NCBI RefSeq assembly: GCF_029892965.1
Contig: NZ_JARXWN010000014.1
Span: forward strand, 1 to 64,000
DNA length: 64,000 nucleotides
Origin: Dysgonomonas sp. PF1-14
GTDB taxonomy: Bacteria; Bacteroidota; Bacteroidia; Bacteroidales; Dysgonomonadaceae
Direction of reading: 5' to 3'
Of the stretch, positions 1-64,000 are shown piece by piece. Every line of letters starts with the position of its first letter. Position 1 is the stretch's first letter. The translations under genes were made by a program, and so were the position numbers. The notes under the pieces are model-generated. The model saw only the letters and a list, made by a program, of their open reading frames with translations, did no database searches and was not told the DNA's origin.

Positions 1-355
1 CATAGGCATAGTGAAAGTCTATTTTATATTTTTCATCATTTACAGTTATATAACCGACATTCAATCTATCATAAGCATAATGAAAGTCTATTTTATATTT
101 TTCATCATTTACAGTTATATAGGCAACATCTAATCTATCATAGGCATAGTGAAAGTCTATTTTATATTTTTCATCATTTACAGTTATATAACCGACATTC
201 AATCTATCATAAGCATAATGAAAGTCTATTTTACCTAATGATGGTTTTATTTCTATTTCTTCTTCTTTATTAGGTAAAGATATATCTTCCTCTTCCCCAC
301 AAGCGTTGAAAAGGAAAAAGCTACATATAAAAAACAAGTATATTAATTGTTTCAT
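1..355 (-). CDS. Repeat lipoprotein 1 (3' end cut by window edge)
   Basis: The start codon is the ATG at 355 on the minus strand, and the frame is still open at base 1, so the C-terminus is missing. The first 20 residues form a lipoprotein signal (MKQLIYLFFICSFF, then FNACGE), with Cys as the lipidation site; it should sit in the outer or inner membrane. A short acidic linker follows, then 23-residue units built on KIDFHYAYDRLNVGYITVND. At DNA level these are 69-bp direct repeats in which alternate units are almost identical. The aromatic/charged alternation suggests stacked beta-strands. Its signal peptide matches those of the next two lipoproteins, but the repeat sequence is its own. The family is not recognised and no function can be assigned. 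Confidence 0.85.
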   Translation of the reverse strand, partial: MKQLIYLFFICSFFLFNACGEEEDISLPNKEEEIEIKPSLGKIDFHYAYDRLNVGYITVNDEKYKIDFHYAYDRLDVAYITVNDEKYKIDFHYAYDRLNVGYITVNDEKYKIDFHYAY

Positions 356-364
356 AATCATTAA

Positions 365-610
365 TCTTTAGCTTCTACAAATATAGACTATCCTTTCCGT
401 CCGAAGTTTAATATTCACAAGCAAAGTTTTGGGAAATATTTTGAAGCAGGCGGACGGCTAACACCACCCATTATAGACGTACCTAGCGAAACAATGAATA
501 ACGAGGAACTGCTAAAAGCAATAAAATCAATGAATATGAAAGTTGCAGTGACGGATATTATGCGTGTACACGATGAAATGACACAGGTTGATGGCTGGTC
601 GGGGATATAA
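365..610 (+). pseudogene. 3'-end gene fragment, copy 1
   Basis: An open frame of 81 codons without a convincing start ends at the TAA at 608-610. The readable tail runs from EAGGRLTPPIIDVPSETM through MNMKVAVTDIMRVHDEM to DGWSGI. Two more copies lie at about 1035 and 1904, each in front of the next repeat lipoprotein. It looks like the C-terminal end of a longer gene that was duplicated together with the lipoprotein. A phage tail protein is possible given the portal gene nearby, but that is a weak inference. Confidence 0.5.
378..385 (-). promoter_or_regulatory. -7 promoter box of repeat lipoprotein 1
   Basis: On the minus strand this reads TATATTTG, an exact match to the Bacteroidota -7 consensus TAnnTTTG, 22 bases before the ATG at 355. 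The surrounding block of about 55 bases is repeated before all four lipoprotein genes. No clear -33 TTTG is visible at the usual spacing. Confidence 0.6.
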
Positions 611-618
611 TTCCATAT

Positions 619-646
619 AAAATAGCCGAAATTTTTCGGCTATTTT
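619..646. terminator. Bidirectional terminator between fragment 1 and lipoprotein 2
   Basis: A 12-bp perfect stem AAAATAGCCGAA / TTCGGCTATTTT with a short loop is flanked by A and T runs, so it can end transcription from both directions between two convergent reading frames. Confidence 0.85.
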
Positions 647-1031
647 ATCTTATATACGCATAGTCCAATATATTGGAAGTATAATAGAAATCAATTTTAT
701 AAATTTTGTCTTTGGTTTTTAAATTTGCATAATATAATATGTTGGAAGTATAATGAAAATCAATTCTATAAGTTTCGTCTTTAATTTTAAAGTTTGCATA
801 GTCCAATATATTGAAGCTATAATGGAAATCAATTCTATAAGTTCCGTCTTTGGTTTTTAAATTTGCATAATCTAATATATTGAAGCTATAATGAAAAGTG
901 ATCTTATTTGCAGACGGAATTATTACTCCGATATCATCTCCATAGTCTATTCCTTCTTCCTTTTCCCCACAAGCGTTGAAAAGGAAAAAGCTACATATAA
1001 AAAACAAGTATATTAATTGTTTCATAATCAT
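645..1031 (-). CDS. Repeat lipoprotein 2
   Basis: A 128-residue lipoprotein. The signal peptide matches lipoprotein 1 over the first 20 residues (MIMKQ or MKQ start, lipobox FNACG); the MKQ start at 1025 is the better match to the paralogues. After a GIDYGDD linker come about four 23-residue units of the form FHYSFNILDYANLKTKDGTY. Unit length is the same as in the neighbours, but the sequence has been homogenised to a different version. Transcription should start at the TATATTTG box at 1048-1055 and end at the hairpin at 619-646. The function is unknown; a surface-exposed beta-repeat protein is the most that can be said. Confidence 0.8.
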   Translation of the reverse strand: MIMKQLIYLFFICSFFLFNACGEKEEGIDYGDDIGVIIPSANKITFHYSFNILDYANLKTKDGTYRIDFHYSFNILDYANFKIKDETYRIDFHYTSNILYYANLKTKDKIYKIDFYYTSNILDYAYIR

Positions 1032-1034
1032 TAA

Positions 1035-1280
1035 TCTTTAGCTTCTACAAATATAGACTATCCTTTCCGTCCGAAGTTTAATATTCACAAGCAAAGTTTT
1101 GGGAAATATTTTGAAGCAGGCGGACGGCTAACACCACCCATTATAGACGTACCTAGCGAGACAATGAATAACGAAGAACTGCTGAAAGCAATAAAATCAA
1201 TGAATATGAAAGTTGCAGTGACGGATATTATGCGTGTACAAGACGAAATGACACAGGTTGATGGATGGTCAGGAATATAA
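1035..1280 (+). pseudogene. 3'-end gene fragment, copy 2
   Basis: The second copy of the fragment at 365-610, of identical length (246 bases including the stop) and with only scattered substitutions; for example it reads MRVQDEM where copy 1 has MRVHDEM. There is no credible start codon, and upstream the frame runs into the promoter block of lipoprotein 2. It is best read as part of the duplicated unit rather than as an independent gene. Confidence 0.5.
1048..1055 (-). promoter_or_regulatory. -7 promoter box of repeat lipoprotein 2
   Basis: TATATTTG on the minus strand inside the second copy of the conserved upstream block, at the same distance from the MKQ start codon as in lipoprotein 1. 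Confidence 0.6.
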
Positions 1281-1288
1281 TTCCATAT

Positions 1289-1316
1289 AAAATAGCCGAA
1301 GTCTTTCGGCTATTTT
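1289..1316. terminator. Bidirectional terminator between fragment 2 and lipoprotein 3
   Basis: The same 12-bp stem as at 619-646 (AAAATAGCCGAA / TTCGGCTATTTT) with a changed loop, GTC in place of ATT. The terminator was duplicated with the unit. Confidence 0.85.
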
Positions 1317-1830
1317 ATATTATATACGCATACTCTAATTGATCGTAACGATAATAGAAAGTGATTTTATAAGAGTCATCTTTTATATATAAACGTGCAT
1401 GATCTAATTGGTCATAACGATAATAGAAAGTGATTTTATAAGAGTCATCTTTTATATATAAACGTGCATGATCTAATTGGTCATAACGATAATAGAAAGT
1501 GATTTTATAAGAATCTTCTTTCGTATTCAGATACGCATAATCTAATTGATCGTAACGATAATAGAAAGTGATCTTATAAGAGTCATCTTTTGTATATAAA
1601 CGTGCATAATCCAATTGGTCATAACGATAATAGAAAGTGATCTTATAAGAGTCTTCTTTCGTATATAAATATGCATAACTCAATTCATCAGAGCTATAAT
1701 AAAAAGTAATCTTATTTGTGGAAGGAAGTATTACTTCATTATCATCTCCATAGTCTATTTCCTCCTTTTCCCCACAAGCATTGAAAAGGAAAAAGCTACA
1801 TATAAAAAACAGATATATTAATTGTTTCAT
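1315..1830 (-). CDS. Repeat lipoprotein 3
   Basis: A 171-residue lipoprotein with the same signal peptide as its two paralogues (MKQLIYLFFICSFFLF, lipobox NACGE). Six 23-residue units of the type ITFYYRYDQLDYARLYTKDD follow. Several adjacent units are nearly identical in DNA, which points to recent unit expansion inside this gene. The start at 1830 lies 22 bases from a TATATTTG box. With its neighbours it forms a tandem family in which the export signal is conserved while the repeat domain drifts as a block. Nothing in the sequence identifies a ligand or an enzyme. Confidence 0.85.
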   Translation of the reverse strand: MKQLIYLFFICSFFLFNACGEKEEIDYGDDNEVILPSTNKITFYYSSDELSYAYLYTKEDSYKITFYYRYDQLDYARLYTKDDSYKITFYYRYDQLDYAYLNTKEDSYKITFYYRYDQLDHARLYIKDDSYKITFYYRYDQLDHARLYIKDDSYKITFYYRYDQLEYAYII

Positions 1831-1852
1831 AATTATTAATCTTTAGCTTCTA

Positions 1853-1860
1853 CAAATATA
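1853..1860 (-). promoter_or_regulatory. -7 promoter box of repeat lipoprotein 3
   Basis: TATATTTG on the minus strand in the third copy of the conserved upstream block, 22 bases before the start codon at 1830. Confidence 0.6.
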
Positions 1861-1903
1861 GACTATCCTTTCCGTCCGAAGTTTAATATTCACAAGCAAA
1901 GTT

Positions 1904-2086
1904 TTGGGAAATATTTTTGAAGTAGGCGGACGCCTAACGCCTCCCATTATAGACGTACCTAGCGAGACAATGAATAACGAAGAACTGCTAAAAGCAATAA
2001 AATCAATGAATATGAAAGTTGCCGTAACGGATATTATGCGTGTACACGATGAAATGACTCAGGTAGATGGCTGGTCGGGGATATGA
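1904..2086 (+). pseudogene. 3'-end gene fragment, copy 3
   Basis: The third copy of the repeated 3' gene end. It carries one extra T in the run at about 1913-1918 compared with copies 1 and 2, which shifts the upstream part out of frame. A TTG at 1904 could start a 60-residue peptide (GNIFEVGGRLTPP to DGWSGI), but translation is doubtful. The stop is TGA instead of TAA, and the shared terminator is missing after it; a different hairpin follows at 2102. Confidence 0.45.
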
Positions 2087-2101
2087 TTAATCTTTTAGTT
2101 G

Positions 2102-2122
2102 CTGGGGATGATAAATCCCCAG
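2102..2122. terminator. Hairpin after fragment 3
   Basis: A perfect 8-bp stem CTGGGGAT / ATCCCCAG with a 5-base loop lies between two convergent frames. There is no long T-run, so its action as a terminator is uncertain. Confidence 0.45.
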
Positions 2123-2165
2123 TGACGAAGATTATGTTCAAAAATTCGATATATCCTCTTATACT

Positions 2166-2912
2166 TTAATTATCTGTGTAAATTTTACCTGTATACAACG
2201 ATCCATCCGACCAGTTATCAAAACTCATTGCATATAATAAGGTTGAGCCTGTGTAAATTTTACCTGCATACAACGATCCATCCGACCAGTTATCAAAACT
2301 CATTGTGTATAATAAGGTTGAGCCTATGTAAATTTTACCTGCATATAACGATCCATCCGACCAGTTATCAAAACTCATTGTGTATAATAAGGTTGAGCCT
2401 ATGTAAATTTTACCTGCATATAACGATCCATCCGACCAGTTATCAAAACTCATTGTGTATAATAAGGAAGCTATTTTCCCCTCACCCCCTCTCACATACT
2501 TCCCATCTATATTAAACACAATATCGCCTTTGGCATCCGCCCCTGCGCGGATATAGTTGCCATCGAGGTTAAAGACTGCATCGCCTGTCTTTTCCTTTCC
2601 CGCCCGTATCAGTTTGCCGTCTATATTGAATACGATGTCGCCTGTTTTGTCCTTTCCCGCACGCACATAGTCTCCGTCGAAGTTAAAGACGGCATCGCCC
2701 GACTTTTCCTTTCCCGCACGGATAAGGTCACCATCAAGGTTGAAGACGATATTTTCTTTCGGGGTAGGTTCGGGAGTTGGTGTCGGCGTTGGTTCAGGAT
2801 TGTAAGGATCGTCACCGCCATCGCAGGCTGTCAGTAAAAGCAAGCCCAACAATAGGCCTCCTAGCCCCCGTAGGGGGGATTTGGAACGGATATAGGATAG
2901 TATGCTATTCAT
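2166..2912 (-). CDS. Repeat lipoprotein 4 with two repeat blocks
   Basis: A 248-residue lipoprotein. Residues 1-30 form the signal (lipobox LLTACD); residues 14-26 (SPLRGLGGLLLGL) are encoded by a GC-rich palindromic repeat. A Pro/Thr-rich linker (PEPTPTPTPEPTP) follows. Block 1 has five units of about 20 residues of the type VFNLDGDLIRAGKEKSGD. Block 2 has four 25-residue units of the type LLYTMSFDNWSDGSLYAGKI, copied as nearly perfect 75-bp DNA repeats. Both blocks look like beta-strand repeats. It shares the promoter block with the three upstream lipoproteins, but the signal peptide and repeats are unrelated. The function is unknown. Confidence 0.85.
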   Translation of the reverse strand: MNSILSYIRSKSPLRGLGGLLLGLLLLTACDGGDDPYNPEPTPTPTPEPTPKENIVFNLDGDLIRAGKEKSGDAVFNFDGDYVRAGKDKTGDIVFNIDGKLIRAGKEKTGDAVFNLDGNYIRAGADAKGDIVFNIDGKYVRGGEGKIASLLYTMSFDNWSDGSLYAGKIYIGSTLLYTMSFDNWSDGSLYAGKIYIGSTLLYTMSFDNWSDGSLYAGKIYTGSTLLYAMSFDNWSDGSLYTGKIYTDN

Positions 2913-2928
2913 AATTATAGTCTTTTTG

Positions 2929-2963
2929 CCCTCTTAGTCTCCCCTGTGGGGAGACTAAGAGGG
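2929..2963. repeat. Perfect 16-bp palindrome in leader of lipoprotein 4
   Basis: CCCTCTTAGTCTCCCC and its exact complement are separated by TGT. It lies between the -7 box (2977-2984) and the start codon (2912), so the mRNA leader would begin with a very stable hairpin. It resembles the GC-rich REP-like elements seen at 2856-2886 and 53099-53216. Confidence 0.85.
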
Positions 2964-2976
2964 GCTGTTTCCTTTA

Positions 2977-2984
2977 CAAATATA
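2977..2984 (-). promoter_or_regulatory. -7 promoter box of repeat lipoprotein 4
   Basis: TATATTTG on the minus strand in the fourth copy of the conserved upstream block. Here the block is followed by unrelated sequence instead of the 3' gene fragment, which marks the right end of the duplicated array. Confidence 0.55.
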
Positions 2985-3129
2985 GACTATCCTTTCCGTC
3001 CGAAGTTTAATATTCACAAGCAAAGTTTTTTATATCATTCCCGCTATTAAACCTTTCGCAACAAACAATGTCAGACTAATAAGAAGTAGCTTTCTTTTTG
3101 TAAGCCCATTATTTTATTCAATAACCTAA

Positions 3130-3241
3130 GAGTCTGTCGGGCTATTTAAGCCGATAAAAGGGCTAAATTAAACCCAAAGAGTCTAAAAATGAATGAAAAA
3201 GAATCTATAATAAAATATTTTGGTAAAATTTAAACAGGCCC
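3130..3241. mobile_element. MITE family A, internally deleted copy
   Basis: A 112-bp relative of the elements at 12231, 14381 and 18957. The left end keeps only GAGTCTGT and then jumps to the central CGGGCTATT; the right half with TAAAATTTAAACAGG is intact. It is flanked by TAA on both sides, matching the 3-bp target duplication of the other copies. It is closest in sequence to the copy at 18957. Confidence 0.75.
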
Positions 3242-3275
3242 TAAATATAAAAGTGGAGGCAACTGATGCGCTATT

Positions 3276-3779
3276 TTATGGAGTCTGCGACTCGTTCAGT
3301 ATATTAATGGTCATCAGACCGTTTTCGAACTTCACCTTTGGTTTGTCCCAGAAAAAACGTAGTCCCGGCTTGTATATATACCTTGTAGAGTTGCTGAAAT
3401 AGTAAACGAGGCTTGCCGAATACCAGTTGGCAAATATCATTCCGTCCTTCATTTCGGGCGTATAACTGTTTCTGGTAAAATAAGGTTGCAGGTCGACTGT
3501 CTCGTCCGGCGCACCCACTTTGGCTATCCGTTTCAGATACAGTTTGTAATCGATAACTACCCATGTAGCCTGATAGCCTCTCAGGCAGGCATCGTTGGGC
3601 GAACCTACACCGCCGCCGTAATCGAACGGATAGAGTTTGAATTTCAGGTCTTCGAGTGGAAACGATTTCAGAAATACCGTATCATTTCCAATGATCAGTA
3701 TATCGGGTAACTGATCGGCCGAAAACGATTTTCCTATAGACAGGATAGAAAACAATAGAATAAATAAATACTTTTTCAT
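3276..3779 (-). CDS. Secreted protein of unknown function
   Basis: A 167-residue protein if translated from the ATG at 3779, which gives a clean signal peptide (MKKYLFILLFSILSIG, cleavage after SFSA). A start further upstream would put a hydrophilic Cys-rich stretch in front and is unlikely. The mature part begins DQLPDILIIGNDTVFLKSFP and contains YDYGGGVG-like and RGYQATW segments. It is reminiscent of small periplasmic proteins common in Bacteroidales, but I cannot name the family. It stands alone between a deleted MITE and the portal gene. No catalytic motif is visible. Confidence 0.75.
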   Translation of the reverse strand: MKKYLFILLFSILSIGKSFSADQLPDILIIGNDTVFLKSFPLEDLKFKLYPFDYGGGVGSPNDACLRGYQATWVVIDYKLYLKRIAKVGAPDETVDLQPYFTRNSYTPEMKDGMIFANWYSASLVYYFSNSTRYIYKPGLRFFWDKPKVKFENGLMTINILNESQTP

Positions 3780-4007
3780 ATCTATACAATGTGAAATGAA
3801 TAATCTGACGTTGCAGCCGTACCGGCATTTCGGGCAAATCGGCAACCATACCAAATATAGATATTCCGGAAGGTACTGCCAACGTTAACGGAAGGAGAAT
3901 GTTTGCGATTGTGTGTTTTTTACAATAAATTCACTAAAAAAATGGCAGGCACGAACTTCTCAGCCCATGCCTGCCGGCAAAATATCAGTGAAAAACTAGT
4001 AGTATTT

Positions 4008-5126
4008 TTATAAAGTGTTGTCGGCTGTCAGTTCTTTAGTTATGGTAAGATCGTCCACCGCCAGTTTCCGGTAACCATTGTTGATGGTGAATATGCTGAG
4101 CGTGTCCAGTATCTTTCGTCTTAGTTGATGTATTACGGTATGGTTGTACAGTATATACGAATTGATGATCTCGTTGGCATTTCCACTCAGATTGCCCGAT
4201 CCCGATAATCCCGCTAGGGTAGGAGAGGTGAGGCGGTGAGCCGAAATGATCTTCTGGAAAATGATCTCGTCCACATTGTTGTACAGGTCGGCGTTGTTGC
4301 TGGCAGTGTATGACGTCACCACAGGCTTTATCTCCTGACTTTCGCCCCACAGCACCACAATGCTGTTTGCTCCGTTTGTACCTGCATAACTGTTTTCTAT
4401 ATCCCGCTGAAACTGCTCCTTTTGCTTACTTGTGGGATTGCTCGGCATGGTAATGATGGTAGAGGGCACAAAGCCGTTGTTGATAGAGTTTCGGTAAAAT
4501 TTCCCCAGCAGCCCGTCGGCTTCTATGTAACTCAGTGCCGAGTAATATTGAGGGATCGGGTAGTAGTCGAGACTTGGCTCATAATCTTTGTAGTAGAAAA
4601 GATAAGGCACACCTTTCCGCATCTCTTCCGATCCGTAAGCTTTTATCTCTACAGGCGCATATTTACCATAGGTTTTTCGCCAGTCATTTGCCAGATAAAA
4701 ACTAAGGTATGCACCGTACTCATTCACCTCGCCCACACGTACTTTGCTGAAATCGGTATGATACAGGCTCACCGTCTTACCGTTCTCGTTGAGTATCACC
4801 TGAAAGCAGTATCCACCGAAAGTGACATAGTCGGTCGCTATCTTTTCTATCAGCGCATCCCAGTCGTCTATCGGATTGGGTTGCCCGTAGTATTCGCCCT
4901 CTCTCACACCCGTTCCGCAGATGTAGGTCACTTTGTTGTTGATAACCGCTTTGTTGATAGCCGATTCGTTGTTAAGCTCGATGATGCGTTGCGGCAGCAG
5001 ATTGTCGTTGTCATAATTTATCCATCCCTTATGGTTTTTCACGAATGTAGGATAGGATTTTACAGATTGAGACAGTTTTATCACTGCATAATTGTTTTCA
5101 GCCGGATATTGTTCCATATTTTTCAT
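4008..5126 (-). CDS. Phage portal protein
   Basis: A 372-residue protein from the ATG at 5126 (MKNMEQYPAENNYAVIKL). Longer in-frame starts would add an implausible basic/low-complexity N-terminus. Phage-portal traits are visible: the early stretch WINYDNDNLLPQRIIELNNE, NKVTYICGTG, a central YYPIPQYYSALSYIEAD, and SPTLAGLSGSGNLSGNANE near residue 310. In phages, portals form the dodecameric ring through which DNA is packaged. No terminase, capsid or tail gene adjoins it, so it is probably a prophage remnant or a captured gene. Degenerate 12-bp repeats lie upstream. Confidence 0.75.
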   Translation of the reverse strand: MKNMEQYPAENNYAVIKLSQSVKSYPTFVKNHKGWINYDNDNLLPQRIIELNNESAINKAVINNKVTYICGTGVREGEYYGQPNPIDDWDALIEKIATDYVTFGGYCFQVILNENGKTVSLYHTDFSKVRVGEVNEYGAYLSFYLANDWRKTYGKYAPVEIKAYGSEEMRKGVPYLFYYKDYEPSLDYYPIPQYYSALSYIEADGLLGKFYRNSINNGFVPSTIITMPSNPTSKQKEQFQRDIENSYAGTNGANSIVVLWGESQEIKPVVTSYTASNNADLYNNVDEIIFQKIISAHRLTSPTLAGLSGSGNLSGNANEIINSYILYNHTVIHQLRRKILDTLSIFTINNGYRKLAVDDLTITKELTADNTL

Positions 5127-5271
5127 TGTTTCTTCTGTGTTTTCGTTATAGATAATCTCGTTTGAAAAAAATGCAGATTTTTCAAAAAAAAAATTAGAAC
5201 AATCTTTTTCTTTTATCTTAATTTTCTTTTTTAATATTCTTGTCTTTTCTTGTCTTATGTATGGTATAGGT

Positions 5272-5331
5272 GAGCGTACTGGTGAATGTACAGGCGAGCA
5301 TATAGCAGAGTGTAGCCATAAGTGTACCATA
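5272..5331. repeat. Five degenerate 12-bp tandem repeats
   Basis: Successive 12-mers read GAGCGTACTGGT, GAATGTACAGGC, GAGCATATAGCA, GAGTGTAGCCAT and AAGTGTACCATA, with a core near GAGTGTAC. They sit about 150 bases upstream of the portal start. On the minus strand they can be read as a 4-residue repeat (SPVH-like) of an N-terminal extension, but an iteron or operator array is equally possible. Confidence 0.55.
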
Positions 5332-5469
5332 TACCATATCGGAAATGATACAGATGGGGTGCATAAAATACTTTTTCCGTATAATCTTTTATTCTTTTTT
5401 AACTCAAAAAATTGCATTTATAATTTTAGACTATTTAATTTTGCAAAATATAATTTGAATAAATAAATA

Positions 5470-5904
5470 ATGTCAGAAAATATAAAATTAGAAAATCAGT
5501 TATGTTTTCCCCTGTATGCTCTCTCGCGACAGATAACGGCGCTGTATCGTCCCCACCTCGAAAAACTGGGGCTTACATATCCGCAATATCTTGTGATGAT
5601 GGTACTTTGGGAACATGATTCGGTTACGATAAAGCAATTAGGGGAGTTGCTGTGGCTCGATAGTGGCACGCTTACCCCATTGCTGAAAAGAATGGAAGCC
5701 AATAATCTGTTGGTACGGAAACGCTCTGCCGAAGACGAACGCTTGGTAGATATCACCATCACCGACAAAGGCGAAGCACTGCAAAAAGAAGCGGAAGAAA
5801 TATCTCCGTTTATAAAAAAAGGATTGAATATGTCTGATGTGCAGATAGATGATCTGCGTCAGCAAATAAAAGAAATATTATCAAAAATAATAGATGAAGA
5901 ATAA
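5470..5904 (+). CDS. MarR/OhrR-family redox regulator
   Basis: A 144-residue winged-helix repressor. The N-terminus ENQLCFPLYALSR is characteristic of OhrR, where the Cys (here Cys12) is the peroxide-sensing residue. YPQYLVMMVLWEHDS and LWLDSGTLTPLLKRME form the DNA-binding part, and RSAEDERLVDI is the wing. OhrR proteins release DNA when the Cys is oxidised by organic hydroperoxide. The nitroreductase gene starts 1 base after its stop (or overlaps it if the upstream ATG is used) and tpx follows, so the three genes probably form an oxidant-responsive operon. The redox role is inferred from the family and neighbours. Confidence 0.88.
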   Translation: MSENIKLENQLCFPLYALSRQITALYRPHLEKLGLTYPQYLVMMVLWEHDSVTIKQLGELLWLDSGTLTPLLKRMEANNLLVRKRSAEDERLVDITITDKGEALQKEAEEISPFIKKGLNMSDVQIDDLRQQIKEILSKIIDEE

Positions 5905-5905
5905 T

Positions 5906-6541
5906 ATGAGTTTACTCGATACATTAAAATGGCGTTATGCCACAAAGAAATTCGATCCTGCAAAGAAAGTGGATCAAAAGTTAGTCGATCAGATTGTAGA
6001 AGCTGCATGGCTTGCCCCTACCTCGTCAGGTTTGCAACCCTTCAAGGTGATAGAAATTACCAATCAGGAACTGAAAGAAAAGATAGTTCCCATTGCTATG
6101 GATCAGCATCAGGTAGCCGACAGTTCACATTTGCTAGTCTTTGCGGCATGGGACAACTATACCGAAGATCGCATAGATACTATTTACCAGCATACCACTA
6201 CTGACAGGGAGCAGGCGCCCGACCGTTACAAAGGCTATGTCGACCGATTGAAAAAAACTTACCTGAAACGTGCCGAAAGTGAGAATTTTGCTCACACTGC
6301 ACGCCAGGCATATATTGCTTTCGGATTCTCTATTGCTATGGCTGCCGAACTGAAAGTAGATACTACGCCGATGGAAGGCTTCGACAATGCTGCATTAGAC
6401 AGTTTGCTGCACCTCGAAGAACTCGGTCTGAAGAGTGTCCTTATGCTGCCGCTAGGCTACAGGGACGAAGCAAACGACTGGTTGGTGAATCTGAAAAAAG
6501 TGCGCCACCCTAAAAAAGATTTTCTTATTGAAATAAAATAA
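5906..6541 (+). CDS. NfsB-like NAD(P)H-dependent nitroreductase
   Basis: About 211 residues from the ATG at 5906 (MSLLDTLKWRYATKKFD), the usual start of this family; an ATG at 5894 would overlap the regulator. FMN-binding nitroreductase features are visible: RYATKKFDPAKKV near the N-terminus, EAAWLAPTSSGLQPFKVI, and near the C-terminus LGLKSVLMLPLGYRDEANDW. These enzymes reduce quinones, nitroaromatics and related electrophiles with NAD(P)H in the cytoplasm. Placement between an OhrR-like regulator and tpx points to a detoxification role under oxidant stress. Confidence 0.9.
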   Translation: MSLLDTLKWRYATKKFDPAKKVDQKLVDQIVEAAWLAPTSSGLQPFKVIEITNQELKEKIVPIAMDQHQVADSSHLLVFAAWDNYTEDRIDTIYQHTTTDREQAPDRYKGYVDRLKKTYLKRAESENFAHTARQAYIAFGFSIAMAAELKVDTTPMEGFDNAALDSLLHLEELGLKSVLMLPLGYRDEANDWLVNLKKVRHPKKDFLIEIK

Positions 6542-6570
6542 ACATATAACCAATTTAAATTAAAGAAATT

Positions 6571-7074
6571 ATGGCAACAATTACATTTAAAGGAGAAATT
6601 AAGGTAAACACAAGTGGCGAACTTCCTGCAAAAGGATCAGTAGCACCGGATTTTGCACTGGTAAAGTCAGACTTGTCGGAAGTGTCGTTGAAAGACCTGA
6701 AAGGCAAAAAAGTTGTCCTCAATATTTTCCCTAGTATCGATACCGGAGTATGTGCGGCTTCTGTACGCAAATTCAATAAAGAAGCAGCCGGCCTGCCCAA
6801 CACAGTTGTACTGGCTGTTTCGGCAGACCTTCCATTCGCAGCAGGACGTTTCTGCTCGGCCGAAGGTATCGAAAATGTACATCCGGCATCTGTATTCAGA
6901 AATGCATCTTTTGCAAAAGACTATGGCGTGCTGATGACAGATGGCCCGTTGAAAGGACTTTTGGCAAGATCGGTAGTCGTTATCGATGCAGATGGTAAGG
7001 TGGTATATACCGAACTGGTTCCGGAAGTAACTACCGAACCAAACTATCAGGCTGCTATCGATGCTGTTAAATAA
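6571..7074 (+). CDS. tpx: Thiol peroxidase (atypical 2-Cys peroxiredoxin)
   Basis: A 167-residue protein, the standard Tpx length. The peroxidatic Cys61 lies in [17 protein letters not shown] and the resolving Cys95 in [11 protein letters not shown], at the same positions as in the E. coli enzyme. The N-terminal [18 protein letters not shown] is also typical. It reduces hydrogen peroxide and alkyl hydroperoxides using thioredoxin. It is the third gene after the OhrR-like regulator and the nitroreductase, 29 bases downstream of the latter, and is followed by a strong terminator. Confidence 0.97.
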
Positions 7075-7096
7075 ATTCGAGTAAGTAGATAAATGG

Positions 7097-7132
7097 AAAA
7101 ATCTATGCTTTTACAGGCATAGATTTTTTTTT
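7097..7132 (+). terminator. Rho-independent terminator after tpx
   Basis: Stem AAATCTATGC / GCATAGATTT with a short loop and a run of nine Ts, 22 bases after the tpx stop. Confidence 0.93.
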
Positions 7133-8232
7133 CAATATAGCGAAGCCAAACAGTTATATATACTGATTGCAGACGATAGACCCTGGTTTTCGCAAATGGT
7201 GAGTTATCTGAAGACATGTACAGGAAAGCAATCCGTATCAGGAAAAACTCCTGTATAACTGTTACGGGCTCCGTTATATTTTTTAGGTAATAATTTTTTT
7301 CTTGTTGCCGGATGGAAGGTCTATAAAGACCGCCATTTTTTATAGTTACTTTTGTTATATAGTAAATTCTTTGTGTATCTGTCTTTTTTATTCTTAATTC
7401 TTCTGGGCTTATACAAATCTGAAATTCGAGATTTTCCGATAGTAGAGCGAAGCGTGTCTTGTTTGTCGCCTTTTATATATTTAGATTAGTGATACTAACC
7501 ATGTTGCAAATTAAAACATTATTTTTCGATTCTACAAGAAGATTATAAAATAAGGTTAACAAAGCAGAAAAGGGTTGCACGATATCACATAGTGCAACCC
7601 CGCATTAAGGAACATATTTTTCCGGCACCTGGATATGCCGGCCGGAATAAGTAACTGTTTAAATTTGTTTGGTAATCTTATATTGTATTATTTCAAATAT
7701 ATTTTTTCTTTTTATTCGCAGGTTTAGCGGGCTAAACCAAGAGTGAAAAGTAGAAAATAGAGAAGAAAGAATAAAAAATAAGAGCCAAAGAATAATCAGA
7801 AACAGTTATATGAAATATTTTCGGTTAAATTAAAATAGTTACTAAACTTCTATAAGCAAAAAGCTTGTAATAAATCTGTTTTACTACAAGCTTTTCCAAC
7901 AATTACTCATTGTAAAGTTTTATAATAGTTTGTTAAGGGGGAAGGTGGCTTATATCTAATAAACAATATTATATGAACATAACAAACTTACAATATCCAT
8001 ATAAATATATAGTTACTGCAAGTTTTATCTAGAAGTGAAGTTACTTAACTAAAGACCGTTTGGCTGTATTTGCAGATGAAGAACAAAAATTGGAAAGCAA
8101 ATACGTCATAAATGTATGAATCGGCCTTTTATCCCCTTTTTCGATATTAATATCGAATTCTCTATCCAAATGTAGATATAAATATTGTTCCTTAAAAATA
8201 TATTGTGTTAAAATAACGCTTTAAATAGTTAA
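7133..8232. other. 1.1-kb gene-free stretch with hairpins
   Basis: No convincing coding frame is seen on either strand. It holds a MITE at 7651-7842, a hairpin GGGTTGCAC/GTGCAACCC at 7572-7600, and a hairpin with an 11-bp stem AAAAGCTTGTA/TACAAGCTTTT at 7859-7895 just right of the MITE. The rest is A/T-rich, with no clear promoter and no recognisable protein remnant. Confidence 0.6.
7651..7842. mobile_element. MITE family B, copy 1
   Basis: 192 bp, beginning GTAACTGTTTAAATTT and ending in the imperfect complement (ATTAAAATAGTTAC), flanked by TAA on both sides as a 3-bp target duplication. There is no open frame. It contains a central GCGGGCTAAACC also present in copy 2 at 25633, which lies in the opposite orientation and has exactly the same length. 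Confidence 0.85.
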
Positions 8233-8782
8233 TTAATCAACTATTATCCATGCAGGGCTTAATTTGCTTATTTCCTTGTATATAACACAGCTTTTGTCAT
8301 GGGCGCCGGGCAGATAGCCGGTGCTCATCAAAAACTCGTTTACAATCTCTCCTCCGGTAAATTTGAAAGTCTTTCGGAACAGCTTGACCCATTCATCTTT
8401 AGTCTTGGGATGATGCGTGTCGAGCCAGCTTTTGAACGAGCCGAATTCGGCTTGCAGCCCCAATATAACATTAGCATTGTGTATTGCGGCATCTACTTTA
8501 AGGCGGTTACGGATGATCGATGCATCATTCAGCAGGCGGTTGCGGTCTTCTTCGCCGTAGGCAGCTACTGTGGCGATGTGAAAATTGTGATATGCTTTTT
8601 TGAAGCCTGCCTGTTTCTTTAATATCGTTTCCCAGCTCAGTCCTGCCTGATTGATCTCCAGTACCAGCCTTTCAAACAATTCGTTGTCGTCGCTGATAGG
8701 AAAACCATAATGATGGTCGTGATACTTTTTGTGTACATTATCCGCATCGGCAATGTTCTTTTACATAATCGCAATAGCTCAT
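8233..8782 (-). pseudogene. tag: DNA-3-methyladenine glycosylase I, frameshifted near N-terminus
   Basis: Most of the frame encodes a Tag-type base-excision repair enzyme that removes 3-methyladenine: YHDHHYGFPISDDNELFERL, INQAGLSWETILKKQAGF, RNRLKVDAAIHNANVI and the C-terminal FMSTGYLPGAHD. That frame has no start codon and meets a TAA upstream. The ATG at 8782 starts MSYCDYVKEH in another frame. Removing one base from the CATTGCC at 8749-8755 joins the two as KEHADADNVHKKYHD, the expected family sequence. So there is a 1-base insertion in the first 12 codons: either a real null allele or an assembly error. Initiation at a downstream TTG (8679) would lose the N-terminal Cys region. Confidence 0.85.
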
Positions 8783-8930
8783 TTCTGTATTATTTTGTTT
8801 GAGAACAAAGTAAGAATAAATCTGTGATATATCCTACATCCGGTAACATAACAATATATAAGAAAACACACTGTAATTTGCTTCCGCCTGATCATTTTTG
8901 TACTTTTATCATCATATAGCAAAAGGACTT

Positions 8931-9524
8931 ATGAAAGAAAGAAAATCAGGTATCATTATATTAATATCCGGCATTGTTATCGGTATGCTGCTGATGTACA
9001 CTTTCAGTGGAAAGAGTAAAAGCAGCAATGCCGAAGTTTCGCACAATATGATTGTGGAGAAGATAGAAAGTCTGGGCAATCTCGAGGTGGTGAAATTCAG
9101 CATTCAGGACATAATGGAATATAAGAAGGTACGCCGGTGGCTGCCAAATGCTAAAACAGCACTGATTGTTTCAGGCGAAGTGATAGGCTGTATAGACCTC
9201 ACTAAGCTGAAACCGGAAGATATATACACCTCAGGCGACTCCATCAGGCTACAGTTGCCTGCTCCCGAAATATGCCATGTGAAGATAGACCATTCACGTT
9301 CGCGCGTCTACAATATGCAGTTTAGCCTGTGGGAAACAACCGAACTGGTAGACGAGGCATACCGTTCGGCTGAGTCTCAATTGAAAGAACAGGCAGTGAA
9401 ACTGGATATAGAGACACAGAGCCGCGACAATGCCGTCACACTGCTTCGCCCGATACTGGGAGCGATGGGATTCAAAAACGTGTTGATTACCTTTAAAGGA
9501 GGGCGCGAATACAAGGAAAAGTGA
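8931..9524 (+). CDS. DUF4230 membrane-anchored protein
   Basis: About 197 residues from the ATG at 8931, which follows AAAGGA. One N-terminal transmembrane segment (IIILISGIVIGMLLMYTF) is followed by an extracytoplasmic domain: SHNMIVEKIESLGNLEVVKFSIQD, a central ALIVSGEVIGCIDLTKLKPEDI, and a C-terminal helix ending LGAMGFKNVLITFKGG. This is the DUF4230 pattern common in Bacteroidota and Firmicutes. The biochemical role of the family is not established. It stands as a single gene on the plus strand. Confidence 0.85.
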   Translation: MKERKSGIIILISGIVIGMLLMYTFSGKSKSSNAEVSHNMIVEKIESLGNLEVVKFSIQDIMEYKKVRRWLPNAKTALIVSGEVIGCIDLTKLKPEDIYTSGDSIRLQLPAPEICHVKIDHSRSRVYNMQFSLWETTELVDEAYRSAESQLKEQAVKLDIETQSRDNAVTLLRPILGAMGFKNVLITFKGGREYKEK

Positions 9525-9711
9525 TTCAGTACACTTATTTTATCTGTCATTAATGCGGATCAGTCGTTGAAATTGTATATTCAATTTATTATTCTACAGC
9601 CCATTTAGCTTTATTTCTCAATATGGCAAAAATAAGCCTGCCCAATAAAAACATTAGCCCTTGTTTCGCTGTTTATTATAAAGACAAGTTGTCTGACAAA
9701 AGTAAATTACT

Positions 9712-10617
9712 ATGCGCATCTTTATTACCGGAGGCACCGGACTCATCGGTAGTGCCCTTATACGTACACTCCTGCAACAAGGGCACGAAATAACCGTTTT
9801 GACCCGTAATAAAATCAGGGCGATGAAAAAACTGGGAGATAAAGTAACTCTGTATTCCACGTTGGGTGCCTTGCCATCGCTCGACGAATACGATGCTGTG
9901 ATAAATCTGGCGGGTGAATCTATGGCAGGAAAACGGTGGACCGATAAGCAAAAGGAGAAACTGTGCAACAGCCGTTGGAATATTACCCGCAAGCTTACCG
10001 AGCTGATACAGGCCGGTGACAATCCGCCATCCGTATTTATATCGGGATCAGCTATCGGATTCTATGGGGCACAAGACGATAATGTGATAACCGAAGCTGC
10101 CCAGCCGCATGACGAATTTACATTCCGGCTTTGCCGCAAGTGGGAAGCACTGGCTATAGCTGCCGATAGTGACCACACACGCGTATGTCTGCTTAGGACA
10201 GGGATTGTCCTATCCCGAAAAGGAGGGATGCTGGCCTTGCTCACTTATCCTTTCCGCTTGGGGCTGGGCAGTGTATTGGGCAAAGGCACTCAATATATAT
10301 CGTGGATACATATTCAGGATATGATAGATGGTATTATTTTCCTGTTGAATACCCCCGAAGCGCGTGGCGTTTTCAATTTTACTGCCCCCAATCCGGTCAC
10401 CAATAAGCGGTTTACAAACATACTGTCGTCTACGTTGTACCGTCCGCAGATATTCCGTATTCCGGCATTTCTGGTAAAATGGTTTATGGGAGAATCGGCT
10501 ACAATGCTGCTCGATGGACAACGTGCTATACCGCAGCACCTGACAGACCTGCACTATCGTTTCAGGTTTGAACACCTCGATGATGCACTGAGCAACCTGA
10601 TGAAAGGGAAGAGGTAA
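9712..10617 (+). CDS. TIGR01777-family NAD(P)-dependent epimerase-like protein
   Basis: A 301-residue extended SDR. The Rossmann motif GGTGLIG is at residues 7-13; NLAGESMAGKRWTDKQKEKL is the family signature, followed by SGSAIGFYG with the catalytic-type Tyr, then HIQDMIDGIIFLL and FNFTAPNPVTNKRF. The C-terminal DUF1731-like part contains RIPAFLVKWFMGE. Members of the family (SulA/YfcH-like, SDR39U1) bind NADP(H), but their substrate is unknown. It is a single gene, and a 203-bp mobile repeat lies shortly downstream. Confidence 0.9.
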   Translation: MRIFITGGTGLIGSALIRTLLQQGHEITVLTRNKIRAMKKLGDKVTLYSTLGALPSLDEYDAVINLAGESMAGKRWTDKQKEKLCNSRWNITRKLTELIQAGDNPPSVFISGSAIGFYGAQDDNVITEAAQPHDEFTFRLCRKWEALAIAADSDHTRVCLLRTGIVLSRKGGMLALLTYPFRLGLGSVLGKGTQYISWIHIQDMIDGIIFLLNTPEARGVFNFTAPNPVTNKRFTNILSSTLYRPQIFRIPAFLVKWFMGESATMLLDGQRAIPQHLTDLHYRFRFEHLDDALSNLMKGKR

Positions 10618-10709
10618 AAAGAAATTATGAATTATGAATTAAGAATTATGAACCAACGGTCACAGGAGCGCAGCATATGTAATTATGAATGTAGTATTCC
10701 TTTAAATAA

Positions 10710-10912
10710 CGTGAGTTCGAAATAATAGTATCTAAATATCAGCTAGTTATATGTTTTCTTTGTGAGCCTTGTGTAAAACCTTGTGCTCTTTGTGGTTAAA
10801 TCTTATTTCTTTTACCACAAAGGACACAAAGAAAAACCACAAAGGGCACGAAATTTGCACCATATATTTTGGAAAACAATTGATTACATACTATTTTTAT
10901 ATCGAACTCACG
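10710..10912. mobile_element. 203-bp MITE-like element with 8-bp target duplication
   Basis: The ends are CGTGAGTTCGA and its complement TCGAACTCACG. Both sides are flanked by the identical octamer TTAAATAA (10702-10709 and 10913-10920), a plausible target-site duplication. The interior holds an inverted arrangement of CTTTGTG / CACAAAG units. There is no open frame. This family differs from the 3-bp-duplication MITEs elsewhere in the window. Confidence 0.78.
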
Positions 10913-10953
10913 TTAAATAATATAAACTAATTTACATCTTGTACTTAAAGCTT

Positions 10954-12105
10954 TTATTTCTTCCTTAGTGTAATAACAGTAATCTCCGGCCATGCGCCGA
11001 AGCGGAACGGAACACCTACCGTACCTATACCTACATTCACATACAATGCTTGTTTACCTTCCTTGTAGATTCCGCCCCACTCGGGATAGACGAACGATGC
11101 AGGCGAAAAGCCCCAAAGTGAAAACTGTGTGCCATGCGTGTGCCCTGCCAGCATAAGGTTTATGTCTGTCTTCAACACTTCGCGCCGCCAGTGGGTAGGG
11201 TCGTGGCTCAATAGAATTTTAAATTTACTATCTTCGGTTCCCTTCATTGCTTCGGGCAGATTGCCATACTTAGGGAATGGCGGTGCTCCATCGTTCTCAA
11301 CACCTATCAGCGCTATCTTTTCGTTGTCTTTAGTGAGATAAGTATGGTCATTGTTGAGCAGTTTCCAGCCCATTGTTTGTTGCCGTTTTTTCAGGCTTGA
11401 GAGGTTTTCCTTTTCTTTTGCCTTGCTGCCCCAGCTTTTATACATACCATAGTCGTGGTTGCCAAGTATCGAGTACACACCATCGGGAGCTTTCAGTGCC
11501 GACAGTATATCCTCGTATCCGTTGAGTTCGGTAGCTACATTGTGCACCAGATCGCCCGTTATCATTATGGCATCGGGGCGTTGCGCATTCACTATCTCTA
11601 CCAGATGTTTTATCGGTTCTTTCTTTCCTTCCCATTTGCCTATATGCAGATCAGACAATTGTACGATACGGTAACCGTCGAACGATGCAGGTAAATCGGG
11701 AGAAGAAAACTCAACTTCCCTTACCGTAAAGCGGGTTTTGCCTACGGTACTGCCGTAGACTACGACATATATAGTGCCTAGTCCGGCTAGCAGGGCGAGT
11801 ATGGTAAACGGATATGCTTTCCATTTGAAGAATGGGCGAAGCAACAGGTCGGGTAGGGAGACAATAGTGAAAATGATCTTGGGGAGCGCTATTGCCATGA
11901 ATATGATCATAAACACTTCCCTGTGGCTGTATCTGCCTTCAGCATAAAAGAAGAAATACAATCCGCCCATCAGTATCAGAGATGGTACAAACCAGAGCAC
12001 GCGCAACAAGGTTTTTTCGGTGAGCTTTCTGATGTAAAGTACGAAAATGTATATATCTGCAATCAGCAGTATAAGGAATACGATGGTGAATATGCGTGCA
12101 AACAT
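10954..12105 (-). CDS. Membrane-anchored calcineurin-like metallophosphoesterase
   Basis: A 383-residue protein. The first about 145 residues hold four or five hydrophobic segments. The phosphoesterase domain follows with all metal-binding motifs visible: QLSDLHIG, TGDLVHN, LGNHDYGM, LLSHDP and LAGHTHGTQ. Proteins of this YaeI/YkuE-like type are thought to act on lipid phosphates or other phosphoesters at the membrane; the substrate here is unknown. It is a single minus-strand gene, with a MITE 125 bases upstream of its start. Confidence 0.92.
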   Translation of the reverse strand: MFARIFTIVFLILLIADIYIFVLYIRKLTEKTLLRVLWFVPSLILMGGLYFFFYAEGRYSHREVFMIIFMAIALPKIIFTIVSLPDLLLRPFFKWKAYPFTILALLAGLGTIYVVVYGSTVGKTRFTVREVEFSSPDLPASFDGYRIVQLSDLHIGKWEGKKEPIKHLVEIVNAQRPDAIMITGDLVHNVATELNGYEDILSALKAPDGVYSILGNHDYGMYKSWGSKAKEKENLSSLKKRQQTMGWKLLNNDHTYLTKDNEKIALIGVENDGAPPFPKYGNLPEAMKGTEDSKFKILLSHDPTHWRREVLKTDINLMLAGHTHGTQFSLWGFSPASFVYPEWGGIYKEGKQALYVNVGIGTVGVPFRFGAWPEITVITLRKK

Positions 12106-12230
12106 TCGTAGTGTTATATTTTTTGCGCAAGTTATTTATAACAGCGGCAAATGCCGTCAGTGTTTAAGATTATTTATGCTTTAACATATAGGGTGGAAAT
12201 ACAGGGCGGATAAGATTTCCGCCCCTTTTA

Positions 12231-12413
12231 GAGCCAGTTTAAATTTTACCAAAACATTTTGTTATCGTTCTTTTTTCGTTCATTTTCAGTCTCTTTTTGT
12301 CCGATTTTCCCCTTTCTTCAGCTTGAATAGCCCGCTATTCGCGCTTCAGATAAGAAAAAAATCATTCCAAAAATAGTTCTGAAAACCTAAACGAATAAAA
12401 TTTAAACAGGCTC
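12231..12413. mobile_element. MITE family A, copy 1
   Basis: 183 bp, ends GAGCC(A/T)GTTTAAATTTTA in inverted orientation, flanked by TTA at 12228-12230 and 12414-12416. Read on the other strand it differs from the copy at 14381-14563 at only two positions that I can see. It lies 6 bases from the stop codon of the universal stress protein gene. It has no coding capacity. Confidence 0.9.
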
Positions 12414-12419
12414 TTATAT

Positions 12420-13523
12420 TTATCCTCTAAAGATAACCAGTATCACATTGTTGTTTACCAGTACCTTGCGCGACAAGCTAGGCATAAATATGCGTCCCAG
12501 CAGATTGCGCCGGCGTGTATTCATTGCTACAACGCTTACCTCTTCAGTATCTATATAGTAATTTACAGCCTCAAGCATATCGGGGCTGTCTATCATTTCA
12601 TATCCTATATTCAGTTCGGGATATTTCCTTTTAAAGAATTCTTTCATACCCAGCAGTTCGGTTTCTGACCATTTGTCGCCTTTCTTATTTATGGCATTGA
12701 TATGCAGCAGCGTGATACGAACTTCGGGATATGGCCTGAGTATGTTTACCAGATGGTCGAACGATTCCAGATCTTTCTTCTGGAAGTTGGTAAGGAATGC
12801 GATGTGTTTCACATCTTCTACTTTCTTCACAGGCGAGTTTTCGGGTACTGCCATCACCGGCACATTAGTCATTTCTATGATGTCTGCCGTAACATTACCT
12901 AGTGGATGCTCGGCGACATTGCTGGCTCCTTTTTTCCCCAGTACCAGTAGGAAGGGCTTGTATTCGTCCACGAAGTTTTCGATCTCTTCTTCTACGATAC
13001 CTTCCCTTAGCGAATAGGAGTAGTTGACAGAAGGGAAGTCTTTTTCTGATATTTTCTTGTCTATCTCGAGACAGAAGTTCAACATCTTGCTTCTGGCCTT
13101 GTCGAGCATATCGTGTTCGTCGTTGTTTATCACATCGGCGAACGGAAAGGTCATCGGATAATGCAATCTGTACACATGCAGAATCTTTACTTTGGCATTC
13201 ATCTGATGGGCAACGGTAAATGCTGCGCGGCAGGCTTTGAGCGAGTAGTCGGAAAAGTCGATAGCAACCAGAATACGTTTGCGTCCGTCATCTATCTTAT
13301 GTATCCCTTCATCGTTGTATCTGAATAGCCCGACACCTTCGATGATCGTGAGTGCTTTGGTCAGGTCTGCTTCGTCTATTTTTACAGCTATGCCACCCGA
13401 TATGTTTTCGGGGCCGGGTATGTCTATCAGATGTGCCTCAATACCTCTTTCCTTTAGCGTCTGTTGTAAGATATGCGCTTTGGGAGCTGTATGTACAGCT
13501 AATGTAATCAGATTGTCTTTCAT
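12420..13523 (-). CDS. Tandem universal stress protein with N-terminal DUF2007-like domain
   Basis: A 367-residue cytoplasmic protein. Residues 1-75 (VHTAPKAHILQQTLKERGIE to ALTIIEGVGLF) look like a putative signal-transducing DUF2007-type domain. Two UspA domains follow: the first from KRILVAIDFSDYSLKACRAA to VLGKKGASNVAEHPLGNVTA, whose G-K-G and LGNVTADII segments suggest nucleotide binding; the second from VKHIAFLTNFQKKD to LSRKVLVNNNVILVIF, more divergent. Usp proteins respond to starvation and other stress; the ligand is not known here. MITEs bracket this gene together with the two phage-like genes upstream. Confidence 0.9.
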   Translation of the reverse strand: MKDNLITLAVHTAPKAHILQQTLKERGIEAHLIDIPGPENISGGIAVKIDEADLTKALTIIEGVGLFRYNDEGIHKIDDGRKRILVAIDFSDYSLKACRAAFTVAHQMNAKVKILHVYRLHYPMTFPFADVINNDEHDMLDKARSKMLNFCLEIDKKISEKDFPSVNYSYSLREGIVEEEIENFVDEYKPFLLVLGKKGASNVAEHPLGNVTADIIEMTNVPVMAVPENSPVKKVEDVKHIAFLTNFQKKDLESFDHLVNILRPYPEVRITLLHINAINKKGDKWSETELLGMKEFFKRKYPELNIGYEMIDSPDMLEAVNYYIDTEEVSVVAMNTRRRNLLGRIFMPSLSRKVLVNNNVILVIFRG

Positions 13524-13661
13524 ATTTTTGGTGTTTATTTGTTATGATCTCCTTTTATAACAAATTTACTAAAAACTATTCTGATTATAAACCGCAAAAC
13601 GCTATCTTTTTAACAAAAAGCAACAAGCTTTTACTTAGTTTTGCCGTTGAGGGCGGTATTT

Positions 13662-13919
13662 TCAATCTTTCTTTTTCCTGTTTACTCTTTTAGGCTTTAC
13701 TTTAGTCGCTGTTGGCTGTTCTTCAACTTTCTGAGTTTCGAGCCAGTTTCTGAGTTCGCGTACTTTCCTTATAAGGCAGCTTGCGCACGACTGAGGTTTG
13801 TCTGTTTTGTTGAATACTGTATTCGCGAGGGTGTATATCCGGCTCATCGAGTAGCGATGTGTTCTGTCAATATCAGCTAAAAGTTGTTCTACTTCTTGTT
13901 TTAAGTCTGTTTTGTTCAT
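13662..13919 (-). CDS. Small phage-type cytoplasmic protein
   Basis: 85 residues: MNKTDLKQEVEQLLADIDRT, a helical region with a CxxC (PQSCASCLIRKVRELRNWL), and a Lys/Arg-rich tail KVKPKRVNRKKKD. Its start overlaps the end of the next gene upstream by 4 bases, so the two are translationally coupled. Short proteins of this look occur in Bacteroidota prophages, but I cannot name the family; the assignment is by resemblance only. Confidence 0.6.
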   Translation of the reverse strand: MNKTDLKQEVEQLLADIDRTHRYSMSRIYTLANTVFNKTDKPQSCASCLIRKVRELRNWLETQKVEEQPTATKVKPKRVNRKKKD

Positions 13920-14194
13920 TTTATTATTTTTTTATTATCAATAAATTTTAGGATGAAAAATGTTACGAATGCTATAAAAATTCCTGATACTATAATCCCT
14001 GTGTATGATATGTATATGCTTATAATTGTTGATATACAACATATTGTGTGAAATGTAAGGCATGGTCTGCAATTGAAAGGCTTTCGGTCAAACCATTTAT
14101 GATATTCAGGTAATTTTATAGATAATATTTTTCCGAAATAAAGAGAAACTACTGTTGTCAGAACAAGGGCGATGCATAAAAATACTAAGTCCAT
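13916..14194 (-). CDS. Small phage-type membrane protein
   Basis: 92 residues with two hydrophobic spans (LVFLCIALVLTTVVSLYFG and a long one covering CISTIISIYISYTGIIVSGI) separated by KWFDRKPFNCRPCLTFHT, a CRPC motif typical of a small membrane protein seen in Bacteroidota prophages. The stop overlaps the next start by 4 bases. With the gene at 13662 it forms a two-gene unit lying between two near-identical inverted MITEs. The function is unknown. Confidence 0.65.
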   Translation of the reverse strand: MDLVFLCIALVLTTVVSLYFGKILSIKLPEYHKWFDRKPFNCRPCLTFHTICCISTIISIYISYTGIIVSGIFIAFVTFFILKFIDNKKIIK

Positions 14195-14380
14195 AGGCTG
14201 TTTTATTCTATAGATAAACGAGCGGGAAAAAAATAATGAAGTGTTAAACGGGAAATCATATTTTATTTTTTGATTTATAGGAATTTAAGTTAATTTATTT
14301 ACTATCTTTATTCTTTTATTGATTGATACAAACATTACGAATTAGAAAAATGGATAGAGAATAGTTGCTGAAAGGTATTA

Positions 14381-14563
14381 GAGCCTGTTTAAATTTTATT
14401 CGTTTAGGTTTTCAGCACTATTTTTGGAATGATTTTTTTCTTATCTGAAGCGCGAATAGCGGGCTATTCAAGCTGAAGAAAGGGGAAAATCGGACAAAAA
14501 GAGACTGAAAATGAACGAAAAAAGAACGATAACAAAATGTTTTGGTAAAATTTAAACAGGCTC
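14381..14563. mobile_element. MITE family A, copy 2
   Basis: 183 bp, perfect ends GAGCCTGTTTAAATTTTA / TAAAATTTAAACAGGCTC, flanked by TTA at 14378-14380 and 14564-14566. It is the inverted, nearly identical partner of the copy at 12231. The central CGAATAGCGGGCTATTC is itself palindromic. Confidence 0.92.
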
Positions 14564-14633
14564 TTAATGTATTTGGGGGATACATGGACTGTATAGCAGC
14601 TTAGTAAGACAAACAAGACAAGACAAAGAAATA

Positions 14634-15305
14634 ATGAAGGCAAACAATGCGTCTTTGCAACCTATCGAAAGACCGAACTTACTGCTGGCTATTATTTTAT
14701 CAGTAGTGGTTTTTCTCACCGATGTCATCTTATCGGAATATGTGACAGAGCAATTAGGTATCGATTTGTTCAGTACCTGGATTTTTGTCCCGTACGGTCT
14801 TTTGCATGTTTTCTTATTGCTCTTGCTGGGGCAATACCTGACTGCAATAGACCTAAAGGGTGCAGGCTCGTTGATCTATGCAGCAGTTTGTATACTCCTG
14901 TTGCAGGTATTTGTGTATATATTGCTTTATAAGGTGTTTGCCGGGAGCCTATCTTCTGTGAAAAGCTCACTACAGTTGTTATCCCATATTCTTGTTTTTG
15001 TACGGGCTCTAACGTATGTGGTAGTAGGTGGGATACTGTTTTTGCATAACGAATATTATGTGGGAGGACTCAGACTGCTGGGGATATTTACCGCTATCAA
15101 CGGAGTTTCGTTGCTCACAGATATTGCAAAGACCTACTATACATTATACATGATAAGTACCAATATGGATGCAATGGCTGTCGATAGTGTGGCTCAAAAT
15201 CTTACACTTTTCTCTACAGTAGCCGGATTTTGTTTTGTGGCGGCTATGTTTTATGTTTTCACGAAGGGATATTTGTATAACGAACAGGTATATAAGGAGA
15301 TGTAA
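14634..15305 (+). CDS. Polytopic membrane protein of unknown function
   Basis: A 223-residue protein with about six predicted membrane spans, for example LLLAIILSVVVFLTDVIL, LHVFLLLLLGQYL, AAVCILLLQVFVYILLY, ALTYVVVGGILFL and FCFVAAMFYVF. No conserved polar motif that would mark a transporter or enzyme is visible. The gene is monocistronic, starting 70 bases after a MITE, which may have brought or disturbed its upstream region. The family is not recognised. Confidence 0.75.
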   Translation: MKANNASLQPIERPNLLLAIILSVVVFLTDVILSEYVTEQLGIDLFSTWIFVPYGLLHVFLLLLLGQYLTAIDLKGAGSLIYAAVCILLLQVFVYILLYKVFAGSLSSVKSSLQLLSHILVFVRALTYVVVGGILFLHNEYYVGGLRLLGIFTAINGVSLLTDIAKTYYTLYMISTNMDAMAVDSVAQNLTLFSTVAGFCFVAAMFYVFTKGYLYNEQVYKEM

Positions 15306-15555
15306 AGTGCTAGTGAATAGATATAAATAGAATTTTATAGCTTATCGAAAAAATATATATATCCTGACTGAACTTATTTCGACTATCGTTGTTCTAAAGG
15401 TATATAAAAGTTTTGTAAAGTTTGAGTTAAAGTTTAGGGAAGTCTGCGATGTGATGTCGCGGACTCTTGTTTTTTATACTCCCTTTATATTGCATAGTTA
15501 TTAAGTTCTGTTTTTAATCGACCAAGTCAAATTTGGAGTATTTTACAATCCGGGC

Positions 15556-17004
15556 TTAAATTGTTTTATCCATTGTAGAAGCCGCTTGTGCCGCCGTACT
15601 ACTCTTATATGCTTTCTGTATAAGGTTCAGTATAGGGCCTGTCATAAAGGTAGTGACGAGTGCCATAATCACCATCATAGCAAATATTTCGGCATTGAGT
15701 ACCCCCAGATCGTAACCGATATTGAGCACCACCAGTTCCATCAGTCCTCTGGTGTTCATCAGTGCGCCTATGGTAAAACTGTCTTTCCAGTTCTGCCCTA
15801 CAAAGCGGGCTGCAATAGCACTGCCGCCGAATTTCCCCAATACGGCTACCAGAATAATCATTCCTGTCACCTCCCACAGTTCGGGGCTGTTGAGCAAGCC
15901 TATCTGTGTTCGTAGTCCGGTGATCACAAAAAACAGCGGAAGCAGCATGACCAGTGCTATATCTTCTATTTTTTCTGTAAACAGGCTTCTCAGTTTCGTG
16001 TTTTCGGGCATAATGGTTCCAGCCATGAATGCTCCGAACAAGGCATGTATGCCTATGGCTTCGGTAACGAAAGAAGAAATAAGTAACACAAGGAAGACGG
16101 TAGCAATAAGCGATTTACTGACGCCTTTTGCCGAATCGTGCGTATTGCCGAGCTTTTGCAGGAAAGGGCGTATTACTTTCAGCATTATCAGTACGTATGC
16201 CACTGCCAGTAAAATGGTATATAAGGCACTGAATACCGATCCGGCTTTAACAATAGCTATCACAACAGCCAGCAGGCACCACGCTGTGATATCGTCGGCA
16301 GCTGCACAGGTGATGGCAATAGCTCCCAAACGGCTCTTTTGCATATTGCGCTCCTGAATAATGCGTGCCAGAACGGGAAAGGCTGTAATGCTCATCGATA
16401 TACCCAGAAAAAGGCCGAAAGAGGCAAATTCAATTCCTTTAGGAGCAAAGGATGCGTATATAAAATATGCCAACCCTACACCCATCGCGAATGGAATGAT
16501 GATACTGGCATGGCTGATGACGACTGCCTCGTGAGCTTTGTTCTTCAATACGTTCAGGTTGAGTTCCATCCCTACTATAAACATAAACAGGACAAGCCCG
16601 ATCTGGCTTAGTACCTGTAGATTGCCAAGCGATTGAGCCGGGAAAATAAACTGTGACACTTCGGGGAAGTAAAGCCCTAGTAGAGATGGTCCCAATACGA
16701 TTCCTGCCAGTATTTCGCCAATGACGGATGGTTGCCCCATTTTTTTGAATACGGCACCAAACAGCCTGGCGGCTATAATGATGATAATGACCTGAAGTAA
16801 TAATATGCCTGCCGGATGGTGCAGATTTTCGACAAACGAGTCGGTAAATTCATTGAACGAATTGGCCGATATGGCCTTTGTCGTGATTTTTTCTCCCTTC
16901 TCGAGACCTTTACCTACTGTTATGATCCAATACACAAGAGCGGAGAATCCGCCGATAATGAGAATATAAAAAAGGATTGTCCTGATTTTTTTAATAATTT
17001 TCAT
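15556..17004 (-). CDS. Cation/H+ antiporter, CPA2 (Kef-type) family
   Basis: A 482-residue inner-membrane protein with an N-terminal span (IRTILFYILIIGGFSALVYWI) and then the 12-13 span Na_H_exchanger fold: MGQPSVIGEILAGIVLGPSLLG, SQIGLVLFMFIVGMELNLN, FLGISMSITAFPVLARI, ITCAAADDITAWCLLAVV (the AADD motif that carries the exchanged ion) and MNTRGLMELVVLNIG. The C-terminus ends soon after the last span, so there is no TrkA-N regulatory domain. It exchanges K+ or Na+ for H+. It is a single gene. Confidence 0.92.
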   Translation of the reverse strand: MKIIKKIRTILFYILIIGGFSALVYWIITVGKGLEKGEKITTKAISANSFNEFTDSFVENLHHPAGILLLQVIIIIIAARLFGAVFKKMGQPSVIGEILAGIVLGPSLLGLYFPEVSQFIFPAQSLGNLQVLSQIGLVLFMFIVGMELNLNVLKNKAHEAVVISHASIIIPFAMGVGLAYFIYASFAPKGIEFASFGLFLGISMSITAFPVLARIIQERNMQKSRLGAIAITCAAADDITAWCLLAVVIAIVKAGSVFSALYTILLAVAYVLIMLKVIRPFLQKLGNTHDSAKGVSKSLIATVFLVLLISSFVTEAIGIHALFGAFMAGTIMPENTKLRSLFTEKIEDIALVMLLPLFFVITGLRTQIGLLNSPELWEVTGMIILVAVLGKFGGSAIAARFVGQNWKDSFTIGALMNTRGLMELVVLNIGYDLGVLNAEIFAMMVIMALVTTFMTGPILNLIQKAYKSSTAAQAASTMDKTI

Positions 17005-17241
17005 GATGTGCTGCTTTCGGTGATTAAATAATATGAAGTGGTGCTGTAAAATCTTAACAATGCAAATCTTTTGTCATACTTTACACCTTAAGGATTATAA
17101 CAGGCGAATAATTTAATCGGTTTTTATAATTTTGTTAAATGTTGTATAAGTTTATATCAATAACATGAATAAGCGTAGTATAGGAAAATAAAAAACGAAG
17201 ATTCTTACTACCTTTACACTACTGTATAAGGATGGATAATT

Positions 17242-17802
17242 ATGACTTTAAATGAGTTTGCGGATTATATTTACGAGCTTAAAGACGAATTTAAAAACAG
17301 GGATCTGGAAGAATACCTGCTTGCCTTGTATAAAAACCTGAACGACAATCAGATTATTTATCTGAATGAAGAACCTTCGTTCGAACTCATTCTCTGTATA
17401 TTGAAAGAGTGTTTCGGATCGGAGCCTGCTGCTTTTGATAATAGTTGGCTGAGCATAACCGAATGTCCCGATGCCAACAGGCTGAGCCGTAAATTTACAA
17501 GCCCTGACTTGAAAGACGAATTTGATAAAATGAATATGTCTGCTCTTCAAGGGATGGAGTTTACGATGGAAGTATTGAAATTTCAGATAGCCGAACTTCA
17601 CAAAATGCATGATAAACAGTTGAAAGATGAATACCGTTATTTCGGTATCGATTCGGAAACAGGTCACCGCTGGTATAACTTCGATCCGTTCGGTAATCTC
17701 GGATGTGGCGTTACCTGTATGCTCGACAATGATGACGAAATAACCATTCCCGACTGGTCTTTTATCGGCAATCTGCTCGAAGATGGCAGGATATATGAAT
17801 AA
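17242..17802 (+). CDS. Conserved hypothetical cytoplasmic protein
   Basis: A 186-residue acidic protein without a signal peptide or membrane span. The N-terminal half is helical (LNEFADYIYELKDEFKNRDL, YLLALYKNLND); the C-terminal part has DEYRYFGIDSETGHRWYNFD and CMLDNDDEITIPDWSFIG. It resembles stand-alone proteins found in other Bacteroidales, but I do not recognise the family. It is single, with a partial hairpin repeat about 60 bases after the stop. Confidence 0.75.
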   Translation: MTLNEFADYIYELKDEFKNRDLEEYLLALYKNLNDNQIIYLNEEPSFELILCILKECFGSEPAAFDNSWLSITECPDANRLSRKFTSPDLKDEFDKMNMSALQGMEFTMEVLKFQIAELHKMHDKQLKDEYRYFGIDSETGHRWYNFDPFGNLGCGVTCMLDNDDEITIPDWSFIGNLLEDGRIYE

Positions 17803-17860
17803 GAATCTGTCGCTAATTATATCCTCCTTTACGATTTGGAGACAATGGTTCCCCCTTTAC

Positions 17861-17884
17861 CCACGACTTAAAAGTCGTGGCAAC
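17861..17884. repeat. Partial copy of the 121-bp hairpin element
   Basis: The palindrome CCACGACTTAAAAGTCGTGG followed by CAAC equals the right end of the element at 48908-49028. The rest of the element is missing. Confidence 0.7.
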
Positions 17885-17990
17885 TGCTTGATGACAGTCA
17901 AGACAATGTTTTATTAACAACTAACATACAAAAGCTTAACGCAATGAACAAAACCTGTATGCGCATAGTTTATATCTAAAAATCGAAGAT

Positions 17991-18947
17991 ATGACAGCAA
18001 GTTTATTATATACCGAAGATATTCTTCGTAACGGATTTGAGGAACTTACCATTCCGCTGAATGACGATTACGAAGGTGAAAATGTAGCAACACTTATACG
18101 CAAAAAGGCAGAAGCCGGTGTCGCCAAAGCCGTACTATACATACATGGTTTCAACGATTACTTTTTTCAGGCCGAAATGGCAGGGCGCTTTGTCGATCAG
18201 GGATATAATTTTTATGCTCTTGATCTGCGCAAATACGGGCGGTCTTATCTTCCGCATCAGAAGTTTAATGACATACGCGATCTGAAAGCCTACTATGAAG
18301 AGATGCGGAAAGCACTCGATATTATTCACGATGAGGGGAACAGCGAAGTGATATTAGTAGGGCATTCCACAGGCGGGCTCATCGTTACACTGTTTGCTAA
18401 AGACCACCCCGAAAGTGATCGGTATGACGGACTTATACTCAACAGCCCGTTCTTCGATTTCAACCTCAGCCGCCATATTAAAATATTCCTGCCCTTTGTA
18501 TCTTTTCTCGGGCGTTTTTTCCCTCGCGTGCGGGTTTCGGGCGGTTTCAGTGAAGAATATGGTAAAAGCATCCATCAGTCTTACTACGGCGAGTGGAACT
18601 ACGATACATCGTGGAAGCCCAATATCGCACCAAAAGTAAATCTGGGCTGGATCAGGGCTATATACAGGGCGCAACAGGAGGTGAGGAAAAACTTTATCAT
18701 AGCCAAGCCTACTCTGGTGATGCACTCTGAAAGGTCGGGAACCAATAGGTATGATAAAGAACAGGCAAAAAGCATGGATATTATACTGAATGTAGATGAT
18801 ATAGAGCGTATATCCTGCGATATGGGCAGCAATGTGGAAACAGTCTCCATAAGCGGAGGTATTCACGACCTGATGTTATCGGAAGAAACCGTTCGACAAA
18901 AAGTACACGATACAATATTTGACTGGCTGAAAAGGCATAACCTATAA
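17991..18947 (+). CDS. Alpha/beta hydrolase (serine aminopeptidase S33 / monoacylglycerol lipase-like)
   Basis: A 318-residue cytoplasmic hydrolase. Visible features are AVLYIHGFNDYFFQAEMAGRF with the oxyanion HGF, the lid-side ALDLRKYGRSY, and the nucleophile elbow VGHSTGGLI (Ser in GHSTGG). The catalytic Asp/His regions are near LVMHSERSGTNRYD and SISGGIHDLMLS. The family hydrolyses esters of small lipids or other acyl compounds; the substrate cannot be read from the sequence. A MITE inserted 9 bases after the stop codon. Confidence 0.9.
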   Translation: MTASLLYTEDILRNGFEELTIPLNDDYEGENVATLIRKKAEAGVAKAVLYIHGFNDYFFQAEMAGRFVDQGYNFYALDLRKYGRSYLPHQKFNDIRDLKAYYEEMRKALDIIHDEGNSEVILVGHSTGGLIVTLFAKDHPESDRYDGLILNSPFFDFNLSRHIKIFLPFVSFLGRFFPRVRVSGGFSEEYGKSIHQSYYGEWNYDTSWKPNIAPKVNLGWIRAIYRAQQEVRKNFIIAKPTLVMHSERSGTNRYDKEQAKSMDIILNVDDIERISCDMGSNVETVSISGGIHDLMLSEETVRQKVHDTIFDWLKRHNL

Positions 18948-18956
18948 AGAAATTTA

Positions 18957-19138
18957 GAGTCTGTTTAAATTTTATTCATTCAGATTTTTAGAGCCATTTT
19001 GGGAATAATTTATTCTTTTTTGAGGTGATAATAGCGGGCTATTTAAGCTGATAAAAGGGATAAATTAAACCAAAAGAGCCTAAAAATGAATGAAAAAGAA
19101 TCTGTAATAAAATATTTTGGTAAAATTTAAACAGACTC
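18957..19138. mobile_element. MITE family A, copy 3
   Basis: 182 bp, ends GAGTCTGTTTAAATTTTA and TAAAATTTAAACAGACTC, flanked by TTA at 18954-18956 and 19139-19141. It is more diverged inside than copies 1 and 2 and groups with the deleted copy at 3130. The right target duplication directly abuts the 121-bp hairpin element. Confidence 0.9.
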
Positions 19139-19142
19139 TTAG

Positions 19143-19263
19143 TTGCCTCCACTTTTAAGTGGAGGGGGTAAGAAAATATTGGTAAAGGGCTTTAGCCAAA
19201 ACAACTTTGACTAAAGTCATGTTGATAAAAGATACGATTCCACGCCTTAAAAGGCGTGGAAAC
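19143..19263. repeat. 121-bp multi-hairpin element, copy 1
   Basis: It starts TTGCCTCCACTTTTAAGTGG and ends in CCACGCCTTAAAAGGCGTGG plus AAAC. Inside are GGCTTTAGCC and GACTAAAGTC palindromes. The copy at 48908-49028 has exactly the same length and layout. Hairpins at both ends are typical of IS200/IS605-type or REP elements; that link is an inference. Confidence 0.8.
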
Positions 19264-19405
19264 AGATAAACTCACAAGAAATAATCCTATATAGTTTCTT
19301 GATACAGACTCTAATGTGATTTTTCGACTTTTAGAACATATCCCGCGTTCTTTAGGGCTTTCGGTAATAAAATGAATTGATGTACTTTACACAAAAGAAA
19401 GTCTG

Positions 19406-19699
19406 ATGAAAATAGCATTGTTCCTTAAAGACGATAAGATAGATGAAGCCTATGTGGATACAATCGCGATAATTGTACTTCATACGAATCATAATTCGGT
19501 GGTTGAAGTAGAAAAGGACATCGTTGTGAAAAAGGATATCAACTACCTTGCACTTTGGTTGCTGACCAAGCGTATCAAAGAAATTTACGTGACAGATATA
19601 GATTCTATCGTAAAAAGATTATTCGAAAAACTGGGTGTTACCGTCCGCAAATACGACGAAATAGACAAAAATCCACTATTGAAAGAGTTTATCTCATAA
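19406..19699 (+). CDS. Small protein, possibly NifX/dinitrogenase-cofactor-like fold
   Basis: 97 residues: MKIALFLKDDKIDEAYVDT, a central strand-rich part, then YLALWLLTKRIKEIYVTDID and LFEKLGVTVRKYDEID. The order strand, helix, strand (with 'I..Y' and 'LGV.V') recalls the NifX/NafY-like Fe-Mo cofactor-binding fold, but the glycine-rich signature is missing, so this is only a suggestion. It is a single gene with no metal cofactor genes nearby. Confidence 0.6.
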   Translation: MKIALFLKDDKIDEAYVDTIAIIVLHTNHNSVVEVEKDIVVKKDINYLALWLLTKRIKEIYVTDIDSIVKRLFEKLGVTVRKYDEIDKNPLLKEFIS

Positions 19700-19732
19700 G
19701 ACTATACAATTTGTCCCTATCTTCTTACAGCC

Positions 19733-20617
19733 TCATATATCCCTTTCCCTGTACTGCACCGGAGTTAGTCCTGTATGCTTTTTGAAAAACCTGCCGAAAA
19801 ATGAGGCATTCGGAAAGTTAAGTTCATCAGAAATCTGCAATATCGTATTATTCGTTGTTTTGAGTAAATATTTTGCCGATGCTATCAATGCTTCGTTGAT
19901 CCATGTGAAGGCTGTTCGCCCTGTACGGTCTTTAACGATTGTAGACAGGTATTTGGGCGTAAGGAACATTTTGTCGGCATAGAATTGTAATGATTTTTCG
20001 TCCTTATGGTGTTGCAAGAGGAGTCTGAAGAAAGCAGATACCTGTTCTTCCTGATGCGACGATGCTTTTACTTCCTGACCTGTTTCCTGCATCCTGCTAT
20101 AATAAAACCCACCCACTTCGGAAAGCAGGGAATACAACAATCCTTTAGCCATTTGCACCCTGAAAGGATGGTCTTTTCGTTTATATTGCTTTACAATGAA
20201 CGAGTGGAATTCGACGTACCGTTCTGCTTCGTCAGCCGAAATCTCTATACAGGGCGATTGTACAAGGCTTCGCGAAATGTCTATGTCTCTGGTCGATGGA
20301 GGCATCTGAGTCATAAAGTCGATGGAGAAAATGAGAAACTCCACCATCAGGTCTTCCGTCCGTTCGAGGTACTCGATCACAAAAGAGGGTAGGACAGTGA
20401 TAATGGTATTCGCTTTTATCTCATATTCTTTGAAGTTAATCTTTATCTTCCCCCTGCCTTTTATGCAGATGGCAAATATTACCCCGTCTACCACAAACGG
20501 GTAGTTGGATGTCATTGGCGGCAGCGCTACAGACTTGTCCGATATGATAAAGTTCTTTATAGCATAAGGGTCTATATGTTCCGATATTTCATCGAGTTGT
20601 ATTCTTGCTAAAGCCAT
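19733..20617 (-). CDS. AraC-family transcriptional regulator
   Basis: 294 residues. An N-terminal cupin-like sensor domain (FVVDGVIFAICIKGRGKIKI, ANTIITVLPSF) precedes a C-terminal double helix-turn-helix: LQFYADKMFLTPKYLSTIVKD and DELNFPNASFFGRFFKKHTGL, then the PVQYRERDI ending. It is the same architecture as the regulator at 29730. Its target is unknown; the OMP gene reads divergently, 353 bases away. Confidence 0.92.
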   Translation of the reverse strand: MALARIQLDEISEHIDPYAIKNFIISDKSVALPPMTSNYPFVVDGVIFAICIKGRGKIKINFKEYEIKANTIITVLPSFVIEYLERTEDLMVEFLIFSIDFMTQMPPSTRDIDISRSLVQSPCIEISADEAERYVEFHSFIVKQYKRKDHPFRVQMAKGLLYSLLSEVGGFYYSRMQETGQEVKASSHQEEQVSAFFRLLLQHHKDEKSLQFYADKMFLTPKYLSTIVKDRTGRTAFTWINEALIASAKYLLKTTNNTILQISDELNFPNASFFGRFFKKHTGLTPVQYRERDI

Positions 20618-20797
20618 ATTACGATACTGATTTTTGTGATGCCGAACAGCGTGTAAATAAAAATTTCTCTATTGGCAAACATAATCTTTTTTAGGTATAA
20701 CTATATAATATGCCTGAAATAATGCAGGTTACAGATATAAAGATTAAATTATTTTAACAAAAATTCATAAAAAAATCCTATTTAACATTTAATTATG

Positions 20798-20827
20798 TTT
20801 GTGGTTATAGATTTTCATATATCTTTG
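20798..20827 (+). promoter_or_regulatory. Promoter of the outer-membrane beta-barrel gene
   Basis: -33 TTTG at 20798-20801, an 18-base spacer, and -7 TATCTTTG at 20820-20827, matching the Bacteroidota consensus. The implied leader before the start at 20971 is about 135 bases. Confidence 0.7.
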
Positions 20828-20970
20828 TCGCCGAAATTAACAAAAAGAAGTTAAACAGAACACAAACCATACACGAGTTACATATTATATATGCAATGTA
20901 TGTACAAATAATACAAAATAGTTAAAAATTAGCACTTTATAAAATTAATAATCACTAAAATTTTAAGAAA

Positions 20971-21555
20971 ATGAAGAAATTACTATTTACATTAGCAATT
21001 ATGTTTGGTGTAGTAACAATGGCTAACGCTCAAAATCCGGGACAAATCTGGGTTGGAGGTGCAGTAGGTATCAAATCGAGCAAAGTTAAAGGCATGGATG
21101 CTAACACAAGCTACAGAATCCTTCCTGAAATCGGTTATATCCTTACAGACAATGTAGCTATCGCTGTTAGCTTGGGATACGAACATAATGAAGGAACTGT
21201 ATCTTACGAAGATGTAGAAGGAAATACTCTTTTCGGAACAGGAAAAACTGACGGATTTAAGGTTAATCCTTTCGTACGCTACTCATTCCTTAAGGGTGAT
21301 ATAGGTAGCATGTTTATTGACGGAGGTGTAGGATATATGTACAGCAAAACTAAAGGTTCTGATACAAAAAATCACGATCTTGAAATCGGTTTCAGACCGG
21401 GTGTTGCCGTTAAAGTATCTGACAGACTTTCTTTGTCAGCTAAATACGGTTTCTTAGGATATGAGTACAGCAAAGAGGGCAATGCGAAAAGAAACACTTT
21501 TGGTTTCGACTTCGACTTTAGCCAGGCTTTGGTTGGTGTAAGCTTTATATTCTAA
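20971..21555 (+). CDS. Outer-membrane beta-barrel protein (OmpX/OmpW-like)
   Basis: 194 residues with a signal peptide (MKKLLFTLAIMFGVVTMANA) and then about eight amphipathic strands such as QIWVGGAVGIKSSK, LTDNVAIAVSLGYEHNEG, FIDGGVGYMYSKTKG and LSLSAKYGFLGYEYS, ending in LVGVSFIF with the terminal Phe needed for barrel assembly. It is probably an abundant small porin-like or structural barrel. Its own promoter and a strong terminator make it monocistronic. Confidence 0.9.
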   Translation: MKKLLFTLAIMFGVVTMANAQNPGQIWVGGAVGIKSSKVKGMDANTSYRILPEIGYILTDNVAIAVSLGYEHNEGTVSYEDVEGNTLFGTGKTDGFKVNPFVRYSFLKGDIGSMFIDGGVGYMYSKTKGSDTKNHDLEIGFRPGVAVKVSDRLSLSAKYGFLGYEYSKEGNAKRNTFGFDFDFSQALVGVSFIF

Positions 21556-21603
21556 AAGCAGTCCTTACAACCTACACAGACTCTTAAATTATAGAATATT
21601 CCG

Positions 21604-21637
21604 AAAGGATGCTTCATTTCGAAGCATCCTTTCTTTT
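21604..21637 (+). terminator. Terminator after the outer-membrane protein gene
   Basis: A 12-bp perfect stem AAAGGATGCTTC / GAAGCATCCTTT followed by CTTTTTT. Confidence 0.93.
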
Positions 21638-21975
21638 TTACCCTATCCGATTATCAGGACAGATGAAAGGAAGAACAGGACATTGGCTATACACTGTTAC
21701 CCGGCACTTTTTGTATAAATACGAAAAATAGAACATTTTTACAGCATCACAGGACTTTCTTCACGCTATTATTTATATGATCTTTGCAATGTAGTCGAGA
21801 GGATTACAACAAGTACAAATCAAATTGCAGTTAATAAAGACTAATAGAGATTAGGTTATCAAAAAGAAAAATATATAAGGTATAGGTAGTTTTTAACTTC
21901 ATTTTAAGCCATATTTAGAATAGGATAAATTTTGTGTTTTAAGTTTCAATTTCTCTAAATCTTTTCTACACAGTG
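21638..21975. other. Non-coding stretch before an orphan terminator
   Basis: No open frame is supported on either strand. The stretch is A/T-rich and ends at a strong terminator-like hairpin that belongs to no gene, so a small RNA transcribed on the plus strand is conceivable. No exact -33/-7 promoter was found. Confidence 0.35.
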
Positions 21976-21978
21976 AAA

Positions 21979-22010
21979 AAGGCTGCTTCGGGACGAAGCG
22001 GCCTTCTTTC
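21979..22010 (+). terminator. Orphan terminator-like hairpin
   Basis: Stem AAGGCTGCTTCG / CGAAGCGGCCTT with one G-T pair and a 3-base loop, followed by the T-rich CTTTCG. No gene on the plus strand ends just before it. It could also end the convergent minus-strand gene, though the T-run is on the plus side. Confidence 0.6.
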
Positions 22011-22019
22011 GTTTATTTC

Positions 22020-22694
22020 CTATTGTGACCTTTTAGCAGCCTTGTACATATCCATTGATTTATATTTCTGACTGATTACATTCCGCATTTCGGCAAGACG
22101 CTTAGCAATAGTCGCTTCCTATCGGGTGCTGTACACAAAGCGCGCCCATCCGCGCTGATAGCCGGGAGTCAGATTATTGAAAAATGTAAGGATGTCATTT
22201 TCCTCAGCAAAATATTTCTGTAAGTCGGGAATGCGGTCTATATAGTCACTTACACACTGGCTGAGTTGATTTGCCCTGCTTTTGCGTATAACTTCATGTT
22301 TTAATCCTATAACAGTAAATGTATCGTTAAGAGCGACCATTTTGAAAAATTTAAGCTGACTGCTTTTCACATATCCGTCATTATCTACTTCTACGCATTC
22401 AAAAAAATCGTCACGCCCTATATATTCTTTGTATTCCTTATTACCTTTTTTGGGATATGCAAAGAATAAAGCTCCGTTGGGTTTCAATAGTTTTTTATCT
22501 ATTACATGTTGTAGATTTTTCATGAATTGGTCGAGGGAGAATACAAAGGCAACGATAAGGTCGTAAGCCTCTTTTTTCTCTGCTGCATCATACGGTAGCA
22601 GCGTATCAAAATGGTGTATGTTTTCCGGCTTGTTCAGGATAAGCCTATCGGTATGTTTTTTAAGTTGCAACCTGTGTACAATGCTTTCATTCAT
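22020..22694 (-). pseudogene. YdeI/OmpD-associated family protein interrupted by an in-frame TAG
   Basis: From the ATG at 22694 (MNESIVHRLQLKKHTDRL), 191 codons are open up to a TAG at 22119-22121. The same frame then continues as EATIAKRLAEMRNVISQKYK and stops at 22020-22022. Family members have this segment directly after the 'FNNLTPGYQRGWARFVYS' motif, so the TAG replaces one residue within the conserved C-terminal domain. The product is either truncated by 32 residues or the gene is dead; a base-calling error is possible. The family is linked to resistance to cationic peptides only by name, and its function is poorly known. Confidence 0.75.
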
Positions 22695-22828
22695 GGTCTT
22701 TTTATTTCAAGATTATACAAAAGAAAGTTCCGTACTTTCCATCCGTGTCGATTGAACCAATAATCGCAACGGAATAGTACGGAACAAATGTAATTTTAAT
22801 AATTTGATATAAGTTGGGAAATCTGCTT

Positions 22829-23266
22829 TTATTTTTTCGGATAGTCTTCATAATCATAATTGACCATCCACAGGATACCGAATTTGTCAATAAAATGACC
22901 GAATAACGCACCCCAGAACATCTTTTCGAGAGGCATCAGTATTTTGCCTCCTGCCGAAAGTGCTCCGTAGATACGTTTGGCTTCGTCTTCCGATTCGGTA
23001 TTTACCGACAGTGAAACGTTGCTTCCGGCATCGGATAATCCACCAAAGGCTTCGGACGAATCGCCTCCCATGAGTACACTTTTGCCACTTATAGGTAACG
23101 CAATATGCATAATTTTATTTTTCTCCGATTCGGGTACCGGATACTCTGCTGGCATATCGGCATATCGCCCGACAAAGACAAACTCGGTGCCGAATACAGA
23201 TCGGTAAAAGTTGAAAGCCGCTTCGCAATTACCGTTGAATGAAAGGTAAGGATTTATTGTCGCCAT
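22829..23266 (-). CDS. VOC / PhnB-like glyoxalase-fold protein
   Basis: 145 residues: NPYLSFNGNCEAAFNFYRSVFG at the start, AYGALSAGGKILMPLEKMFWGA in the middle, and FGHFIDKFGILWMVNYDYED at the end, the standard PhnB/3-demethylubiquinone-methyltransferase-like VOC pattern. Proteins of this subgroup often lack known catalytic activity. It is a single gene, next to the disrupted YdeI-like gene on the same strand. Confidence 0.93.
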   Translation of the reverse strand: MATINPYLSFNGNCEAAFNFYRSVFGTEFVFVGRYADMPAEYPVPESEKNKIMHIALPISGKSVLMGGDSSEAFGGLSDAGSNVSLSVNTESEDEAKRIYGALSAGGKILMPLEKMFWGALFGHFIDKFGILWMVNYDYEDYPKK

Positions 23267-23390
23267 TGTTTTGTGGTTTTACGTTTATAGTAAAGATTCC
23301 TTATAGTAATTAAACGTATAACGAGAAACAAATGTTTATCTGAAAGCAGATAAAATAGTTTTCAGATAAGCTTTACTCATATTATGGTAT

Positions 23391-23579
23391 TTACCCGTGC
23401 CATCCCGATACAATTCCCTTTTCTATCAGCGAATGTATAACTTTATGATCCTTGTCTGATTTTACTCTCATACCATGTGCCAGCAGATATACCCGCAATG
23501 GATTCATCTGCTCTTTTTTAGCAATTTCCCTGTAGGTTTCTTTATTTTTGCTGATGAAATATCCAAATATATTAGTCAT
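23391..23579 (-). CDS. Small conserved protein
   Basis: 62 residues: MTNIFGYFISKNKETYREIA, then KKEQMNPLRVYLLAHGMRVK and HKVIHSLIEKGIVSGWHG. It is helical and basic, with a helix-turn-helix-like spacing. The DNA around it is A/T-rich, but this frame has ordinary codon use and a plausible start. The function is unknown; a small regulator is possible. Confidence 0.6.
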   Translation of the reverse strand: MTNIFGYFISKNKETYREIAKKEQMNPLRVYLLAHGMRVKSDKDHKVIHSLIEKGIVSGWHG

Positions 23580-23820
23580 AATGAAGTGCTTTTTTAATAA
23601 CCAAAATCTTAACTTGAAATCTCTATAATCCTTTTAAGTAATACATAATATTTATTATTCATTACTTATTATAAAAAAATATAGGACTAAGATTGTTCTG
23701 TTAAAATATTTATTTAACTATATGAAAGATATATTTACAATATGGCGAGCGTGCATTTATTGAGTTCTTTAAACTAAAAATAGTATCTTTATATACTTGA
23801 ATAAATAAGAGAGGAACATC

Positions 23821-24564
23821 ATGTCACAAAACAAGAATTCCAATCAGCGGGCATCCGGAAAGTTCACAGGTATGTGGAAACAGGTAAAACGTATCTGGAA
23901 AACCGATGTGAATGTCTATTTCATTTCGGGTATGTGCTATAACTGTAATGTTTTTGACAAACTTACCCTTCCTGAAGGTTTCTGCAAGAAATATATAGAA
24001 TGGCATATACCTCATGCCGGAGAGTCGCTTGGCGAATATGCACGTACAATGGCGCAGGCAATAGATACATCGCGTCCGTTCATACTGGTTGGCTATTCGT
24101 TTGGGGCAGTCATCATGCAGGAGATGGATACATTCCTCAACCCTCAGAAAAGCGTAATTATTTCTTCATTCAAAAGCAAGGAAGAGATCCCGATGCTGTT
24201 CAAAGCGGTGAAGCATACAAATCTTGTAGACATGGTTCCCGACCAGATATATTCCGATACCGAATTTGTTACCGAAACCTTCAATCGCCTTGTGTATCAC
24301 ATGCCTAATGCAGAACTAGCTCAATATATGACAGTGACCGATGCCCGATATATAAAATGGGCAGCTAAGCAGATAACGGAATGGATACCTGCTGCCGATA
24401 CAAAGCATCTGTATCATATACATGGCACCAACGATCAGATATTTCCTTACGATCTTATTCGCAATGCTTTCCCTGTCGAAGGTGGCGACCATCTGATGGT
24501 GTTCAAGAAAGCCGATATTATAAGCCTTATTCTGAGTGGTATATTGCTCATCAAGGAAGAATAA
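23821..24564 (+). CDS. Alpha/beta hydrolase
   Basis: 247 residues without a signal peptide. The nucleophile elbow is GYSFGAVIMQEMD (Ser in GYSFGA); the N-terminal VNVYFISGMCYNCNVFDKL supplies the oxyanion region; HIHGTNDQIFPYD and EGGDHLMVFKKAD carry the catalytic Asp and His. Proteins like this are common in Bacteroidota and have no firmly assigned substrate. It is a single gene, convergent with the DUF4421 gene that ends 21 bases away. Confidence 0.88.
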   Translation: MSQNKNSNQRASGKFTGMWKQVKRIWKTDVNVYFISGMCYNCNVFDKLTLPEGFCKKYIEWHIPHAGESLGEYARTMAQAIDTSRPFILVGYSFGAVIMQEMDTFLNPQKSVIISSFKSKEEIPMLFKAVKHTNLVDMVPDQIYSDTEFVTETFNRLVYHMPNAELAQYMTVTDARYIKWAAKQITEWIPAADTKHLYHIHGTNDQIFPYDLIRNAFPVEGGDHLMVFKKADIISLILSGILLIKEE

Positions 24565-24585
24565 CCGGTGCGGATAAGCACATAC

Positions 24586-25581
24586 TTACCAGAACTTATA
24601 GTGGTTGTAGGTGTCTATAATTTTCTGATTCTTTTCCAAAAATTTAGGTGCTTTTCCAAACCGTCTGGTGAAGCTGAACTGGAGCGCGCCGGTGTCGAAC
24701 GACATTTTCGATTGTTCGGAATGCAGTATATATATTCTGTTGTTGACAAAGGATACTCCCAGCGACCAGTTATCGTGATTGTATCCGGCCGAAATACGCG
24801 GAAACATGGTAGGGTAGACTTTCCATTTATCTTTCTCGCCCGAGTGGTCGACACCTACATTTGCACCGACTGACATAGAGGCTGAGATATACACACGCTT
24901 ATTTATTACCCAGGTAAAGGCATATCCGCCGCTGACGCCGAACTGAAAATTATCAAGTTCCGATTTGTCATTGAAGAGCAAAGAGCTGTCGGAGCGCGCC
25001 CTGTTGTAATAGATGCCGCCGCCGAGCAGGAAGCTTCCTACCGATTTCAGTTGTTTTTCGTTCTGGTTGAATGCCGCCTGATACGAAAACTTGTTGCCAT
25101 TGAATATATATTGGGCAAATCCGCCATACTGTTCCAGCCTGATGTCGGGATAAAGATGGTATATATCATCGTTATGTACTTTTTTGTCATTACCCTCGTC
25201 TTCTACAAAAAAGCCTTTATAATTCTGAAAGAAAAGATCCATTACAAATTTACGTCCATAATAGTGGTATTGGAAATCGAGCGATTTGGTTTTGCCACGC
25301 TTTTTGTCGCGCATAAACCCGAAGCCGTAAGCTCCGCTCAGTGAAATCCCTTTATATGTGAAGCCTATCCCCAAAGCATAGGGATCGTTAGGGCGGTATA
25401 TTGTTTCTTTACCATCTTCTGTTTCGTGAGATAGTGCGGTGTATTTATCCAGAAAGTAGGGACGTATGGCAAATTCTTGTTCGAAAAAACCAATATAAGT
25501 GCTGTCTACCTGAGAGTATATATTTAATACTCCTGCCGAGAATGTACATATAATGACGATCACAAATTTCGGGACACTCAT
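24586..25581 (-). CDS. DUF4421 outer-membrane barrel protein
   Basis: 331 residues with an N-terminal signal segment (FVIVIICTFSAGVLNIYSQ). The mature protein starts VDSTYIGFFEQEFAIRPYF and contains YRPNDPYALGIGFTYKGISL, SLDFQYHYYGRKFVMDLFFQ and many alternating strands, ending in LQFSFTRRFGKAPKFLEKN. This is the DUF4421 pattern, a Bacteroidota outer-membrane barrel of unknown role. A family B MITE lies just upstream of the start. Confidence 0.85.
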   Translation of the reverse strand: MSVPKFVIVIICTFSAGVLNIYSQVDSTYIGFFEQEFAIRPYFLDKYTALSHETEDGKETIYRPNDPYALGIGFTYKGISLSGAYGFGFMRDKKRGKTKSLDFQYHYYGRKFVMDLFFQNYKGFFVEDEGNDKKVHNDDIYHLYPDIRLEQYGGFAQYIFNGNKFSYQAAFNQNEKQLKSVGSFLLGGGIYYNRARSDSSLLFNDKSELDNFQFGVSGGYAFTWVINKRVYISASMSVGANVGVDHSGEKDKWKVYPTMFPRISAGYNHDNWSLGVSFVNNRIYILHSEQSKMSFDTGALQFSFTRRFGKAPKFLEKNQKIIDTYNHYKFW

Positions 25582-25632
25582 AATGGTAGATGTTTACATT
25601 TTCAGAACGTTAAACGGACGGTATTCGTATAA

Positions 25633-25824
25633 GTAACTGTTTAAATTTGAGCGAAAATATTTCATATAACTGTTTCAGATTATTCTTTGGCTCTTATTTT
25701 TCTTCTTTCTTCTCTATTTTCTACTTTCCACTCTTGGTTTAGCCCGCTAAACCTGCGAATAAAAAGAAAAAAATATATTTGAAATAATACAAAATAAGAG
25801 TGCCAATCAAATTTAAACAGTTAC
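25633..25824. mobile_element. MITE family B, copy 2
   Basis: 192 bp, ends GTAACTGTTTAAATTT / AAATTTAAACAGTTAC, flanked by TAA at 25630-25632 and 25825-25827. It is in the opposite orientation to the copy at 7651-7842, with matching internal sequence such as the GCCCGCTAAACC core. It lies 51 bases upstream of the DUF4421 start. Confidence 0.9.
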
Positions 25825-25940
25825 TAAATGAACGGCATTTTAAGCAAAGAAACATATATTATCGGATATATCCGGCAGGCAGTAGGGAATATCTTACTAT
25901 ATATCAATTTTATCTATTATAAAATTTTGCCCTTTTTATA

Positions 25941-25970
25941 TTTGAAGATAATAATAATATTGTATCTTTG
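25941..25970 (+). promoter_or_regulatory. Promoter of the BON/LysM operon
   Basis: -33 TTTG at 25941-25944, an 18-base spacer, and -7 TATCTTTG at 25963-25970; a leader of about 100 bases to the start at 26075. Confidence 0.75.
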
Positions 25971-26074
25971 GTGCTGTTGAAAAACATTGGATTGAAACTT
26001 ATTTGACAAGACTTATACAAAGAAGAACTGTAAATCAAAGAGAAGCAAACTATTTAGTATAAACTTTACCCTTA

Positions 26075-26551
26075 ATGAAAATGAAAAAATCAGTTTTATT
26101 TTATGTTAGCGCATTATTAATAAGCGTTATGTTGTTCTCTTGTAAACCAAGCGACGAAAAAATTCAGAAACAAGTAGAAACAGCTCTTACAGCTATTGAG
26201 TCTACAGTAACTCCTGTGGTGAAAGACGGTGTTGTTACACTTTCGGGTGCAGTAGAGTCAGAAGAGGCTAAGGCTGCTGCTGAAACTGCGTTGAAAGCTC
26301 TTAAAGATGTGAAATCTGTTGTGAACAACGTAGAAGTAAAACCCACTGTTGTTATCAATCCTGACGAAGTGCTTTCTACAGCTATTACCACCCTGCTTAC
26401 AGCCGGAGGATTTGCCGATGTAAAAGCTGCTGTTGACAGCGGTATCGTTACATTGACAGGTGACCTTAAGAGAGCAGACCTTCAGAAGGTATTACAGATA
26501 GCTAACGAAGCTAAACCTAAACAAGTAATCAACAAATTAAATCTGAAATAA
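26075..26551 (+). CDS. Lipoprotein with two BON domains
   Basis: 158 residues. Lipoprotein signal MKKSVLFYVSALLISVMLFS with Cys at the lipobox. Two BON domains follow: the first VTPVVKDGVVTLSGAVESEE with VKSVVNNVEVKP, the second ADVKAAVDSGIVTLTGDLKR ending in KQVINKLNLK. BON domains bind phospholipid or other envelope components and appear in osmotic-stress proteins such as OsmY. The next gene starts directly after the stop, so the two are one operon. Confidence 0.92.
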   Translation: MKMKKSVLFYVSALLISVMLFSCKPSDEKIQKQVETALTAIESTVTPVVKDGVVTLSGAVESEEAKAAAETALKALKDVKSVVNNVEVKPTVVINPDEVLSTAITTLLTAGGFADVKAAVDSGIVTLTGDLKRADLQKVLQIANEAKPKQVINKLNLK

Positions 26552-26920
26552 ATGAGCTTGACAGATAAATATGCCAGACTGATTCAGTTTGCGCAACAAT
26601 CGGGAGTAGAGAATCTTGTTGCTACTGAGCAAAACAACGTTCTTTATATCACAGGATCAGCTACATCATCTAAAAAAGATGAAATGTGGAAAATATACAA
26701 CGAAATAGATCCTGATATGCGTGCCGGAGACTTGGTATTGAATATCGAAGTTATACCGGGCGGAGAGGAAATCTATGAAATCAAACCGGGCGACAGCCTT
26801 AGCAAAATTGCCGGTAAATATCCGAATATGACATGGCAAAAGATATTTGAGGCAAATAAGGATACTATCAAAGATCCTAATTTGATTCATCCGGGACAAA
26901 AGATTATAATTCCGTTATAA
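26552..26920 (+). CDS. BON-LysM protein (YgaU/Kbp-like)
   Basis: 122 residues with no signal peptide. The N-terminal part (LTDKYARLIQFAQQSGVENL, NVLYITGSATSSKKDEMWKI) is a degenerate BON-like domain; residues 73-122 are a LysM domain (EIYEIKPGDSLSKIAGKYPN, NLIHPGQKIIIPL). The E. coli homologue Kbp (YgaU) is a cytoplasmic potassium-binding protein with the same BON-LysM order. K+ binding here is inferred from that architecture. It is the second gene of the operon, closed by a terminator. Confidence 0.88.
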   Translation: MSLTDKYARLIQFAQQSGVENLVATEQNNVLYITGSATSSKKDEMWKIYNEIDPDMRAGDLVLNIEVIPGGEEIYEIKPGDSLSKIAGKYPNMTWQKIFEANKDTIKDPNLIHPGQKIIIPL

Positions 26921-26937
26921 GAAATATGATTTATACG

Positions 26938-26968
26938 AAAAAGGCTGTTCTACTGAACGGCCTTTTTT
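26938..26968 (+). terminator. Terminator after the BON/LysM operon
   Basis: Stem AAAAAGGCTGTTC / GAACGGCCTTTTTT with a 4-base loop. The right arm overlaps the last codon of the minus-strand fragment that follows. Confidence 0.92.
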
Positions 26969-27242
26969 ATTTCAGTCTCAGACTATACTTTTCGTTTATA
27001 AACTTAAGGAACATATAGATATTGCATTCCACATTGAGCCCGTAGTCTGTTGTCGGACTGTAATCTATCGGTGCTTCGTAAATGGCAGGGTCGTACTGTG
27101 ACGGATTCTTGCAGCGTATATTCCATTCGTTGACTAGTGATATGTTCTTCGATTTTAGTTCCTGTTCGGTGAAAAACTCTTTCGGCTGTTGTTGTTTCAG
27201 GAAGGTATCGTATCCCTCTTCCAGTACGGTTATTTCTAGATA
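26967..27242 (-). pseudogene. DUF6146 family, N-terminally truncated remnant
   Basis: The frame encodes YLEITVLEEGYDTFLKQQQP, EWNIRCKNPSQYDPAIYEAP and IDYSPTTDYGLNVECNIYMF, which matches the C-terminal domain of DUF6146 lipoproteins. The normal N-terminus (lipoprotein signal and linker) is absent: directly upstream is the promoter-like A/T-rich DNA of the divergent TPR gene, and the only in-frame ATGs lie within or against that gene. It is therefore read as a 5'-deleted remnant. A short cytoplasmic product from a non-standard start cannot be excluded. Confidence 0.65.
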
Positions 27243-27300
27243 AACAAATATAAGAATATTATAATTATCTTTACACTCATAAACAAAATATTGCTTACAG

Positions 27301-28182
27301 ATGCGCATACTAGTATTTACTCTGATTTTTCTGTTAGGAATCTCGCTTAATGCACAGGATAACAAGCTCAGAGCCGAGTCGATGATAGCTATGGCCGTAC
27401 AAAAAGAGGCTGAGGGAGGTAAGCCCGAAGAGTTTAATCCACTGTTTGAGCAGGCAGTACAATTTACTCCCGACGATGCATCCCCTTATCTGATATGGGG
27501 TTTTGTGCTAGCCAAACATGCCGAAGAAAACAAGAATACCGAATTACTGGAAAGCTGTTTCGATAAGTTCCGTAAAGCTCTGGAAATAAAGCCAGACTAT
27601 GCCGAAGTGTACAGTACATGGGCTATATGCCTGTCATACTATGCACATGAAACGAAGAAAGATAGTTTGTATGACGAGAGCTTCAGTAAATTTGCCAAAG
27701 CCGTAGAACTGGAACCTAATGCAACCGAAACATATATGAATTGGGGACGTTCGTTGCTTGATTATGCAAAGGAGACAAAGAAGGCGGACGACTTCAGACA
27801 GAGTATAGAAAAGTTCGACAAGGTGCTCGAGCAGGATGCAAACTCTATGGCTGCATGGCGCGATAAGGGTTATGCATATCTGAGTCTTGGACGATACGAG
27901 AAGAATTATCCTAAATACCGCACTGAACTGGAAACTTCGCTTATCCGCGCCGAACAGCTTGGTAGCCAGTCGGCAGCTTACAATATGGCGTGCTATTATT
28001 CGCTGATAAAGGAAAAAGACGAGGCTTTCAAATGGCTCGAAAAGTCGATGATCAAAGCCGGAGCATACCAGTCGAAGATGTATAACTTTACGAAAGAGAA
28101 AATGGATTCGGACGACGATCTGAAAAACATCCGCCGCGATAAACGATATAAGCAACTCACCGAACTCTACTTTAAACGGTAA
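27301..28182 (+). CDS. Secreted TPR-repeat protein
   Basis: 293 residues. Signal peptide MRILVFTLIFLLGISLNAQ, then tetratricopeptide units: DDASPYLIWGFVLAKHAEEN, FRKALEIKPDYAEVYSTWAI, FAKAVELEPNATETYMNWGR, FDKVLEQDANSMAAWRDKGY and a C-terminal 'YNMACYYSLIKEKDEAFKWL' that resembles the TPR-end seen in many bacterial proteins. It probably is a periplasmic scaffold for protein-protein contacts. It is a single gene; the relic of another secreted protein follows at 28221. Confidence 0.88.
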   Translation: MRILVFTLIFLLGISLNAQDNKLRAESMIAMAVQKEAEGGKPEEFNPLFEQAVQFTPDDASPYLIWGFVLAKHAEENKNTELLESCFDKFRKALEIKPDYAEVYSTWAICLSYYAHETKKDSLYDESFSKFAKAVELEPNATETYMNWGRSLLDYAKETKKADDFRQSIEKFDKVLEQDANSMAAWRDKGYAYLSLGRYEKNYPKYRTELETSLIRAEQLGSQSAAYNMACYYSLIKEKDEAFKWLEKSMIKAGAYQSKMYNFTKEKMDSDDDLKNIRRDKRYKQLTELYFKR

Positions 28183-28220
28183 ACCGGGATGTAAATATAC
28201 AAATCTGTATATTGTTGTAA

Positions 28221-28394
28221 CTGTTATTGATGTTATCAGTCTGTTCAAAAGCTCAGGATTGTCCCGAAGGTATCAATCTGTTGCCGATATATGGCAAAGC
28301 TGTGAAGTGTAAGTAACAATAGGAGTTGGACGAAGAATTTTTAGCTATCTGTGACAGTGCATACTCTAGAAGAAAAGAGGCAAGTAATCTGTGA
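28221..28394 (+). pseudogene. Relic of a small secreted protein with in-frame stops
   Basis: Reading from the CTG at 28221 gives LLLMLSVCSKAQDCPEGINL, then LPIYGKAVKCK, a TAA, one codon, a TAG, and ELDEEFLAICDSAYSRRKEA up to a TGA. The piece looks like the signal peptide and beginning of a Bacteroidota secreted TPR-type protein (QDCPEGINLLP...). Two stops within one continuous frame plus the missing remainder mark it as a decayed gene start. Confidence 0.5.
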
Positions 28395-28464
28395 TTGCGC
28401 GCAGAAAAAAATCAGACGTTTATTCAATTCAATATTAAATATTTATTGGTATAAATAAAGAACA

Positions 28465-29247
28465 ATGGAACTACGTACAGTAAATGTAATACGATATATA
28501 ACCCCTTTGCGCGAGGGTGGTTCATTGCCGGCACTGGCTGAGGCTGACGACGGATTTAAGTATGTTGTCAAATTCAGAGGGTCGGGGCATGGTACAAAGA
28601 TGCTTGTGAGCGAACTCGTAGGTGGGGCAGTAGCTCAGACGCTCGGTTTTCGTTTTCCCGAAATGGTATTTATCAACCTTGATGAGGCCTTCGGACGCTT
28701 AGAAGGCGATGAGGAGATACAAGACCTGTTGCAGGGCAGCAGAGGGCTCAATATGGGTTTACATTTTCTGTCGGGGGCGCTTACCTTCGATCCGGTAGTT
28801 AATAATGTGGATGCAAAAACAGCCTCTCAGATAGTATGGATGGATGCGTTGCTCACCAATGTAGACCGTACGGCCAAGAATACCAATATGCTGATGTGGC
28901 ACAAAGAGCTGTGGCTGATAGATCATGGGGCTTCGCTCTATTTTCATCATTCGTGGGCAGGATGGAAAAAGTATGCACTGAGCCCTTTTGTACAGGTGAA
29001 AGATCATGTGCTGTTGCCTTATGCTTCGATGCTGGATGAGGTAGATGTTGAATTTAAGAAAATACTGACACCCGAAAAGATAACGGAGATTGTTGGCTTA
29101 TTGCCTGACGACTGGCTGCACTGGGGTGGGAGTGAGGAATCGCCCGACGATATCAGGCAGGTGTACATCGACTTCCTGAACGAACGACTGAAACATTCCG
29201 ATATATTTATTAAAGAAGCACAGCATGCAAGGGAAACACTTATATGA
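28465..29247 (+). CDS. HipA-family kinase
   Basis: 260 residues. HipA/PI3K-like kinase features: YVVKFRGSGHGTKMLVSELV (nucleotide region), the catalytic LLTNVDRTAKNTNML with Asp134 and Asn139/141, and LWLIDHGASLYFHH with the metal-binding Asp153. It is shorter than E. coli HipA and has no HipB-type DNA-binding partner; instead a DUF3037 protein is encoded with a 23-base overlap. This HipA-DUF3037 pairing recurs in many bacteria. The kinase substrate is unknown, and the toxin/antitoxin role of classical HipA should not be assumed. Confidence 0.87.
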   Translation: MELRTVNVIRYITPLREGGSLPALAEADDGFKYVVKFRGSGHGTKMLVSELVGGAVAQTLGFRFPEMVFINLDEAFGRLEGDEEIQDLLQGSRGLNMGLHFLSGALTFDPVVNNVDAKTASQIVWMDALLTNVDRTAKNTNMLMWHKELWLIDHGASLYFHHSWAGWKKYALSPFVQVKDHVLLPYASMLDEVDVEFKKILTPEKITEIVGLLPDDWLHWGGSEESPDDIRQVYIDFLNERLKHSDIFIKEAQHARETLI

Positions 29248-29608
29248 ATATGCCGTTATTCGTGTTGTGCCGAGAGTCGAACGCGAAGAGTTTATAAATG
29301 TGGGGATTATCATGCTTTGCAAACGAGAGAAATACCTCAAAGCCCGCTATTCTGTAGATGAAGCGAAACTGAATCTGTTTTCGTCCGAGCTGGATATGGA
29401 TTCGTTATGCTCGGGGCTTAGCGCATTTGATAAAATATGCTCGGGCGACAGGCAAGGCGGATATATTGCTACGCTGGATATAACAGAACGCTTTCGCTGG
29501 CTGACGGCTGTTCGCAGCACATCTATACAGACATCGCGCTCTAACAGAGGATTTTCGGACAATCTGGATACTACATTCGAAAAATTGTACGAAGAGTTGG
29601 TGATGTAA
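29225..29608 (+). CDS. DUF3037 protein, partner of the HipA-like kinase
   Basis: 127 residues: KHLYEYAVIRVVPRVEREEF, INVGIIMLCKREKYLKARY and ERFRWLTAVRSTSIQTSRSN, the DUF3037 signature. It overlaps the 3' end of the kinase gene by 23 bases in another frame, so translation is probably coupled. The family has no known biochemical activity; its constant association with the kinase suggests a partner or regulator. Confidence 0.88.
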   Translation: MQGKHLYEYAVIRVVPRVEREEFINVGIIMLCKREKYLKARYSVDEAKLNLFSSELDMDSLCSGLSAFDKICSGDRQGGYIATLDITERFRWLTAVRSTSIQTSRSNRGFSDNLDTTFEKLYEELVM

Positions 29609-29729
29609 GGGACAGATATAAAACAAAATCCTGTGAATCTCACGACTCACAGGACTTCAACCTTAACACAAACTTTACAAAACTACACAGCAATCGAGTG
29701 ATTGCTTTTCCTTATATATCTTCCTTTTT

Positions 29730-30623
29730 CTAATCTGGTTCATCCAATACGCGGTATTCGGATGGGGACACGCCTGTGTGCTTTCTGAAAAACCGACCTA
29801 ATGAAGCCTGATTCGAAAATTTAGTTCTTACTGCTATTTCCTGTATGTTCAGAGGCGAAGTCTTTAGTAATGACTTTATCTCTAACAGGATATACTCTGT
29901 AATCCAGTCTTTTGCTGCTCTGCCACTCACCTCTTTGATAACTGCCGAAAGATATTTTGGTGTAATAAAGAGCTTTTTTGCATAAAATGTCACCTCTCTA
30001 TTTTCCTTATAGTGCTTCATTATCAACAGGAAGAAACTGTATGCTAACTGTTCCTTTCTACTATCGCGAGCAAAATCCGGCGACAACAGACTGTTTTTAT
30101 AATTATTATAAAGATCTAAGTAAAAGAGCCGTAGTGTGTTTACTATGAACTCTTTCTGAAACGAATCATTTCCGGAAGTTAACCTACTGTATATCAGATT
30201 GTGATATTCATTGTACCGGTATATTTCATCTTTAGCTAGCTTATAATAGTATTCTTTACGTATATGTATAAAGAAGAGAGGCGATAATCGCGATATTCCA
30301 CTCAATACATCATTTATAAGCGACTCGGATATAATGAAATAACTTATCCTGAAATCGTTACTCTTCGTATTTAAGGAGATTACCTGTCCGGGTAGTATTA
30401 CCAGTAGTCCGCCGTTTTCGATGCGGTATTCCTGCTGATGTACTTTTATTGAAGCATTTCCTTCAAGACAAATACCTAATATACCCATCGGATGATAGAT
30501 TGGAGACTTGGGGATGGAGATTGATTTTGAATTGATAAATATCTTAAAATCGTCGTCCAGCGTATAGATTGTCTCATTCAATAGTGTCTTGTCCCTATCT
30601 TCGTAAATGCTTTCGCTAACCAT
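29730..30623 (-). CDS. AraC-family transcriptional regulator
   Basis: 297 residues. N-terminal sensor (IYHPMGILGICLEGNASIKV, GGLLVILPGQVISL), C-terminal DNA-binding domain with REVTFYAKKLFITPKYLSAV, GRAAKDWITEYILLEIKSLL and TKFSNQASLGRFFRKHTGVS, ending SPSEYRVLDE. It is close in architecture to the regulator at 19733. The gene stands alone with A/T-rich flanks. It lies beside the serpin locus, but control of that locus is not demonstrated. Confidence 0.92.
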   Translation of the reverse strand: MVSESIYEDRDKTLLNETIYTLDDDFKIFINSKSISIPKSPIYHPMGILGICLEGNASIKVHQQEYRIENGGLLVILPGQVISLNTKSNDFRISYFIISESLINDVLSGISRLSPLFFIHIRKEYYYKLAKDEIYRYNEYHNLIYSRLTSGNDSFQKEFIVNTLRLFYLDLYNNYKNSLLSPDFARDSRKEQLAYSFFLLIMKHYKENREVTFYAKKLFITPKYLSAVIKEVSGRAAKDWITEYILLEIKSLLKTSPLNIQEIAVRTKFSNQASLGRFFRKHTGVSPSEYRVLDEPD

Positions 30624-30842
30624 TTCAGGTAGTCTTCAGTAAAACCTATACAAATATATGATTATTTCTTTAAAGATTTCAGATAGTCGACTTATGGTAT
30701 AATATTTCGGTTATTTGGTACTGGATTTCCTTTAATTATTAAACTCTCTGTTTATTGTGTATTTTGTATAGTGTTTTTATACTGATACAAAAGTAATAAA
30801 ATTTATTATATTAAATTGTATAAAAAAATAATAAAAACAAAA
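30624..30842. other. A/T-rich spacer between AraC gene and serpin terminator
   Basis: Presumably holds the AraC gene promoter; no exact -33/-7 pair was found. No coding frame is supported. Confidence 0.3.
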
Positions 30843-30867
30843 AGAGCCGGTTTTTAGGCCGGACTCT
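30837..30867 (-). terminator. Terminator of the serpin locus
   Basis: On the minus strand the stem AGAGTCCGG / CCGGCTCT (one mismatch) with an inner AAAAA loop is followed by TTTTTG and further Ts, 28 bases after the serpin stop. Confidence 0.85.
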
Positions 30868-30894
30868 CTCATTTGTTCTGGGCTTACTCCTGTT

Positions 30895-32127
30895 TTATTC
30901 TATTTCACCTATTTTGCCGATAAACAAAATGGCGCCTGTACTTTTCTCTCTAATGGCAAAAATGAATGGTTCGTTTACAGTAAATCTGGTTGTAGACGGT
31001 ACTGATGTATATTCAAATCCTACCGATGTTGCTGCCGCTGCTTCGCTACCTTCTTCATCTACATTTATGTAGGTTTTATGTATCACTTCCGAAATGGACA
31101 ATCCACCTGCCGGATTGATCTTTGTAAAGTCTGCCATACCGGCTTGAAAAGCTAGCGTCATACCCATCTCAGGTAAAATCTTTTTTTCCATTTTATATTC
31201 ACATTCAGCCTTAAAGCGAGGGATGTTGAGAATTATATCGCGTGCACTTAGCCGGTCTATGGCTTCATTCCATGAGTTGTTGTTCAGGGTATGAATAACA
31301 TTGTCCAATGTTTTACCATCTTGCGGTAGTATGACTACCATGCTGAAAGCATTATTTCCGTACGGCATTTCCAGATAACGTGCATTCAGGTCTTCGGTAT
31401 AAGGAAATAATGATTCTTGTCTCATCATTTTCACACTTTGTACTGTACCGTTTTCGGTAGTAAAGTCCATGTCAATTGTCTGACTCTTGTCGAATTTCGA
31501 TCTCCATATTCCTTTGAAGTAGACAGCATTGATGAGGTACATTACCATATCATCGGAAATAGATTCAATGATTTGCGGTATCTTGTTATTTGTATTATCA
31601 GCGCACCAATTGTTGATACGTGTAACAGCATCGCCTGAAGAGAAGTCGAGAGTGTTGACTTCGGCATTATAGTTCAGACGATTTACGTCTATAAATGATT
31701 TTTCTACACTAAATCCTGTTTTATACCATATAGAGTTAGCTATCCTGAGTTGGGTAGTGGGGTCTACACTAAGCAGTGCTTCACGCAGGGTTTTTGCATA
31801 TTCATTTATCTGCTCGGGTGTATAACCCTCATTGCGCAATGCAACCTGCATTTCGTTTGCGGTTTCACCGTTCGCACCATTCCATGCCATACCCAGTGCC
31901 ATATCTACACTGAGTGGCGATATGAAAATGTTAGTCTTGGTTTCGTGCAGATAGGTGGCATTAAACAGGTCGATAGCAAAACGGCCGCTGTTTTGCAGTT
32001 TATTGTTAAACTCCGTTTTCAGTACTATCGGTTTAGCATCCGGATAGTTGCTGTTATCATTGTCGGATGAACATGCTGCCGTAAAAAGTAGAAGTGTAAT
32101 AAAGAGGAATCTCGAAATAAGTTTCAT
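30895..32127 (-). CDS. Serpin lipoprotein (serine protease inhibitor)
   Basis: 410 residues from the ATG at 32127 (MKLISRFLFITLLLFTAACS; lipobox TAAC). The full serpin fold is visible: NIFISPLSVDMALGMAWNGA near the start, YLINAVYFKGIWRSKFDKS, SMVVILPQDGKTLDNV, and the C-terminal FTVNEPFIFAIREKSTGAIL. The reactive-loop hinge EEGSEAAAATS has small residues of the inhibitory type. Counting from the hinge puts the scissile bond near FEYTSVPS, probably Thr-Ser. It should trap serine (or cysteine) proteases at the cell surface. It is the last gene of the ECF/FecR/CarboxypepD locus. Confidence 0.95.
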   Translation of the reverse strand: MKLISRFLFITLLLFTAACSSDNDNSNYPDAKPIVLKTEFNNKLQNSGRFAIDLFNATYLHETKTNIFISPLSVDMALGMAWNGANGETANEMQVALRNEGYTPEQINEYAKTLREALLSVDPTTQLRIANSIWYKTGFSVEKSFIDVNRLNYNAEVNTLDFSSGDAVTRINNWCADNTNNKIPQIIESISDDMVMYLINAVYFKGIWRSKFDKSQTIDMDFTTENGTVQSVKMMRQESLFPYTEDLNARYLEMPYGNNAFSMVVILPQDGKTLDNVIHTLNNNSWNEAIDRLSARDIILNIPRFKAECEYKMEKKILPEMGMTLAFQAGMADFTKINPAGGLSISEVIHKTYINVDEEGSEAAAATSVGFEYTSVPSTTRFTVNEPFIFAIREKSTGAILFIGKIGEIE

Positions 32128-32194
32128 CGTAATCATAATTTTATTTGATGTTCTATAGCATTGATGCACTTATTGATCAAAAAGCTGCATATAG

Positions 32195-33784
32195 TTATTG
32201 ATTTTCTGACGGAATGGTTTCAATAACCTCGTTCAGATTGTTCAAAATAGACTTTTTCAGCCTGTCTTCGGGCAATATGATATTGAAACTGCCCCAGAAA
32301 TCACTGTCGTAACGATATTTCGTTTCGGAGAATATCTTCTTTGGCGATAACCTCTCTTTACGCGGAAAGCCTTTTATGTTTTCATTCGATTCGGTTTTGC
32401 AGCTTACCATTTCCAGCCACAGATGCAGGGGATAGCCGGATGAAAATAGTTTTTTAGGTTTCACGTTGAACCTTATATCTCCGCGAATATGGTTTATATA
32501 ATATATACCGTCTCCGCCCGGACGATATGTTACAATATATTCTACACGCTGAAGGGTGAGTTTTACTTTCGAATTTACTTTTTCGACAAACATGCTTGTC
32601 GCTTTTTCTATGTGTTTAGGGTTGATTTCGAAATGGGCTTCTACTAAGGCTGAATTTTCGGTATCTATAAACAGTTTTCCTTTATATATAGGATTTTTTA
32701 CGTGCTCTTTTTGTTCGAAAGAGATAACATTTACACGCCTGTCGTCTATTATGCTGATATCGGAATGGCTAAAGTTGAAATAGGCTTCTCTGTCGTCTTC
32801 GAGAAAGTCGGGTAGATTCTTTACCAGATCCAGCATCAGGCACGATTCTATTCCCGATTTCATTTTTGGAAGAATGGTATCAGTCAACTGTTTGTTGGTA
32901 ATTCGCCGCATTTTTACGAGTCTTGCCTGATCCATGTTTATCTTTGTCGCTCTGTTGTATTCTGTTTTATAAATCTGCAATACAGCTTCGGTCATGTCTA
33001 TGTTTGTGTTTTTCATTTCGATGCCTTCCCTGTAAAATGCAGCTATAAGCGATGGCTTTGACGGATAATTCTGCACGCGTTTACTTAGCATGTCGTTGAC
33101 TACGGCTAACGGATCTACTACACGCACTACTACTTCCTGTAGGGAAACTATTTTGGGATCGAGCGATAATTTTATATTCTGTTCTGCAAGCAGCGAGGCT
33201 TCTATTTCCTGAGTCTGATAGCCCACATGGGAAAATTTGACAGGGTGTTGCCTGAGGGAATCGGGTAGCGTAAGTTTAAACTCGCCGTTCAGATTCGATA
33301 CTGTACCTATTGTACTGTTGCTGATACCTACTGTACCATATATAATAGGCTCATTGGTGATACGGTCGATAAGTGTGCCTTCGAGTGTAAAGTGTTTATT
33401 GTCGATGATGTCAGCTTTAGTAGTGGGCGGCGTTACAGATGTGCTCTGTGGGGCAGCCGTACGTAGCAGGATGTGATTTCCTACTACATTTATCCTGAGA
33501 TTGCGGTTTTCTGTAATGGTATAAATGGCCTCGCGGACAGTATATTCACCCTTACGTACCTTTACCGTTTTGTCATTGTCTATTATCTGGCTATCGTAGA
33601 TGAAGAGATAACCGCATTGCCTCGATACCTGATCGATAAGCTGATAGATTGTCCCTTTGCTTTTGGTGAGTTTAACTTTGCGGTTCAGCACACTGCCATC
33701 GTCTGCCTGTAACGATACTACTGTGAAAAGTAGTAGTAACCAGACAGATAAACGATGAAAAGTATTTTCAGCCGTTCCGCACAT
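32195..33784 (-). CDS. STN and CarboxypepD_reg protein without TonB barrel
   Basis: 529 residues. Signal peptide to about residue 27 (LSVWLLLLFTVVSLQA), an STN domain (GTIYQLIDQVSRQCGYLFIY, YTVREAIYTITENRNL), a CarboxypepD_reg beta domain (FTLEGTLIDRITNEPIIYGT, HVGYQTQEIEASL) and a C-terminal domain ending YRYDSDFWGSFNIILPEDRL. STN plus carboxypeptidase-like domain is the head of TonB-dependent SusC receptors that signals to FecR, but no plug or 22-strand barrel follows here. The C-terminal domain is homologous to that of the protein at 35305. It starts 24 bases after the FecR stop, in the same operon. Confidence 0.88.
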   Translation of the reverse strand: MCGTAENTFHRLSVWLLLLFTVVSLQADDGSVLNRKVKLTKSKGTIYQLIDQVSRQCGYLFIYDSQIIDNDKTVKVRKGEYTVREAIYTITENRNLRINVVGNHILLRTAAPQSTSVTPPTTKADIIDNKHFTLEGTLIDRITNEPIIYGTVGISNSTIGTVSNLNGEFKLTLPDSLRQHPVKFSHVGYQTQEIEASLLAEQNIKLSLDPKIVSLQEVVVRVVDPLAVVNDMLSKRVQNYPSKPSLIAAFYREGIEMKNTNIDMTEAVLQIYKTEYNRATKINMDQARLVKMRRITNKQLTDTILPKMKSGIESCLMLDLVKNLPDFLEDDREAYFNFSHSDISIIDDRRVNVISFEQKEHVKNPIYKGKLFIDTENSALVEAHFEINPKHIEKATSMFVEKVNSKVKLTLQRVEYIVTYRPGGDGIYYINHIRGDIRFNVKPKKLFSSGYPLHLWLEMVSCKTESNENIKGFPRKERLSPKKIFSETKYRYDSDFWGSFNIILPEDRLKKSILNNLNEVIETIPSENQ

Positions 33785-33808
33785 GGTATAGATAAATAAG
33801 AAAATGTA

Positions 33809-34705
33809 TTACTTCGTTTCAACTATTGTTATAACATTTTTCTCCCTGATTAGTTGCAGATTGAGAGCCATCGAAATAAGTTCTGCCGTCGTGTCGGGCG
33901 AATCGTTCGTTATGGTCATTGTCAGCAACCTGTTTTCCAGGGCGGGCGATACTTTCAGTTGTACCGAATCTGAATTCATGTTGATAGCATGTATCACATT
34001 GGCCAGCCGTTCGTCTTTGAATCGTATTTGCCGGAAATAACTGTCGAACAGATGAGTTTCCGAAAATTGTTCTGTTCGTAATTGTCCCGATTGTATCAAT
34101 GCTCTTTCTCCGGCTTTTACATTGACAGACCGGCTGTTTTCTTTCATAGTAACCCTTACTTCGCCATGCTTTACGGATAATGAAAAGTAGGATTTGTCTT
34201 TGCTGTCTACATTGAATGCTGTACCCAGTACTTCTATTGTAGCCAGTTCGGTATCTATAAAGAACGGCCGGTCTTTGTTTTTGCTGATTTCGAAGAATGC
34301 TTCTCCCTGCAGGTTTATTTCACGCTTATCAGCCTCGAAGTGTATTGGATATTGTATCGAAGTGAGTTCCGATATGTACATCACAGAACCGTCTTCGAGT
34401 GTGGTGACAAGGGTAGGGGCGTCTTTCTCGTTATGCAGGGTAAACATTTTCCTGTCGGGGATGGTGTCGGACAGTATATGTACTAGTATAAATACACCTG
34501 TGAGGATGGCTGCTATGCTTATTACCCATTTCAGCCCGATACTTTCTATCAATTGTATCGATTCTCTGGCTTCTTCGTGTATGATGTTTCCCCGATCTTC
34601 GGATGCGGATGTTGCGTCTGCAAGCAAGCCATTTTGTTCTAAGCGGCTGTAGAGCTTATTCCAGGCTTGATCGGTGAACTTATCGTTTTTATTATCTAAA
34701 GTCAT
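33809..34705 (-). CDS. FecR-family anti-sigma factor
   Basis: 298 residues. A short cytoplasmic N-terminus with a DUF4880-like beginning (FTDQAWNKLYSRLEQNGLL), one transmembrane helix (LKWVISIAAILTGVFILVHI), then the periplasmic FecR domain (TLEDGSVMYISELTSIQYP, GEAFFEISKNKDRPFFIDTE, VLGTAFNVDSKDK, VKAGERALIQSGQL) and a DUF4974-like C-terminal domain (FKDERLANVIHAINMNSDSV). The start overlaps the sigma stop by 4 bases (ATGA). In this class the anti-sigma holds the sigma factor until an STN-domain partner signals; here the STN protein is encoded directly downstream. Confidence 0.96.
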   Translation of the reverse strand: MTLDNKNDKFTDQAWNKLYSRLEQNGLLADATSASEDRGNIIHEEARESIQLIESIGLKWVISIAAILTGVFILVHILSDTIPDRKMFTLHNEKDAPTLVTTLEDGSVMYISELTSIQYPIHFEADKREINLQGEAFFEISKNKDRPFFIDTELATIEVLGTAFNVDSKDKSYFSLSVKHGEVRVTMKENSRSVNVKAGERALIQSGQLRTEQFSETHLFDSYFRQIRFKDERLANVIHAINMNSDSVQLKVSPALENRLLTMTITNDSPDTTAELISMALNLQLIREKNVITIVETK

Positions 34706-35253
34706 AATATATGTGTATATCTTTCTATTTCTTGTCGCAATATCTGATATGCCTTAGTCATTTCGGCTTCTACAGTTTTTACCGATACAGAGAAGTAGTC
34801 GGCTATTTCTTTATATTTTTTACCCTCCATGCGGTGCATCCTGAATATTTTGAGGCGGCGTTCGGGGAGTTGTTCCAGAGTGCGGTTTATCACTTCTTCC
34901 AGTTCTTTGTATTCCAGTTGCTCGTGAGGGGTAGGGTCGTATAATTCATTTTCCTGATACAGGGTTGCTTCCTTGTGGCGTTCTTGTACATTGCGGTGTT
35001 CGATGTACTGTAGTGAGCGATTTCTGACAGCTCCGTAAAGATAGTTTTTTACCGAACGGAGAATGTTGAGATTCTCCCTGTCTTTCCAGATGGTATAAAA
35101 GAGATCCTGTATTATCTCTTCCGATATATCCCTGCGGCCTGTTATGCTGAATGAATAGAGATGAAGAGGGGCATAGTAACGCCGGAAGACCTCCTCAAAC
35201 GTGCCTATATCCCCTTCCTTTATCTTCTTGAATGCAATCAGATCATTCAGCAT
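34702..35253 (-). CDS. ECF RNA polymerase sigma-70 factor
   Basis: 183 residues. Region 2: FEEVFRRYYAPLHLYSFSIT and IIQDLFYTIWKDRENLNI. Region 4: LEEVINRTLEQLPERRLKIF and KKYKEIADYFSVSVKTVEAE. This is the Bacteroidota ECF type paired with FecR. It is the first signalling gene of the locus and is translationally coupled to the anti-sigma gene. Its regulon very likely includes the CarboxypepD proteins and the serpin, because no other target genes are linked; this is an inference. Confidence 0.96.
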   Translation of the reverse strand: MLNDLIAFKKIKEGDIGTFEEVFRRYYAPLHLYSFSITGRRDISEEIIQDLFYTIWKDRENLNILRSVKNYLYGAVRNRSLQYIEHRNVQERHKEATLYQENELYDPTPHEQLEYKELEEVINRTLEQLPERRLKIFRMHRMEGKKYKEIADYFSVSVKTVEAEMTKAYQILRQEIERYTHIL

Positions 35254-35304
35254 AATTCTTATATTTCAGACAATATCAATATCAAATATATGAATTTTTA
35301 CCGG

Positions 35305-36564
35305 TTATTTGTTCTGTTGCTTCTTCAATTTATTGACTGCATTTTCCAGCGATTCAGTTGGCTCTATGATATTATAATTGCCCCAGAAATCGGGATCGTA
35401 AAAGTCTCTTACTTTATCTGATAATGAGTTTTTCCTGTCGAAAGCCAGTTTGTTCGGTATTTTCTCTACATTGCCTTCTTTCCGGTCTGTAATCACCAGT
35501 TCGGATACGATGGTATAGCCAGTCGAGAATAGTTTTCTTTTCCAGTCACACTTAAATCGTACTTCGTTTCTTATATAGTTGAGGTAGCTGATTCCGTTTT
35601 CCAGTTTATAAGTAACTATATATGACACTTCTTCGGGTTTGAAGCGCAGATTGAACGGCTTGCGCTGTAATATCATTCGTGTCACTTTGTTGCGGTCATC
35701 CATACTGAGACTGAATTCAACGCGAGAGAAAGTAAGTGTTTGCTGATCTATATAAAATTTTCCGTAATGTAAGGCGTAAGGTACTATTGCCTGTGGCTCG
35801 AAACTGATAACATAGTGTGGACGTTCTTCTACCATAGCCGATTCTTCCCATTTGAATTTATAAAGTGGCAGCGATTCTACATCGAGAAGGACATCCCTGT
35901 TTTTTACAACATCGAGAAAGATGGAAAGGTTTGGCCCACCAATGAATTTAACGGCAATGGTATCACCGGGTTTCGGGCTGAGTATTCTGCGTCCTTTATA
36001 TACCTGTACTTTGTCGTCGGCTACACCTTGCGTATATGGTGTTTTGTACACATCGATGATAGCTTCGGATATGTTTATATAATTGCGCCTTTTCCGAATT
36101 GTTTCGCGATAAAATCCTGTCAGCAGATTCGTTGCCTGACTGTTGTTGTTTGCTATCTTTTGTATCGCGCTTTGCACTACCTTGCGTGCATCCATATCTT
36201 TAGGTGTCACTATCACATCTTTCAGCAGGTTGCTGTTAGAGGTCATATATATGGTTACATCTCTGCCTATTTGCTCTTTTATCGGAAATCTCAGATTAGA
36301 GTAGCCGATGTGTCGCAGTTCGAGAACTTCTGCCTGTAGTGAGTCATTCACTTTAATAGAGAATGTGCCGTCGGCATTGGTTATCGTTCCTATGCTGGTT
36401 CCGGGAACTGTAATGGTTACATATTCCAGTTTCTTGTTGGTTCTCTTATCTTTTACCACTCCGCTGATGGTTGTGTATGACATCTGCGCCTGTATGGAAA
36501 TAAATGCAGCCGATGCGAACAGTAAAAGAGTCAACCGTTTTGTTTTGAGGTATATTGTTTTCAT
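35305..36564 (-). CDS. CarboxypepD_reg-like secreted protein, paralogue of 32195-33784
   Basis: 419 residues. Signal peptide (LTLLLFASAAFISIQAQ), a CarboxypepD_reg domain (TISGVVKDKRTNKKLEYVTI, TITNADGTFSIKV, LELRHIGYSNLRF), then a long domain: LTGFYRETIRKRRNYINISE, MILQRKPFNLRFKPEEVSYI and the ending FYDPDFWGNYNIIEPTESLE. That domain parallels the C-terminal part of the STN protein at 32195, including the Asp-Phe-Trp-Gly motif. No STN domain is present. It lies upstream of the sigma gene on the same strand, with a 51-base gap, so it may be co-transcribed with it. The function is unknown; a surface or periplasmic adhesion/assembly role is possible. Confidence 0.82.
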   Translation of the reverse strand: MKTIYLKTKRLTLLLFASAAFISIQAQMSYTTISGVVKDKRTNKKLEYVTITVPGTSIGTITNADGTFSIKVNDSLQAEVLELRHIGYSNLRFPIKEQIGRDVTIYMTSNSNLLKDVIVTPKDMDARKVVQSAIQKIANNNSQATNLLTGFYRETIRKRRNYINISEAIIDVYKTPYTQGVADDKVQVYKGRRILSPKPGDTIAVKFIGGPNLSIFLDVVKNRDVLLDVESLPLYKFKWEESAMVEERPHYVISFEPQAIVPYALHYGKFYIDQQTLTFSRVEFSLSMDDRNKVTRMILQRKPFNLRFKPEEVSYIVTYKLENGISYLNYIRNEVRFKCDWKRKLFSTGYTIVSELVITDRKEGNVEKIPNKLAFDRKNSLSDKVRDFYDPDFWGNYNIIEPTESLENAVNKLKKQQNK

Positions 36565-36825
36565 TTCTGTGTGATTTAAGTGATTTAGAAAATTAACCGG
36601 TTTCTACTATTAAGATCGGTGAAGATAGAAAAACCCTAATAGCTTAAAAGTATTTTACTGAGAAATCAATATAATTTTCCTGTAATATTGAAATCTATAT
36701 GAATTTTATTTAAAATCTTTTTAGCTAAACTCTACCTAATCCACAATTTTGTGATTTTTCTTCCATTTTCAAATCCTTGAAATGCAGGAGATTGAAATTT
36801 TATATTAAAAAATCTTCTCAAAGCT
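36565..36825. other. A/T-rich spacer between the serpin locus and tRNA-Asp
   Basis: Must hold the promoter of the minus-strand CarboxypepD gene; no exact match to the Bacteroidota promoter was found. No coding frame is supported. Confidence 0.3.
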
Positions 36826-36857
36826 ATTGCAGGATTGAAATGCTTATCCTATCTTTG
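36826..36857 (+). promoter_or_regulatory. Promoter of tRNA-Asp
   Basis: -33 ATTG (one mismatch to TTTG) at 36826-36829, a 20-base spacer, and -7 TATCTTTG at 36850-36857, 36 bases before the mature 5' end. Confidence 0.6.
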
Positions 36858-36892
36858 CATCGCATTTGAGAGAAAATGCAAGTTCAAATAAT

Positions 36893-36966
36893 GGTGTGGT
36901 AGTTCAGTTGGTTAGAATACCTGCCTGTCACGCAGGGGGTCGCGGGTTCGAGTCCCGTCCATACCG
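36893..36966 (+). tRNA. tRNA-Asp (anticodon GTC)
   Basis: Acceptor stem GGTGTGG / CCATACC with one G-T pair, D-arm with TAGTTCAGTTGGTTAGA, anticodon loop CTGTCAC (GTC) on stem CCTGC/GCAGG, and TPsiC arm GCGGGTTCGAGTCCCGT. The discriminator is G, and CCA is not encoded. The ars cluster begins shortly downstream. Confidence 0.97.
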
Positions 36967-36973
36967 CTTAAAG

Positions 36974-37006
36974 CCTTGATAATCGATTGATTGTCAAGGT
37001 TTTTCT
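36974..37006 (+). terminator. Terminator after tRNA-Asp
   Basis: Stem CCTTGATAATC / GATTGTCAAGG with one T-G pair and a 4-base loop, then TTTTTC. Confidence 0.85.
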
Positions 37007-37063
37007 TTTAGTGTCGTGCATCTGTCGTGCAAATTTGGGATCAACGTAAAAAAATGTACCCCC

Positions 37064-37093
37064 TTTTTGAAAAAACACGAAGGGGGTGCAGTT
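37064..37093. repeat. Inverted repeat near the left side of the ars cluster
   Basis: ACCCCCTT and AAGGGGGT enclose an A/T-rich loop. The DNA here (a GTCGTGCA-type pair at 37011-37040, then TTGGCAGGATGTTGAC) is like that next to tRNA-borne integration sites and partly resembles 58078-58110 before the integrase. An old attachment region is possible. Confidence 0.4.
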
Positions 37094-37271
37094 TGTCCAA
37101 GATTGGCAGGATGTTGACCTAATTTGGAATAGCGCATAAAATTCATTTCTATTTAGTTATCAGTAATTTTGTAACATTAAAAAATGAGTTTATGAAAAGT
37201 ACATTTCGCATTCTTTTCCATTTATCTGAATAACTAAAAATATCCGTTTATATCTTTTTGTTAAATATTCG

Positions 37272-37314
37272 TTCGTAAACTTGCGAATTAAAAATCTATT
37301 CGTATATTTGCGAA
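37272..37314 (+). promoter_or_regulatory. ArsR operators and ars promoter
   Basis: Two 16-base sites with the pattern TTCGTNNNNTTGCGAA lie at 37272-37287 and 37299-37314, 27 bases apart. The second contains the exact -7 box TATATTTG (37303-37310). With CTTG as -33 at 37280-37283 and a 19-base spacer this makes a promoter blocked by a bound repressor. The arsR start is 19 bases downstream. Confidence 0.8.
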
Positions 37315-37332
37315 CGATAAATATAAAATGAT

Positions 37333-37659
37333 ATGTCAAAGAAAGAACTTACAGCCGAACAGGAACAGCTTGCACGCTTTGCAAAAGCATTGGGGCATCC
37401 TATTCGTATAGCTATTTTGGAAATGCTTGCCAATCAATCATGTTGTTATCATGGTGATATGTCGGAAATACTACCTATTGCCAAAAGTACGTTGTCACAG
37501 CATCTGAACGAATTAAAAGATGCAGGCTTAATACGCGGTACAATTACACTGCCGACAGTCAAATATTGTATTAATCATGAGAACTGGGAAAAAGCAAAAA
37601 ATATGTTTTCTTCTTTCTTTGTTGCTATCAATAATGAAGAAGTTTGCGACAATAAATAA
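37333..37659 (+). CDS. arsR: ArsR-family arsenic-responsive repressor
   Basis: 108 residues, winged helix: FAKALGHPIRIAILEMLANQ, IAKSTLSQHLNELKDAGLIR (recognition helix) and PTVKYCINHENWEKAKNMF. The adjacent Cys37-Cys38 in NQSCCYHGDMSEIL and further Cys in VKYC are candidate As(III) ligands; the classical ELCVCDL box is absent, as in other Bacteroidota ArsR. It should bind the TTCG...CGAA sites at 37272, 37299 and 37677 and release them on arsenite. It is the first gene of the ars cluster. Confidence 0.93.
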   Translation: MSKKELTAEQEQLARFAKALGHPIRIAILEMLANQSCCYHGDMSEILPIAKSTLSQHLNELKDAGLIRGTITLPTVKYCINHENWEKAKNMFSSFFVAINNEEVCDNK

Positions 37660-37676
37660 AAAATTTATCCTTATTG

Positions 37677-37692
37677 TTCGTGTTATTGCGAA
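37677..37692 (+). promoter_or_regulatory. Third ArsR operator copy, between arsR and acr3
   Basis: TTCGTGTTATTGCGAA matches the two sites upstream of arsR at every outer base. It could allow separate control of the transporter genes. Confidence 0.75.
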
Positions 37693-37739
37693 TGGATGTG
37701 GTTTTGTATAATACGAACGGATTAACAATGTAAACTACA

Positions 37740-38774
37740 ATGAGTAAAAGAAAAATGAGTTTCTTGGATAAGAACTTAACCCTTTGGATATTCCTTGCAA
37801 TGGCTATCGGTGTAGGATTGGGGTATTTTGTACCCTCTTTCAGCAGCAATATAGATTCCATGTCGAGCGGAACAACAAACATACCTTTGGCAATCGGTCT
37901 AATACTGATGATGTACCCACCACTGGCAAAAGTGGATTATAAGCAACTGCCGAAAGTATTCAAAAACGTAAAGATATTATCTATTTCGTTAATTCTTAAC
38001 TGGATTATCGGCCCTGTATTAATGTTTTTACTTGCTATTCTCTTTTTACACGACTATCCCGAATACATGGTTGGTGTCATTCTCATAGGTCTTGCAAGAT
38101 GTATCGCAATGGTGCTCGTGTGGAACGACTTGGCAGAAGGTAACACCGAATATGGCGCAGGTCTTGTCGCCCTGAACAGTATCTTTCAGGTATTCTTTTA
38201 CAGTTTCTACGCTTGGATATTCGTAACCAAATTACCTCCTTTATTTGGCTTTGAAGGTGTGATAGTGGATATATCCATTGGCACGATAGCAGAAACAGTG
38301 GCTATTTATTTAGGTATTCCTTTTCTCATGGGTATTCTTAGTCGTCTGATATTGGTTAAAATCAAAGGAGAACAATGGTATAAAGAAAAGTTTATCCCTG
38401 CCATATCGCCTATCACTCTTATAGCTCTATTATTTACTATTGTATTAATGTTCAGCCTGAAAGGCGAATTAATTGTACAAATACCGTTAGATGTGGTGCG
38501 TATCGCCATACCACTGCTTATCTATTTCGTGGTAATGTTCTTTCTTAGCTTCTTTGCAGGTAAATTAATGGGCGCATCCTATGATAAAAACGCTTCGATA
38601 GCTTTCACAGCCACAGGCAACAATTTCGAACTGGCTATTGCAGTCGCTATTGGTGTATTTGGTTTACATAGCGGACAAGCCTTTGCAGGTGTAGTCGGGC
38701 CACTTGTCGAAGTGCCTGTACTTATCCTTTTGGTAAATATTGCCTTTTGGCTGAAAAAGAAATATTATAAGTAA
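37740..38774 (+). CDS. acr3: ACR3-type arsenite efflux permease
   Basis: 344 residues with ten membrane spans (bile acid/Na+ symporter fold). Family residues are visible: [20 protein letters not shown] then [15 protein letters not shown] with the conserved Cys of span 4, a central [12 protein letters not shown], and near the end [11 protein letters not shown]-like and [17 protein letters not shown] with the essential Glu. It extrudes As(III)(OH)3, energised by the proton gradient, and possibly by ArsA (encoded downstream). It follows arsR with an extra operator in between. Confidence 0.95.
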
Positions 38775-38805
38775 TACCATATAAAACGAACAAATCATTA
38801 ATCGT

Positions 38806-39225
38806 ATGAACAAAAGTCTTTTAGTCCTTTTCTTAGCTGTATTCTTTGTCGCTTGTGGTAGCAAGACAGAAAATAAACAAGCGGAAAACCAAACCATTGC
38901 AACGGCTGACGTTTCGCTTGTGGATATCTATTACTTTCATGGTAAACAACGCTGTAAAACCTGTATAGCCGTAGGTGATTTGGCGAAAAAAACCATCGAA
39001 GAAACTTATTCGGGCAATGACAAAGTAAAATTCATCGAAATTGATACAAGCAACAAACAGTTTGAAGATTTGGTGAATAAATATGAAGTATCGTGGAACG
39101 CTCTGATAATAGCCAAAGGCGAAAATTCCGTTGATATTACAGAGCAGGCTTTTGCCAATGCCGTAAATAACCCTGATGTATTAAGCGACCTTATAAAAGA
39201 AGAAGTTAATAAACGTATTAACTAA
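38806..39225 (+). CDS. arsF: ArsF-like thioredoxin-fold lipoprotein
   Basis: 139 residues. Lipoprotein signal MNKSLLVLFLAVFFVACGS; the mature domain begins with VDIYYFHGKQRCKTCIAVGD, a thioredoxin fold with a CKTC redox pair, and continues VKFIEIDTSNKQFEDLVNKY. Proteins of this form next to an ArsG-like permease are annotated as ArsF, a subunit proposed to reduce nitro groups of aromatic arsenicals. That function comes from the arsEFG literature and is not visible in the sequence itself. It overlaps the next gene's start codon by one base. Confidence 0.72.
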   Translation: MNKSLLVLFLAVFFVACGSKTENKQAENQTIATADVSLVDIYYFHGKQRCKTCIAVGDLAKKTIEETYSGNDKVKFIEIDTSNKQFEDLVNKYEVSWNALIIAKGENSVDITEQAFANAVNNPDVLSDLIKEEVNKRIN

Positions 39226-39923
39226 TGGAGTTCCTTCAACAGATAGTAGATAATTCGGATATTCCTGTACTTACAGCCTTTATACTGGGTTTAATGACAG
39301 CTATCAGTCCTTGCCCCTTAGCTACTAATATAACGGCGACAGCCTATTTGAGTAAAGATATAGCCGACAAAAAACGTGTTCTTTTCAATGGTATATTCTA
39401 TACACTTGGGCGTACTTTCAGTTATACAGCTTTAGGAGTGCTATTCTATTTTGGTGCAAGTAAATTCCAGGTAGCCAAAATGCTGCAAAACATTAGCGGT
39501 CTGTATCTGGGAATAGCCTTAATTATAATTGGCATATTGATGTTAGATGTAATCAAATTCAATATACCTGCATTAAGTAAACTCACATCGAAAGTCAGCG
39601 AAAAGAAAATGAAAAAGAACTATCTGAACGCTTTTCTTTTGGGCGTATTGTTTGCCTTGGCTTTCTGCCCTTATAGTGGTGTATTGTATTTCGGTGTGCT
39701 TATACCTATGACAATCAGCAGTGCATCAGGCTTGCTTCTACCGCCTATATTTGCTATTGCAACAGGTCTGCCCGTTATTATTATCGCTTATTTATTAGCT
39801 TACAGTATGTCGAATGTGGGCAAGTTCTACAACAGAATGAAAAGCTTTGAAGTATGGTTTAGGCGTATTGTTTCGGCTGTATTTATCATAGTGGGAATAT
39901 ATTATATAGTAATGAATTTATAG
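39225..39923 (+). CDS. arsG: ArsG-like permease (CcdA/DsbD-type membrane protein)
   Basis: 232 residues with about six spans. Span 1 carries FILGLMTAISPCPLATNITA and span 4 LFALAFCPYSGVLYFGVLIP, the paired Cys-Pro motifs of the CcdA/DsbD family. In ars clusters this subgroup is called ArsG and is linked to export of trivalent aromatic arsenicals; disulfide-electron transfer to the neighbouring CxxC proteins is the alternative reading. It is flanked by two thioredoxin-fold genes, which favours a redox partnership. Confidence 0.75.
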   Translation: MEFLQQIVDNSDIPVLTAFILGLMTAISPCPLATNITATAYLSKDIADKKRVLFNGIFYTLGRTFSYTALGVLFYFGASKFQVAKMLQNISGLYLGIALIIIGILMLDVIKFNIPALSKLTSKVSEKKMKKNYLNAFLLGVLFALAFCPYSGVLYFGVLIPMTISSASGLLLPPIFAIATGLPVIIIAYLLAYSMSNVGKFYNRMKSFEVWFRRIVSAVFIIVGIYYIVMNL

Positions 39924-39934
39924 AAGAATAAGAT

Positions 39935-40165
39935 ATGGAAATTATCGTATTGGGTACAGGTTGTGCCAAATGTAAAACAACCTATGACAGGGTAGCCAAA
40001 GTAATTGCAGATACAAAGAGCACAGCAACTTTGAAGAAAGAAGAGGATATACTGGAGATAGTAAAATACAACATCATGTCACTTCCAGCCGTAGTTGTTG
40101 ATGGTCAAGTAAAAATAAAAGGCTATGTACCTACCGAAGATGAAATAAAACAAGTAATCAATTAA
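39935..40165 (+). CDS. Small thioredoxin-fold protein (ArsE-like)
   Basis: 76 residues: MEIIVLGTGCAKCKTTYDRV with a CAKC redox pair, then EEDILEIVKYNIMSLPAVVV (cis-Pro) and DGQVKIKGYVPTEDEIKQVI. It is a glutaredoxin-size thioredoxin of the type found in ars clusters, proposed as ArsE. Cytoplasmic. It probably passes electrons to the membrane protein upstream. It starts 11 bases after the permease stop. Confidence 0.78.
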   Translation: MEIIVLGTGCAKCKTTYDRVAKVIADTKSTATLKKEEDILEIVKYNIMSLPAVVVDGQVKIKGYVPTEDEIKQVIN

Positions 40166-40176
40166 ATTATAAAGCG

Positions 40177-40530
40177 ATGTTAGATTTAAAATTAGATACC
40201 CGCAAAGCGGTAAAGATATACGACCCTGCACTATGCTGTCCGACAGGATTGTGTGGTGTGAATATCGACCCTGAATTAATGCGTATAGCAGTAGTTATAG
40301 AAAGCCTGAAAAAGAAAGGGATTATTATTGAAAGGTTTAACCTACGCGACCACCCACAGGTATATGTCGATAATAAGGTAATCAATGAATACCTGATGAA
40401 AGAATCGGCAGAAGTATTGCCTATCACGACTTTAGATGGTGAAGTAATCTTGACAAAACAATATCCGTCAAATGCACAGATAGCCGAATGGCTGAATGTG
40501 AAAGAGGAAGAACTTACTGTTAAAAAATAA
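40177..40530 (+). CDS. arsD: Arsenite metallochaperone ArsD
   Basis: 117 residues. The As(III)-binding cysteines are in YDPALCCPTGLCGVNIDPEL, the CC-x4-C pattern of functional ArsD; also LRDHPQVYVDNKVINEYLMK and EVILTKQYPSNAQIAEWL. ArsD hands arsenite to ArsA and also acts as a weak repressor. It starts 11 bases after the ArsE-like gene and precedes arsA. Confidence 0.96.
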   Translation: MLDLKLDTRKAVKIYDPALCCPTGLCGVNIDPELMRIAVVIESLKKKGIIIERFNLRDHPQVYVDNKVINEYLMKESAEVLPITTLDGEVILTKQYPSNAQIAEWLNVKEEELTVKK

Positions 40531-40624
40531 ATCTCAAACCCTTTCTGTATCAACAAATAAATCTGTTTTTAAAGAACAGAAAGGGAGCTTATTATCTCAA
40601 AACTCAACTAAATAGACAAAAGAT

Positions 40625-42343
40625 ATGAAAAAGTATAATCCTTCAAGTATTGACTTAACGAAGTACATATTCTTTACAGGCAAAGGCGGTGTAGGTAAAA
40701 CATCTATTGCCTGTGCCACAGCTGTAAACCTTGCCGATAACGGGAAAAAAGTTCTTTTAATAAGTACCGACCCTGCATCTAATTTGCAGGACGTTTTTAA
40801 CATGGATTTGGATAACAAAGGCACAGAGATAAAAGAAGTGCCTAACCTGACTGTAGTAAACTTAGACCCTGAACAGGCAGCAGCCGAATACAAGGAATCG
40901 GTTATTGCACCGTTCAGGGGAAAACTGCCCGAAAGTGTAATTACGAATATGGAAGAACAGCTTTCAGGTTCATGTACTGTGGAGATAGCAGCCTTCAACG
41001 AGTTTTCGGACTTTATTACCAATGAAGAAAAAAGAAAAAATTATGATTTTATAATCTTCGATACAGCACCCACAGGGCACACTTTGCGGATGCTTCAACT
41101 ACCGTCTGCCTGGAATACCTTTATAGCAGAAAATACCACAGGCGCATCCTGCTTAGGTCAGCTATCTGGGTTAGAAGACAGGAAAGAAGTATATAAAAAT
41201 GCAGTCAGTACATTATCTGATAGTAAACAAACAACGCTTATCCTCGTAAGTCGACCCGATGAAAGCCCGTTAAAAGAAGTAGAACGCTCATCCAATGAAT
41301 TATTAGATTTGAATATTATTTCCCAAAACCTGATTATAAACGGAGTTTTGGAAAATTACGATGATAATGATACGGTATCAAAACAGATATACCAACGACA
41401 GCAAAGCGCACTGAATAACCGTTCCGAAGCCTTGCTGAAACTCAATACCTATATAGTTCCGCTTCGTTCCTACAATATGACAGGCATTGATAATATACGT
41501 AATATGCTGAATAATGATGTCCGATCAGAAGTTACACACAAAAAAATAAATACAAATGACTTTAAGACCATAAATAACATCATTGATGACTTATACAGTT
41601 CGGACAAACGTGTAATCTTTACAATGGGCAAAGGCGGTGTAGGTAAAACAACCATTGCAGGGGATATAGCAAGAGGATTGGCAGAAAAAGGTGTAAAAGT
41701 GCATCTGACAACTACCGATCCTGCAAACCATCTATCTTTCATCGAAACAAAAGTAAACGGTATCACCGTTAGCCATATAGACGAAAAAGCGGTATTGGCA
41801 GCCTATCAGAAGAATGTTTTGGATAAGGCAAGGGAAACAATGGGTGATGCAGACCTGAGCTATATCGAAGAAGACTTACGTTCGCCATGTACACAGGAAA
41901 TTGCTGTTTTCAATTCCTTTGCCGAAATTGTGGCTAAAGCGGATAATGAAGTAGTGGTAATAGACACAGCACCCACAGGGCATACTTTGTTATTATTAGA
42001 TTCTACCCAAAGTTATCATAAGGAAGTGGAGCGTACACAGGGAAATATTACCCCTGCCGTTCAGAACCTTTTGCCACGTTTACGCAATGAGAAAGAAACG
42101 GAAGTAGTTATCGTTACCCTGCCCGAAACAACGCCTGTATTCGAGGCACAACGCTTACAGCAGGATTTACAGCGTGCAGGTATTAAAAATAAATGGTGGG
42201 TAGTCAATTCGAGCCTCTTACTTACTCAGACTAACAGCCCGTTCCTGAAAGCAAAGGCACAAAGTGAGATACAATGGATAGAAAAAGTGAATGAAATATC
42301 AAAAGGTAATTTTGCCGTAATTGAATGGAAAGATAAAGTATGA
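40625..42343 (+). CDS. arsA: Arsenite-transporting ATPase ArsA
   Basis: 572 residues, two fused ATPase halves. Walker A motifs are FFTGKGGVGKTSIA (residues 17-30) and FTMGKGGVGKTTIA (about 335); each half also has DTAPTGHTLRML-type or DTAPTGHTLLLL-type signal sequences. As-binding cysteines are in EEQLSGSCTVEIAAF and EEDLRSPCTQEIAVF, one pair fewer than in the E. coli plasmid protein. With ArsD it drives efflux through the ACR3 pump. It is the last gene of the cluster, and a hairpin follows at once. Confidence 0.97.
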   Translation: MKKYNPSSIDLTKYIFFTGKGGVGKTSIACATAVNLADNGKKVLLISTDPASNLQDVFNMDLDNKGTEIKEVPNLTVVNLDPEQAAAEYKESVIAPFRGKLPESVITNMEEQLSGSCTVEIAAFNEFSDFITNEEKRKNYDFIIFDTAPTGHTLRMLQLPSAWNTFIAENTTGASCLGQLSGLEDRKEVYKNAVSTLSDSKQTTLILVSRPDESPLKEVERSSNELLDLNIISQNLIINGVLENYDDNDTVSKQIYQRQQSALNNRSEALLKLNTYIVPLRSYNMTGIDNIRNMLNNDVRSEVTHKKINTNDFKTINNIIDDLYSSDKRVIFTMGKGGVGKTTIAGDIARGLAEKGVKVHLTTTDPANHLSFIETKVNGITVSHIDEKAVLAAYQKNVLDKARETMGDADLSYIEEDLRSPCTQEIAVFNSFAEIVAKADNEVVVIDTAPTGHTLLLLDSTQSYHKEVERTQGNITPAVQNLLPRLRNEKETEVVIVTLPETTPVFEAQRLQQDLQRAGIKNKWWVVNSSLLLTQTNSPFLKAKAQSEIQWIEKVNEISKGNFAVIEWKDKV

Positions 42344-42346
42344 CTA

Positions 42347-42379
42347 GTCCTAAAAAAAACTGTAACGATTTTTTAGGAC
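42347..42379 (+). terminator. Terminator after arsA
   Basis: Stem GTCCTAAAAAA / TTTTTTAGGAC, 4 bases after the arsA stop. The long A/T part makes it work in both directions. Confidence 0.8.
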
Positions 42380-42441
42380 GAGACATATATATGAAAGCAT
42401 AATAAAGTTACAGGATATAATCGCCTTTGCTTTTTTATTCC

Positions 42442-42449
42442 TATTTTTG
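42442..42449 (+). promoter_or_regulatory. -7 promoter box upstream of aroK
   Basis: TATTTTTG fits TAnnTTTG, 29 bases before the aroK start. No good -33 box at the right distance. Confidence 0.45.
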
Positions 42450-42477
42450 TACGATAGCTAAACGGATTTTTTGAAAA

Positions 42478-42999
42478 ATGAAAAGAATATTCCTTATAGG
42501 ATATATGGGAGCCGGTAAAACAACAGCCGGGCGTGAACTGGCAAAAGAGCTGAATCTCGATTTTATCGATCTTGATCATTTTATCCAGTCTCGATTTCAA
42601 AAGACTGTTAGTCAGTTGTTTCAGGATGTGGGCGAAAATGAGTTTCGTGTTATTGAACGTAATGTACTGAAAGAGGTGGGAGAATTTGAAGACGTAGTTA
42701 TTGCTACCGGTGGTGGTGCTCCCTGCTTTTTCGACAATATGGAATATATGAACGGGGTAGGCACTACTGTTTACCTAAAGGCTAAACCCGAAGCATTGGC
42801 ATCGCGACTGAATACATGTAAAGAAAAACGCCCGTTGATAAAAGATAAAGATGAAGCTGAGTTGTACGCATTCATTGTAGAGAGCCTCGAGAAAAGAGAA
42901 CCGTTCTATTCACAGGCAGAGATAATATTTGAAACCGAAGAACTGGTAAGTCGCGAAGACGTAATGGGGTATGTACGGCAATTAATAGAACGATTATGA
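42478..42999 (+). CDS. aroK: Shikimate kinase
   Basis: 173 residues. P-loop IGYMGAGKTTAGRELA, substrate-binding DLDHFIQSRFQKTVSQLF and VIATGGGAPCFFDN, and the lid CKEKRPLIKDK with the catalytic Arg. It phosphorylates shikimate at the 3-hydroxyl in chorismate synthesis. The stop codon overlaps the start of the secreted protease gene by 4 bases (ATGA), an odd coupling between unrelated functions that probably only reflects compactness. Confidence 0.97.
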   Translation: MKRIFLIGYMGAGKTTAGRELAKELNLDFIDLDHFIQSRFQKTVSQLFQDVGENEFRVIERNVLKEVGEFEDVVIATGGGAPCFFDNMEYMNGVGTTVYLKAKPEALASRLNTCKEKRPLIKDKDEAELYAFIVESLEKREPFYSQAEIIFETEELVSREDVMGYVRQLIERL

Positions 43000-44840
43000 G
43001 ATTTGATTTTTTGAACAAACTTTTTGTAAGTGCTGCAATATTGTTTACATACGGTATGCCGCTTATTTCACAAACACAATACACAATAGCTGAAGACAGG
43101 TCTAAAGTATCTTTACAGGTCGATTTTAACAGAACAAAATTCACCGTCAGCAATATCTTGAGTAATAAACGCGGACAACCGCTTATTGAAGCCAAATCAT
43201 ACACATTAAAGATAGATACTGATACGCTGGGTGTATGGTCTAAGTTGCCTTCATCTGAGAATACATGGAAACTACAGATAGAAGCACCTTATGCCAATGG
43301 CTTCTTCGTTAGTCTCGATGACTTTTATTTGCCCGAAGGTTCACGCCTGTATGTTTACAACGGTAATAACCTGAAAGAAGCTACAGTATACAAACATGAG
43401 GATAACCCGGAAGGCGGTCCTTACTCGCTCGAAAACCTGAGAGGGGACAATGTAGTGCTCGAATATGTAGCATCCGCAGGAATAGCAGAAAAACCCCGTA
43501 TAAAAATAGCGGATGTAGGATTGAAATACGAAGACAACCAGTCCGGAAAAGAAGATGAATACGACCATTCGGATAATGTATGCATGATCAACGTAAACTG
43601 TCCGCAGGGCGATCAGTGGCAAAGCCAGAAAAGAGGCATTGTACGGCTTCGCCTGAAAAGAAAGGACAGTGGGAATGATGATATATTCAGCCTGTGTACA
43701 GGAACACTTATAAACAATACGGCAGGAGATAAAAAACCTTACATATTGACAGCTTCGCACTGTTTTGAAAATGTAGATATTACCCAGTCCGATAATTTCC
43801 ATTTTTTCTTTGAATATGAATCCCCTACCTGTACCAGTGTGAGACCTACATATAAATACCATAGAGGCGCGGAAGTGAAAGTCATTAATCCTCTGAATGG
43901 AGGAAGTGATGGTGCTCTGATGTTGATGACGGGTACTATTCCTGATTACTGGGATGTGTACTTTAACGGATGGGACAGGGTGACATCTACAAATAGTGTG
44001 ACCAGTGGTGCAATACTCCATCACCCCAAAGGCGATATAAAAAAGATCACATTATACGATAAATCTCCACGTTCGGGAGGATGGGATAGCACATCTCCGT
44101 TAGAATCGTTCTGGATGGTTAACTATTCGGAAGGAGCTACTGCTAAAGGTTCTTCCGGTGCGGCTATATTCAACCAGAACGGATTGGTAGTAGGAACCCT
44201 TTCGGGAGGAAGCAATTCGTGTGAAAATCCGGATGGGACAGATTATTATGGCAAATTCTGGTATCATTTCGACAGATCGGCAGACACAAACCTGCGTATG
44301 AGTACATACCTCGATCCGCTGGGTAGTGGTGCGCAAAACTTGGCTGGACTGAATAACAACAACAGCATAGATAAAGAGCTTGTCTTAGACCGTACACAGG
44401 CAGAGGTTATTTATAGGTCTTCATCTGTCGTGAACATTCTCAGTGGTAATGGTAACTATAGCATATCGTCTGCTGATGAGCGTATAGCTACAGCGAGTGT
44501 ATCAGGCAATGAGATTACAATAAATGGCATAAATATGGGTAATGCCGTACTGACCATTACAGACGGAAGGAATAAGACAAAAGAACTCTATGTACAGGTG
44601 CGTCAGAATATAGATTTCTTTTTGGACGAGAATAAGAATCTGCGTGTAAGCGTGTACGATACGGACGATGCTATCAGCCGGGTAAGGCTTATCAATCTTT
44701 ACGGTAATACAATGTATGACCGCAAAGATATAGGCGAAAAAGAGCATACGATCAATCTGAATTTAATTCGCCGTGCAGCTCATGTTATAGAAATTAAGAC
44801 AGTGAATGGTCTTACGAAGAGGGAAAAAATATTATGGTAA
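42996..44840 (+). CDS. Secreted trypsin-like (lysyl endopeptidase-type) serine protease with T9SS tail
   Basis: 614 residues. Signal peptide to about residue 26, an N-terminal propeptide/beta region (WKLQIEAPYANGFFVSLDDF), then an S1 protease domain with catalytic His255 (YILTASHCF), Asp305 (GGSDGALML) and Ser387 (KGSSGAAIF). The HHPKGDIKKIT segment is typical of Lys-specific endopeptidases. C-terminal residues about 540-614 (VSVYDTDDAISRVRLINLYG to LTKREKIL) look like a type A sorting domain for the type IX secretion system. A secreted or surface protease is expected. radA overlaps by 7 bases. Confidence 0.88.
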   Translation: MRFDFLNKLFVSAAILFTYGMPLISQTQYTIAEDRSKVSLQVDFNRTKFTVSNILSNKRGQPLIEAKSYTLKIDTDTLGVWSKLPSSENTWKLQIEAPYANGFFVSLDDFYLPEGSRLYVYNGNNLKEATVYKHEDNPEGGPYSLENLRGDNVVLEYVASAGIAEKPRIKIADVGLKYEDNQSGKEDEYDHSDNVCMINVNCPQGDQWQSQKRGIVRLRLKRKDSGNDDIFSLCTGTLINNTAGDKKPYILTASHCFENVDITQSDNFHFFFEYESPTCTSVRPTYKYHRGAEVKVINPLNGGSDGALMLMTGTIPDYWDVYFNGWDRVTSTNSVTSGAILHHPKGDIKKITLYDKSPRSGGWDSTSPLESFWMVNYSEGATAKGSSGAAIFNQNGLVVGTLSGGSNSCENPDGTDYYGKFWYHFDRSADTNLRMSTYLDPLGSGAQNLAGLNNNNSIDKELVLDRTQAEVIYRSSSVVNILSGNGNYSISSADERIATASVSGNEITINGINMGNAVLTITDGRNKTKELYVQVRQNIDFFLDENKNLRVSVYDTDDAISRVRLINLYGNTMYDRKDIGEKEHTINLNLIRRAAHVIEIKTVNGLTKREKILW

Positions 44841-46201
44841 AAACCAAAACAGTATATGTTTGCAGTAACTGTGGCAACGACTCGCCCAAGTGGTTGGGTA
44901 AATGCCCTGTTTGCGGCGAATGGAACACATATGTAGAAGAAGTAATTAGTAAAGAAAAGCCATCGGCTAAGAGCGGGCTGAATGTTTTTGAGACGCCCAA
45001 AGCCAAACCTTTACTGCTTAAAGATGTACAAACGGGTGAAGAACCCCGTATCGACTTGCACGACGGCGAACTCAACAGGGTACTCGGTGGCGGGCTTGTT
45101 CCCGGATCATTGGTACTGATAGGTGGAGAACCGGGTATCGGGAAATCTACATTGGTATTGCAAACCGTACTGGGACTGAATGCAATAAAGACATTATATA
45201 TATCGGGTGAGGAGAGTGCCCGACAACTCAAACTACGTGCCGACCGTATCAATTCGAACAGTGAGAATTGCTTTATCGTCTGCGAAACCAATCTGGAGCA
45301 GATTTTCGTGCATATACAAAATCTGAAACCCGACTTTGTGGTTATAGACTCTATACAGACCATACACACCGATACAGTGGAATCATCACCGGGCAGCGTA
45401 TCGCAGGTGCGCGAATGTTCGGCCGCCGTACTCAAGTTTGCAAAAGAGACGAGTACGCCTGTTGTACTTATCGGTCATATAAATAAAGAAGGCAGCATAG
45501 CCGGCCCCAAAGTATTGGAACATATTGTAGATACCGTTCTGCAATTTGAAGGTGATCTGCATTATATGTACCGTATCCTTCGCAGTATAAAAAACCGTTT
45601 TGGAAGTACGGCAGAACTCGGTATATACGAAATGCGCCAGAACGGGTTGCGCGAAGTGAGCAACCCCTCAGAGCTATTGCTTACACAAAATCATGAAGGA
45701 CTGAGTGGTGTATCTATTGCTGCGGCGATAGAAGGCATACGCCCTTTCCTGATAGAAACGCAGGCACTGGTGAGTACAGCCGCTTATGGTACGCCACAGC
45801 GTTCGGCTACGGGCTTCGACCTGCGACGTATGAATATGTTGCTGGCAGTGCTGGAGAAACGTGCCGGATTTAAACTAATACAAAAAGACGTATTCCTCAA
45901 TATTGCCGGAGGCTTGAGAGTGAATGATCCTGCAATGGACTTATCGGTTATCAGTGCGGTGTTGTCGTCCAGTCTCGATATTTCTATCGAGAAACATGTA
46001 TGTATGACAGGCGAAGTAGGACTGTCGGGTGAGATACGCCCCGTAAACCGTATAGAACAACGCATATTGGAAGCCGAAAAACTGGGTTTTACTAAAATCC
46101 TTATTCCCCAGAATAATCTGAAAGGCTTTACATCGAAGGTCAATATAGAAATTATTCAGGCGAGGAAAGTAGAAGAGGCTTTCAGACAGTTGTTCAGCTA
46201 G
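44834..46201 (+). CDS. radA: DNA repair protein RadA
   Basis: 455 residues. A zinc finger with Cys10, Cys13, Cys24 and Cys27 (YVCSNCGND, GKCPVCGEW), Walker A GEPGIGKST at about residues 98-106, the RadA-specific KNRFGS motif, and a C-terminal Lon-like domain (ICSLD-like SSSLDISIEKHVCMTGEVGL). It is a RecA-related branch-migration ATPase in recombination. It overlaps the protease gene upstream by 7 bases; the HAD hydrolase follows 17 bases later. Confidence 0.98.
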   Translation: MVKTKTVYVCSNCGNDSPKWLGKCPVCGEWNTYVEEVISKEKPSAKSGLNVFETPKAKPLLLKDVQTGEEPRIDLHDGELNRVLGGGLVPGSLVLIGGEPGIGKSTLVLQTVLGLNAIKTLYISGEESARQLKLRADRINSNSENCFIVCETNLEQIFVHIQNLKPDFVVIDSIQTIHTDTVESSPGSVSQVRECSAAVLKFAKETSTPVVLIGHINKEGSIAGPKVLEHIVDTVLQFEGDLHYMYRILRSIKNRFGSTAELGIYEMRQNGLREVSNPSELLLTQNHEGLSGVSIAAAIEGIRPFLIETQALVSTAAYGTPQRSATGFDLRRMNMLLAVLEKRAGFKLIQKDVFLNIAGGLRVNDPAMDLSVISAVLSSSLDISIEKHVCMTGEVGLSGEIRPVNRIEQRILEAEKLGFTKILIPQNNLKGFTSKVNIEIIQARKVEEAFRQLFS

Positions 46202-46218
46202 TTAAAGACTATGATTAA

Positions 46219-46908
46219 ATGAATATTGAAATAATAGCATTCGATGCCGACGATACTCTTTGGGACAACGAACCGTTGTTCCAGAGCATAGAAAAAGAAT
46301 TATGTACCATGCTGACCGAATACGGCGATATGGAGCATATATCTTCCACGCTGTTCGATATAGAAATGAATAATCTGGAATTGTACGGCTATGGGGCAAA
46401 AGCTTTTACGCTGTCGATGATAGAAACAGCACTCAGAGTGAGTGGTAATAAAATCTCTGCGGATAAGATAGCACTGATTATTGAGAAAGGTAAATATTTG
46501 CTCAATATGCCTATACAGCTGCTCCATGGTGTGGAAGAGGCGTTATCATCTTTCAGTAAGAAATATAAACTTGTTGTAGCCACAAAAGGCGATTTACTCG
46601 ATCAGGAACGTAAACTTGTACGTTCGGGGCTGGCAAAGTATTTCGATCATGTAGAGATTATGCCCGACAAAACAGAAAAAGAATACCGTAAGCTTGTATC
46701 TGCTCTGAATACGCAGCCCGAAAATATACTGATGGTAGGCAATTCGCTGAAATCTGATATTTACCCGCCATTGTCCATCGGTATGTATGCTGCCTATGTG
46801 CCATACCATACAATGTGGAAGCATGAAGTGGCGGACGAAAATATTGTGAATGATAAGTTTTATAAGGTGGAATCGCTTAGCAGTTTGAGCAGTTTAATAA
46901 TAAGATGA
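46219..46908 (+). CDS. HAD-superfamily hydrolase
   Basis: 229 residues. Motif I IIAFDADDTLWDN with Asp9 and Asp11, motif II KLVVATKGDLLDQE, motif III KTEKEYRKLVSAL, motif IV MVGNSLKSDIYPPLSIG. A cap domain lies between motifs I and II, as in phosphoglycolate-phosphatase-like enzymes. The substrate is unknown. The next gene starts 4 bases inside its end. Confidence 0.93.
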   Translation: MNIEIIAFDADDTLWDNEPLFQSIEKELCTMLTEYGDMEHISSTLFDIEMNNLELYGYGAKAFTLSMIETALRVSGNKISADKIALIIEKGKYLLNMPIQLLHGVEEALSSFSKKYKLVVATKGDLLDQERKLVRSGLAKYFDHVEIMPDKTEKEYRKLVSALNTQPENILMVGNSLKSDIYPPLSIGMYAAYVPYHTMWKHEVADENIVNDKFYKVESLSSLSSLIIR

Positions 46909-47537
46909 ATAAGATCATTGACATAAATACCTGGATAAGAAAAGAACATTACGAATTTTTTAAGGATTTCGACGATCCGATGTTCGGACTTACTTTCAAT
47001 GTAGATTTTACAGCAGTTTATAATGAGGCAAAGAGAACAAACAGCTCGTTTTTTTTGTTCTCCTTACATAAAATAATGCAGGCGGCGAATGCGACCGAAG
47101 AGTTTCGCTACAGGATAGAAGGTGACGATGTTGTATGTTACGATGTTATCCATGCTTCTTCTACAGTAGGCAGACCCGATGGTACATTCGGCTTTTCCAC
47201 AATGGAGTATTTTACTGACAGAGATACCTTTGTCAGCGAAGGATCTAAAGTGGTGGAACGGATAAAAAGCCTGACCGGAATTACATTCGAAGAGCAGACC
47301 GACCGGAAAGATGTGATCCACTATTCGCCGATGCCATGGATTCAGTTTACCGATCTGAAACATCCGGCTTCGTTTGGCAAGAAGTTTTCTATCCCAAAAA
47401 TATCGACAGGGAAACTTTTTAAAGAAGGTGCTGCCTTGAAACTTCCGGTGTCTGTTACGGCTAATCATGCACTGATGGATGGTTACCATGTTGCCCGCTT
47501 TCTGGACAACCTGAACGATCTTATTCAGGCAGATTGA
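46905..47537 (+). CDS. Chloramphenicol acetyltransferase-like protein
   Basis: 210 residues. The CAT fold is recognisable from LTFNVDFTAVYNEAKRTNSS, FRYRIEGDDVVCYDVIHASS, MPWIQFTDLKHP and the active-site VTANHALMDGYHVARFLDNL with catalytic His188. Chromosomal CatA-like proteins of this type exist in many Bacteroidota; whether it acetylates chloramphenicol cannot be judged, and the usual substrate may be another hydroxyl compound. It overlaps the HAD gene by 4 bases. Confidence 0.88.
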   Translation: MNKIIDINTWIRKEHYEFFKDFDDPMFGLTFNVDFTAVYNEAKRTNSSFFLFSLHKIMQAANATEEFRYRIEGDDVVCYDVIHASSTVGRPDGTFGFSTMEYFTDRDTFVSEGSKVVERIKSLTGITFEEQTDRKDVIHYSPMPWIQFTDLKHPASFGKKFSIPKISTGKLFKEGAALKLPVSVTANHALMDGYHVARFLDNLNDLIQAD

Positions 47538-47608
47538 GAAATAGTAGAAAGCAATTGATGATATATTCCTGAATTATAGCCTTTTGTGGGTTATTATATT
47601 TTTATAGA

Positions 47609-48901
47609 ATGAATTACGAGGAAACAATAGAATATTTATACAACCGGCTACCTGTATATCAGAAGGTAGGTGGATCAGCATATAAAGAGGGGCTCGACAA
47701 CAGCCTGACACTCGACAATTATTTCGATCATCCACATCGTAAATATAAAACGGTACATGTAGCCGGAACCAATGGAAAAGGCTCCACTTCGCATCTCATT
47801 GCTGCCGTATTGCAAGAAGCAGGCTACAAAGTGGGATTGTACACATCTCCACATCTGATCGATTTCAGGGAGCGTATACGTGTGAACGGCGAGAAGATAT
47901 CGAAAGATTATATAGTGGAATTTGTTGAAAAACACCGCGAGCATTTCGAGCCTGTACAGCCTTCATTCTTTGAACTGACTATGATGATGGCATTCCGCTA
48001 CTTTGCCGATATGGAAGTCGATGTCGCCGTTGTCGAAGTCGGTTTGGGCGGACGCCTCGACAGCACAAATATAATTACGCCCGATCTGAGCATTATAACC
48101 AATATCAGTTTCGACCACATGCAGTTTCTTGGCAATACTTTGGAGAAGATTGCAGGAGAAAAAGCGGGTATAATAAAGAAAGATGTACCTGTAATAATTG
48201 GAGAAGCCGAAGGTGAAGTACGTACAGTATTTGAAGAAACAGCCGAAAGGGTAGGAGCACCTATAATCTTTGCCGAAGATGAAAAGATTATCACTTCGAG
48301 TCTGAAAACAGCTAGTGGCTGGCTCTTCGATACGAAATACTATTTACAGCTTAAAGGGGAGCTTTCGGGCTATGCCCAACTGAAGAATGCAGCTACTGTA
48401 TTATGCGCCATTAAGGAACTGCAAAAGGTTGGCTACGTGATACCATCGAAGGCTGTATATAGTGGCTTCGCATACGTGAACGAACTGACCGGATTGATGG
48501 GACGCTGGCAGATACTCCAGGATATAAACCCTAAGATAGTCTGTGATACAGGCCATAATGCTGCCGGAATAAAATATATAGTAGAACAGCTTGCGAGCGA
48601 ACGCTGCCATACTTTGCACATCATACTGGGTATGGTGAATGATAAGGATATTTCTGCCGTTCTGGCTATGCTGCCGAAGAATGCCATTTATTATTTCACA
48701 AAAGCATCTATACCGCGTTCGATGAACGAAAGGGAGTTACAGACACTGGCTCAGAAGCAAGGCCTGACAGGCTACTCATACGCTACTGTCGGTGAAGCTG
48801 TGCAGGCGGCTAAAGACTGGGCTGCAGCTAACGACTTTATATTTATCGGAGGCAGTAACTTTATTGTAGCCGATGCTTTGGAATATTTAGGATATAAGTA
48901 A
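47609..48901 (+). CDS. folC: Folylpolyglutamate / dihydrofolate synthase
   Basis: 430 residues. P-loop HVAGTNGKGSTSHLIA at residues 50-65, then LYTSPHLIDFRERIRVNGEK, VVEVGLGGRLDSTNIITPD, ISFDHMQFLGNTLEKIAGEK and the C-terminal domain beginning LMGRWQILQDINPKIVCDTG. It adds L-glutamate to dihydropteroate or folates with ATP. It is single, followed by a 121-bp hairpin element. Confidence 0.97.
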   Translation: MNYEETIEYLYNRLPVYQKVGGSAYKEGLDNSLTLDNYFDHPHRKYKTVHVAGTNGKGSTSHLIAAVLQEAGYKVGLYTSPHLIDFRERIRVNGEKISKDYIVEFVEKHREHFEPVQPSFFELTMMMAFRYFADMEVDVAVVEVGLGGRLDSTNIITPDLSIITNISFDHMQFLGNTLEKIAGEKAGIIKKDVPVIIGEAEGEVRTVFEETAERVGAPIIFAEDEKIITSSLKTASGWLFDTKYYLQLKGELSGYAQLKNAATVLCAIKELQKVGYVIPSKAVYSGFAYVNELTGLMGRWQILQDINPKIVCDTGHNAAGIKYIVEQLASERCHTLHIILGMVNDKDISAVLAMLPKNAIYYFTKASIPRSMNERELQTLAQKQGLTGYSYATVGEAVQAAKDWAAANDFIFIGGSNFIVADALEYLGYK

Positions 48902-48907
48902 TACAAA

Positions 48908-49028
48908 TTGCCTCCACTTTTAAGTGGAGGAGAAAAAGGAATGTTGGAGAAAGGCTTTAGCCAAAGTAACTTCGACTAAAGTCATTATCCAATATATCAA
49001 TTTTCCATGACTTAAAAGTCGTGACAAC
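48908..49028. repeat. 121-bp multi-hairpin element, copy 2
   Basis: Left hairpin CCTCCACTTTTAAGTGGAGG, inner GGCTTTAGCC and CGACTAAAGTC, right hairpin ATGACTTAAAAGTCGTGACA. Same length and order as at 19143-19263. No coding frame. It sits between folC and the winged-helix gene. Confidence 0.8.
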
Positions 49029-49060
49029 TAATATGCTTAAAAATAATACCCTCTGATCTT

Positions 49061-50119
49061 ATGGATGCTTCACTGATCGCTAAACTGAGACTTGCAAATC
49101 ATCTGCTTGCAGGTTCTGAATTGAAAACACCCCGCGAAGTAGTTTCATGGATGGGCGCTATACAGGCTCAGGATTTCAATATGGGCAAATGGGCTGTAGG
49201 CTCGCGCTTGCCCGGCATCAGCGACAGAGAGGTGGAAGATGCTGTAAACAAAGGTGAAATAATACGTACCCATATCCTTCGCCCTACATGGCACTTCGTA
49301 TCGCGTGACGATATACACTGGATGCTCGAATTGAGCGCTCCACGCCTGAAGGCGACAGGCCGTACCTATGATAAGATGATCGGGCTGACAGAAGATATTA
49401 CGACTCGCGCACATAAGCTATTGAGGAATATTCTGGAAAAAGAACCTAATCAGACGCGGCAGGAATTAGGAGAGAAGTTTGTGGAAGCAGGTATTTCTAT
49501 AAATGCATCCATATTGAACCATATCATGTTCAACGCTGAGCAGGCAGGTTTGGTATGTAACGGTGTAGTCAGAGGGAAGAAACAGACCTATGATCTGCTC
49601 GAACGTAAAGTACCGAAGACAGAAGTTTTCGATAAAGATGAAGCATTAAGAAAACTGGCTTATAAGTATTTTCGCAGTCATGGGCCGGCTACATTACAGG
49701 ATTTTATCTGGTGGTCGGGACTAACGGCAGGAGATTCTAAAAAAGCGCTGGAGATGATCAGGCCGGATTTTATATTCGAAACAGTCGGAGATTCCACCTA
49801 TATATTTCATTCTTCCTGTCTCGATCACCAGATAGAAGATCATCTTGTGCATTTCCTTCCGGCATTCGATGAGCTGTTTGTAAGCTATAAAGACAGGAAA
49901 GAAGTCTTGGCAACAGACCATCACAAGAAAGTCATTGTAAGCAACGGCGTGTTTAAGCCCACTATATTCTATAACGGACAGGTAATCGGTATCTGGAACA
50001 GGATAGTGAAGAAGAATCAGGTTATAAGTGAACCTTCATGCTTTTCTGAACCAAACAAGAAGATGCTGAAACTGATAGATAAGGCAGCACAGGAATTTAA
50101 TAACTATATGAAGGGTTAA
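49061..50119 (+). CDS. Winged-helix protein of the AlkZ/YcaQ superfamily
   Basis: 352 residues. The N-terminal part carries the family's WMGAIQAQDFNMGKWAVGSR (QAQD motif) and RTHILRPTWHFVSRDDIHWM; the middle has GPATLQDFIWWSGLTAGDSK, and the end LPAFDELFVSYKDRKEV. Members are winged-helix proteins related to the cross-link-repair glycosylases AlkX/AlkZ, whose key motif is QxD or QxQ; a repair role is plausible but unproven for this subgroup. It is a single gene. Confidence 0.87.
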   Translation: MDASLIAKLRLANHLLAGSELKTPREVVSWMGAIQAQDFNMGKWAVGSRLPGISDREVEDAVNKGEIIRTHILRPTWHFVSRDDIHWMLELSAPRLKATGRTYDKMIGLTEDITTRAHKLLRNILEKEPNQTRQELGEKFVEAGISINASILNHIMFNAEQAGLVCNGVVRGKKQTYDLLERKVPKTEVFDKDEALRKLAYKYFRSHGPATLQDFIWWSGLTAGDSKKALEMIRPDFIFETVGDSTYIFHSSCLDHQIEDHLVHFLPAFDELFVSYKDRKEVLATDHHKKVIVSNGVFKPTIFYNGQVIGIWNRIVKKNQVISEPSCFSEPNKKMLKLIDKAAQEFNNYMKG

Positions 50120-50174
50120 CCGTAAATCTTATAGACTGTAAACAGGCTGTATAATATCGTGATCAGTAATAACA

Positions 50175-50285
50175 TTATAGTCTGCTTTCCGTATTTTCCT
50201 GTCCGCATTTCGGGCAATAATTATTTTCTACAAAACTACCGCAATTGAGGCAGGTTTTACTGTGCCTGATTTTGTGTTTACTCAT
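50175..50285 (-). CDS. 36-residue zinc-ribbon protein
   Basis: Start ATG at 50285, stop TAA at 50175-50177. It reads MSKHKIRHSKTCLNCGSFVE then NNYCPKCGQENTESRL: two CxxC pairs forming a zinc ribbon, as at the N-terminus of DUF3667 membrane proteins, but without the membrane part. It starts 29 bases after the stop of the lipoprotein gene upstream, in the same direction. It is either a real small protein or a truncated DUF3667 gene. Confidence 0.6.
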   Translation of the reverse strand: MSKHKIRHSKTCLNCGSFVENNYCPKCGQENTESRL

Positions 50286-50314
50286 TTGTTCTTTTAACGT
50301 GAAAAGAGACTTCT

Positions 50315-51106
50315 TTACTCTGTTTCAATTTCTATAGACAATCTTTCATCGGCATTAAGGAAAAGGGCAGCAGAATAATTCAGTATGGCCGTTTTTCCGT
50401 CCATCGAAAAAGTAGCATTCTCGTTGCTTACTTTCTTTATTTTTTTAGGAAAATGATATTTTATTACCATATTTCCTTGCGAGAATAACCGGTCCATAGA
50501 GCCATCAATACTGTTTTTCAGGCTTAGGCCTGTATTGTCATTCTCTTCCTCATCGTTTATTCCATTATTGTCAGTTATTTCATATTCTATCTTTTCGGGT
50601 GCTGCTGTTACAACACGTTTGAACATCGTTCCGTCCCATGAATAAGAATTCCTGCCAAAGGGATCATTTACATAAAACTTGCTAAAAGAATTATTCGTTT
50701 TACTTTTCCCTTCTTTTTCCAGTTTAGACATTGATGCAAAAGCATTTGTGAAAGCATCTATATTGTCGAAATCACCATAAATTGATATTTTAAATATCCC
50801 CAGGCTATCGTCATTTTGCACCCTCATATAGAGTGGTTCCGTATTTTTAATATCTTGCTCCATACCGGATGGAATACTATCTACAGTCTCTCTTATAATT
50901 TCCGAAAAATTCATAATACTGTCTTTCGGATATTTGTTATTACTGTTTTTTAAAGACGAAGTACCTGCTATTGCCAATAGTTCGGCTGCATCTATGGTCA
51001 TGTTATATTTTACCTGTCCGTTTTCCAGAAAGTACAGGTCTTCATATACAGAGCAACTGGTAAGTAACAGGAAAAGAGAAAAGATTGTAATTATTAATTT
51101 TTTCAC
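50315..51106 (-). CDS. Lipoprotein of unknown function
   Basis: 263 residues. Lipoprotein signal MKKLIITIFSLFLLLTSCS. The mature part starts VYEDLYFLENGQVKYNMTID and ends FSMDGKTAILNYSAALFLNA plus DERLSIEIETE; the middle is charged and rich in Asn/Asp/Glu (NNGINDEEENDNTG). The beginning and the end look like a lipid-binding-type beta fold found in other Bacteroidota lipoproteins, but the family is not recognised. The start codon lies 75 bases from the speA stop; the speA terminator is in between. Confidence 0.8.
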   Translation of the reverse strand: MKKLIITIFSLFLLLTSCSVYEDLYFLENGQVKYNMTIDAAELLAIAGTSSLKNSNNKYPKDSIMNFSEIIRETVDSIPSGMEQDIKNTEPLYMRVQNDDSLGIFKISIYGDFDNIDAFTNAFASMSKLEKEGKSKTNNSFSKFYVNDPFGRNSYSWDGTMFKRVVTAAPEKIEYEITDNNGINDEEENDNTGLSLKNSIDGSMDRLFSQGNMVIKYHFPKKIKKVSNENATFSMDGKTAILNYSAALFLNADERLSIEIETE

Positions 51107-51133
51107 AGGATTATTTATTTAGATTAAACAAAA

Positions 51134-51168
51134 ATCCCCTCTCAATCTTACAGCAGACCGGAGGGGAT
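51134..51168 (-). terminator. Terminator after speA
   Basis: On the minus strand the stem ATCCCCTC / GAGGGGAT with a 19-base loop is followed by TTTTTG, 13 bases after the speA stop. Confidence 0.8.
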
Positions 51169-51180
51169 ATCGTGTATTAA

Positions 51181-53073
51181 TTATTCCAGATAAGTGTATC
51201 CGTACAGCCCCGACCGGTAATTGGACAGGAATTCTTTTCCTTCCTCTACGGTGATCGATCCTTGTTTTACACAACTGGTAACCCAGCCTTCTACGGTGCG
51301 TACAAGCTTTTTGGCATTGTATTGTGCATAGTCGAGCACTTCTGCTACAGTTTCACCGTCTATCATTTGCTCTATCTTGTATCCGTCACTATCTACGGAG
51401 ATGTGTACGGCATTGGTATCACCAAACAGGTTGTGAAGGTCGCCCAATATCTCCTGATATGCACCTACAAGGAATACACCCAGATAGTACGGTTCGTTTT
51501 TCTTTTTACCATGAACAGGCAGATATGATGATTGGTTACCGTTAGATATGAAGTTGTCTATTTTCCCGTCCGAATCGCAGGTAACATCTTGCAATGTAGC
51601 TGTATGATCGGGTTTCTCGTCAAGCCTGTGGATAGGAATGATCGGAAACACCTGATCTATTGCCCATGAATCGGGTAGTGACTGGAATAGCGAGAAGTTA
51701 CAGAAATACTTGTCCGGCAACAGTTTCGATAATTGTTTCAGTTCTTCCGGTGCATGTTTAGAGCGCCCTGCCATATGGAATATTTCGCGTGCAATAGAGA
51801 AGTACAGACGTTCTACCTGTGCCCTTGTTTTCAGTGTAAGCATTCCCAAACTGAACAGGTCGAGCCCTTCTTCGCGGATTTGCTGGGCATCGTGCCATGC
51901 TTCCAACATACGCGACTGGCTCAGGTTGTCCCAAATGTCGTACAGTTCGCGTACAAGTTCGTGGTCGTCTTCCGCTATTTCTTCGCTTTCGTCCCATTCA
52001 GGCAATGTAGCGGTTTCCAATACTTCAAACACGAGTATCGAGTGATGTGCTGTAAGCGAACGTCCCGACTCGGTAATGATATTAGGGTGGGGGATATTGT
52101 TCTTGTTGGCTGCATCTACCATAGTGGCTATAGAGTCGTTTACATATTCCTGTATGGAATAGTTCACACTGCTTTCGTTATATGACGAGCGTGTACCGTC
52201 GTAGTCTACACCCAGTCCGCCGCCAATGTCTACAAACTCTACTTTGAAGCCCATCGAATGCAATTGTACATAGAACTGGGATGCCTCGCGCAGGGCTGTT
52301 TTTATACGGCGTATTTTAGTTATCTGGCTTCCGATATGGAAATGGATAAGACGCAGGGAATCCTGCATATTTGCTTTTTCGAGGTATGCAAGTGCTTCCA
52401 ACAGTTCGCTTGAGTTGAGTCCGAATTTACTGCCGTCTCCTCCCGATTCTTCCCATTTGCCACTGCCCGAACTGGCTAGTTTAATACGGATGCCGATATT
52501 CGGAGTTATTTTCAGCCTTTTGGCAACTTTGGTAATAAGGGGAAGTTCGTTCAGCTTCTCTACTACGATAAATATTTGTTTACCCATCTTCTGTGCCAGA
52601 AGAGCCAGCTCTATATAGCTTTCGTCTTTGTACCCGTTGCAGATGATGAGGGAATTGGAATCGGTATTGATCGCAATTACGGCATGAAGTTCGGGTTTTG
52701 AACCTGCTTCTAATCCGATATTGAATTTCTTTCCGTGACTGATCAATTCCTCTACTACCGGGCGCATCTGGTTTACCTTTATGGGGTAAATTATATGGTT
52801 TTGGGCTTTATATTCATATTCTTCAGCTGCCTGTTTAAAGCATGTCGATATTTTCTCGATACGATTGTCCAGAATATCCGGAAAACGAATCAGAACAGGA
52901 GCAGATACGTCACGAAGTTGCAATTCGTCCATCAACTCTTTTAAATCAACAGCTACTCCATCTTTACGAGGAGTTACCACAACGTTACCTTTCTCGTTGA
53001 CAGAAAAGTAATTAATTCCCCAGCCTGCGATGTTGTACAACTCAGCCGAGTCTTCGATGCGCCATTTTCTCAT
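51181..53073 (-). CDS. speA: Biosynthetic arginine decarboxylase
   Basis: 630 residues from the ATG at 53073 (MRKWRIEDSAELYNIAGWGI); a start further upstream would include REP sequence. The PLP lysine is Lys99 in HIIYPIKVNQMRPV; also GLEAGSKPELHAV, HFHIGSQITKI, FVDIGGGLGVDYDGT and GAYQEILGDLHNLFGDTNAV. It converts arginine to agmatine in polyamine synthesis. The agmatine-processing genes are not in this window. Confidence 0.97.
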   Translation of the reverse strand: MRKWRIEDSAELYNIAGWGINYFSVNEKGNVVVTPRKDGVAVDLKELMDELQLRDVSAPVLIRFPDILDNRIEKISTCFKQAAEEYEYKAQNHIIYPIKVNQMRPVVEELISHGKKFNIGLEAGSKPELHAVIAINTDSNSLIICNGYKDESYIELALLAQKMGKQIFIVVEKLNELPLITKVAKRLKITPNIGIRIKLASSGSGKWEESGGDGSKFGLNSSELLEALAYLEKANMQDSLRLIHFHIGSQITKIRRIKTALREASQFYVQLHSMGFKVEFVDIGGGLGVDYDGTRSSYNESSVNYSIQEYVNDSIATMVDAANKNNIPHPNIITESGRSLTAHHSILVFEVLETATLPEWDESEEIAEDDHELVRELYDIWDNLSQSRMLEAWHDAQQIREEGLDLFSLGMLTLKTRAQVERLYFSIAREIFHMAGRSKHAPEELKQLSKLLPDKYFCNFSLFQSLPDSWAIDQVFPIIPIHRLDEKPDHTATLQDVTCDSDGKIDNFISNGNQSSYLPVHGKKKNEPYYLGVFLVGAYQEILGDLHNLFGDTNAVHISVDSDGYKIEQMIDGETVAEVLDYAQYNAKKLVRTVEGWVTSCVKQGSITVEEGKEFLSNYRSGLYGYTYLE

Positions 53074-53098
53074 TCTTTTGTGTAAAGTGATAAATATC

Positions 53099-53216
53099 AC
53101 CCCTCCCGGCCTCCCCAAAGGGGGAGGAGAGCGGGAAAAGTGTTTTTAGTTATTAATAATTATTACCACTCCAGTCTCCCTCCCTTTCGGGTAGGGGCGG
53201 GGAGGGGTGATTAACT
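53099..53216. repeat. GC-rich REP-like palindromes
   Basis: Two adjoining GC-rich imperfect palindromes: CCCCTCCCGGCCTCCCC with GGGGGAGGAGAGCGGG (53101-53137), and CCAGTCTCCCTCCC with GGGGCGGGGAGGGG (53169-53206). The sequence type is frequent in intergenic DNA of Bacteroidota. The second one lies inside the 3' end of the GyrI-like gene. Confidence 0.75.
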
Positions 53217-53677
53217 GATAAATATGTCGTTATTTTAGCGTTCTTCGGGTCTTTGGCTTCTTCTCCGTAGACATCGAAATCTGCCAGATAACGCCTGTCT
53301 ATGTCGGATTGCCAGATATGTGCCCATGTTCTGCCTATGGCATAGGGCAACTCTCCCTCCGAAACGTATTTGTAATATTTGCTTTCGGGAATTTCCTTTA
53401 TTGTCAGGCTCAGGTTTGTGGGAATGCCTTCCAGTGTAGATACTTTGTAGCCTACAATAGTCGTGTATTCGCCGGTATAGTCGCTTTCGTAATCAGTATA
53501 GATGCAGTAAATATCATTCGATACTTTATTAGGCATCAGTTGTTGCAAATAAGCATTCCTGAAGAATACCTCCCACAGCGCGGCTATATCTCCCTGCGAC
53601 TGATGGTTCTGATTGGTAGTGCGAACGGAAACACCTACTACAGCGAACTTTTCCAATACAACTTCCTGACGTTCCAT
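53153..53677 (-). CDS. GyrI-like effector-binding domain protein
   Basis: 174 residues. The core up to about residue 150 (VVLEKFAVVGVSVRTTNQNH, LSLTIKEIPESKYYKYVSEG, RTWAHIWQSDIDRRYLADFD) is the GyrI-like/AraC effector-binding fold, probably a small-molecule binding protein without a DNA-binding part. The last about 20 residues (NHPSPPLPEREGDWSGNNY) are encoded by a REP-like GC-rich palindrome and are unlike the family. The next gene upstream ends 2 bases before the start codon, so they form an operon. Confidence 0.87.
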   Translation of the reverse strand: MERQEVVLEKFAVVGVSVRTTNQNHQSQGDIAALWEVFFRNAYLQQLMPNKVSNDIYCIYTDYESDYTGEYTTIVGYKVSTLEGIPTNLSLTIKEIPESKYYKYVSEGELPYAIGRTWAHIWQSDIDRRYLADFDVYGEEAKDPKNAKITTYLSVNHPSPPLPEREGDWSGNNY

Positions 53678-53679
53678 TA

Positions 53680-54189
53680 TTATTCCCTTTCTAAAATGTT
53701 TGTTATTTCAGCTATATACAGATAATGATAGTCTTTCTCGGGATACCAGCGATCTATAATGTCTTTGTCGAGGAACGCATTTTCTTCTATGCGTTGTACA
53801 AAGAGTTTCTTTGCAAAGATAGCTGTATGTGCTTCTTCGAAATACGGAACTCCATTATCAAATACGGTAGTAAGTCCGGCTTTTGCTATTTTGTCTTCAT
53901 CGCGTCCCGATACTTTACCCAGATATCCTAAGTCTTTGAGATACTCTTTGTCGAAAAATGTCAGCGAGAACGATTCGCTGTTTTCTACAAATTCACGTGT
54001 ATAACGTTGCGGACGTATAACCACGAAGACAACTTCTTTGTTCCACATCACACCAAATCCGCCCCAACTGGCTGTCATGGTATTGACTGTGCCGTCCTGT
54101 TTAGAAGCCGTAATCAGCATCCATTTATTTTTTAGCCCGAAACTGTCGGGTGTGAAATCTTTTATGTTCGTTTTTTTGAAGTCAGCCAT
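53680..54189 (-). CDS. Flavin reductase-like FMN-binding protein
   Basis: 169 residues: PDSFGLKNKWMLITASKQDG, NTMTASWGGFGVMWNKEVVF, VIRPQRYTREFVENSESFSL and TFFDKEYLKDLGYLGKVSGR, the split-barrel flavin reductase signature with the FMN-binding stretch TASWGGFG. It reduces free flavin or acts in an unidentified monooxygenase system. It is co-transcribed with the GyrI-like gene (2-base gap) and follows lepA by 13 bases. Confidence 0.92.
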   Translation of the reverse strand: MADFKKTNIKDFTPDSFGLKNKWMLITASKQDGTVNTMTASWGGFGVMWNKEVVFVVIRPQRYTREFVENSESFSLTFFDKEYLKDLGYLGKVSGRDEDKIAKAGLTTVFDNGVPYFEEAHTAIFAKKLFVQRIEENAFLDKDIIDRWYPEKDYHYLYIAEITNILERE

Positions 54190-54202
54190 AATTCCCTGTT
54201 AT

Positions 54203-55990
54203 TTAATCCAGTTTCAATACTGCCAAAAACGCTTTCTGCGGTACTTCTACATTACCTACCTGTTTCATACGTTTTTTACCTTCTTTCTGTTTTTCGAGAA
54301 GCTTACGCTTACGGGAAATGTCACCTCCGTAACATTTGGCCGTAACGTCTTTACGTACAGCCTTGATCGTTTCGCGCGCAACGATTTTAGCTCCGATAGC
54401 GGCCTGTATGGCTATATCGAATTGCTGGCGCGGGATCAGTTCTTTCAGCTTCTCGCACATACGGCGTCCGAATGTTACGGCATTGTCTACATGTGTAAGT
54501 GTAGAAAGTGCGTCTACCGATTCACCGTTGAGCAGAATATCGAGTTTTGCCAGTTTCGATTCGCGATAATCGTGCATATGATAGTCGAAAGATGCATAAC
54601 CTTTCGATATACTTTTCAGTTTGTCGTAGAAGTCGATAACGATTTCGCCTAGAGGGATGTCGTAAATGATCTCCACGCGGTCCCCCGATATATAGTCCTG
54701 TTTGATAAGTATGCCGCGTTTGCCGAGACAAAGGGTCATTATAGGGCCTATATATGTAGTATTGGTGATTACCGAAGCGCGTATATAAGGCTCTTCGATG
54801 TAGTCGATCTGGGTAGGGTCGGGGAGTCCGGCAGGGTTATGTACTTCTTTAGTATTCCCTTTCTTGTCGTGTACAATGTACGAAACATTTGGTACGGTGG
54901 TTATCACATCCATATTGAACTCACGGTCGAGGCGTTCCTGTATGATCTCCATATGTAGCAGTCCCAAAAATCCGCAACGGAATCCGAAACCGAGCGCAAC
55001 GGACGATTCGGGCTGAAAAGTCAGCGAAGCATCGTTCAGTTGCAGCTTTTCTAGTGATGCCCGCAGGTCTTCGAAGTCTTCGCTTTCTATCGGATATACT
55101 CCGGCGAATACCATCGGTTTTACTTCCTCAAATCCTTCAATAGCCTTTTTACATGGGTTTTTCACATGGGTAATGGTATCACCTACTTTTACTTCTTTCG
55201 ACGTTTTGATACCGGATATAATATAACCTACGTCTCCACAGGTGACTACATCGCGCGGAGACATATCGAGTTTGAGTACGCCTACTTCGTCTGCATCGTA
55301 TTCTTTTCCTGTATTGAAGAATTTAACAAGATCTCCTTTTTTGATACTTCCGTTTACTACCTTAAAGTAAGCAATGATCCCTCTGAAAGAGTTGAATACC
55401 GAGTCGAAAATCAGAGCCTGCAAAGGGGCTTCCGGATCACCTTTCGGGGCAGGTATGCGTTCGATGACAGCATCGAGTATATCATACACTCCTTGTCCTG
55501 TTTTACCGCTGGCACGAATTATATCTTCACGTTTTACGCCCAGCAGTTCCACTATCTGATCTTCGACTTCTTCAGGCATAGCGCTGGGTAAGTCTATTTT
55601 GTTCAGTATAGGAATAATTTCGAGGTCGTGTTCTATAGCCATGTACAGGTTAGATATAGTCTGGGCCTGTATTCCCTGTGCAGCATCTACAATGAGTAGA
55701 GCTCCTTCGCAGGCGGCAATAGAACGTGAAACTTCGTATGAAAAATCGACGTGTCCGGGAGTATCTATCAGATTGAGTATATATTTTTCATTTTTATACA
55801 CATATTCCATTTGTATGGCATGGCTTTTTATGGTGATCCCGCGTTCACGTTCCAAGTCCATATTGTCGAGTACCTGTGCTTGTAAGTCTTTTCCTTCTAC
55901 CGTTTTGGTGTATTCTAAAAGTCTGTCAGCCAGTGTGCTTTTGCCATGATCGATATGTGCAATAATGCAAAAATTACGTATTTTATTCAT
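54203..55990 (-). CDS. lepA: Elongation factor 4 (LepA)
   Basis: 595 residues, the usual length. GTPase motifs are [30 protein letters not shown] and [10 protein letters not shown]; the LepA-specific C-terminal domain is [20 protein letters not shown] then [21 protein letters not shown] back-translocating ribosomal GTPase, associated with the membrane. The gene is followed by the flavin reductase and GyrI-like genes on the same strand. Confidence 0.98.
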
Positions 55991-56421
55991 TCTGTGTTTA
56001 TATCTTTATTATAATCTCAAAAATGGGAATAGACGCACTACCCCAAATTAGGGTGCAAATATACAAAAAAGATACGAAAGCTTGTCTTAAAAAATCAATA
56101 ATGCGACTATATTGCACGACTGTTTTACGAGTGTATAATATTCCTGAGATTTTATCTATAAGGGAGAATGATGTTGTCAGCGGATAATGTCAGAAAACAT
56201 TGGAATAATGCTGTAAAATGTGCAAGGTTTGTCAGGTTTTAGTTAAAATGATTCTCAGCCAAAAGTGTAAAGATGAATAATATGTTCTATTTACTAACAA
56301 CAAAAGCTGTAACCTTTGTTACCTTTTTGCTTCCTAATAATCGAAAAAACGGTTACTTTTACATAAAATATGATTTTATAATTGATAGTTGTTACTTTTT
56401 GAAAAGAATAAATAATAAAAT
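55991..56421. other. Divergent control region between lepA and ilvA
   Basis: 430 bases, A/T-rich. On the minus strand TATATTTG at 56056-56063 is a -7 box for lepA, about 65 bases before its start. For ilvA no exact promoter was found; a repeated TGTTAC(C)TTTTTG-like motif lies at 56320 and 56390. No coding frame is supported. Confidence 0.5.
56056..56063 (-). promoter_or_regulatory. -7 promoter box of lepA
   Basis: TATATTTG on the minus strand, fits TAnnTTTG. No TTTG at 19-21 bases upstream of it. Confidence 0.5.
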
Positions 56422-57684
56422 ATGTCTTCAAAACTTATTGAAAAATATGGGCTTGATATGCAAAAAGCCCAACAGCGGGTAAAGGATGTTGTAAAGCAAA
56501 CACCTCTACAATATATTAATACTTTATCGGAATATTTCGAATCAAATGTTTACCTGAAAAGGGAGGATCTACAGGTAGTACGCTCATATAAACTGAGAGG
56601 CGCATATAATATGATAAGTAGTCTCGACAGAGATTTGTTGGAAAGAGGTGTTGTTTGTGCCAGTGCCGGAAATCATGCACAGGGATTTGCTTATAGCTGC
56701 AATAAGCTAGGTATAAAAGGTGTAGTTTTCATGCCGAAGATCACGCCTAAGCAAAAGATAAAGCAAACCCGTATGTTTGGTAATGGCAATATAGAGATTG
56801 TACTGACCGGCGATACGTTTGACGATTGTGCACAGGCCGCAAAGGAATATACCGAAGTGCATAGTATGACGTTTATCCCTCCATTCGACGATTTGCGTAT
56901 TATAGAAGGGCAGGGTACAATCGCTGTAGAAATACTTAGCCAGATGGGTGAAACTCCGATTGATTATATATTTATCCCTGTCGGCGGTGGCGGGTTGTGT
57001 TCCGGCATCGGTGCGTACGTAAAAGAATTTTCGCCGCAGACGAAGATTATAGCTGTGGAGCCCGAGGGTGCTGCAAGTATGAGATCGGCATTCAAGGCAG
57101 GACATCCGGTGACATTGGCGCACATTGATAAATTTGTGGATGGCGCGGCAGTGAAAAGGGTAGGGGACATTACTTATTCCATTTGTTCTGAAGTGGTTGA
57201 TGATATTTGTCTTGTACCTGAGGGAGAGGCTTGTTCTACGATACTGAAACTGTATAATGAGAACGCAATTGTAGTTGAGCCGGCCGGAGCACTAAGTATA
57301 GCTGCATTGAATCATTATGCATCTGAGATCAGGGGTAAGAACGTGGTTTGCATTGTTAGCGGAAGCAATAATGATATCGATCGTATGCAGGAGATTAAAG
57401 AGCGCTCTCTTATATTTGAACGGTTAAAACATTATTTTATCATTCGCTTCCCACAGCGTGCCAATGCACTGAAAGACTTTGTGAACAAGGTTTTGGGTGA
57501 ACGTGACGACATTGTCCGTTTCGAATATATGAAGAAGAATGAAAAAGAAAATGGTCCGGCTTTGGTCGGTATCGAACTGGAAACGATAGATGAATATAAT
57601 AATCTTATTAGCCGTATGATAGAATATGGGTTAGATTTTACGGTTCTCGATCCGGACAGCGATTTAGGACGTTATATTGTATAG
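56422..57684 (+). CDS. ilvA: Threonine ammonia-lyase (threonine deaminase)
   Basis: 420 residues. The PLP lysine is Lys57 in VVRSYKLRGAYN; ASAGNHAQGFAYS binds substrate; PVGGGGLCSGIGAYVK is the glycine loop for the phosphate; and the end (HYFIIRFPQRANALKDFVNK, EYNNLISRMIEYGL) is a single ACT-like regulatory domain. It makes 2-oxobutanoate from threonine for isoleucine synthesis. The single ACT-like domain places it with the shorter form of the enzyme. It is monocistronic here; tRNA-Ser follows. Confidence 0.95.
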   Translation: MSSKLIEKYGLDMQKAQQRVKDVVKQTPLQYINTLSEYFESNVYLKREDLQVVRSYKLRGAYNMISSLDRDLLERGVVCASAGNHAQGFAYSCNKLGIKGVVFMPKITPKQKIKQTRMFGNGNIEIVLTGDTFDDCAQAAKEYTEVHSMTFIPPFDDLRIIEGQGTIAVEILSQMGETPIDYIFIPVGGGGLCSGIGAYVKEFSPQTKIIAVEPEGAASMRSAFKAGHPVTLAHIDKFVDGAAVKRVGDITYSICSEVVDDICLVPEGEACSTILKLYNENAIVVEPAGALSIAALNHYASEIRGKNVVCIVSGSNNDIDRMQEIKERSLIFERLKHYFIIRFPQRANALKDFVNKVLGERDDIVRFEYMKKNEKENGPALVGIELETIDEYNNLISRMIEYGLDFTVLDPDSDLGRYIV

Positions 57685-57743
57685 CAGCTATATGCTGAGA
57701 GAGAGAGTCTTATAAAATAGGTGAATAAAAGTTGTTGAAATTG

Positions 57744-57774
57744 TTTGCGGAAACAAAAAAAACAGCTACATTTG
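57744..57774 (+). promoter_or_regulatory. Promoter of tRNA-Ser
   Basis: -33 TTTG at 57744-57747, a 19-base spacer, and -7 TACATTTG at 57767-57774, a full consensus match, 37 bases before the mature tRNA. Confidence 0.88.
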
Positions 57775-57811
57775 CATCGCTTTTGAACGAAAAGCGCGGT
57801 GCTTAAGCACT

Positions 57812-57897
<86 letters not shown>

Positions 57898-57933
57898 TGA
57901 AAGCCTAAGACAAAAGGCGACAAACAGCAGACA

Positions 57934-57967
57934 AGTCCTACAAATCAATGATTTGTGGGACTTTTTG
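57934..57967 (+). terminator. Terminator after tRNA-Ser
   Basis: 12-bp stem AGTCCTACAAAT / ATTTGTGGGACT with one G-T pair, then TTTTT. Confidence 0.88.
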
Positions 57968-58019
57968 CATTTAAGAGTGTCTGGGTGTAAAGCCATAAAA
58001 AAGCCAATTTTGGACATAG

Positions 58020-58110
58020 TTGCGTAACCAATTCGTAACCTACTCTCCAAAATTAGAAATAGGTTACGAATTGTCCGAAATTGGCAGTGTGTTGTCCATT
58101 ATTGGCAGTC
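58020..58110. other. Repeated GTAACC motifs upstream of the integrase
   Basis: TGCGTAACCAATTCGTAACC at 58020-58040 and the inverted GGTTACGAATTG at 58061-58073 surround a central ATTAGAAAT; further right AATTGGCAG and ATTGGCAG are repeated at 58081-58108. It is likely to be the arm-site region bound by the integrase next to the tRNA attachment site. Confidence 0.4.
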
Positions 58111-58166
58111 TGTATTTATCTCATTATTTGATTGTTAAAACTAATTTTGAAATTAAATTTTGAGTT

Positions 58167-59399
58167 ATGCAAAAGAGTACATTCAACATCCTTTTCTATG
58201 TTAAAAGGAATGCAGTAAAAGCAAATGGCAAAATGCCGATTATGGGACGGATTACCGTCAATGGAGAAGCTGTTCAGTTTGGAGCAAAAACAGAAGTCAA
58301 TCCCAAAATCTGGGATACGAAATCAGGAAAAGCTGTCGGCAAAACACAAGAAGTAATAGAACTCAACGGTATCCTTGAAAGTATCAAGGCTACTATGACA
58401 AAGATCTACCGTGAATTACAGGAACGGGAAACTACCGTAAGCCCTGAACGTATTAAAAACATCTTCTTTGGAGTAGAAATTAAACAACAGATGCTTTTAG
58501 ACTTATTTAAAAAGCATAATGACGATGTTGAAAGATTGGTGGGCATAAGCAAATCAAAGGCTACTTATCAGAAATATGAGGTAACACGTAAACATCTAAC
58601 CAACTTTATTAAGGAGAAATACAATCGCTCGGATGTGGGATTAAAAGAAATTGACTACCTCTTTATTACAGATTTTGAAGTCTATTTACAAACTACCTGT
58701 GGCTGCAGTTCAAATACAACAGCCAAGTTCATGCAGTTTTTCAAGCGCATCGTCATTATCGCAAAAAACAATGACTGGATTAAAGCTGATCCATTTGTCA
58801 ATTACAAAATTCGTATTAAGAAAGTAGATAGAGGCTATCTGACACAAGAGGAAGTCGAATCTATAATGGAAAAAAGGTTTTCTACAAAACGATTGGAACA
58901 CGTGCGTGATATTTTTGTGTTTTCTTGTTTTTGCGGATTAGCATATATAGATGTAAAGAAATTGCGCAAAGAAAACATTCGAACCTCATTCGACGGTAAT
59001 CTGTGGATTATTGGTAAAAGAGAAAAAACAGATGTAACGTTTTCAATCCCCTTACTTGATATTCCCAAAAGAATATTAGAAAAATATGAAGGCACTTTGC
59101 CGGATAACCGAATACTCCCTGTACCAAGTAATCAAAAGATGAACGCTTACCTGAAGGAAATCGGCACATTATGTGGGATTGATAAGGAAATTTCATTCCA
59201 TCTTGCACGCCATACATTTGCTACTCTGACACTTAGTAAGGGCGTTTCTATCGAAAGTGTTAGTAAAATGTTAGGGCATACTAATATAAGAACAACTCAA
59301 ATTTATGCGAGAATAACTGATTCAAAAATAAGCCACGATATGAATGCTTTTGCCGGAAAAGTTAAAAGCATGGAGGATAAATTAGTAGTTAATCAATAA
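58167..59399 (+). CDS. Tyrosine recombinase (integrase) of an integrative element
   Basis: 410 residues. N-terminal arm-binding part (NILFYVKRNAVKANGKMPIM, GRITVNGEAVQFGAKTEVNP), a SAM-like core-binding domain around residues 110-210, and the catalytic domain with HLARHTFATL, LGHTNIRTTQIYARI (catalytic Tyr). The position of the first catalytic Arg reads CGLAYIDVKKL with Ala in place of Arg, as known for IntDOT-type integrases of Bacteroidota elements. It lies 271 bases after the tRNA-Ser, so insertion at the tRNA 3' end is likely. Confidence 0.95.
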   Translation: MQKSTFNILFYVKRNAVKANGKMPIMGRITVNGEAVQFGAKTEVNPKIWDTKSGKAVGKTQEVIELNGILESIKATMTKIYRELQERETTVSPERIKNIFFGVEIKQQMLLDLFKKHNDDVERLVGISKSKATYQKYEVTRKHLTNFIKEKYNRSDVGLKEIDYLFITDFEVYLQTTCGCSSNTTAKFMQFFKRIVIIAKNNDWIKADPFVNYKIRIKKVDRGYLTQEEVESIMEKRFSTKRLEHVRDIFVFSCFCGLAYIDVKKLRKENIRTSFDGNLWIIGKREKTDVTFSIPLLDIPKRILEKYEGTLPDNRILPVPSNQKMNAYLKEIGTLCGIDKEISFHLARHTFATLTLSKGVSIESVSKMLGHTNIRTTQIYARITDSKISHDMNAFAGKVKSMEDKLVVNQ

Positions 59400-59410
59400 A
59401 TAATAATATC

Positions 59411-59941
59411 ATGGAACTACAAATCATTCAAAATAAGATATACGATATCAGAGGTGTGCGTGTCATGTTGGATTATGACCTCGCAAAATTGTATGAAGTT
59501 GAAACAAGAGCCTTAAAACAGGCAGTCAAACGAAATATAGACAGGTTTCCGGCTCCTGACTTCATGTTTGAATTGACACGGGAAGAAAGCGACGAAGTAA
59601 TCAAATTAGGGGTGTCACAAAATGTGATACCCCCCGGATACAACGTCGGCTCTTCCTTTATAATGGCGTTCCCGGAACTCGGAGTGGCTATGCTTTCATC
59701 CGTATTGAAAAGTAAGAAAGCTATTCAGGTAAATATATCTATTATGCGGGCTTTTGTTGCTTTACGCCAATATGCACTCGGTTATGCAGAATTAAATCGT
59801 AAATTGGACGAATTTATGATAGAAACAAATATGCAGTTCAGCGATATTTATCAGGCTCTTACCGAACTGGCATCACAAAAAGAACAGGAAAATATGCCCC
59901 GTAAGCGTATAGGCTTTAATGTTAAATATGATGAAGAATAG
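59411..59941 (+). CDS. ORF6N-domain protein
   Basis: 176 residues. N-terminal ORF6N domain: IIQNKIYDIRGVRVMLDYDL, AKLYEVETRALKQAVKRNID and RFPAPDFMFELTREESDEVI; a long helical C-terminus ends RKLDEFMIETNMQFSDIYQA and an Arg-rich tail. ORF6N/KilA-N type proteins are DNA-binding and common in phages and integrative elements. It starts 11 bases after the integrase stop, so it probably belongs to the excision or regulation module. Confidence 0.88.
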   Translation: MELQIIQNKIYDIRGVRVMLDYDLAKLYEVETRALKQAVKRNIDRFPAPDFMFELTREESDEVIKLGVSQNVIPPGYNVGSSFIMAFPELGVAMLSSVLKSKKAIQVNISIMRAFVALRQYALGYAELNRKLDEFMIETNMQFSDIYQALTELASQKEQENMPRKRIGFNVKYDEE

Positions 59942-59947
59942 CAAAAT

Positions 59948-60367
59948 ATGGAACGAGGATATATCAAAATTAAAGAAAACGATGAAAATCAACTAATTGT
60001 TGAAGCAAAACTCGTAAATTGCACCCTGTGGCTAACGAAACATGAGGTTGCCGATTTGTTTAATGTGTTCGTCAATACGATTGGTAACAACCTTCGGAGC
60101 ATATTCAAATCAGGCTTACTTCGTGAAGAAGATGTTACCCGAATACATAAATTCGAGAATAATGGGCGCTCATGTGAAACGGTACTGTATAATCTTGAAG
60201 CATTGATATTTGTCAGCTACCGTGTAGCATCTTTTGAAGCAAAAGCATTTCGGGAATGGGTAATGAAAGCATTAACCGAATATACCCGAAATGATAATAA
60301 AAAATCAACTGAAGTTCTGATAGTATATAACCTGCATTCAAAACTTCCGGCTATTTCAATGAATTAA
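59948..60367 (+). CDS. RhuM-like phage-type DNA-binding protein
   Basis: 139 residues. NQLIVEAKLVNCTLWLTKHE, VADLFNVFVNTIGNNLRSIF (helix-turn-helix-like) and LYNLEALIFVSYRVASFEAK, FREWVMKALTEY: this is the N-terminal half of RhuM/virulence-protein-type regulators found beside ORF6N proteins. Full-size RhuM proteins are longer, so this is a short form. It starts 6 bases after the ORF6N gene stop. Confidence 0.78.
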   Translation: MERGYIKIKENDENQLIVEAKLVNCTLWLTKHEVADLFNVFVNTIGNNLRSIFKSGLLREEDVTRIHKFENNGRSCETVLYNLEALIFVSYRVASFEAKAFREWVMKALTEYTRNDNKKSTEVLIVYNLHSKLPAISMN

Positions 60368-60389
60368 TAAACTCTTAATACATTCAGAT

Positions 60390-60917
60390 ATGAAACACGT
60401 ATTTTATTTACTTATCGCTGTTTTTATGGTTTCCTGCGGTTCAAACTCATCAACGAGTAATTATGAAAAAACCATTACTGATAACCTGTTAAAAGGTAGT
60501 GATACAAAAGAAAATCTCAACTTCAAAATTGTTGAATTGAACGAAACTGGAAATGTTACGGTTGCTGATAGTGTTGCTTATCTTACCGATGAGTTCAGAA
60601 AGGAAAAACAATCTGTTATTAGTCGTATTGAACTTGCAAGAAAAATGAGCGAAGATTTATTGGCTCAAACTAAAAAACAAAGCGATATTGACAAGTATAA
60701 TGCTGATATCGCCGTAATGAACACCCGTATAGATTCGCTTAAAAACCTTGTTCCTGATAACTTGCAAGGATATGACAGCAGAAACGCAAATGATGTACTT
60801 GCAGTCATTGTCAGGTGCAAGTATTCTGTTCAACTGTCGGGAACTCCGAAAGAAGAAACATTCAATTTCTATCTATCCCCTGACGGTAGTAAATGCTACG
60901 GTAAAAAAGGAATATAA
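60390..60917 (+). CDS. Lipoprotein with coiled-coil region
   Basis: 175 residues. Lipoprotein signal MKHVFYLLIAVFMVSCGSNS, a helical middle (EFRKEKQSVISRIELARKMS, EDLLAQTKKQSDIDKYNADI) that may form a coiled coil, and a C-terminal domain SVQLSGTPKEETFNFYLSPD. Family not recognised; such proteins recur beside integrases of Bacteroidota elements. The terminator at 60939 closes the left module. Confidence 0.72.
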   Translation: MKHVFYLLIAVFMVSCGSNSSTSNYEKTITDNLLKGSDTKENLNFKIVELNETGNVTVADSVAYLTDEFRKEKQSVISRIELARKMSEDLLAQTKKQSDIDKYNADIAVMNTRIDSLKNLVPDNLQGYDSRNANDVLAVIVRCKYSVQLSGTPKEETFNFYLSPDGSKCYGKKGI

Positions 60918-60938
60918 TAATTACCAATAATACGAATG

Positions 60939-60969
60939 AGCCTGTGTCAAAATGATACAGGCTTTTTTT
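60939..60969 (+). terminator. Terminator of the integrase module
   Basis: 11-bp stem AGCCTGTGTCA / TGATACAGGCT with one G-T pair, followed by TTTTTTT. Confidence 0.92.
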
Positions 60970-61069
60970 ATGTTTATAGCTTTCCTTTCTGTGGGGAAAG
61001 TGCAGCGTTTTATGATGATAAACGCAAAGTATATCAAACTCAATTTTCTTTTTTCTACACTTCCCTCGG

Positions 61070-61330
61070 TATAATTCCTTCCTCATTTAGCTACTAAGCC
61101 ACGGAAAGCGGCTCGGAGTAATCGAGTATCAGTTGCGAAAGTATTTCCGTGTTCTTAACGCCACAGCAAGTTCAAGCCGCAAGGGTTTTACGAAAAATCT
61201 TCCTCTTTCCCTCATTCTTCAGGCGAGCGTATTTATTCGTAAAAAACTGGCAGTGGCTAAACACTACTTTCTAATTGCACCTGAAACTCGATCACACCTC
61301 ACCGGCTCCGATACGGCATAAAAAAAAAGT
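61070..61330 (+). other. Leader region of the element's gene cluster
   Basis: Comparatively GC-rich, with short inverted motifs (CCACGGAAAGCGG, CGAGTATCAGTTGCG). A frame of 62 codons at 61133-61321 (NATASSSRKGFTKNLPLSLI) is open, but its start is doubtful. Sequences like this precede gene clusters of Bacteroidota conjugative elements; a regulatory or RNA role seems more likely than a protein. Confidence 0.4.
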
Positions 61331-61338
61331 CAGAAATT

Positions 61339-61575
61339 ATGAGAAGTATAGAAAAAAATAGGAAACAACGACCGACAGCCTACCTTCCAATTAGCATAAA
61401 ATTGGTTGTAAAAATCGTTTTGGCGGTTTTGGGCTTCTGTGTGTGGGGAACAGGGTTTATTTGGACTTTAGTGGGCTTGTATCTCTTTCTTCCTGTTATT
61501 CGGGGTATCCTCTCCTTCTTCGTGGGTTTGGGTGCTATAATCCTCTTTATTCTCGCAATGCTGACCTTTTTATAA
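61339..61575 (+). CDS. Small membrane protein of the integrative element
   Basis: 78 residues, a basic N-terminus (MRSIEKNRKQRPTAYLPISI), then three hydrophobic segments (LVVKIVLAVLGFCVWGTGFI, LVGLYLFLPVIRGILSFF, LGAIILFILAMLTFL). It is typical of the short membrane proteins in the accessory part of CTn-type elements. The function is unknown. It is the first gene of a six-gene run continuing past the window edge. Confidence 0.7.
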   Translation: MRSIEKNRKQRPTAYLPISIKLVVKIVLAVLGFCVWGTGFIWTLVGLYLFLPVIRGILSFFVGLGAIILFILAMLTFL

Positions 61576-61594
61576 TCCCTTAAAATTTAGAGTT

Positions 61595-62587
61595 ATGAGC
61601 AAAGTATTTTTATTAGGAGCAAACAAGGAGATAGACAGAGCCAAACAAGTGGTAGAAGTCAATCAGGTTATCCGAATGGAGGGTTACAGCTATGACAGAT
61701 ATGTAGTGTATGAAATCCGTAAAAACGATTGGGGCATTGCTTACAAGTTGATTAACCTGCGGACAAAGGATTTTCATACAGCCGACATTATCAGACCATT
61801 GAATGAAAAATTCGGTATTGGTTATTACTATGACAGCGAGAACCCTGAATTTATAGACAGTTTTGAAGTTGCAATGCTTCTTCAGCAAGCACAGAAACAG
61901 AAGAAAGCAGAAGAAGACGAATCCGAACAGGAAAAAACCAGAGTAGAGCAGGTTAAGGAAATCGGGCGTAAACGCTTTGCCGAGATATTCCCCGAAGATG
62001 CTTTAGGCGTTATCGTGGCACGATTGAAGCAAGACGACAGCGACCGAATGACCGACTACTATGCACACAGCACACAAAGGACGGTTATTATAGGCTTTTC
62101 CAAACACAAAAGGGACATCTTTTCCGAAATGCGCAAACACGCATCCAACTTTGATGAAACCGCCTATTTAGCCGAACCTAACGAGGACTACGAACACCGT
62201 GAAAAATACAGTATGGGCGACGGCTACTATTTAGGCGAAAGCAAATACTGCGGTTGGATAATCGAAAAAGTGCCTGTATATGACCGTAAACGCACGATTG
62301 AAGATTTTGCATACACAGCAGGGAATGACGATAACATACATATCAGCAAATCCGACACAATGCCACCCAGTAAGCCGACAGAAGAAAGCAAAGGCGGTTG
62401 CACATTGGTAGAGTATTCAGCCAAAGCGGTAGCGGTATTCGGAGAAACGAGAGCCATAAAAGACGAACTCAAAGCAATGGGCGGACGCTTCAACAGCCGA
62501 TTGACATTCAACGGCAAGAAGTTAGCAGGTTGGATTTTTCCGAAATCACAGGAACAACGGTTAGCGTATTATTTCGGATTGGATTAA
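61595..62587 (+). CDS. Conserved CTn protein with C-terminal 'fusion' domain
   Basis: 330 residues. N-terminal part MSKVFLLGANKEIDRAKQVV and YVVYEIRKNDWGIAYKLINL; a charged middle (KKAEEDESEQEKTRVEQVKE); a domain with RLKQDDSDRMTDYYAHSTQR and FSEMRKHASNFDETA; and the C-terminal TLVEYSAKAVAVFGETRAIK, AMGGRFNSRLTFNGKKLAGW. The last domain, with GGRFN and GW motifs, is shared by many proteins of Bacteroidota conjugative transposons. No known biochemical role; it may bind DNA or modify host functions. Confidence 0.78.
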   Translation: MSKVFLLGANKEIDRAKQVVEVNQVIRMEGYSYDRYVVYEIRKNDWGIAYKLINLRTKDFHTADIIRPLNEKFGIGYYYDSENPEFIDSFEVAMLLQQAQKQKKAEEDESEQEKTRVEQVKEIGRKRFAEIFPEDALGVIVARLKQDDSDRMTDYYAHSTQRTVIIGFSKHKRDIFSEMRKHASNFDETAYLAEPNEDYEHREKYSMGDGYYLGESKYCGWIIEKVPVYDRKRTIEDFAYTAGNDDNIHISKSDTMPPSKPTEESKGGCTLVEYSAKAVAVFGETRAIKDELKAMGGRFNSRLTFNGKKLAGWIFPKSQEQRLAYYFGLD

Positions 62588-62633
62588 TAAGTAGTAACAC
62601 GGGGCAGTAACCCTGCCCCACAAAAGAATGGTC

Positions 62634-63227
62634 ATGAAATACAAAGATTTATCAGCATACGAAAAATTACAAAAGATACAGGATATCAATTTTTGCAGGG
62701 TAGAACGCCACAATGTAGCCGTATATCTGAACGCACTAAGACATAACGACAGGGCTATAATTGAGGAATACGAGAGTTTTGGAGATACCCCACGCCAGTT
62801 ATTAATGAATAAACGGGAGTATGAAAAACATTTGCTATTCGGCTTTACCAAAAAGGGATTTAACGAATATGGTTGGTTGGAAAGACCTGATTTTTTGGAA
62901 CGTGAAGAAATACAATTCCCCCATCGGGACGGTTGGGCGGTAAGCAACCATATTACACTGGGTAAAGGCTTAAACGGAAAATGGACATACGGAATGAGTT
63001 ATTCTTACAGCACTGGCGGAGCAGGTTATGGCTTAGGCGTATGGGGTAAGATATTCGACAATCGAAAAGATTGCCTTACCGCAGCCCTCAATGAAATGAT
63101 GAAAGGACTTGACAAAGACAGCAGTAAGACCGACAAATACGCTATATCCGTTTTGAAACAAGCGAAAAGCCTGTTTGATGAAATCACAGGACGCAAAGCA
63201 GTACAATTAACATTATCATTCTTTTAA
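62634..63227 (+). CDS. Conserved protein of the integrative element
   Basis: About 197 residues from the ATG at 62634 (MKYKDLSAYEKLQKIQDINF); an ATG two codons earlier is also possible. Contains YLNALRHNDRAIIEEYESFG, YSTGGAGYGLGVWGKIFDNR and CLTAALNEMMKGLDKDSSKT. It shares the style of accessory proteins of CTn elements. Not recognised beyond this. It follows the previous gene by 46 bases on the same strand. Confidence 0.72.
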   Translation: MKYKDLSAYEKLQKIQDINFCRVERHNVAVYLNALRHNDRAIIEEYESFGDTPRQLLMNKREYEKHLLFGFTKKGFNEYGWLERPDFLEREEIQFPHRDGWAVSNHITLGKGLNGKWTYGMSYSYSTGGAGYGLGVWGKIFDNRKDCLTAALNEMMKGLDKDSSKTDKYAISVLKQAKSLFDEITGRKAVQLTLSFF

Positions 63228-63239
63228 TCAACAATAGAT

Positions 63240-63722
63240 ATGAAAACAACAGAAGTAAACGATAGTATTATAGGCAAGCGTTGTAAGAGCATTTTTACAG
63301 GCTTAATGGTAACAGGCATTATCGAAGAAATCAAGATAACCGAATACACAGCAGAGGTAAAGGTGCGTTTCGATAAACCACATAGGTGGGGAAATCATAC
63401 CTACAAAAGCGATTGGAGTTCCGCACGCCTACACGACGAGTTCGGCTCACTACATCATCTTGAAATCATTGACGACAAATACCAAACTATCGTGGTGGAG
63501 TTCAACAAAGAGATAGCCGAGATTGACCGAATGTTTGCACAGGATTACAGTACTTGGGGAGCAGTAAACCTCAAAGAGTGGATAGACAACTACGAAAGCA
63601 GTCGTTTCACTCAATTTTCAAGGGATTCGGCAATCATTACCTCCGAATATAATATGGAGAACCTAATCAAGTGGCTAAAAGAACAGGATTATATTAAAGA
63701 ATATCAATATATTACAAAATGA
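63240..63722 (+). CDS. Conserved protein of the integrative element
   Basis: 160 residues: SIIGKRCKSIFTGLMVTGII, VKVRFDKPHRWGNHTYKSDW, FGSLHHLEIIDDKYQTIVVE and LKEWIDNYESSRFTQFSRDS. The beginning looks like a small beta-barrel domain. Not recognised. It starts 12 bases after the previous gene; its stop overlaps the possible ATG at 63719 of the next gene. Confidence 0.72.
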   Translation: MKTTEVNDSIIGKRCKSIFTGLMVTGIIEEIKITEYTAEVKVRFDKPHRWGNHTYKSDWSSARLHDEFGSLHHLEIIDDKYQTIVVEFNKEIAEIDRMFAQDYSTWGAVNLKEWIDNYESSRFTQFSRDSAIITSEYNMENLIKWLKEQDYIKEYQYITK

Positions 63723-63724
63723 CA

Positions 63725-63949
63725 ATGAAAACAAATTCAATCAATCATAACGGCTGTTCTGTATGTGAACAAGGTAAAGAGAACTATACAACGTTTCGTC
63801 CTGCCCACCGTCCGAAACAAACATTTTATCAATACGATTACAGGCATACAGACGGGAAATTATTTTCAACCGTAGCACCAACTCTGGAGGAATGCCGTAC
63901 CCGTCGGGATGAATGGCTAACCAAGAAAAACGATAACATTAACATCTAA
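63725..63949 (+). CDS. DUF3873 protein
   Basis: About 74 residues: SINHNGCSVCEQGKENYTTF, RPAHRPKQTFYQYDYRHTDG and LFSTVAPTLEECRTRRDEWL, the DUF3873 family signature with its CSVCE motif. The family is typical of CTnDOT-like elements; the role is unknown. The ATG at 63725 or 63719 can be the start; the second overlaps the previous stop. Confidence 0.85.
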   Translation: MKTNSINHNGCSVCEQGKENYTTFRPAHRPKQTFYQYDYRHTDGKLFSTVAPTLEECRTRRDEWLTKKNDNINI

Positions 63950-63953
63950 CATC

Positions 63954-64000
63954 ATGGCACAGGAAAGAATGGACGATTGGATGCAGTATGCGAAAGACCT
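63954..64000 (+). CDS. Start of the next element gene (cut by window edge)
   Basis: Only 15 codons are visible, reading MAQERMDDWMQYAKD, four bases after the DUF3873 stop. Position and spacing suggest the next gene of the same operon; too short to name. Confidence 0.55.
   Translation, partial: MAQERMDDWMQYAKD

What the first reader, a model, noticed from the sequence alone, without database searches (positions are those of the whole stretch)
1..2912. Tandem array of lipoproteins whose repeat domains are homogenised within each gene
Seen: four consecutive minus-strand lipoprotein genes share the upstream promoter block. The first three share an almost identical signal peptide and a 23-residue (69-bp) repeat period, but the repeat sequence is different in each gene and nearly identical within each. 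This is what repeated local unit expansion in each copy gives, and it would let a cell vary surface repeats quickly. The fourth gene has two further repeat types (20 and 25 residues). No known family was recognised. Inference: a surface variation or decoy system.
Basis: partly seen in the sequence, partly recalled or inferred. Interest (0 to 1): 0.72.

Follow-up and report, generated by a model that had tools for sequence, protein, structure and literature searches.

The report
Repeat lipoproteins beside phage tape-measure fragments
In Dysgonomonas bacteria, surface-type lipoproteins with rapidly changing, internally copied repeats sit beside a phage tail-ruler gene, and broken copies of that gene travel with them, which suggests, but does not prove, a changeable shield against (or key for) phage-like particles.

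Summary
Four minus-strand lipoprotein genes lie at 2-2912. Three have 69-bp repeats that are alike within each gene (DNA 0.82-0.93) and unlike between genes (0.58-0.66), while signal peptide (66/66) and flank (273/283) of the first two genes are nearly identical. An intact TMP lies at another contig's end, followed by a further repeat lipoprotein. Across Dysgonomonas a convergent lipoprotein often stands just 3' of TMP, with a conserved beta-flower domain (Pfam PF21786; gene 4 has it) and a hypervariable repeat tail of 2-13 copies. 12 of 21 TMP-bearing genomes have the domain within 500 bp of a TMP end; 5 carry extra TMP ends. Phage genes nearby look domesticated: a portal gene under purifying selection that tracks host phylogeny, with phage genes scattered among host genes. 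I favour a surface exclusion or self-immunity lipoprotein with specificity in the repeats; function is inferred. Two predictions of direct TMP binding, covariation and opposite charge, were not supported.

The parts
2..361 (-). gene 1, lipoprotein with 69-bp repeats, cut by the contig end
645..1031 (-). gene 2, lipoprotein with 69-bp repeats (658-897)
1315..1830 (-). gene 3, lipoprotein with 69-bp repeats (1328-1715)
2166..2912 (-). gene 4, lipoprotein with beta-flower domain (about 2451-2750) and 75-bp repeats (2177-2467)
368..607 (+). TMP 3' end, copy 1 (clear homology from about 430)
1038..1277 (+). TMP 3' end, copy 2
1916..2083 (+). TMP 3' end, copy 3; 93% DNA identity to the intact TMP end on contig C29
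378..385 (-). TATATTTG promoter-like element of gene 1 (read, position)
1048..1055 (-). TATATTTG promoter-like element of gene 2
1853..1860 (-). TATATTTG promoter-like element of gene 3
2977..2984 (-). TATATTTG promoter-like element of gene 4
4008..5417 (-). phage portal protein gene (start uncertain; homology covers about 4008-5117)

Best explanation
The array is a set of cargo cassettes of a phage-derived, vertically inherited structural-gene set in Dysgonomonas. Each cassette is one lipoprotein gene with its own promoter, convergent to a tape-measure 3' end. SHOWN by sequence: lipobox and export-like signal; beta-flower domain in gene 4 and its relatives; hypervariable repeat domain homogenised at DNA level; tandem [TMP end + lipoprotein] modules with near-identical flanks or N-termini and different repeats. 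INFERRED: (1) cassettes were duplicated or acquired by recombination in the TMP 3' end, leaving TMP stubs, and each repeat domain was then remade by unequal exchange of whole 22-30-aa units; (2) the protein sits on the cell surface, anchor and beta-flower at the membrane, repeats outward; (3) the repeats bind a component of incoming phage or phage-like particles, or mask their receptor, giving superinfection exclusion or self-immunity of changeable specificity; retained old modules would widen the repertoire.
For: Linkage: 17 of 27 PF21786 hits in 25 genus genomes lie within 500 bp of a TMP end. Modules: extra TMP ends near one another in 5 of 21 TMP-bearing genomes; G007 modules share N-terminus and flower (427-431 of 453 bp) with different tails. 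Promoter-like TATATTTG in 12 of 18 genes against 1.3 expected from shuffles. Export-like acidic residues 19 of 19 against 3 of 11; the export signal is described in PMC5080379 (passages). A phage lipoprotein with anchor, spacer and repeat domain, Ltp, excludes phages by acting on TMP (PMC3952083, passages). A second repeat lipoprotein diverges from the 5' side of TMP in 4 loci.
Against: No functional data. TMP end and repeat class do not covary significantly in 18 modules with classes set by eye (p 0.11 between genomes, 0.055 all pairs). Net charge is not complementary: 23 TMP ends 0 to -5, 16 repeat domains +2 to -6. Lipoprotein absent beside TMP in several genomes, so it is not needed for the element. 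10 of 27 flower hits are not close to a TMP end. No INPHARED phage has a relative of gene 4.
Confidence: 0.4

Rival explanations
1. Surface variation or decoy aimed at something other than phage-like particles (animal host immunity, predators, adhesion); the TMP neighbourhood is only where cassettes landed.
For: Hypervariable, homogenised repeats and surface-export-like signal.
Against: Linkage to the TMP end and TMP stubs in the modules are unexplained; no switching mechanism was seen.
Confidence: 0.2
2. Receptor or compatibility factor for the element's own particles: it lets particles in rather than keeping them out.
For: Same linkage; portal kept by selection in the genus; several repeat types per genome.
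Against: Particles are not shown; no terminase was located by one family search.
Confidence: 0.12
3. Nearly neutral cargo: AT-rich genes at a permissive site whose repeats expand by slippage or unequal exchange without a selected specificity.
For: Genes 1-3 have 25.6-27.3% G+C against 39.5% for the window; absent beside TMP in several genomes; a remnant of only about 38 bp at C8.
Against: Long open frames, conserved flower domain, promoter-like and export-like signals.
Confidence: 0.18
4. Membrane or ligand-binding lipoprotein without link to phage (beta-flower is in the Tubby clan).
For: Clan assignment CL0395 by the fold's discoverers (PMC10584680, passages).
Against: Does not explain the TMP modules or repeat diversity.
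Confidence: 0.1

Closest known systems
Beta-flower proteins (PF21784, PF21785, PF21786; PMC10584680)
   Same: Gene 4 and relatives match PF21786 above its cut-off; some described members are lipoproteins.
   Different: A hypervariable C-terminal repeat domain and a link to TMP ends are added; genes 1-3 have no beta-flower match.
Ltp-type superinfection exclusion lipoprotein of Streptococcus thermophilus phage TP-J34 (PMC3952083)
   Same: Phage-linked lipoprotein with anchor, spacer and repeat domain.
   Different: Here predicted beta hairpins (weak model), not the helical repeats that the paper implies; charge pattern differs; no exclusion data.
Orphan-tip arrays of polymorphic toxins (CdiA, Rhs; search listing only, otherwise recalled)
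   Same: Displaced 3' ends of a large gene, each with a companion gene, stand in tandem.
   Different: The displaced ends are conserved TMP sequence, no toxin domain was found, and the variable part is the companion gene.
Gene transfer agents (recalled; PMC12946183 passages)
   Same: Phage structural genes kept by selection and inherited vertically, scattered among host genes.
   Different: Terminase and DNA packaging not shown.

Membership tests
Beta-flower (PF21786) | Score above Pfam's cut-off, gene 4 | tested here: met
   81 bits against 34
Beta-flower (PF21786) | Score above Pfam's cut-off, genes 1-3 | tested here: not met
   no beta-flower model among hits up to E 5
Beta-flower (PF21786) | Six-fold barrel of hairpins | tested here: inconclusive
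   gene 4 model pLDDT 40
Surface-exposed Bacteroidota lipoprotein | Lipobox and acidic export signal after the cysteine | tested here: met
   19 of 19 against 3 of 11 controls; signal as in PMC5080379
Ltp-type superinfection exclusion | Lipid anchor, spacer, repeat domain | tested here: met
   (genes 1-3 have only a short spacer)
Ltp-type superinfection exclusion | Negative repeat domain against positive TMP C-terminus | tested here: not met
   TMP ends are 0 to -5
Ltp-type superinfection exclusion | Blocks DNA injection | not testable with these tools
   needs an experiment
Gene transfer agent | Vertical inheritance and purifying selection of structural genes | tested here: met
   portal only: Mantel rho 0.75, p 0.0005, 21 genomes; median dN/dS 0.05 on 87 of 210 pairs
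Gene transfer agent | Terminase with the structural genes | tested here: inconclusive
   PF03237 only, 8 genomes: matches in 5, none on the element's contig except G019, where it is over 4 Mb away by coordinate
Gene transfer agent | Packages and transfers host DNA | not testable with these tools
   needs particles
Polymorphic toxin orphan-tip array | Variable displaced C-termini with toxin domains | tested here: not met
   TMP ends keep a common sequence; no toxin family for the window tail ORF

The most novel reading that the evidence does not exclude
A domesticated phage-like particle (gene-transfer-agent-like) is maintained genus-wide in Dysgonomonas, and its tape-measure locus is a cassette platform that stores and rewrites surface lipoprotein keys or shields: conserved beta-flower base, self-homogenising repeat tip, older versions archived downstream with TMP stubs. 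The searches made here showed no description of such a repeat-based, recombination-driven compatibility system.
Probability: 0.22. Interest if true: 0.88.

Novelty: new variant of a known kind. Interest (0 to 1): 0.62.

Why it matters
If right, it would tie a recently described fold without known function (beta-flower) to phage or particle entry, offer a natural system in which specificity changes by copying repeat units, and point to a vertically kept phage gene set in Dysgonomonas, for which no paper in the library names a gene transfer agent. It also names genes to remove in a test.

Tried and rejected
Structure: AlphaFold of gene 4 with 12 sequences was unusable (pLDDT 40). Gene 3 gave 70.6 in one model and 39-42 in the other four, so I use it only for 'beta hairpins'. 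No PDB chain matched the profile of alignment A1 at E up to 1.

TMP-repeat co-evolution: not significant. In G007 modules 1 and 3 share tail (0.89) and repeat kind while module 2 differs in both; in the window's own genome the C29 and gene-4 tails are 93% identical but the repeat types differ.

Phage origin: no relative of gene 4 in INPHARED; the TMP end only weakly like Cellulophaga phage phi46:1 (39.5% over 45%). The one viral-contig hit of the A1 profile (L226) carries the same array as G007.

Misassembly as the whole explanation: rejected, since flank copies 1 and 2 differ at 10 of 283 sites and a two-module array stands in a single-contig genome.

Spread of gene 3's repeat type: strong matches only in the own genome (3 places); 4 of the 24 other genomes gave weak ones, E 6e-4 to 0.009. 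By eye D. hofstadii (L044) has a similar unit.

Rows left out or weak: L044 and L045 (masked bases) were left out but kept. G019 module 1 was left out of alignment A1. In one search the rows for g4, L051 and G019m2 include preceding sequence, so their identities are understated and their copy numbers overstated. L052 (G014) was missed's lipobox filter although one search counts its flower hit. One search used rounded identities: portal rho 0.65 (p 0.002), TMP 0.51 (p 0.02), capsid 0.45 (p 0.08, not significant). Repeat classes and most gene names were set by eye. The controls include some doubtful ORFs.

The odds that could be read there (novel case, interest) are unchanged.
Full report
WHAT IS THERE. 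The window is bases 1-64000 of contig C14 of a 4.58-Mb genome in 49 contigs. Its genus is Dysgonomonas: genus-mate G001 has a 190167-base contig equal in length to the D. hofstadii record. The contig begins inside the repeat of gene 1. Units of genes 1, 2 and 3 are 0.93, 0.82 and 0.84 identical within a gene but 0.58-0.66 between genes, although the 66-bp signal stretch of genes 1 and 2 is identical and their flanks match at 273 of 283 positions. The repeat domain has thus been rebuilt or replaced much faster than its surroundings. Gene 1 holds a two-unit block repeated without change over 95 of 95 bases, a sign of recent multi-unit duplication.

WHAT LIES BETWEEN THE GENES. The shared upstream block is a promoter-like stretch followed by the last 57-80 codons of a phage tape-measure (TMP) gene, facing the next lipoprotein. 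The intact gene on contig C29 (717 aa) matches PHROG tape-measure profiles weakly but clearly (E 1.2e-5 and 4e-5); another, standing alone, is on C8 (830 aa). C29 ends just after its TMP, inside a further convergent repeat gene of another type. That C29 and C14 join into an array of at least five lipoproteins is inferred from two contig ends that both stop in such repeats.

THE GENUS. The TMP end is found in 21 of 25 genus genomes. PF21786 is found in 17 of 25; 17 of its 27 hits lie within 500 bp of a TMP end, in 12 of the 21 TMP-bearing genomes. Extra TMP ends close together occur in five genomes: G000, G007, G013, G019, G021. The 12 proteins of alignment A1 share a signal peptide, a proline-rich linker and a beta-flower domain with many invariant positions; the tails are units of 22-30 aa that differ from genome to genome. 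Copy number runs from 2 to 13. In G019 module 1, 261 of 265 same-residue codon comparisons at one unit's lag are identical, so homogenisation acts on DNA. In G007 three modules share N-terminus and flower (427-431 of 453 bp) but differ in their tails: modules 1 and 3 are 244/369 alike there, module 2 is unlike both. On the 5' side of TMP a second repeat lipoprotein with a common signal peptide diverges in four loci, L009, L044, L050 and L111. The one on C29 matches PF21785 and PF21784 and the one in G019 matches PF21786; the one in L050 matched no beta-flower model and L044's was not scanned.

IS IT A PROPHAGE? Portal, at 4008-5417 in the window, is found in 22 of 25 genus genomes: one close copy in each, split in two pieces in G024, with an internal TGA in G018, plus a second distant copy in G017 and weak further matches in G002 and G013. 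In the family it is found in 31 of 101 genomes, among them all six listed of one sister genus. Portal protein distances follow those of RadA (Mantel rho 0.75, p 0.0005, 21 genomes); median dN/dS is 0.05 on the 87 of 210 pairs with unsaturated dS. Capsid is found in 18 of 25. In the single-contig genome G019, phage-type genes are spread over about 59 kb among host-type genes such as sucCD (names largely by eye; PHROG and Pfam support for the C29 homologues of protease, capsid and TMP; five other C29 proteins had no PHROG match and one matched only families without a function). By eye some neighbours recur: a HipA-like gene lies 23 kb from portal in the window and next to the end of the phage genes in G019, and a sucD-like gene lies near TMP in L045 too. 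This looks like a vertically kept, dispersed phage gene set. A terminase was not located with PF03237, so I do not call it a gene transfer agent.

HOW IT MOST LIKELY WORKS. Own promoter (TATATTTG in 12 of 18 genes against 1.3 expected; that this is the Bacteroidota -7 element is recalled), lipid anchor and export-like signal (19 of 19 against 3 of 11 controls; signal described in PMC5080379, passages) point to a protein shown on the growing cell. The phage lipoprotein Ltp, with spacer and repeat domain, excludes other phages by acting on their TMP (PMC3952083, passages). By analogy I propose exclusion or self-immunity with specificity in the repeats. Two predictions of an Ltp-like contact with the TMP end were not borne out: opposite charge and TMP-repeat covariation (p 0.11 and 0.055). 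The target may be another particle component or a receptor.

WHAT IS KNOWN. The beta-flower fold was described in 2023 from predicted models, some of them lipoproteins (PMC10584680, passages). Dysgonomonas with 'gene transfer agent' gave 0 papers; Dysgonomonas with prophage 12 (listing only); beta-flower names 3 and 15 (listings); TMP with orphan, lipoprotein, Bacteroid- and immunity 1 (listing). None of the listed titles describes this arrangement. A 2026 gut study reports gene-transfer-agent activity in Oscillospiraceae and Ruminococcaceae and lateral transduction in Bacteroides (PMC12946183, passages). The library holds open-licence papers only.

VERDICT. Observation confirmed and enlarged; local unit expansion is supported; function is open. 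The coupling to a tape-measure gene is the more interesting part.

Noticed in passing
window 4008-5417; L151-L154 (G019:C1, about 4964.5-5023.4 kb): Phage structural genes (portal, capsid, protease, TMP) are kept across Dysgonomonas but scattered among host genes; portal is under purifying selection and tracks RadA.
   Followed up: partly
L009:11672-12145; also 5' of TMP in L044, L050, L111: A second repeat lipoprotein diverges from the 5' side of TMP, with a common signal peptide; the C29 copy matches the five-fold beta-flower model.
   Followed up: partly
L003:1600-1970 (G000:C8): After the lone C8 TMP only about 38 bp of a gene-4-like start remain, and the promoter block is split by a stretch with inverted ends that looks like a small mobile element (by eye).
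   Followed up: no
G000 C29 and C14; G006 C15 and C47; L047, L049, L050: Several draft genomes break just after the TMP end or inside the repeats, so published copy numbers there are unreliable.
   Followed up: no
window 2-1830 and 2166-2912: Base composition is mosaic: genes 1-3 25.6-27.3% G+C, gene 4 flower part 50.5%, its repeats 34.4%, window 39.5%.
   Followed up: no
L112, L114 (G019 and G006), L118 (G017): Some genomes carry a second, more distant TMP gene; no flower lipoprotein was counted close to it.
   Followed up: no
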